From: a virus
Direction: 5' to 3' (one strand)
IMG/VR virus record: IMGVR_UViG_3300032113_000028
Location: 1-20,747 of that record
DNA: 20,747 nt
Numbering within the stretch: the first letter of the stretch is position 1; each line of letters opens with the position of its first letter. Below the pieces are notes generated by a model that saw only the letters and a program-made list of their open reading frames with translations, had not been told where the DNA came from and did no database searches. The position numbers were made by a program, and so were the translations under genes. Positions 1 through 20,747 of this stretch are shown here, in pieces.

Positions 1-248
1 TTTATAACCTGTTAAGAAACAGCCACTTAGAGGTGAGTCCAAGTTTGGGGTCACCTCATTAGGACTTAATTCCTCAGTATCACGTATAACATGGTCATAC
101 TGTGTTTAATCCAATTAATTAATTCTTTCATTTATTTATTCCAATAAAGTGCAGTGCCTTAATGGCTTGCTTTTTCCATAGCGGCATGTTACACGCGCGT
201 GGCATACTATCATACCTATTGTCAAGAAGTATGTTTTTTTAATAGCTA

Positions 249-277
249 TTGACAAGTAAGAATATACATCATACGCT
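249..277 (+). promoter_or_regulatory. Candidate sigma-70-like promoter
   Basis: A perfect -35 box TTGACA (249-254) is followed after 17 bases by TACGCT (272-277), a poor -10 match. It would start transcription near 284, about 190 bases before the first virion gene. The -35 box lies inside the second copy of the CTATTGWCAAG repeat, so a regulator could bind there. The weak -10 may mean an activator is needed, as in many phage late promoters, or that this is a chance match. Confidence 0.3.
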
Positions 278-404
278 ACTGTTTAAGGTTATACCAATGC
301 GATTATGTGGGTATTCGTAATATACCCCTAGGATCGTCATACAAGAATGTCAAGCGAAAAGATTCCTTGATTTTAGTGTAAAAGTGTGCTAGGAATAATA
401 AAAA

Positions 405-424
405 TTGCACTTACTTGCACTTAT
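405..424 (+). repeat. Tandem 10-bp repeat upstream of the virion operon
   Basis: TTGCACTTAC is followed directly by TTGCACTTAT, a two-copy tandem repeat with one mismatch. The period equals about one helical turn, and the repeat ends 47 bases before the first virion ATG. That spacing would place two protein contacts on the same face of the DNA. A regulatory role is inference only. Confidence 0.45.
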
Positions 425-471
425 GAAAGGAATAAGCTACCATGTTAGTATGATAAAAAAAGGGGGACGGT

Positions 472-1434
472 ATGTCAAATAGAGTTATTGATGAAAACGG
501 CTTTATAGAAATTAAGGATAACCCATTGTCAAAAGTGGGAGTTTTTGACTATCTAGGTTCGGAGATTGACGCGCCCGAATCAGATAAAATATATAAAGTT
601 TTTAGGAGCGAGGAGGTTTTAAAAGACTCCGTTCAATATTTAAAAGGAAAACCCTTTGTTAATGACCATACTATGCTAGGTAATAACGGCGTAGATGCTA
701 GTGAGAAAGGTGTGGAGGGGGTTATTGGCGACAACGTATATTATAAAGATGGGGTCGTGTACGGTAATCTAAGGCTTTTTACCAGTAAGATTAAAGAGCT
801 AATTGAGGGTGGTAAGAAAGCACTCTCATGCGGTTATTGGAGTAAATATATATTTGAAGGGGGGACGTGGGAAGGGCAGGGGTATGACGCTATACAACAG
901 ATAGTTGGTGGTAATCATATCGCGCTAGTAGATTCTGGGAGAATGGGACAGTGTGTAGCAGTACTGGATAGTAAGCTAAATATAGAAGGGGAAAAAATGA
1001 AAGATGAAGATGAAGCAACTAAAGATGAGGAAGTAGAAACAGCAACTAAAGATGAGGAAGTGGAAACAGAAACTAAAGATGAGGAAGTGGAAGCAGAAAC
1101 TAAAGATGAGGAGGTGATTAAGGACTCGGATGTTGAAGAAGATAAAAAGGATAAAGCAACACAAGACACTAGTGCTATTGTCGCTCAAGTACAGGCTGAA
1201 ATTAAAGCGTCAGCGGATATGTACGATTTAGTACAGTCTATTGTGGGTACGTTTGACTATTCCAGTCAGTCAGCTAGTGAGATTGCAAAATATGCGGCTG
1301 ATAAGCTGGGACTTGACGGTGACCCTGTTACTGCTATTTCTGTTTATGCTCAGATTATGGGAGCTAAATCAACAATGGACAGTAAGGACGCTCCAACTAC
1401 TAAACCATTTTTAAATATAGGTGATTACTCATGA
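472..1434 (+). CDS. Prohead protease with C-terminal scaffold-like tail (DUF2213-type)
   Basis: This is the likely head maturation protease, which cleaves head proteins during prohead maturation. Residues 1-170 resemble the DUF2213 phage family, with conserved blocks FVNDH (H66), LSCGYW (S119) and NHIALVDSGRMG (H149). By analogy with herpesvirus/HK97-type prohead proteases, S119 and the histidines are the likely catalytic residues. Residues 176-230 are very acidic and lysine-rich, with a nine-residue repeat. Residues 231-320 end in a helical segment. Such tails act as internal scaffolds in protease-scaffold fusions. The start has a strong ribosome site (AGGGGGAC at 461-468). The stop overlaps the next start (ATGA). 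The 320-residue length fits protease plus scaffold. It opens the visible late operon; a portal gene, usually just upstream, is absent here. Confidence 0.85.
   Translation: MSNRVIDENGFIEIKDNPLSKVGVFDYLGSEIDAPESDKIYKVFRSEEVLKDSVQYLKGKPFVNDHTMLGNNGVDASEKGVEGVIGDNVYYKDGVVYGNLRLFTSKIKELIEGGKKALSCGYWSKYIFEGGTWEGQGYDAIQQIVGGNHIALVDSGRMGQCVAVLDSKLNIEGEKMKDEDEATKDEEVETATKDEEVETETKDEEVEAETKDEEVIKDSDVEEDKKDKATQDTSAIVAQVQAEIKASADMYDLVQSIVGTFDYSSQSASEIAKYAADKLGLDGDPVTAISVYAQIMGAKSTMDSKDAPTTKPFLNIGDYS
997..1434 (+). CDS. Possible nested scaffold product inside the protease gene
   Basis: An in-frame ATG at codon 176 of the protease gene is preceded by AGAAGGGG (984-991) five bases upstream. That is as good a ribosome site as the one used by the tail sheath gene (AAGGGG). 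Initiation there would give a free 145-residue acidic, helical protein lacking the protease domain. This is the arrangement known from lambda C/Nu3, where the scaffold is the separately translated C-terminal part of the protease gene. The start falls exactly at the junction between the protease domain and the repeat-rich tail. The ribosome site and frame are seen in the sequence; the use of this start is inferred. Confidence 0.5.
   Translation: MKDEDEATKDEEVETATKDEEVETETKDEEVEAETKDEEVIKDSDVEEDKKDKATQDTSAIVAQVQAEIKASADMYDLVQSIVGTFDYSSQSASEIAKYAADKLGLDGDPVTAISVYAQIMGAKSTMDSKDAPTTKPFLNIGDYS
1018..1125 (+). repeat. 27-bp in-frame tandem repeat, four units
   Basis: Four consecutive 27-bp units begin at 1018, 1045, 1072 and 1099. 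They encode nine-residue units TKDEEVETA, TKDEEVETE, TKDEEVEAE and TKDEEVIKD. The first three are nearly identical in DNA and the last is partly diverged. They lie in the scaffold part of the protease gene, and their in-frame period means unit gain or loss would not break the gene. Confidence 0.95.
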
Positions 1435-1925
1435 GCGAATTCCAAACTCAGGTTAACACACAATTACCCAACGGCGTACCCGGTGATGTTGCATATAACT
1501 GTGACCATGAAGGGGTGTCTCTTGAGGTGATGTCTGCGACCGCTGACAATCATATTGGTTACGTGTACACGCGTAGTAGTGGTAGTGAGACCATGTGCGA
1601 GGTAGGTGGAACAGGTGTTTTTGCAGGAATTGGCGCATTATCTAAGGCGACAATAGGTGGAACTGTTGACGGCGGTGCTAGTATGCTCTTTCCTCAATAC
1701 TCACAGATTAATGTATTAAGCAAAGGTGTTATTTGCGTACCTTATGCAGGTGGAGAGGCTAATATCGGGGATGCGTTACAGTATAATATGGCTACTGGTT
1801 TGGTAGGACTCGCACCGTCGTGGGGTAACGCAGATGCTGGTAATATTAGTATTCGCAATGCCTCTGTAGCTTATCATTACCTGGTAGGTGGTGGTGTTTT
1901 AACAATTAAAATAGTGGGGTTATAA
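1431..1925 (+). CDS. Capsid cement/decoration protein (Gp24-like)
   Basis: This 164-residue protein resembles the phage structural cement (Gp24-like) and DUF2190-related proteins that bind the outside of the capsid shell and stabilise it. The recognisable features are the N-terminal FQTQVNTQLPNGVPGDVAYN block, with the PGD motif typical of the family, and a body rich in Gly, Val and Ala predicted to be beta-stranded. The C-terminus reads LVGGGVLTIKIVG. It has no signal peptide or membrane segment. It sits between the protease and the major capsid gene, the usual place for this protein. Its ATG overlaps the protease stop (ATGA) and its TAA overlaps the capsid ATG (TAATG), so it is probably translated by coupling. 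Confidence 0.75.
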   Translation: MSEFQTQVNTQLPNGVPGDVAYNCDHEGVSLEVMSATADNHIGYVYTRSSGSETMCEVGGTGVFAGIGALSKATIGGTVDGGASMLFPQYSQINVLSKGVICVPYAGGEANIGDALQYNMATGLVGLAPSWGNADAGNISIRNASVAYHYLVGGGVLTIKIVGL

Positions 1926-3052
1926 TGCAACATTTTTTAAATAGGAATACTGATTTTTATGTGAAACCCTCGAAGCTTGAGGATTTTTATAAAGCTATTG
2001 GTACAACGGAAACTATGGACGCTGAAAGCATTCGGCGTGCAGGGTATGGGGCTGATAAATCAGCTATTAGCGGTTTTACATCCACTATGGATGCTGCAGC
2101 CGCGCCACAGATCAACTTTAACACCAATGCATTAACTCAGTTTTTTCAGTTTTGGCAAAACGGTATTGTTAGAGCGTCGACCGCGCCACGTAATGCCGAA
2201 CGTATTCTAGGTTACACTCAAGCAGGTAGTTTTGAAACTGAGACCATTGTTGTTCGATCATTAGAGCAGCATGCGGGCGTGTCACTCTATGGGGATTTAG
2301 CGGATGTAGAGCAGGCTTCTTATACCGCTGCATATCCTTTTCGTCATGTTGTACGCTTTCAATCGGGTCTAGGAACATCATTATTGGAAGAGTCCCGGCA
2401 ACAAGCTATCGGTATTAGTTGTATTGAAGAAAAGCGGGCGGCAATTAAACGAGCTTTTGCTATCAACGAAAACGCAGTTAACCTGTATGGGTTTAATTTT
2501 GGATTAAACAAAACTTATGGACTATTCAATGACCCTAATATTGAGCCGTACAATACCATTCCTAATGGTGCTAGTGCGTCGCCCCTGTGGTCTACTAAAA
2601 CCTGGTTGGAAAAGGTTGGAGATATTATTACAACAATTAACCGCATTGTTATTAACACAAATACGGGTTTTAATCCTGATCAAGATGCTTTTTGTTGGGT
2701 AATCCCTCCGTTTATTCAAACTCAGTTATCTGGTTTAAATGATTTAGGTACGCAGTCAATCTCAGGTTGGTTAAAAGCCACCTATCCTAAAATGCGTATT
2801 GAAACATTACCTGAGTTAGCCGGGGTTAATGGTGGATCTGATGCGTGGTATATGTTCAAGGAGTCTGCGTTAGATATTGATGACTCAACGGATGACGGGC
2901 AGGTAATTAGTGCATTAACACAGGTTAAAATGTTTTTGGTCTCATCACTACCTAATGCGGCTGGCGGTGTTAATGAGAAATATGCGTGTGCATTGGCAGG
3001 GGTGTTAGTTAAACGTCCTATTTTGGTCACTAGATACTCAGGAATGAATTAA
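1925..3052 (+). CDS. Major capsid protein (DUF2184-type)
   Basis: This is the 375-residue main shell protein of the icosahedral head. It matches the DUF2184 family of HK97-fold capsid proteins. The recognisable core runs from INFNTNALTQFFQFWQNGIV (about residue 60) through RNAERILGYTQAGSFE and VSLYGDLADV to LLEESRQQAIG and EEKRAAIKRAFAINENAVNLYG. The C-terminal part ends with NEKYACALAGVLVKRPILV, typical of the family. No obvious cleaved scaffold domain is fused to it, which fits a separate scaffold in the protease gene. Its ATG overlaps the upstream TAA and its own TAA overlaps the next ATG. Family and position agree, so the call is strong. Confidence 0.88.
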   Translation: MQHFLNRNTDFYVKPSKLEDFYKAIGTTETMDAESIRRAGYGADKSAISGFTSTMDAAAAPQINFNTNALTQFFQFWQNGIVRASTAPRNAERILGYTQAGSFETETIVVRSLEQHAGVSLYGDLADVEQASYTAAYPFRHVVRFQSGLGTSLLEESRQQAIGISCIEEKRAAIKRAFAINENAVNLYGFNFGLNKTYGLFNDPNIEPYNTIPNGASASPLWSTKTWLEKVGDIITTINRIVINTNTGFNPDQDAFCWVIPPFIQTQLSGLNDLGTQSISGWLKATYPKMRIETLPELAGVNGGSDAWYMFKESALDIDDSTDDGQVISALTQVKMFLVSSLPNAAGGVNEKYACALAGVLVKRPILVTRYSGMN

Positions 3053-3441
3053 TGAAGACTTTTATAGCATCCACGTTATCGTCATCACAGAACTACACTA
3101 ATTACAGTAGTAATGGTATGTCCGAGTCTGTTGTTATTCATGGTGGGCATAGCCTAGTTGGGCATAACCTAGTTACTATTGAAGGGGTAGTTACACAGGT
3201 GTCAGATAATGAGTTAAAAACTCTAAATAGCAATGTGTTATTTAACCTACATGTTAAAAACGGCTTTGTTAAAATCACTAATCAAGGTGACCCGGCTAAA
3301 GCTGTTAGTGATTTAGAGAGTCGTGATCAAGCATCACCATTAACTCAGCAAGATGTTGATAAGCTTCAAGCTGATAATAAAACTAATGTTGATGTTGATT
3401 TTGACAGTCCTGTTAAGCCAAAAACTAGAGGCAAAAAATAA
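3052..3441 (+). CDS. Small head-region protein of unknown function
   Basis: This 129-residue protein lies just after the capsid gene in the coupled operon (TAATG overlap). Residues 1-80 include VVIHGGHSLVGHNLVTIEGVVTQVSDNEL and LFNLHVKNGFVKI, suggesting a small beta-rich domain. The last 50 residues are charged and low in complexity and end in a basic KPKTRGKK tail. Proteins of this form are common between capsid and neck genes in related phages, where they are usually left as hypothetical. A minor head or head-completion role is inferred from position only. Confidence 0.6.
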   Translation: MKTFIASTLSSSQNYTNYSSNGMSESVVIHGGHSLVGHNLVTIEGVVTQVSDNELKTLNSNVLFNLHVKNGFVKITNQGDPAKAVSDLESRDQASPLTQQDVDKLQADNKTNVDVDFDSPVKPKTRGKK

Positions 3442-3443
3442 TC

Positions 3444-3884
3444 ATGGACATTGAGATTGATATAGCACTTTTTAGAGCGCAGATCACAGCTTTTAGCGAC
3501 CCGCTTGTTTATTTAGACACAGTGATAGCTACGAACTGGGATATTGCAACTTGCTATATCAGTGTCAAAGATTACGGGGCATTAAGGGGTAGTTGCAGGG
3601 CTTACGCAATAAATCTTATGACTGCTCACTTAATGACGTTAAACGCCTCAATAGATACGGATACACAGCCTATCGGGGTAGTTCAAAATGCGAGTGAGGG
3701 AACTGTATCTATAGGTTTTACTGTACCTACATCCAATAGTGCATATCAGTTTTGGTTAAATAAAACGCCATATGGATCTCAATTGCTTGCTTTACTAAAG
3801 CTAAAAGGTAGTGTTGGTTTTTACATAGGTGGGTCTAATATAACTCAAACATATAGGAGACCTAATGGCAACATTAGAAGCTAG
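3444..3884 (+). CDS. Head-completion/adaptor protein (DUF4054-like)
   Basis: This is a 146-residue protein of the DUF4054 type, the group that fills the head-completion or connector slot below the portal. The N-terminus has the characteristic LFRAQITAFSDPLVYLDTVI block. It is followed by a helix with RAYAINLMTAHLMTL and a C-terminal segment with FWLNKTPYGSQLLALL, matching the family pattern of an all-helical adaptor with an inserted strand region (GTVSIGFTVP). The ribosome site is weak and the gap to the upstream stop is two bases, so coupling is likely. Its 3' end overlaps the next gene by 20 bases. Confidence 0.75.
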   Translation: MDIEIDIALFRAQITAFSDPLVYLDTVIATNWDIATCYISVKDYGALRGSCRAYAINLMTAHLMTLNASIDTDTQPIGVVQNASEGTVSIGFTVPTSNSAYQFWLNKTPYGSQLLALLKLKGSVGFYIGGSNITQTYRRPNGNIRS

Positions 3885-4290
3885 ATTAAAAGCTATTAAG
3901 AAGTCAATGAGTAAAACAGTACGGGTAGGTTGGTTTAAAAGTGCTGTTTACCCTAACGGTGCAAGCGTGGCAATGATAGCAATGCAAAACGAGCTAGGCA
4001 ATCCAGCACTAGGGATACCACCACGACCCTTTATAAGACCAGCTATAGAGAAGAATCAGGATGAATGGGGTAAGACTGTTGGTCATTTAGTTAAAAATGG
4101 GAGTATGGATGCAATGGAAACGGTGGCTATTTTGATGGAAGCGGATGTAAGAAAGTCGATAATAGACGTTGAAACGCCACCATTGAAGGTGTCAACCATT
4201 GAGGCTAGGTTAAGACGTGGAAATAGCAGTGGAAGCCCGTTAAATGACACGGGGTACTTATTAAGCACTTTAACTGGTACGGTTGAATGA
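3865..4290 (+). CDS. Neck/tail-completion protein
   Basis: This 141-residue protein resembles phage virion morphogenesis and HK97 gp10-like neck proteins. The motifs visible are VRVGWFKSAVYPNG near the N-terminus, then NELGNPALGIPPRPFIRPAI, where the PPRPF segment is characteristic of the group, and a C-terminal PLNDTGYLLSTLT. Such proteins join the head connector to the tail. The start is supported by AGGAGA just upstream, inside the end of the preceding gene (20-base overlap). The stop overlaps the next ATG (ATGA). Confidence 0.7.
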   Translation: MATLEARLKAIKKSMSKTVRVGWFKSAVYPNGASVAMIAMQNELGNPALGIPPRPFIRPAIEKNQDEWGKTVGHLVKNGSMDAMETVAILMEADVRKSIIDVETPPLKVSTIEARLRRGNSSGSPLNDTGYLLSTLTGTVE

Positions 4291-4655
4291 ATATACATGG
4301 GATGGTAATTAACGCTGTTGGTGTTGTTAATCCAAACAAAACAATTCTTTTAAAAAGATTTATTAGCGTTACGCAGGATGTTTATTATAATAAGACTGCA
4401 GTATATATTGAGCTAGAAATTAAGGCTCAAGTGCAGGGATTATCTAGCACCCAATTATCAGCGTTAAGTTATTTAAATATAACAGGGGAGTCTTATAGTT
4501 TAATTACTAAGGAGGTGTTGCAAGCTGGTTCTGTTGGTGATGAGTTAGCCGGAGATATAATAATCTTTGAGGGGCATGAATATATAGTGGTGTTAGTCAA
4601 TGAAACCTTTCACGATCATACTATGGCGGTTATGGTTAAAAGAGGCGTAGCATGA
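4287..4655 (+). CDS. Putative neck-region virion protein
   Basis: This 122-residue protein is not confidently assigned to a named family. It starts MNIHGMVINAVGVVNPNKT and contains a central DVYYNKTAVYIELEIKAQVQ strand region, then a compact C-terminal domain with GDIIIFEGHEYIVV. The last motif resembles the small beta barrels seen in head-tail joining proteins. Overlaps of the ATGA type at both ends place it in the neck block. It is probably a head-tail connector or stopper, by position. Confidence 0.55.
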   Translation: MNIHGMVINAVGVVNPNKTILLKRFISVTQDVYYNKTAVYIELEIKAQVQGLSSTQLSALSYLNITGESYSLITKEVLQAGSVGDELAGDIIIFEGHEYIVVLVNETFHDHTMAVMVKRGVA

Positions 4656-5158
4656 TTACTAGGAATAATCATCAAAAGGACTTAATAAAAAGCCTAGGTG
4701 ATGCAATAACGGCAATAGTTGCGGTTGATATTGCGCTGGGAGTAGAAAATAATACGCCTTTTCCTAGTGGTGATGCAGTCGCAATAACTATCATAAGACA
4801 AGAGAGACAGGCAACTAATGAGATATACTATCCTGATAGAGCGGGTACTGTAACGCATGAAGCTGACAGGGTAGATCTGTCTTTTGTAACAGTAACAGCC
4901 CAATTAGATTGTTACGGGGCTAATGCTTTTGATAATTCGAATACGTTATTATTTGCCTTACGCTCTGATTTGATGTTAGAATATGGCTTACAGTCTTTAT
5001 ATTGTAGTGAGCCTATAAATATGGCTTATATGAATGCCAAAAGTAAACAAGTACCAAGATGGACGCTAGACGCAAAGATGCAATTTAACACACAATTCAA
5101 GCAAGAACAAGACACAGCTTTAGAGATAGAGTTGGATGTTTTTAAACATATAATTTAA
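4652..5158 (+). CDS. Tail terminator/neck terminator protein
   Basis: This 168-residue protein lies immediately before the tail sheath, the standard place for the tail terminator that caps the tube and sheath and docks them to the head. The pattern fits the gp12-like/LIC_12616-type neck terminator group. It has an N-terminal helix (NHQKDLIKSLGDAITAIVAV), a segment with QERQATNEIYYPDR, a strand VTAQLDCYGANAFDNSNTLL with a following helix, and a C-terminal TALEIELDV. The family assignment rests on pattern and order, not on a unique motif. Confidence 0.65.
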   Translation: MITRNNHQKDLIKSLGDAITAIVAVDIALGVENNTPFPSGDAVAITIIRQERQATNEIYYPDRAGTVTHEADRVDLSFVTVTAQLDCYGANAFDNSNTLLFALRSDLMLEYGLQSLYCSEPINMAYMNAKSKQVPRWTLDAKMQFNTQFKQEQDTALEIELDVFKHII

Positions 5159-5167
5159 GGGGCAATA

Positions 5168-6661
5168 ATGACGATTAATGTAGATTCAATAATTAGCACG
5201 GTAGCAGGCGTTATAGAGCCGTCTGGCGATAGATTAGACTTCACGGGGATGTATTTAACTGATACATCGAGTATGCCTACATTATCAATGATGCAGTTTA
5301 GCACACTAGAAGAGGTTAGTAACTTTTATGGGGTGGGTAGTCAAGAAGCCGGGGCGGCGGTTAACTATTTCTTAGGGTTCGATAATTCAACTAGAAAACC
5401 TGCTAACATTAAATTTTATAGGCACGTTGGTTCAGATGCAACCGCATATGTAACAAGTGGCACAATGAAAGGCGTGTCACTAGCAGATCTACAGGCGGTT
5501 AACGGCGACATGACCATTACTATTGATGCAGAAACACAAACAACTGCGGCATTTAATCTTAATAACGCCACTTCTTTTAGTAACGCGGCGACATTGATCG
5601 AGGATGAGCTAAATCTTGTTTTTACGCTGACAGCATCCGTCACATATAACCCAAATAAACAGGCGTTTATTATTACTAGCCCGACTACAGGCACTTCTTC
5701 CATTGTGGGGTTTTCGGTAGGTTCAATTGTTGACGGGTTAAAGCTGTCAGCTTTAACAGGTGCTACGCGGTCAATGGGTGTTAACGCACAGACACTAACT
5801 GAGACTTTAAACGAGATAGCACTAACTTATAGGAATTGGGTGAGCCTGGTATCGGTCTTAGACCTATCATTAGGGGAACGTTTAGAGATTGCTGTGTGGA
5901 TGAATTCGCATAATGATGATTTTCTTTATATTGCTCATGACAAAGACATTAACGCCCTTAACCCTCTTAATACAAGTGATCTAGGTAGCTTATTAATAGC
6001 TAACACATATAGTGGTACTGCAGTGGTTTTTGGGGATATTAGCCACTCGTCATTTATGGCAGGTATGATTGCTAGTATTGACACAGGGAGAGATAACGGA
6101 TGGATTACTTTAGCGTATAAGTCGCAAAAGTCGCTGTCTCCTACTGTGTCAGATACAACCGAGGCTAACACCTTAGAGGCAAAGAAATACAACTTTTATG
6201 GCAATTGGGCAAGTAGATCACAAAATAAAAACATGCTTATGCACGGCGCGATAGCAGGGCGTTGGGATTGGGTTGATGATTATTTAGGTCAAATTTATCT
6301 GCGTTCAGGGTTTCAAGAGTCAAGCCTATCGTTATTATCTCAGATTAGGCGTTTGCCATATAACCTAGAGTCTTACGATATTTTAAAATCGGTGTGGGTT
6401 GGTGATGTAATTAACTCAGCGTTAGATATTGGGATTATCGCAACAGGCATTGCTTTAGATTCCACACAAAGAATCCTAATTGACTCGTTAACAGGGGTTG
6501 ATGGCAGTGGGGACATAGTATCATCGGTCGGTTGGTTTTTAGATATATCAAGCCCTGCAGCGGCGGTTAGAGTAGCGCGTGAAAGTCCTGTTATTGTTTT
6601 TGTATATACAAGCGGACAGTCAATACACCGTCTACATATTCCAGTATTTTTAGCACAATAG
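5168..6661 (+). CDS. Tail sheath protein (DUF3383-type)
   Basis: This is the 497-residue contractile sheath subunit, which polymerises around the tail tube and drives injection. It matches the DUF3383 family. The N-terminus has DRLDFTGMYLTD and the segment FSTLEEVSNFYGVGSQEAGA, where sheath proteins of this group carry a conserved F.s..evadfFG.gS.E motif. Later come IANTYSGTAVVFGD, KKYNFYGNW and a C-terminal domain with VVGD-like and RIPVFLAQ-like ends (RLHIPVFLAQ). The start has AAGGGG five bases upstream. A central domain of about residues 95-200 is Thr/Asn-rich, as in surface-exposed sheath domains. Its presence defines a contractile tail. Confidence 0.88.
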   Translation: MTINVDSIISTVAGVIEPSGDRLDFTGMYLTDTSSMPTLSMMQFSTLEEVSNFYGVGSQEAGAAVNYFLGFDNSTRKPANIKFYRHVGSDATAYVTSGTMKGVSLADLQAVNGDMTITIDAETQTTAAFNLNNATSFSNAATLIEDELNLVFTLTASVTYNPNKQAFIITSPTTGTSSIVGFSVGSIVDGLKLSALTGATRSMGVNAQTLTETLNEIALTYRNWVSLVSVLDLSLGERLEIAVWMNSHNDDFLYIAHDKDINALNPLNTSDLGSLLIANTYSGTAVVFGDISHSSFMAGMIASIDTGRDNGWITLAYKSQKSLSPTVSDTTEANTLEAKKYNFYGNWASRSQNKNMLMHGAIAGRWDWVDDYLGQIYLRSGFQESSLSLLSQIRRLPYNLESYDILKSVWVGDVINSALDIGIIATGIALDSTQRILIDSLTGVDGSGDIVSSVGWFLDISSPAAAVRVARESPVIVFVYTSGQSIHRLHIPVFLAQ

Positions 6662-6670
6662 GAGAAAACA

Positions 6671-7129
6671 ATGAGTTTAACTAGTCAAGCCCCTAAGTCT
6701 ATTACATCAATAAGCACGCGTTTTATTATTAATATTTCAGAGTTAGGGTTAGCAGGTCATAAGGTGGAGGGTTTTAGCGAGGACGAGGCTATTAATTTTG
6801 ATGAGGTGGATACTACAGAGGTTTATATCGGCGTGGACGGTCAATTAAACGCTGGATTTATTCCTCAGTTAAAAACAATGCACCTATCATTAGCCCCTAC
6901 TTCTCGCTCATTAACAATCTTTAATAGGTTGTACCAGGAAATGACTAAGCGGGAAGAGGTTATTTGGATTAATTCAGCTGTAATTACGCTGCCCGCTGTT
7001 AAACAGTCATTCGCATTAACTAACGGCGTTTTGTCAGGATTTACACCTGTCACGGCAATCAAGAAAACACTGCAGGCAGTCCCTGTTAAAATCGTTTGGT
7101 CACGTGTTGAAATTACAACTAACGGATAA
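6671..7129 (+). CDS. Tail tube protein (DUF3277-type)
   Basis: This 152-residue protein directly follows the sheath and carries an AGGAG ribosome site. It matches the DUF3277-type tube subunit in size and layout. A variable N-terminus is followed by GFSEDEAINFDEVDTTEVYI and GQLNAGFIPQ, where tube proteins of this group have a G..(N/S)...p....v.isl pattern. The C-terminal segment is KKTLQAVPVKIVWSRVEI. It would stack as hexameric rings around the tape measure to form the inner conduit. Order (sheath, tube, chaperone, tape measure) supports the call. Confidence 0.8.
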   Translation: MSLTSQAPKSITSISTRFIINISELGLAGHKVEGFSEDEAINFDEVDTTEVYIGVDGQLNAGFIPQLKTMHLSLAPTSRSLTIFNRLYQEMTKREEVIWINSAVITLPAVKQSFALTNGVLSGFTPVTAIKKTLQAVPVKIVWSRVEITTNG

Positions 7130-7135
7130 TATATA

Positions 7136-7558
7136 ATGTCAAGAAATACAAATAAAATCACGCTTAATAAGGGGCGTGATGAAGGTAAAGTTTTAGTTTT
7201 AACTGAAATGAGTGCATGGAACTCTAACAGATGGGCTATAAAAATGGGTCGCCAATTAGCTAAATCAGGGGCAAACCTACCAGCAGAGGTAACAGACTTA
7301 GGGATTGCTGGCGTATTAACGGTTATACAAGAAGAGGGGGATATGATTAATAGCCCTACTTTCTTTAAATCGTTGTTATCAATAGCGGCTAACGTTGATG
7401 AGGATAACTTGTTCTCATTACTAGATGAGCTATTAACGTGCGTAATGTTTCAGACCCCTGAGGGTCATGAGGTGCAATTTGATAGCGAGCAGTTAGAGGA
7501 ATCAGCTAGTTTTAACACTGTTTATTCGGCTGTGTTTCAATTGCATAATTTTTTTTAA
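7136..7558 (+). CDS. Tail assembly chaperone, short (zero-frame) product
   Basis: This is the 140-residue product that ends at the TAA at 7556-7558. It lies between tube and tape measure, where contractile- and siphotail phages encode the chaperone pair (lambda G/GT type) that holds the tape measure during tail assembly. Visible features are an N-terminal strand region (KGRDEGKVLVLTEMSAW), a central helical domain with WAIKMGRQLAKSGA and MINSPTFFKSLLSIAA, and a C-terminal LLTCVMFQTPEGHEVQF. Its last codons are AAT TTT TTT, forming a slippery run directly before the stop. The start is coupled to the tube gene with a 6-base gap. Confidence 0.75.
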   Translation: MSRNTNKITLNKGRDEGKVLVLTEMSAWNSNRWAIKMGRQLAKSGANLPAEVTDLGIAGVLTVIQEEGDMINSPTFFKSLLSIAANVDEDNLFSLLDELLTCVMFQTPEGHEVQFDSEQLEESASFNTVYSAVFQLHNFF

Positions 7559-7779
7559 CTAGGCAACCCCTAGAAAACTACAGACCGTACAAAATAGAGC
7601 GGCACAAAAACGAGGCGTTAATGATTACTTATGCTAATTTTTCCCCCATATTAGGGGGGATTATTAACGCTAGACTAGCAACAGTCAGGGAACTGCAGGA
7701 GTTTTATAGTATGAATGATGCTTTAGATATGTATGAGGTTATGACGGTCGACAACTATAACAAGCGAGTGTTAGAGTAA
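7136..7779 (+). CDS. Tail assembly chaperone, -1 frameshift fusion product
   Basis: Reading 7136-7555, slipping back one base and continuing 7555-7779 gives a 214-residue protein: 140 residues plus 74 residues of the -1 frame, ending at TAA 7777-7779. The extension begins LTRQPLENYRPYKIERH and ends with the helical segment ELQEFYSMNDALDMYEVMTV, then NYNKRVLE. That type of acidic helical C-terminus is typical of the second chaperone domain (lambda T-like). The -1 frame has stops at 7507, 7513 and 7546 and no start before 7621, so the extension can hardly be reached except by slippage. The fusion would bind the tape measure while the short form binds tube subunits. The extension ORF is frame-correct in the sequence; the frameshift itself is inferred. 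Confidence 0.72.
7549..7573 (+). other. Programmed -1 ribosomal frameshift site
   Basis: Eight T residues (7549-7556) supply the heptamer T TTT TTT in the correct register (zero-frame codons at 7550 and 7553). It is followed at once by the zero-frame stop TAA (7556-7558). Three bases after the heptamer a small stem-loop can form: CTAGG (7559-7563) with CCTAG (7569-7573) and a 5-base loop. A stop codon in the next site and a following stem both favour slippage in known cases. The stem is short, and its spacing is shorter than the usual 5-9 bases. Confidence 0.7.
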
Positions 7780-7904
7780 TGAAGATAATGTTAAAATGGA
7801 TGGGCGGAAAAGCAAGTAAGATAATCCCAGCTTTTCCTAAGCATAACGGCTATATAGAACCGTTTTGCGGGGGGTTATCTATCGAATTGTTGATATTCTT
7901 ATGA
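7779..7904 (+). pseudogene. Remnant of a Dam-type DNA adenine methyltransferase, N-terminal 41 codons
   Basis: A 41-codon frame begins at an ATG overlapping the chaperone stop (TAATG at 7777-7781) and ends at TGA 7902-7904. It reads LKWMGGKASKIIPAFP followed by GYIEPFCGG. These are the FLKWAGGK and YIEPFxGGG motifs of class alpha (D12/Dam) adenine methyltransferases, which bind the methyl donor AdoMet. Intact enzymes have about 260-280 residues with the catalytic DPPY motif further on; here the similarity stops after GGLSIEL and the frame closes. The reading frame runs into the tape measure gene: TGA overlaps its ATG (ATGA at 7901-7904). It is probably what is left of an ancestral dam gene after an internal deletion, kept as a coupling cistron. 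It cannot be catalytic. Confidence 0.75.
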
Positions 7905-10222
7905 GCATTATTGATTCGTTAATTGTCGAGCTAAAGATAGACGCTAGTGACTTTAGCCGTGGGCAAAAGAAAGCAAAGGAGGGCATGGCAGTCCTTCAAA
8001 AAGGAGCTAAAAGAACGGCTTTAGTGTCTATAAAGGGCGGCAAAGATATACAAACGTCGCAAAACAGGTTGAGCAATAATAGCACAAAAACAGCCCGCTC
8101 AATGAGTAAAAGTGGTCAAGATGCTAGTGGTTTCTTTAGTAAAATAAGGAATGAAGCCATCATGATGCTCGGTGTATTTACGGCTGGGACTGGTTTAAAA
8201 AACTTTGCTCAAAACACTATCAACGCCGCGTCATCAACAGGAATACTAGCCTCACAAATTGGCGTTAATATCAGTCAGCTGTCAGCAATGGAGGCGGCGG
8301 CGCAAAGAGCCGGGGCGGCAAGCGGCTCAATGTCTACTCAATTAGCAGAGGATGCTAAGAAAAGGGCTGATGTTAAGGCAGGTGGTAGTGTTACCGACAT
8401 ATACGGTTCTAAGTTTATCCAGTTTGGCGGCGACTATAAAAACATGGATACCGCTGAAAACCAGCTAAAGGAATACGCTAAAATATATGGCAACCTAAAA
8501 AATAAAGCCGTGTCAGATATGGGCATGGATGAAAAGGGGGCTGACGCATTTGCCTCTCAGCAAATAACTGAGACAGGCTTAAGCGGCGACCTTATCCCCT
8601 TAATTAATAAGGGGTCTGCTTCATTAGAGAGGCAGATAAAGATACAACTGTCAAGGATAGCGATAACCAATAAAGACGCTAAGGCGGCGCGTAGAAGTAA
8701 GGAGGCGTGGTTCGATCTATCGCAAAAATTCGATCAGGTATCGCAAAGAGTAGTAATGGCTCTTATCCCTAGCCTTGAGAGGTTAACTGAGTGGCTGGGA
8801 CGGATTGAACTACCCAATGCTAGGGAGATAGCTGACACTATTGCAGTATGGACTGGTAAATTAGAGACGTTTATAGATGTAGCAAAGAACGCGGCAAAAA
8901 AGATTGACGTGTTTGTTGAAAGTATTGGCGGATGGGTTACAGTTCTAAAGGTTCTTGTCGGGATTAAGCTGTTAGCGTGGGGTATTGGGTTAGCCACTAT
9001 AGTCACAGGGTTAGCAGGATTTACCAGTGGAGCAGGGTTAGCGGCTGGTGCGGCTAAGTTATTGTCAGGGGCGTTAGTTCCCTTATTTGGCGTTATAGCG
9101 GCTGGTGCGGCTGGTGCGTGGGTAGGAGATAAGATAAACGATGCCTTACCTCAGGACATTAAAAATTCCCTGCGAGATACATTAGGCAAGGGGGTCGCTA
9201 AGTCCATGGCTTTTTTTGGTCATGAGGAATCTAAAGAGGCGGTTAATCCTAGTTACAAAGGGACGGGTGGCATATCTAAGGTGGGGTCTGTAGCTTCTAT
9301 AATTCAAAGTGGCGAATCGGGAACGCGAGAATACAACGCTTACAACAGAGGTTCGAGCAAGCTTGACCGTCGTGGAGGAACGCCCTCACAAAATATAGCG
9401 GGTCTGACTATCGGCGAAATACAAAGACGGCAAAAGCTAAAGCATGGGGATAAGCAAAGACTGTTTGCGGTCGGTAAATACCAAGTGATTAAGGACACTT
9501 TATCCGAGGCGGTTAACAGCATGGGTTTAAAGAAAACTGATAGGTTTAGCCCTGAAGTACAGGATAAGATATTCTCTAAGTTTCTAGCTGGGAAACGGCG
9601 CAAAGCAATGAAGAGTTATATTACTGGTAAGAGTAATAACAAAAACCAGGCGATACTGTCAGCATCTAAAGAGTGGGCAAGCATTGCAGACCCTAGGACG
9701 GGTAGATCATACTACGCAGGTAAGGGAGGCAATAAAGCTCATATATCAACAAAAAAAATGGGGGATAGCTTTGAGAATGCAAGGAAAATATACGCACAAA
9801 ACAAGAAAAAGGGGCTGTCAGACGACCAAAGCTATCATTTAGCACTACAAGGCGTTAATCATGCAAAAAAAAATATATCAAGAAAAAAAACGCCGCGAAA
9901 AGACTTTAAAATAAAAAGAGTTAGGAATAAAGAAACTGGCAAACTTGAGAATGTAAAAGTTCCCAACAAGCCTCCTCTTAAAACTAAGCCTTTTAAGATT
10001 AAGACAGTTAAAGATGCTAAAACAGGAAAGCTAAAAAGGCTTAACGTACCACCTAGAATACCACAATCACAATTAGCATCAACAGGGTCTAGCACGGTTA
10101 AAACGCAAAAGAATAATATTGTCATTAACGTTAAATCAACAGACCCAAAGGAGGCTGCTATTGAGATTAAAACAACGCTAGACGAGTCATTAACTAGTAA
10201 CTTTATATCGGGGGTTTTATGA
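7901..10222 (+). CDS. Tape measure protein with lysozyme-like domain
   Basis: This 773-residue protein sets tail length and fills the tube before injection. I chose the ATG at 7901 (MSIIDSLIVELKIDASDFSRG). It overlaps the upstream TGA and gives the N-terminus typical of the family; the longer frame from 7865 would read through the dam remnant. Residues 1-340 are mostly helical, with Ala/Gly/Lys-rich coils. About 340-410 are hydrophobic (WVTVLKVLVGIKLLAWGIGL, then AAGAAKLLSGALVPLFGVIA), a candidate membrane-channel segment. Residues about 460-640 form a muralytic domain: IIQSGESGTREYNAYNRG (E472 is the likely catalytic acid), NIAGLTIGEIQRRQ, FAVGKYQVIKDTL, RFSPEVQDKIF and KEWASIADPRTGRSYYAG. 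The C-terminus is basic with a 29-residue repeat. It likely cuts the host peptidoglycan during DNA entry. Confidence 0.85.
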   Translation: MSIIDSLIVELKIDASDFSRGQKKAKEGMAVLQKGAKRTALVSIKGGKDIQTSQNRLSNNSTKTARSMSKSGQDASGFFSKIRNEAIMMLGVFTAGTGLKNFAQNTINAASSTGILASQIGVNISQLSAMEAAAQRAGAASGSMSTQLAEDAKKRADVKAGGSVTDIYGSKFIQFGGDYKNMDTAENQLKEYAKIYGNLKNKAVSDMGMDEKGADAFASQQITETGLSGDLIPLINKGSASLERQIKIQLSRIAITNKDAKAARRSKEAWFDLSQKFDQVSQRVVMALIPSLERLTEWLGRIELPNAREIADTIAVWTGKLETFIDVAKNAAKKIDVFVESIGGWVTVLKVLVGIKLLAWGIGLATIVTGLAGFTSGAGLAAGAAKLLSGALVPLFGVIAAGAAGAWVGDKINDALPQDIKNSLRDTLGKGVAKSMAFFGHEESKEAVNPSYKGTGGISKVGSVASIIQSGESGTREYNAYNRGSSKLDRRGGTPSQNIAGLTIGEIQRRQKLKHGDKQRLFAVGKYQVIKDTLSEAVNSMGLKKTDRFSPEVQDKIFSKFLAGKRRKAMKSYITGKSNNKNQAILSASKEWASIADPRTGRSYYAGKGGNKAHISTKKMGDSFENARKIYAQNKKKGLSDDQSYHLALQGVNHAKKNISRKKTPRKDFKIKRVRNKETGKLENVKVPNKPPLKTKPFKIKTVKDAKTGKLKRLNVPPRIPQSQLASTGSSTVKTQKNNIVINVKSTDPKEAAIEIKTTLDESLTSNFISGVL

Positions 10223-10764
10223 GTTTAGGAATACCAGCGTTATATCAAAACTTTCAAATTGCGGCAACATCAATACTAACAACAGTGTCGTTTATAAAAT
10301 CAATAGGGCAAGAATCCAAGATCTATTCCCTAGTTGATAAGGACGGAAATAATGTATTAAAATGGGATAGTTGCGTTAGTTTCACTTATGACAATTCCTA
10401 TACTATATCAGATGCACCTCAAGAAGAAGGGGCGTTTATCAGTTACAATAAGGTCTCATCCCCGTTTATCATTAAAACACGTGGCACTAGTTTAGATGCT
10501 AATGATAGGAAGACGTTCGTAGAGCAAGCTGACACCATACTAGCAAGTCTTGAAATTTACGACTTTATAACGCCTGAACGGGTGTATAGGAACTGTAATG
10601 TTGTAGCTATAACGCACGCTAAGACAGCTCAATCTAGCTACTCTATTGCGGCTATTGATTTTATTATACATGAGGTTGTTTTGAACAATTTAACTAGAAC
10701 AGATGAGACGGCAACCCCTAGCGGTGCAAAGCGAAAAAGCACAGGTCAGGTGGTTGCGGTATGA
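10219..10764 (+). CDS. Baseplate Dit-like tail protein
   Basis: This 181-residue protein overlaps the tape measure stop by ATGA, with GGGGG just upstream as a ribosome site. The N-terminus MSLGIPALYQNFQIAATSILT and later KWDSCVSFTYDNSYTISDAPQEEG match the Dit-like N-terminal group seen in simple contractile tails. The segment ISYNKVSSPFIIKTRGTSL is the strand-rich core, and the C-terminus (GAKRKSTGQVVAV) is basic. Such proteins form the ring linking the tube to the baseplate hub. The order (tape measure, Dit-like, plug, hub, spike) supports this. Confidence 0.7.
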   Translation: MSLGIPALYQNFQIAATSILTTVSFIKSIGQESKIYSLVDKDGNNVLKWDSCVSFTYDNSYTISDAPQEEGAFISYNKVSSPFIIKTRGTSLDANDRKTFVEQADTILASLEIYDFITPERVYRNCNVVAITHAKTAQSSYSIAAIDFIIHEVVLNNLTRTDETATPSGAKRKSTGQVVAV

Positions 10765-11045
10765 TTATCCCATTAAATGCGTACCCTAATCAAGACCTCA
10801 CCGTTATGCTAGGCAACCAAAAGTGCCACATGGTGATTAAACAAAAAAGCACCGGGATGTATATGGATATAACTGTTGATGATATTGTGCTGGTTGTAGG
10901 TCAATTGGTTGTTAATCGCGTCCCCACTCTATTTTCTGATTACAGAGGATTTAGAGGGGTGTTGGTTTTTAGAGATAGCAGGGGGAATAATAATCCTGAT
11001 TACAGGGAGTTTAACGATAGGTATACCCTAAATTATGAAAATTAA
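10761..11045 (+). CDS. Baseplate plug protein (Pam3 gp18-like)
   Basis: This 94-residue protein resembles the small plug protein of the cyanophage Pam3 baseplate (the gp18 group). The family pattern is visible: IPLNAYPNQDLTVMLGNQKC at the N-terminus, then a central IVLVVGQLVVNRV. A C-terminal part follows with DYRGFRGVLVFRDSRG and the DPxY-like NPDYREFNDRYTLNY end. The plug sits inside the hub above the spike and seals the conduit. It overlaps the Dit-like gene by ATGA and its own end overlaps the hub start by 11 bases. Confidence 0.75.
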   Translation: MIIPLNAYPNQDLTVMLGNQKCHMVIKQKSTGMYMDITVDDIVLVVGQLVVNRVPTLFSDYRGFRGVLVFRDSRGNNNPDYREFNDRYTLNYEN

Positions 11046-11898
11046 AGAAAAGGTCATCGAGATAACTGTGTCAATTAATACTGGCAGTATTGAATCACCT
11101 GTTTATGAAGACACCACACTAACAGGCTTAAGAATGAAGGTAGCGGTATTGGGTGGCACTATGTCAGGACAGGGGCAATTACAATGCAGCATTGAAGGCT
11201 TAAGTCAAAACCTAATGAGCAAATTAACTGTCACTGGATTTATTCGACAGGAAAATAGAAATAATAAAATAATGGTAGCGGCTGGCGATAAAGGGGGCGT
11301 GTTATCAGTGGTCTACGAGGGTGTTATTTTAGAAGCTTACGTTAATGTAACTCAACCTGCCTCAATATTCCAAATTATAGCTCTTAGTGCGTTAGGGGCG
11401 GCAATTGCCCCGGTAGGGGCAACAAGCTTTAAAGGTAGTCAAAAGGTTAGTTATATAATGAGCGTGTTTGCTAAAGAAGCGGGTTTCTTATTCAAGAATG
11501 AAGGTGTTGATGATACGCTTAATAATCCATATTTTACGGGTAGCACGTGGGATAAAATTAAAAGAACTGCTACGGCGGCTGGTATTATTTACGCGGTTAA
11601 CAAAAACACGCTAACTATATGGAACGACGGGAAAGAAACAAAAGATAACGTTATTATATCAGCAAGTAAAGGAGAGAGCATTCAGATGATAGGAACGCCT
11701 AAGGTTGGAGGCAGCGGCTTGTCAATAAGAATTTTATTTTATCCTGACCTTCAATTTTCTAAATCGTACGAGGTTGTATCAAAAGATTTTGCACTTTCTA
11801 GCGGTCTGTGGATACCTACTGGTATAATGCACGACCTAGAGGCTAGGGTTGATAACGGCTCATGGTTTACCAATATAGAATTTAAGAGGGCTTTGTAA
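11035..11898 (+). CDS. Baseplate hub protein
   Basis: This 287-residue protein is the likely hub (Mu D/gp44- or P2 gpD-like), a ring that connects the tube to the spike. Features include an N-terminal strand pair (IEITVSINTGS), LRMKVAVLGGTMSGQGQLQC and LTVTGFIRQENRNNKIMVAAG. A central KGSQKVSYIMSVFAKEAGF follows, with TWDKIKRTATAAGIIYAVN as in the hub helical domain. The C-terminal beta domain has GGSGLSIRILFYPDLQ. The gene lies between plug and spike. Its ATG overlaps the plug stop by 11 bases and its stop overlaps the spike ATG (TAATG). Confidence 0.72.
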   Translation: MKIKEKVIEITVSINTGSIESPVYEDTTLTGLRMKVAVLGGTMSGQGQLQCSIEGLSQNLMSKLTVTGFIRQENRNNKIMVAAGDKGGVLSVVYEGVILEAYVNVTQPASIFQIIALSALGAAIAPVGATSFKGSQKVSYIMSVFAKEAGFLFKNEGVDDTLNNPYFTGSTWDKIKRTATAAGIIYAVNKNTLTIWNDGKETKDNVIISASKGESIQMIGTPKVGGSGLSIRILFYPDLQFSKSYEVVSKDFALSSGLWIPTGIMHDLEARVDNGSWFTNIEFKRAL

Positions 11899-12536
11899 TG
11901 AATATAAATAGGTCTCCGTACGACCAAAATAGTGAAGCATTAAAGATCGACTTCATAACTAGGCAGTTGATTAATAAGAATGTGAACACGTGCGATTGGG
12001 TTGAAGTGGTTGGTGTTGATGACAACAATAAGACCGTTGATGTTAGCCCGTTAGTTACTCAGTTATCAGCGGATAAGCAGACACTAGACCACTCTATTAT
12101 CTACGGCGTAACGTATATTAACGCTCAAGCAAGTAAAGCGGCTGTTATTATAACGCCCGTTATTGGTGATATGGGTTTATGTGTTTACGCTCAAAATGAC
12201 GTAACGGGGGTTAAATCCTCTAAGAAAATAGCACCACCTACATCACTAAGAACGTTTGATTATGCGGACGGCTGCTTTATCGGTTGCATTAGCTCAATAG
12301 CACCAATACCAACCACATTTATAGAGGTTAAGGATGATGAAATACTGTTAACGATAGGTAGCTCAACAATTAAAATGACCAGTGATGAGATAACGATTAA
12401 CGCGTCATCATTAAAGATTAACGCGAATACAGAATTTACAGGAACGTTAACGAGCAATGGGACTGATATTAGTAATGCTCATACGCATATGGGTGTGCAA
12501 AGTGGTGCGAGTAATACAGGGGTTGTTACGCCATGA
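11898..12536 (+). CDS. Baseplate puncturing spike (Gp138/gpV-like) with metal-binding tip
   Basis: This 212-residue spike protein has an N-terminal OB-fold domain of the Gp138 type. ITRQLINKNVNTCDWVEVVG, SIIYGVTYIN and PVIGDMGLCVYAQNDVTGVK are the recognisable blocks, with FDYADGCFIG after them. Residues 145-190 form short repeated strand motifs (ILLTIGSSTIKMTSDEITIN) that suit a triple-stranded beta helix. The C-terminus ISNAHTHMGVQSGASNTG contains an HxH motif (H195, H197). In P2 gpV and phi92 gp138 the same type of HxH at the tip holds an iron ion in the trimer. The same chemistry is likely here. Its 3' end overlaps the next ATG (ATGA). Confidence 0.82.
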   Translation: MNINRSPYDQNSEALKIDFITRQLINKNVNTCDWVEVVGVDDNNKTVDVSPLVTQLSADKQTLDHSIIYGVTYINAQASKAAVIITPVIGDMGLCVYAQNDVTGVKSSKKIAPPTSLRTFDYADGCFIGCISSIAPIPTTFIEVKDDEILLTIGSSTIKMTSDEITINASSLKINANTEFTGTLTSNGTDISNAHTHMGVQSGASNTGVVTP

Positions 12537-12874
12537 ATACGTTGTTGTTTGATCCTGATCAATGGGGCGAATTGCTTGTTGATATTAACGGGGATATAGC
12601 TGTTACGGGCGAGCCTTATAGAACAGCTCAGGATGTGGCGACCTCGGTTAGACTGTTTAAAAATGACGTTTGGTATGATACTAGCGACGGAATTCCTTAT
12701 TTAGGGACGGTGTACGCATTAAAACCAGATATTCCCGTCCTAAAAAGCAACATAGAGAGACAAGCGTTAAATGTTAGCAAGGTTAAAACTGCTAACGCCG
12801 TAATAACTGGTTTTAAGAACCGAACGTTTAGCAGTCGTGTAATTATAAATAACAACTTAGAGGTTAATGTATGA
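12533..12874 (+). CDS. Baseplate wedge protein (gp25/W-like)
   Basis: This 113-residue protein matches the gp25-like (T4) and Mu gp46 group that starts sheath assembly from the baseplate. The N-terminus FDPDQWGELLVDINGDIAVT and the central AQDVATSVRLFKNDVWYD and GIPYLGTVYALKPDIPVLKS show the family pattern. They are followed by a C-terminal strand hairpin (NRTFSSRVIINN). It lies between spike and J-like wedge in the usual order, with ATGA overlaps at both ends. Confidence 0.78.
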   Translation: MNTLLFDPDQWGELLVDINGDIAVTGEPYRTAQDVATSVRLFKNDVWYDTSDGIPYLGTVYALKPDIPVLKSNIERQALNVSKVKTANAVITGFKNRTFSSRVIINNNLEVNV

Positions 12875-14088
12875 TCACTAATATACCTAGAAACGTGTGG
12901 AGCGGGGATGGCTTATCTACTCCGGATGAGGATGCTATCCTTAAAGGGGTTGTTGGAGACCTCCAACTAGCATTTAACAGCAATCTTTATCTTGATGTTA
13001 ATGATAGGGGATCTATGGCAACACCTCAGGGGCAAATAGCTCAATCACTAACACAAATAAAGGGGGAAATTAACGACAACCTAAGATTCCTATCTAATCA
13101 AATTAACCCCAAATACTCTAGTGGGATTTATCAAGATGCTTTGGCGTGGTTATATTTTTTGGTGAGAAGACCAGCAACCGCTACAGTTGTTCAGGTCGAG
13201 TGTTTTGGGTTAGACGGGGCTGTTATCCCTATAGGTATTAGAATAAATGACGTTAGTGGCAGTAGTTACGAGTCAATTGATAGTGGTACAATACTAGCAG
13301 GGTCGGTTATTATAACGTTTCAATGTGTTAAAAAGGGGGCAGTGCTTGCACCCGCCAATAGCTTGACACTGATACAACAAACAGTCGTAGGCTGGGAGTC
13401 GTGCAATAATCCTAATGCTGGCGTTACAGGGACTAACGAGGAAACACAACAGGAATTTGAAGAGAGGCGTTTTGATAGTGTGGCAAAAAACGCGCATGGA
13501 ACACTCAGCTCTATCTACGCTAATGTATTCGAGGTTGAAGGGGTTATTGATGTTTATGCGACCGAAAACGTTACTAATTACTCTATAACAGTAACAGGAT
13601 ATGTTTTAATTGAGCATTCTATTTATGTCGCGGTTGTAGGTGGTAGTGATGAGGCTGTGGCACGGGCTATTTTTCTCAAGAAGGACTTGGGGGCGGATTA
13701 CAACGGCAATACAACAGTTAATATTAAGGATTTAAACTACTCTTATCCCTACCCCAATTATAACGTTAAATTTGAGAGACCGACCGAGCTAGGTATCTAT
13801 TTCAATGTTCAAGTCGTGGACAACCCAATTTTACCAAATAACAATGAGTACCTTATAAAGAATGCCGTTGTTGAGGCATTTAACGGAGACGGGGGGATTG
13901 AGAGAGCGCGGATAGGGAGTTCTATACTGGCTAATAATTTTGTTGCTAACATTATTAAAAAGGTCGCGTATATTCAGGTGCTGGATATTAACGTAGGTAT
14001 TGGCACGGCGTTGGAGGATATTATTTACGTCCCTATTGATAGAGTTCCTGTTATTAGCCCCACTCATGTGGTCGTTACATATGTTTAA
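12871..14088 (+). CDS. Baseplate J-like protein (Mu gp47-like)
   Basis: This 405-residue wedge protein shows the baseplate J family layout. A helical N-terminal region has GDLQLAFNSNLYLDVNDRG and TPQGQIAQSLTQ. A beta domain contains ATATVVQVECFGLDGAVIP and QCVKKGAVLAPANSLTLI, and the segment NEETQQEFEERRFDSVAKN is typical of the family. The later part VYATENVTNYSITVTGYV and VAVVGGSDEAVARAIFLKK matches the J repeat. Wedge proteins form the baseplate periphery with gp25 and the DUF2612 protein. Its stop overlaps the next start at 14081. Confidence 0.85.
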   Translation: MITNIPRNVWSGDGLSTPDEDAILKGVVGDLQLAFNSNLYLDVNDRGSMATPQGQIAQSLTQIKGEINDNLRFLSNQINPKYSSGIYQDALAWLYFLVRRPATATVVQVECFGLDGAVIPIGIRINDVSGSSYESIDSGTILAGSVIITFQCVKKGAVLAPANSLTLIQQTVVGWESCNNPNAGVTGTNEETQQEFEERRFDSVAKNAHGTLSSIYANVFEVEGVIDVYATENVTNYSITVTGYVLIEHSIYVAVVGGSDEAVARAIFLKKDLGADYNGNTTVNIKDLNYSYPYPNYNVKFERPTELGIYFNVQVVDNPILPNNNEYLIKNAVVEAFNGDGGIERARIGSSILANNFVANIIKKVAYIQVLDINVGIGTALEDIIYVPIDRVPVISPTHVVVTYV

Positions 14089-14734
14089 CCCTGATACTAG
14101 GCACAAAACAATATACACGCAATATAAACGCGATAACAGTAATTTATGCGATATAGTAGATAGAGCGCATCTAGGTTTAAACGAACGACACGACTTTAAT
14201 GAGTTTTATGAGAATTTCTGGGATATAGAAACAGCAACGGGGCAGTGGCTTGATATTTGGGGTGTAATCGTTGCTGTTGACAGATACCTTAGCGTAGAGC
14301 AGGATGACTATTTTTTCGGATATGAGGAGGGAGATAGACAGCCGTTTAACAGCGGTATTTTTTACACGGGTGAAAATCTAGGAACTAATGTTTTTAGATT
14401 AAATGATGATGTTTTTAGACGGGTAATCATAGCCAAAGCAATGGCTAATATTGCCGCGTGTGATACTGAGTCGCTTAATAAAATTTTAACGTTTTTCTTT
14501 AAAGACAGGGGAAAAACGTATGTTACTCGAATAGGAAACATGGCAATGAATTTTGTTTTTGAATTTGAGCTAGAGGCGTGGGAAAAAGCTTTATTAAAAA
14601 GAGGTGATATTTTTCCACGCCCCGCAGGCGTATTAGTAAACAACATAGTTATATTGCCAGAGGGTTTATTTGGTTTTAACGAGGGGTTTGACTACGACAC
14701 TTTTAATAATGGCACATACTACACAGGACAATAA
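14081..14734 (+). CDS. Baseplate/tail protein (DUF2612-like, Mu gp48-like)
   Basis: This 217-residue protein matches the DUF2612-like group, equivalent in position to Mu gp48 or P2 gpI, which links wedges to fibres. I place the start at 14081 (MFNPDTRHKTIYTQYK), eight bases inside the J-like gene end. A longer frame from 14000 would add a hydrophobic stretch that is only a shadow of the J coding sequence. Visible motifs are WDIETATGQWLDIWGVIVAV and RRVIIAKAMANIAACDTESL. The C-terminal aromatic repeat FGFNEG...FNNGTYYTG resembles FGYEEG...FNSGIFYTG at residues 79-98. It is followed by the fibre gene after a 2-base gap. Confidence 0.8.
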   Translation: MFNPDTRHKTIYTQYKRDNSNLCDIVDRAHLGLNERHDFNEFYENFWDIETATGQWLDIWGVIVAVDRYLSVEQDDYFFGYEEGDRQPFNSGIFYTGENLGTNVFRLNDDVFRRVIIAKAMANIAACDTESLNKILTFFFKDRGKTYVTRIGNMAMNFVFEFELEAWEKALLKRGDIFPRPAGVLVNNIVILPEGLFGFNEGFDYDTFNNGTYYTGQ

Positions 14735-14736
14735 AA

Positions 14737-15840
14737 ATGACAATTCCAACTAAAATCCAGAGAGCGATAGCAGTCAGCGGCATTAAGACCGCTGTGATTC
14801 CGCAATTTAATAGCGGTCTAGCAGACGGACGGGCATCTTATGACGGAGGGTTTCCAGCCGAAAATTTTATACCTAAAACAAGCGGGGGGATACCACCGTG
14901 GGGGGAGGATATGAACGCCTATCTGTACGCTATATCAGACTTAAGCAAGTTTTATAGTAGCGGGGGGGTGTTTAAACATGATTCCTCGCATCAATCAGCA
15001 ATAGGTGGTTATCCATTAGGTAGTTTAGTCCTTCAGAATAATAATATGGGGTATTCTTTATCAACAGGCGATAATAATATGAATAACCCCAACGGCGTTA
15101 CCGGTTGGGCTAAGGTCAGCATAGAGAGAAAGGCTAGTAGAGCAGGGGGCGCAACCAACTATACAGCGTCATACGACCCTCCGATAACCGAGCTATACGA
15201 CGGATTAGAGGTTACGCTAGATACAACTGCAACAGGAACTAACTCAGTGACTACCCCCACGTTCTCGCCGAACGGGATAGCATCAAAGGCAATCCAAAAA
15301 GATGGGACGACCATGTTGCCGGGTGATATTCCACGGCTTGCAAAATTAATGTATAGCACCCTTTTGGATAGATGGACGTTGCTAAACCCATTAATAAGCA
15401 ATGCTATTGCAAATATTCCTGCAGGTGGTGTTATCCCGTCTTTTGCTACTATAACGGACGTTGTTAATAGCAATTACAGCAATGTAATGAACTCCCCTTA
15501 CACGCTTAAATACGGAATGGGGTACTCTCTAGGCGGAATTATGGGATACATCAGGTTTCCAGTTTGGCTGGGAGGGTTCATGCTCCAATGGTACAATACA
15601 ACGTCTAATATTAACTCCGAGATTTATTTTAGTTATATGGCGAATTTCCCTAATAATTTTATTGGGGGGCTAGTGTGTGAGGGTCATGCGGCTGGGTGGC
15701 TATCTAACTCTTCAACAGTATGGGGGATACGGGAACTGGGTATAGGTACGTGCAGGGCAATAGTCAGAGACGTAACAACTACATCCGTATCATTACCGGG
15801 GAGCGGCGTAGCAGGTATCGTTTTAGTGTGGGGAAGATAA
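14737..15840 (+). CDS. Tail fibre protein, likely receptor-binding
   Basis: This 367-residue protein is the candidate host-binding fibre. Residues about 30-150 carry the N-terminal pattern common to many fibres: ENFIPKTSGGIPPWGEDMNA, GGYPLGSLVLQN and NNMNNPNGVTGWAKV. The body is Thr/Ser/Asn-rich. The C-terminal part GYIRFPVWLGGFMLQWYNTT through to VSLPGSGVAGIVLVWGR resembles the gp53-like C-terminal fibre domain that forms the receptor-binding tip. It lies at the end of the baseplate block and is followed by a possible partner gene. No diversity-generating template repeat is seen in or after it. Confidence 0.75.
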   Translation: MTIPTKIQRAIAVSGIKTAVIPQFNSGLADGRASYDGGFPAENFIPKTSGGIPPWGEDMNAYLYAISDLSKFYSSGGVFKHDSSHQSAIGGYPLGSLVLQNNNMGYSLSTGDNNMNNPNGVTGWAKVSIERKASRAGGATNYTASYDPPITELYDGLEVTLDTTATGTNSVTTPTFSPNGIASKAIQKDGTTMLPGDIPRLAKLMYSTLLDRWTLLNPLISNAIANIPAGGVIPSFATITDVVNSNYSNVMNSPYTLKYGMGYSLGGIMGYIRFPVWLGGFMLQWYNTTSNINSEIYFSYMANFPNNFIGGLVCEGHAAGWLSNSSTVWGIRELGIGTCRAIVRDVTTTSVSLPGSGVAGIVLVWGR

Positions 15841-15841
15841 C

Positions 15842-16522
15842 ATGAAAACCGTAACTTTTAAAGAATCTGGGAAAATAGATAAGACTTGGTTTAAGGGTGT
15901 CCACAAGGATATTCCAGCTGACGCTATAGATATTGACAGTGACCTTTGCGACACTCTTTTTAATAATAATGCCCTTCGGTATATTGATAAAGCAGTCGTC
16001 GACATATCTAGTAGAACATCTTTTTACATAGACGAGAATGGGGAAAAAGACACCCACGGGGACGGGCAACACCTTGAATGCGCTTACCTTGATAATTTGA
16101 TTTATAAGAATTCCGCATGGGCGGTGCAGGGTGATGCGGATCTTACTGAGAGAGTAATTAAACAGTATATAGTAAGAATAGACGACCTAGCATCAAATTT
16201 ATATACGTCATCACCCCGACAATCAGCCGTATATATAAGCAAGTATCGAGATGCCTTAGCATACAAGGCTCTTAATTATCCTATTCCCGTTCCTATCGAA
16301 CTATCAAGCTATTTAGTACTAGAGGCAGCAGAGAAGGGCTTGACAAGCGAGCAACTAGCCGATGCAATAATTCAGCGAGCTGACAGCTTAAATCTAGCAG
16401 GTGGTCAGATAGAGCTATATAGAACAAGATTAGCATCTACTGTTACAGCGGTAAAGGGGCAGGAGGCTAAGGAGGCGGAGGCTGAGTTGGTTATGATTGA
16501 CCTAAAGTCTATTTTAGATTAG
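15842..16522 (+). CDS. Unknown protein after the fibre gene, possible fibre assembly partner
   Basis: This 226-residue protein starts two bases after the fibre stop. I recognise no family with certainty. Residues 1-110 look globular with mixed strands (WFKGVHKDIPADAIDIDS). Residues 115-226 are helical, with two amphipathic runs (VIKQYIVRIDDLASNLYTSS and LVLEAAEKGLTSEQLADAII) and an acidic/Ala-rich C-terminus (AKEAEAELVM). A two-part protein with a long C-terminal helical region, encoded next to a fibre, fits a tail fibre assembly chaperone or a fibre-attached cap. This is position-based inference. It is the last rightward gene before the terminator at 16534-16560. Confidence 0.5.
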   Translation: MKTVTFKESGKIDKTWFKGVHKDIPADAIDIDSDLCDTLFNNNALRYIDKAVVDISSRTSFYIDENGEKDTHGDGQHLECAYLDNLIYKNSAWAVQGDADLTERVIKQYIVRIDDLASNLYTSSPRQSAVYISKYRDALAYKALNYPIPVPIELSSYLVLEAAEKGLTSEQLADAIIQRADSLNLAGGQIELYRTRLASTVTAVKGQEAKEAEAELVMIDLKSILD

Positions 16523-16533
16523 CGAGCATTAAA

Positions 16534-16560
16534 AAAGGGGCATTTACGCCCCTTTGTTCT
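16534..16560. terminator. Rho-independent terminator, probably bidirectional
   Basis: An 8-bp stem AAAGGGGC (16534-16541) pairs with GCCCCTTT (16548-16555) around a 6-base loop. It is followed by TTTGTTCT on the plus strand. On the minus strand the same stem is followed by a run of six T (complement of the A run at 16531-16536). It lies between the rightward late operon and the leftward small genes, so it can end both convergent transcripts. Confidence 0.85.
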
Positions 16561-16571
16561 AAGCTGACGTG

Positions 16572-16676
16572 TTAATATAGTATATCAATATTAAGATCAT
16601 CCTCTCCGTTTCCAGTGTCATTTTTAGGTATGAAAATGAGTACCAATATCACCAATATCACTAGTATTCTGTTCAT
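16572..16676 (-). CDS. 34-residue single-pass membrane microprotein
   Basis: This short ORF encodes a positively charged N-terminus (MNR), a strongly hydrophobic run ILVILVILVLIFIP, and then an acidic hydrophilic tail (KNDTGNGEDDLNIDILY). It reads as one membrane helix of about 15-18 residues with the charged C-terminus probably outside the cytoplasm by the positive-inside rule. It lies 11 bases after the stop of the 67-residue gene and has no strong ribosome site, so coupling is likely. The terminator comes right after it. No family is recognised. Possible roles for such proteins include superinfection exclusion, a small holin-like lysis factor, or a regulator; none is shown here. Confidence 0.5.
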   Translation of the reverse strand: MNRILVILVILVLIFIPKNDTGNGEDDLNIDILY

Positions 16677-16687
16677 CTTATGCTATG

Positions 16688-16891
16688 CTATGTTGACTTA
16701 AAAAGTGCGTCCTCACGGAGCTTTAAACGCTCGTCCAATGAACGCAGATATGTAAACATTGCTCGTGCTTGTGTTGTTAAAATTTCGCTATCACGCTGAA
16801 GAAGCCCCCTAAACTCAGACCCTTTAGAGTAGTTAATTAGTACGTTCAATCGCCCAATGAGTTCAAAACGTTCCTGTAAAATATTATTCAT
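16688..16891 (-). CDS. 67-residue helical protein of unknown function
   Basis: This leftward gene has a good ribosome site (AGGGG five bases before its ATG in its own direction) and lies below a near-consensus promoter, so it is probably real. The protein is mainly helical, rich in Leu, Arg and Glu (ILQERFELIGRLNVLINYS and LRSLDERLKLREDALFK), and could form a coiled coil. There is no signal peptide or obvious DNA-binding motif. It is the first gene of a two-gene cassette set against the direction of all neighbours. No family is recognised. Confidence 0.6.
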   Translation of the reverse strand: MNNILQERFELIGRLNVLINYSKGSEFRGLLQRDSEILTTQARAMFTYLRSLDERLKLREDALFKST

Positions 16892-16922
16892 AGCTACCCC
16901 TGTAATTTAATTAGAATAGAGC

Positions 16923-16950
16923 ATTGTAACAGGTATTTTACTAATGTCAA
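16923..16950 (-). promoter_or_regulatory. Sigma-70 promoter for the leftward cassette
   Basis: On the minus strand TTGACA (16950-16945) and TACAAT (16928-16923) are separated by 16 bases, with 6/6 and 5/6 matches to consensus. Predicted transcription starts near 16916, and the first ATG is at 16891. An 8-bp sequence TTACAATG (minus strand) overlaps the -10 (16929-16922) and recurs upstream of the -35 (16963-16956). That pairing is a possible operator. Confidence 0.75.
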
Positions 16951-16976
16951 GTAATCATTGTAAATCACCTCCCCTC

Positions 16977-17003
16977 TTGACAGCACCCTATTAACATGAT
17001 AAT
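16977..17003 (+). promoter_or_regulatory. Divergent promoter for the replication genes
   Basis: TTGACA (16977-16982) is followed after 15 bases by GATAAT (16998-17003). The first ATG of the replication block is at 17030, with AGGAG at 17019-17023. The two divergent promoters have their -35 boxes 26 bases apart, so a single regulator between them could affect both. Confidence 0.55.
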
Positions 17004-17029
17004 GTAAAACACCCAATTAGGAGAATTAA

Positions 17030-17956
17030 ATGCAAGACTACGCAAAGATAATAAAATCCAATATAGATCCCCTTACTTTCCTAGAAAATAATGGGGTTGT
17101 TGTGAGCAAAAAAACCGGAGCTTGGAGGGGCGGAGGATTATGCCCGTTCCATGATGACACAAAAAAAGGTAGTTTTTTTGTTAGCGATACGGGGGGATTT
17201 ATGTGTTTTAGTTGTGGAGAACGGGGAGGGGATATTATAGCGTTTCACATGCTATTAAACAACGTTGATTTTATAGTAGCGTGTAAGGAAATTATGCACG
17301 ATTATAACCTAGCTATAGAAAAAGAGACCTACATCCCCGTGACCAAAGGCTTAATAGGTCAATCACACTCTAAAGGCGCGTTAAATCGACTCGCCAGTAT
17401 GACCGCGTGCATAGCAATAGCTACTACAGAAAATACCGTGCTAATGAGTGATATTGACCTGCTATATTACACATGCGCATCCATCGACACGCCCTACAAT
17501 GATGTAAAAAGCAATCTTTCAGCCCTCCTACGCAACACGTACAATAGCGGCGGTAATATAACGCCTAAAAACACAGCACTAGAGCTGTTTAGGCTATACA
17601 AAAACATGCTTAACGAAAAACTGCCGCTTGAAATATTTGCAGGCGTTGAGGTTAATTTAGCTCATCAATTAATAGCGTTCCTCAGCGATTCGCATGGGAA
17701 TAAATATATAAACCAGACTGGCAGAACAGTACGGCTAAATAGTGGAGAAGCTTTTGAGTCTCATGATGTTGCGTGGGTTTTTGATAACGAGATAATCAAC
17801 CTATTGCCTCCCTGTACTGGTACACTGTATATTGTGTCACAACGCTGCAAGCATTACGCGATAGGTCGAGGCGATTTAGTCTCATTACCGGTTAGGGGCA
17901 AGGGCGTGATATATGAGAACGACGGTGATGTTTACTCAGTTCCTAAGTTCATTTAA
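17030..17956 (+). CDS. Primase-like protein with CHC2 zinc finger
   Basis: This 308-residue protein begins with a DnaG-type CHC2 zinc finger. The ligands C38, H41, C59 and C62 lie in GLCPFHDDTKKGSFFV and FMCFSCGERGGDIIAFHMLL, the motif that binds template DNA in bacterial and phage primases. Behind the finger (about residues 60-100) is the helical linker VDFIVACKEIMHDYNL typical of the domain. The remaining 200 residues are helical, then strand-rich, and contain no recognisable Toprim metal-binding signature. The enzyme therefore looks like the finger-bearing half of a primase. The start has AGGAG seven bases upstream and a divergent promoter behind it. The next gene, 15 bases on, probably supplies the catalytic and helicase parts. 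Confidence 0.75.
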   Translation: MQDYAKIIKSNIDPLTFLENNGVVVSKKTGAWRGGGLCPFHDDTKKGSFFVSDTGGFMCFSCGERGGDIIAFHMLLNNVDFIVACKEIMHDYNLAIEKETYIPVTKGLIGQSHSKGALNRLASMTACIAIATTENTVLMSDIDLLYYTCASIDTPYNDVKSNLSALLRNTYNSGGNITPKNTALELFRLYKNMLNEKLPLEIFAGVEVNLAHQLIAFLSDSHGNKYINQTGRTVRLNSGEAFESHDVAWVFDNEIINLLPPCTGTLYIVSQRCKHYAIGRGDLVSLPVRGKGVIYENDGDVYSVPKFI

Positions 17957-17971
17957 AAGAGAGAGATATAT

Positions 17972-20680
17972 ATGTTAAATTGTAACAGTTGCGGTGACAG
18001 CTACGAATCACTAAACACCAATAATATATGCGCCCATTGTGTTGCGTTAGATACTGTAGAGGCGTTTGATAGTCTGTACAGTAAAATGCCCCCTGTTGAA
18101 GATATGCAGTGCTTTAATGAGCTAGGTGTAGTATCTAGTGAGAAATATTTTAAACGCGGTGATAACTATATTGTAGCTCAATTAACTAGTATTGGGGGTG
18201 AAAATAAAGGGTACATAAAAACATACAGTTCTGGAACAACTGAGATTATAAAGAGGCAGGAACACAGGCATGAGGATGATGTAGCCTTCTTAAAAATAGG
18301 CAGCCTTGACACTATTGGTAACGGCGTTGTTTTTGCTCTAAACGTTTTCAACGGGTTAATTATTAGAAAATCAACAAAACTGCTAACAATAATCTGCACC
18401 GATAGTTACGCATTAGATAATGCCGTTAAGGTTTTTAAAAAGGCGGGAGCAACAAAGCTTTGCGTCACGTGCGATAACAGCACCCTGTACAGTGCAATGA
18501 TGACAGCTAAATACAATAATTGCAAACTTTTTAACTCGTCTGAATCATCTTTTTTAGATATATTTCGGAGTAGCGGAATACGGGCGGTGAGGGAGCAATT
18601 AAAAATAAGAGGGGGGACGAGCGAGATTAAAAAAAACGATATGAACGATATGAACATAGCATTAATTATACCACCTAAAAAACTAAACAATCACGTGTTA
18701 CAGATATGTGACAAATTAGCAAAAAGAAGTCTTATTGAATATGTATATAACGACGTAAAGCAATTATCGTTAATATTAGAAAAACGGGGGGTGGAGTTTG
18801 ATATTGAAGGCTATATACAGGAATCGGTATCACGCATTCGGGCAATAACAGCTGATAGAAATATTTTATCTTATAATGATGCCGTATTTGAGGTTGATTG
18901 TAGTGAGTTATCTAATGATGAAATTGCCAGCATGATGCTAGAGCAGGGCGGTATATGGCTGGATAACAGGGGAATGGGCGCAGGAAAAACTGAGTTAATG
19001 GGCTGTGTAGCATCACAGGTTAATGTCCCGGTTACCTATATATCCCATAGGGTATCATTGGCTAAAACAGGATCGGAGCGTCTGAATCTAAGGTATTACG
19101 ATAGCGTTGACGTTCCTTTTGAGACTCCTAAAAATCTGTCAGTTGTCGTGAACTCTATCCTTAAGCACAGTATTAACGAGAATACAGATATATTGTTTGT
19201 CGATGAATTCAGACAGACGTTAGAACACCTGCTTAACGGTGTTGTTGACAGCCGTTTGGATATATACAACTACCTGATCAACTCGTTTAACGTGTCTGAT
19301 TTAGTTGTACTTTCAGACGCTGATCTAAATAATACGGCTGTTCAGTGGATACTACAGAATACTCACAATAGGCGGGTTAGGATTATTACGCAAGCAGACG
19401 TTAAACGTGTTAAAAAAACGATCCGATTGATGCCCTCTCATGATACAACGTTAAGTGTCGCCACTAGAGAGTCGTTATCCCAGGGGTGCAACGTTTTAAT
19501 AGCTACTGACTCAATTAAAATCGCATTGCGCTCAAAACAGCACCTAATTAATGAGGGTGTTAATGAGACGGATATCTTACTATTAACGGGTGAAAATAAA
19601 GGTGATTCCCGGCAGCTGGCGTTTTTTGCTAACCCTAATGAGGAGGCTGTTAAATATCGGGCGGTCATACATTCGCCTGTAATTAGTTCAGGAATTAGTA
19701 TTGAAGTGAATCATTTTACGGGGGTTTACGCAATGTTTTCCGGTGTATTGCCTGAAAACGAATTGCTGCAGACTCTCGGACGTTGTAGAAAAGCAACAGA
19801 TTTTTTTGTGTCGTTAGAGTCTAAAAACCATACTAAACTGCCTACTAATATTCTGGATCTGGTTGACGGTGAAATTATTAAGCGAGCGCACTATAATGAG
19901 CAGGATGCTAGTATAGTTTTATCTGAGTTTGACGTATTACGCCTAAACGAGAGGATTGAGTGTAATCGCTCCTTAAACAGCTTTAAAGAGCGGTTTGTAA
20001 CACTAGCCGCTACGAGAGGGTATGAAATAGTTAAACTGGGAGGTTTGACCCAACCAGTGCTGATAAAGGGGCTAAAGCAGGAGGTTACGGAGTTAATTGT
20101 GTCATCTATAGAATTAGCTCAGGATATTACGAGTGCAGAGCATGATACGTTAAAAACTAGGAACGCACTCACACAACTAGAGAGCGATTCCATTAGGCGG
20201 TTTAATGTAGGTCTTATGACGGGTAATAATATTAACCGTGACGATATTAAATTTTACCTGAACGATAACGGCATGAGTAAGCTATTACGTTATGAGGATA
20301 CGCTTAAAAGCTCCTCTGACCTAATTGAGGCTGATAGAGTTAATCATACTATGCGTAATAGGCTCAATTCTAGGTCATCTACGGCATTTTTATTTAAGGA
20401 GGTAGTGTCGCTAGGGTTGGGCAAGCGATTCACGGCTAAGGACGCTTTAACGCTGTGTAAGATACTAAGAGCGCGTTACACTGAGATATTATCAAACGGG
20501 CTGGGGGATTATAGTAAACTATCGTCATACCCAATTAAATCCCTAAACACCTTTGTTAGTCAGGGGGGGTACTCAGTTGTAGAAGCTGGCAAAACTAATG
20601 CGATTAGGCATTATACTATTGTCGTTGATGATAGAATTAATAACTATGCTCTAGCTAGGAAGTTGAAGGAATCCGAATAA
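17972..20680 (+). CDS. Replication helicase with zinc ribbon and Toprim-like region (CyRepA1/origin-binding type)
   Basis: This 902-residue replication protein starts with a zinc ribbon (C4, C7, C20, C23). Residues about 60-190 resemble a degenerate Toprim domain (GVVFALNVFNGLIIRKSTKL, then KLCVTCDNSTLYSAMM). Residues about 325-610 form a superfamily 2-like helicase. Its features are Walker A GMGAGKTEL (334-342), VTYISHRVSLA, Walker B-like FVDEFRQTLEHLL (D411, E412), VIHSPVISSGISIE and the arginine-finger-like QTLGRCRKA (600-608). This order matches phage and plasmid origin-binding replication proteins such as the CyRepA1 group. A long C-terminal region follows without a known domain. It probably works with the primase-like protein upstream as a primase-helicase. 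Its ribosome site is only GAGAGAG, so coupling may help. Confidence 0.7.
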   Translation: MLNCNSCGDSYESLNTNNICAHCVALDTVEAFDSLYSKMPPVEDMQCFNELGVVSSEKYFKRGDNYIVAQLTSIGGENKGYIKTYSSGTTEIIKRQEHRHEDDVAFLKIGSLDTIGNGVVFALNVFNGLIIRKSTKLLTIICTDSYALDNAVKVFKKAGATKLCVTCDNSTLYSAMMTAKYNNCKLFNSSESSFLDIFRSSGIRAVREQLKIRGGTSEIKKNDMNDMNIALIIPPKKLNNHVLQICDKLAKRSLIEYVYNDVKQLSLILEKRGVEFDIEGYIQESVSRIRAITADRNILSYNDAVFEVDCSELSNDEIASMMLEQGGIWLDNRGMGAGKTELMGCVASQVNVPVTYISHRVSLAKTGSERLNLRYYDSVDVPFETPKNLSVVVNSILKHSINENTDILFVDEFRQTLEHLLNGVVDSRLDIYNYLINSFNVSDLVVLSDADLNNTAVQWILQNTHNRRVRIITQADVKRVKKTIRLMPSHDTTLSVATRESLSQGCNVLIATDSIKIALRSKQHLINEGVNETDILLLTGENKGDSRQLAFFANPNEEAVKYRAVIHSPVISSGISIEVNHFTGVYAMFSGVLPENELLQTLGRCRKATDFFVSLESKNHTKLPTNILDLVDGEIIKRAHYNEQDASIVLSEFDVLRLNERIECNRSLNSFKERFVTLAATRGYEIVKLGGLTQPVLIKGLKQEVTELIVSSIELAQDITSAEHDTLKTRNALTQLESDSIRRFNVGLMTGNNINRDDIKFYLNDNGMSKLLRYEDTLKSSSDLIEADRVNHTMRNRLNSRSSTAFLFKEVVSLGLGKRFTAKDALTLCKILRARYTEILSNGLGDYSKLSSYPIKSLNTFVSQGGYSVVEAGKTNAIRHYTIVVDDRINNYALARKLKESE

Positions 20681-20747
20681 TATTTATTTTGCTCATAATC
20701 TTTGTTTTAAAAATAACGGTGATGCATGCACTGACAACTGTTAAAAA
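20681..20747. other. Short tail after the replication gene
   Basis: Only 67 bases remain before the window edge. They are AT-rich and include an 8-bp palindrome TGCATGCA (20723-20730). No clear terminator or new start is visible. Confidence 0.4.

Follow-up and report, generated by a model that had tools for sequence, protein, structure and literature searches.

What is a frame of 41 codons doing between the tail assembly chaperone and the tape measure protein (TMP) genes of a phage, where it overlaps both of its neighbors? The DNA in which it occurs, the whole of which is here called the window, is a virus record of 20,747 bases, with head and tail genes and part of the replication genes. A 507-nt gap (16523-17029) separates the tail genes from the replication genes and contains a minus-strand frame of 67 codons (16688-16891). 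The phage is of the contractile-tailed type, with a DUF3383 protein as its sheath, and the identity of this sheath to the nearest named phages is about 31-35%. Searches for close relatives with single queries (sheath, TMP, MCP and baseplate J) recovered none that was close, and the frame at 7779-7904 is represented by one sequence, as a single case. A first-pass annotation had read it as the cut 5' end of a Dam methylase gene, retained as it couples translation into the TMP gene.

The 41-codon frame and its relationship to Dam methylases

The features around the frame all lie on the plus strand. The tail assembly chaperone G (7136-7558) matches PHROG_1932 (E 2.4e-20) and also the Pfam family Phage_TAC_15, the latter at 4.3e-4 and slightly under the curated cut-off. 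At the 3' end of G lies a run of eight T residues (7549-7556), from which the -1 frame is open through 7779. As judged from the sequence, this run is likely to be a programmed -1 slippery site comparable to those of other tail chaperones, by which ribosomes would pass from G into the frame of T. The T part (7621-7779), that is the C-terminal part of the predicted frameshift product, matches PHROG_3976 (3.4e-11) and is present in 190 of 201 loci. It is followed by the 41-codon frame (7779-7904), whose translation is MKIMLKWMGGKASKIIPAFPKHNGYIEPFCGGLSIELLIFL and a stop, and then by the TMP gene (7901-10222; PHROG_2013 and PHROG_9570). The overlaps that the first-pass annotation described at both ends are as stated there: the stop TAA of the T frame (7777-7779) shares a base with the ATG of the small frame (7779-7781) in a TAATG (7777-7781), and the stop TGA of the latter (7902-7904) overlaps the TMP ATG (7901-7903) in an ATGA (7901-7904). 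A chimeric assembly was considered as the origin of this junction and is unlikely, with T and TMP being adjacent in relatives and the G+C content being alike on either side (39.8% and 40.8%). No Rfam family or tRNA was found.

The first part of the frame (7779-7883) matches the N-terminus of Dam and contains the AdoMet-binding motifs of D12/Dam enzymes, WxGGK and EPFxGG, in the form of a motif X-type WMGGK (7797-7811) and a motif I YIEPFCGG (7851-7874). The frame matches PHROG_56 'DNA methyltransferase' at 2.7e-8, and the best E-value against phages in tblastn is 7e-7. The search against the D12 family that had been proposed earlier recovers PF02086 (E 0.0045, profile positions 1-36 of 253), its score of 17.2 bits against a curated cut-off of 22 being a shortfall expected for a 31-residue piece. 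At the DNA level, the 41 bases at 7833-7873 align to the dam gene of Pseudomonas phage PseuP_222 with 85% identity (E 2e-3), while the nearest Dam protein (L095) shows 62% identity over 37 residues. On these sequence matches the N-terminal part is genuine D12/Dam homology, beyond what chance would give. The catalytic DPPY motif and the target-recognition part occur neither in the 41 codons nor elsewhere in the contig, as had been noticed for the catalytic part before, and no second D12 piece was found in the contig. By comparison, nearly all of the 80 nearest viral loci have a dam gene of full length, roughly 240-300 codons, the apparent exceptions being mostly cut by contig ends. As the DPPY and target-recognition parts are missing, the frame is a remnant and not an active member of the D12/Dam family, and its product can have no enzyme activity.

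The remaining stretch (7884-7904) encodes ELLIFL and the stop, and resembles the Dam C-terminus. The pattern EL[LIVM][IVYL] occurs within the last 14 residues of 58 of 81 related Dam proteins, and the Dam that is nearest by its N-terminus ends in FELLIRNF. On a profile of the family tails only 7 of 67,491 natural stop-ended frames score as well as the tail of the remnant (p 1e-4), the fraction among random tails with the composition of the window being 4e-4, and an independent alignment also places ELLI on the Dam C-terminus. The residues following ELxI are two in the remnant and usually three in Dam C-termini. The match was noticed post hoc, yet it is the one test demanded by the idea that a whole gene once lay here. 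Its outcome argues for the in-frame loss of about 210 internal codons rather than for a cut 5' end alone. Hence, of the deletion scar suggested in the first-pass annotation, the dead dam remnant stands, whereas the part by which the 5' end alone had been left is probably not correct. Going by both matches, the frame is probably a dam gene that kept its two ends and lost its middle through an in-frame deletion. A random deletion stays in frame with a chance of 1/3.

The chaperone/tape measure junction in related phages

We located the T and TMP starts in 153 relatives, all of them distant, with sheath proteins that share about 30-40% amino-acid identity with that of the window. The stop of T lies within a few bases of the TMP start in most of them. 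Several automatic gap calls (L081, L239, L254 and L265) were start mis-assignments or rearrangements, and these junctions were read by eye. In none of these 153, each with T and TMP both identified, was an intact dam seen at the junction, and the only dam that the dam profile detects near a tail module, that of L031, is about 5 kb farther downstream. The first-pass annotation had asked for an intact dam at this position and had named its absence from all relatives as evidence against the proposal; formally, this absence is what we observe. Given that these relatives are all distant and that several have other inserts at the junction, it is no argument against a former insertion.

Seven loci have an inserted gene exactly at the T/TMP junction, which encodes or resembles a mobile nuclease of the HNH or NUMOD3 type. 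These are an intact HNH_3 gene in L010 and L254, an HNH gene in L190, HNH-like genes in L018, L019 and L194, with an HHVDHIVPL motif recognized by eye (those of L018 and L194 have no Pfam match), and, in L075, a NUMOD3 gene with the look, again by eye, of a GIY-YIG nuclease. The L075 insert overlaps both T and TMP by 4 nt, an arrangement of the type seen in the dam remnant. The junction is empty in L012 and occupied in L018, two loci that are 97.7% identical upstream of it and 98.1% identical in TMP; between the identical flanks L018 differs by the insert and by a replaced last stretch of T, as co-conversion predicts. At the sequence level this pair shows a recent gain or loss of the insert, and the relatives show the T/TMP junction to be a recurrent insertion point for foreign genes. 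In the window, no nuclease domain was found in the insert, the D12 piece being the only match.

Two further observations concern such inserts. In L086 the stretch 9562-9870 is a seemingly decayed insert at the T/TMP junction, with stops in its only longer frames. In the records of L018 (9567-10271) and L295, the junction HNH-like gene is matched by a second copy, 44% identical and located about 11.5 kb upstream.

Initiation of the tape measure gene and alternative readings

The TMP start at ATG 7901 is backed by homology, with MSIIDSLIVELKIDASDF of the window aligning to MPNIIDSLIVTLGLDSSNF of Pantoea phage PA-1. It has no Shine-Dalgarno (SD) sequence: the duplex with the anti-SD has a free energy of +0.1 kcal/mol. 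Among the 23 starts in the window it is the only one without anti-SD pairing, the other 22 pairing at -3.1 kcal/mol or better, and its pairing is the weakest among 154 junctions, which bears out the earlier remark that TMP has no clear ribosome site. In relatives, the ribosome site of TMP sits in the end of T. In the window that end, with a weak SD-like site AAGCGAGT (7762-7769; -4.1 kcal/mol), precedes the remnant. The RNA fold at the junction is no better than that of shuffled sequences.

We propose that a D12/Dam-type methyltransferase gene would have been inserted between T and TMP, flush with both by way of the TAATG and ATGA overlaps, and would then have lost about 210 codons in frame, so that about 35 codons of the N-terminus and about 6 of the C-terminus were left. 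By this insertion TMP would have been cut off from its ribosome site, which in relatives is retained within the last part of T. The 41 codons would be read by ribosomes that come in from T or begin at 7779, and after terminating at the ATGA these ribosomes would start again on TMP. Short stop/start overlaps (-4 or -1 nt) and a downstream gene without an independent ribosome site are taken as marks of coupling; the former are found at both ends of the remnant, and TMP is such a gene. In Escherichia coli and Haloferax re-initiation is almost gone once the gap measures about 20-40 nt, and of the upstream gene the last 15 nt are enough for it (PMC10666635); in the window a 121-nt gap without an open frame would consequently uncouple TMP from T. 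An SD often aids re-initiation and is not always required, and its removal usually lowers re-initiation (PMC6728339), so that the relay may be weak. As T is itself reached by the likely -1 slip at the run of eight T residues, the supply of TMP could depend on frameshifting, unless ribosomes start at 7779.

We consider a ribosome relay the best reading and the most likely function of the remnant, with the stub probably serving now only as a candidate carrier of ribosomes from T to TMP. The explanation as a whole, by which a formerly intact dam was inserted, underwent internal deletion and became a relay, is one that we favor with some reserve. Its strongest form, in which the collapsed dam would be an obligatory relay, with TMP made only via the fossil frame and its supply tied to the chaperone frameshift, is conceivable, and we lean slightly against it.

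Several alternatives bear on parts of this explanation. The dam remnant may be real and the overlap incidental, with TMP initiating independently. The ATG-AGC of TMP itself supplies the ATGA, so that a third of all frames entering it would end there. Genes with weak SDs do exist, as in L186, L029 and L270, whose TMP junctions are also nearly without SD pairing, and 24% of the non-start ATGs in the window likewise lack pairing; taken alone, the missing SD of TMP could be due to chance, even if it is an outlier among genes. Against such independent initiation stand the pairing of all the remaining 22 starts in the window and the surroundings of the TMP start, which are not unusually open, and we regard it as unlikely. 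A less probable scenario still is that no more than the 5' end of a dam was ever captured, for example during break repair at a homing-endonuclease site, with the terminal ELLI arising by chance. That mobile nucleases use the same site in relatives, and that such nucleases sit at gene-exchange boundaries (PMC10448857), would fit this capture, whereas the C-terminal match (p 1e-4 to 4e-4), which is to the same subfamily as the N-terminal one, speaks against it.

Finally, a -1 slip at the run of six G residues (7869-7874) could join TMP to the N-terminus of Dam, or such a fusion could be hidden by a homopolymer error. The TMP frame is open from 7847, and a -1 shift at this run would indeed enter TMP; nevertheless, in the frame of the remnant it is not a canonical slippery heptamer (the P-site tRNA would face CGG), the TMP N-termini of relatives begin with MxxIIDSL without an extension, and no supporting RNA structure was found, making a fusion highly improbable.

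Comparison with known systems

The remnant shares 35 N-terminal residues, including WMGGK and EPFCGG, and the C-terminal ELLI before the stop with the D12 adenine methyltransferases (PF02086, PHROG_56) of the subfamily found in VP882, Shewanella MuM16-1 and PseuP_222. Unlike these it lacks about 210 residues, among them the catalytic DPPY part, and it lies between the chaperone and TMP rather than, for instance, after the tail gene D. Dam genes of the same subfamily are in or beside the tail genes of several phages (L095, L088 and L089), and in VP882 dam is directly 3' of a gene D-like tail gene.

As to the proposed coupling, the start site of gene VII of phage f1 (cited in PMC12548453) reportedly works only through coupling. 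The likeness lies in a structural gene with a start that is barely active by itself, as would hold for TMP, and the difference in the upstream gene, which is functional there. The MIRU elements of mycobacteria are small inserts with an ORF coupled to the invaded gene by a 4-nt overlap (reviewed in PMC12548453). They share with the remnant a short inserted frame whose end falls on the ATGA of the next gene, and provide a precedent for the principle of a coupling insert; the remnant differs as a degraded phage enzyme gene and a single case, not a mobile repeat. Free-standing homing endonuclease genes occur in phage structural operons (PMC10448857), and the nucleases of related phages use the same T/TMP insertion point, whereas the window has a methylase remnant and no nuclease. 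The case suggests how a foreign gene can enter a structural operon with tight overlaps and decay there without shutting off the gene that follows, the thing kept in such decay being the reading frame and its two overlaps and not the protein. It also indicates the chaperone/TMP junction as a recurrent insertion point of mobile genes in this phage group, and decay of this kind may account for some of the very small frames that are left unannotated in the tail operons of phages.

Separately, residues 435-632 of TMP (about 9200-9800 of the window) show 38% identity to Synechococcus myovirus proteins (PHROG_30077), and this region is possibly an acquired domain.
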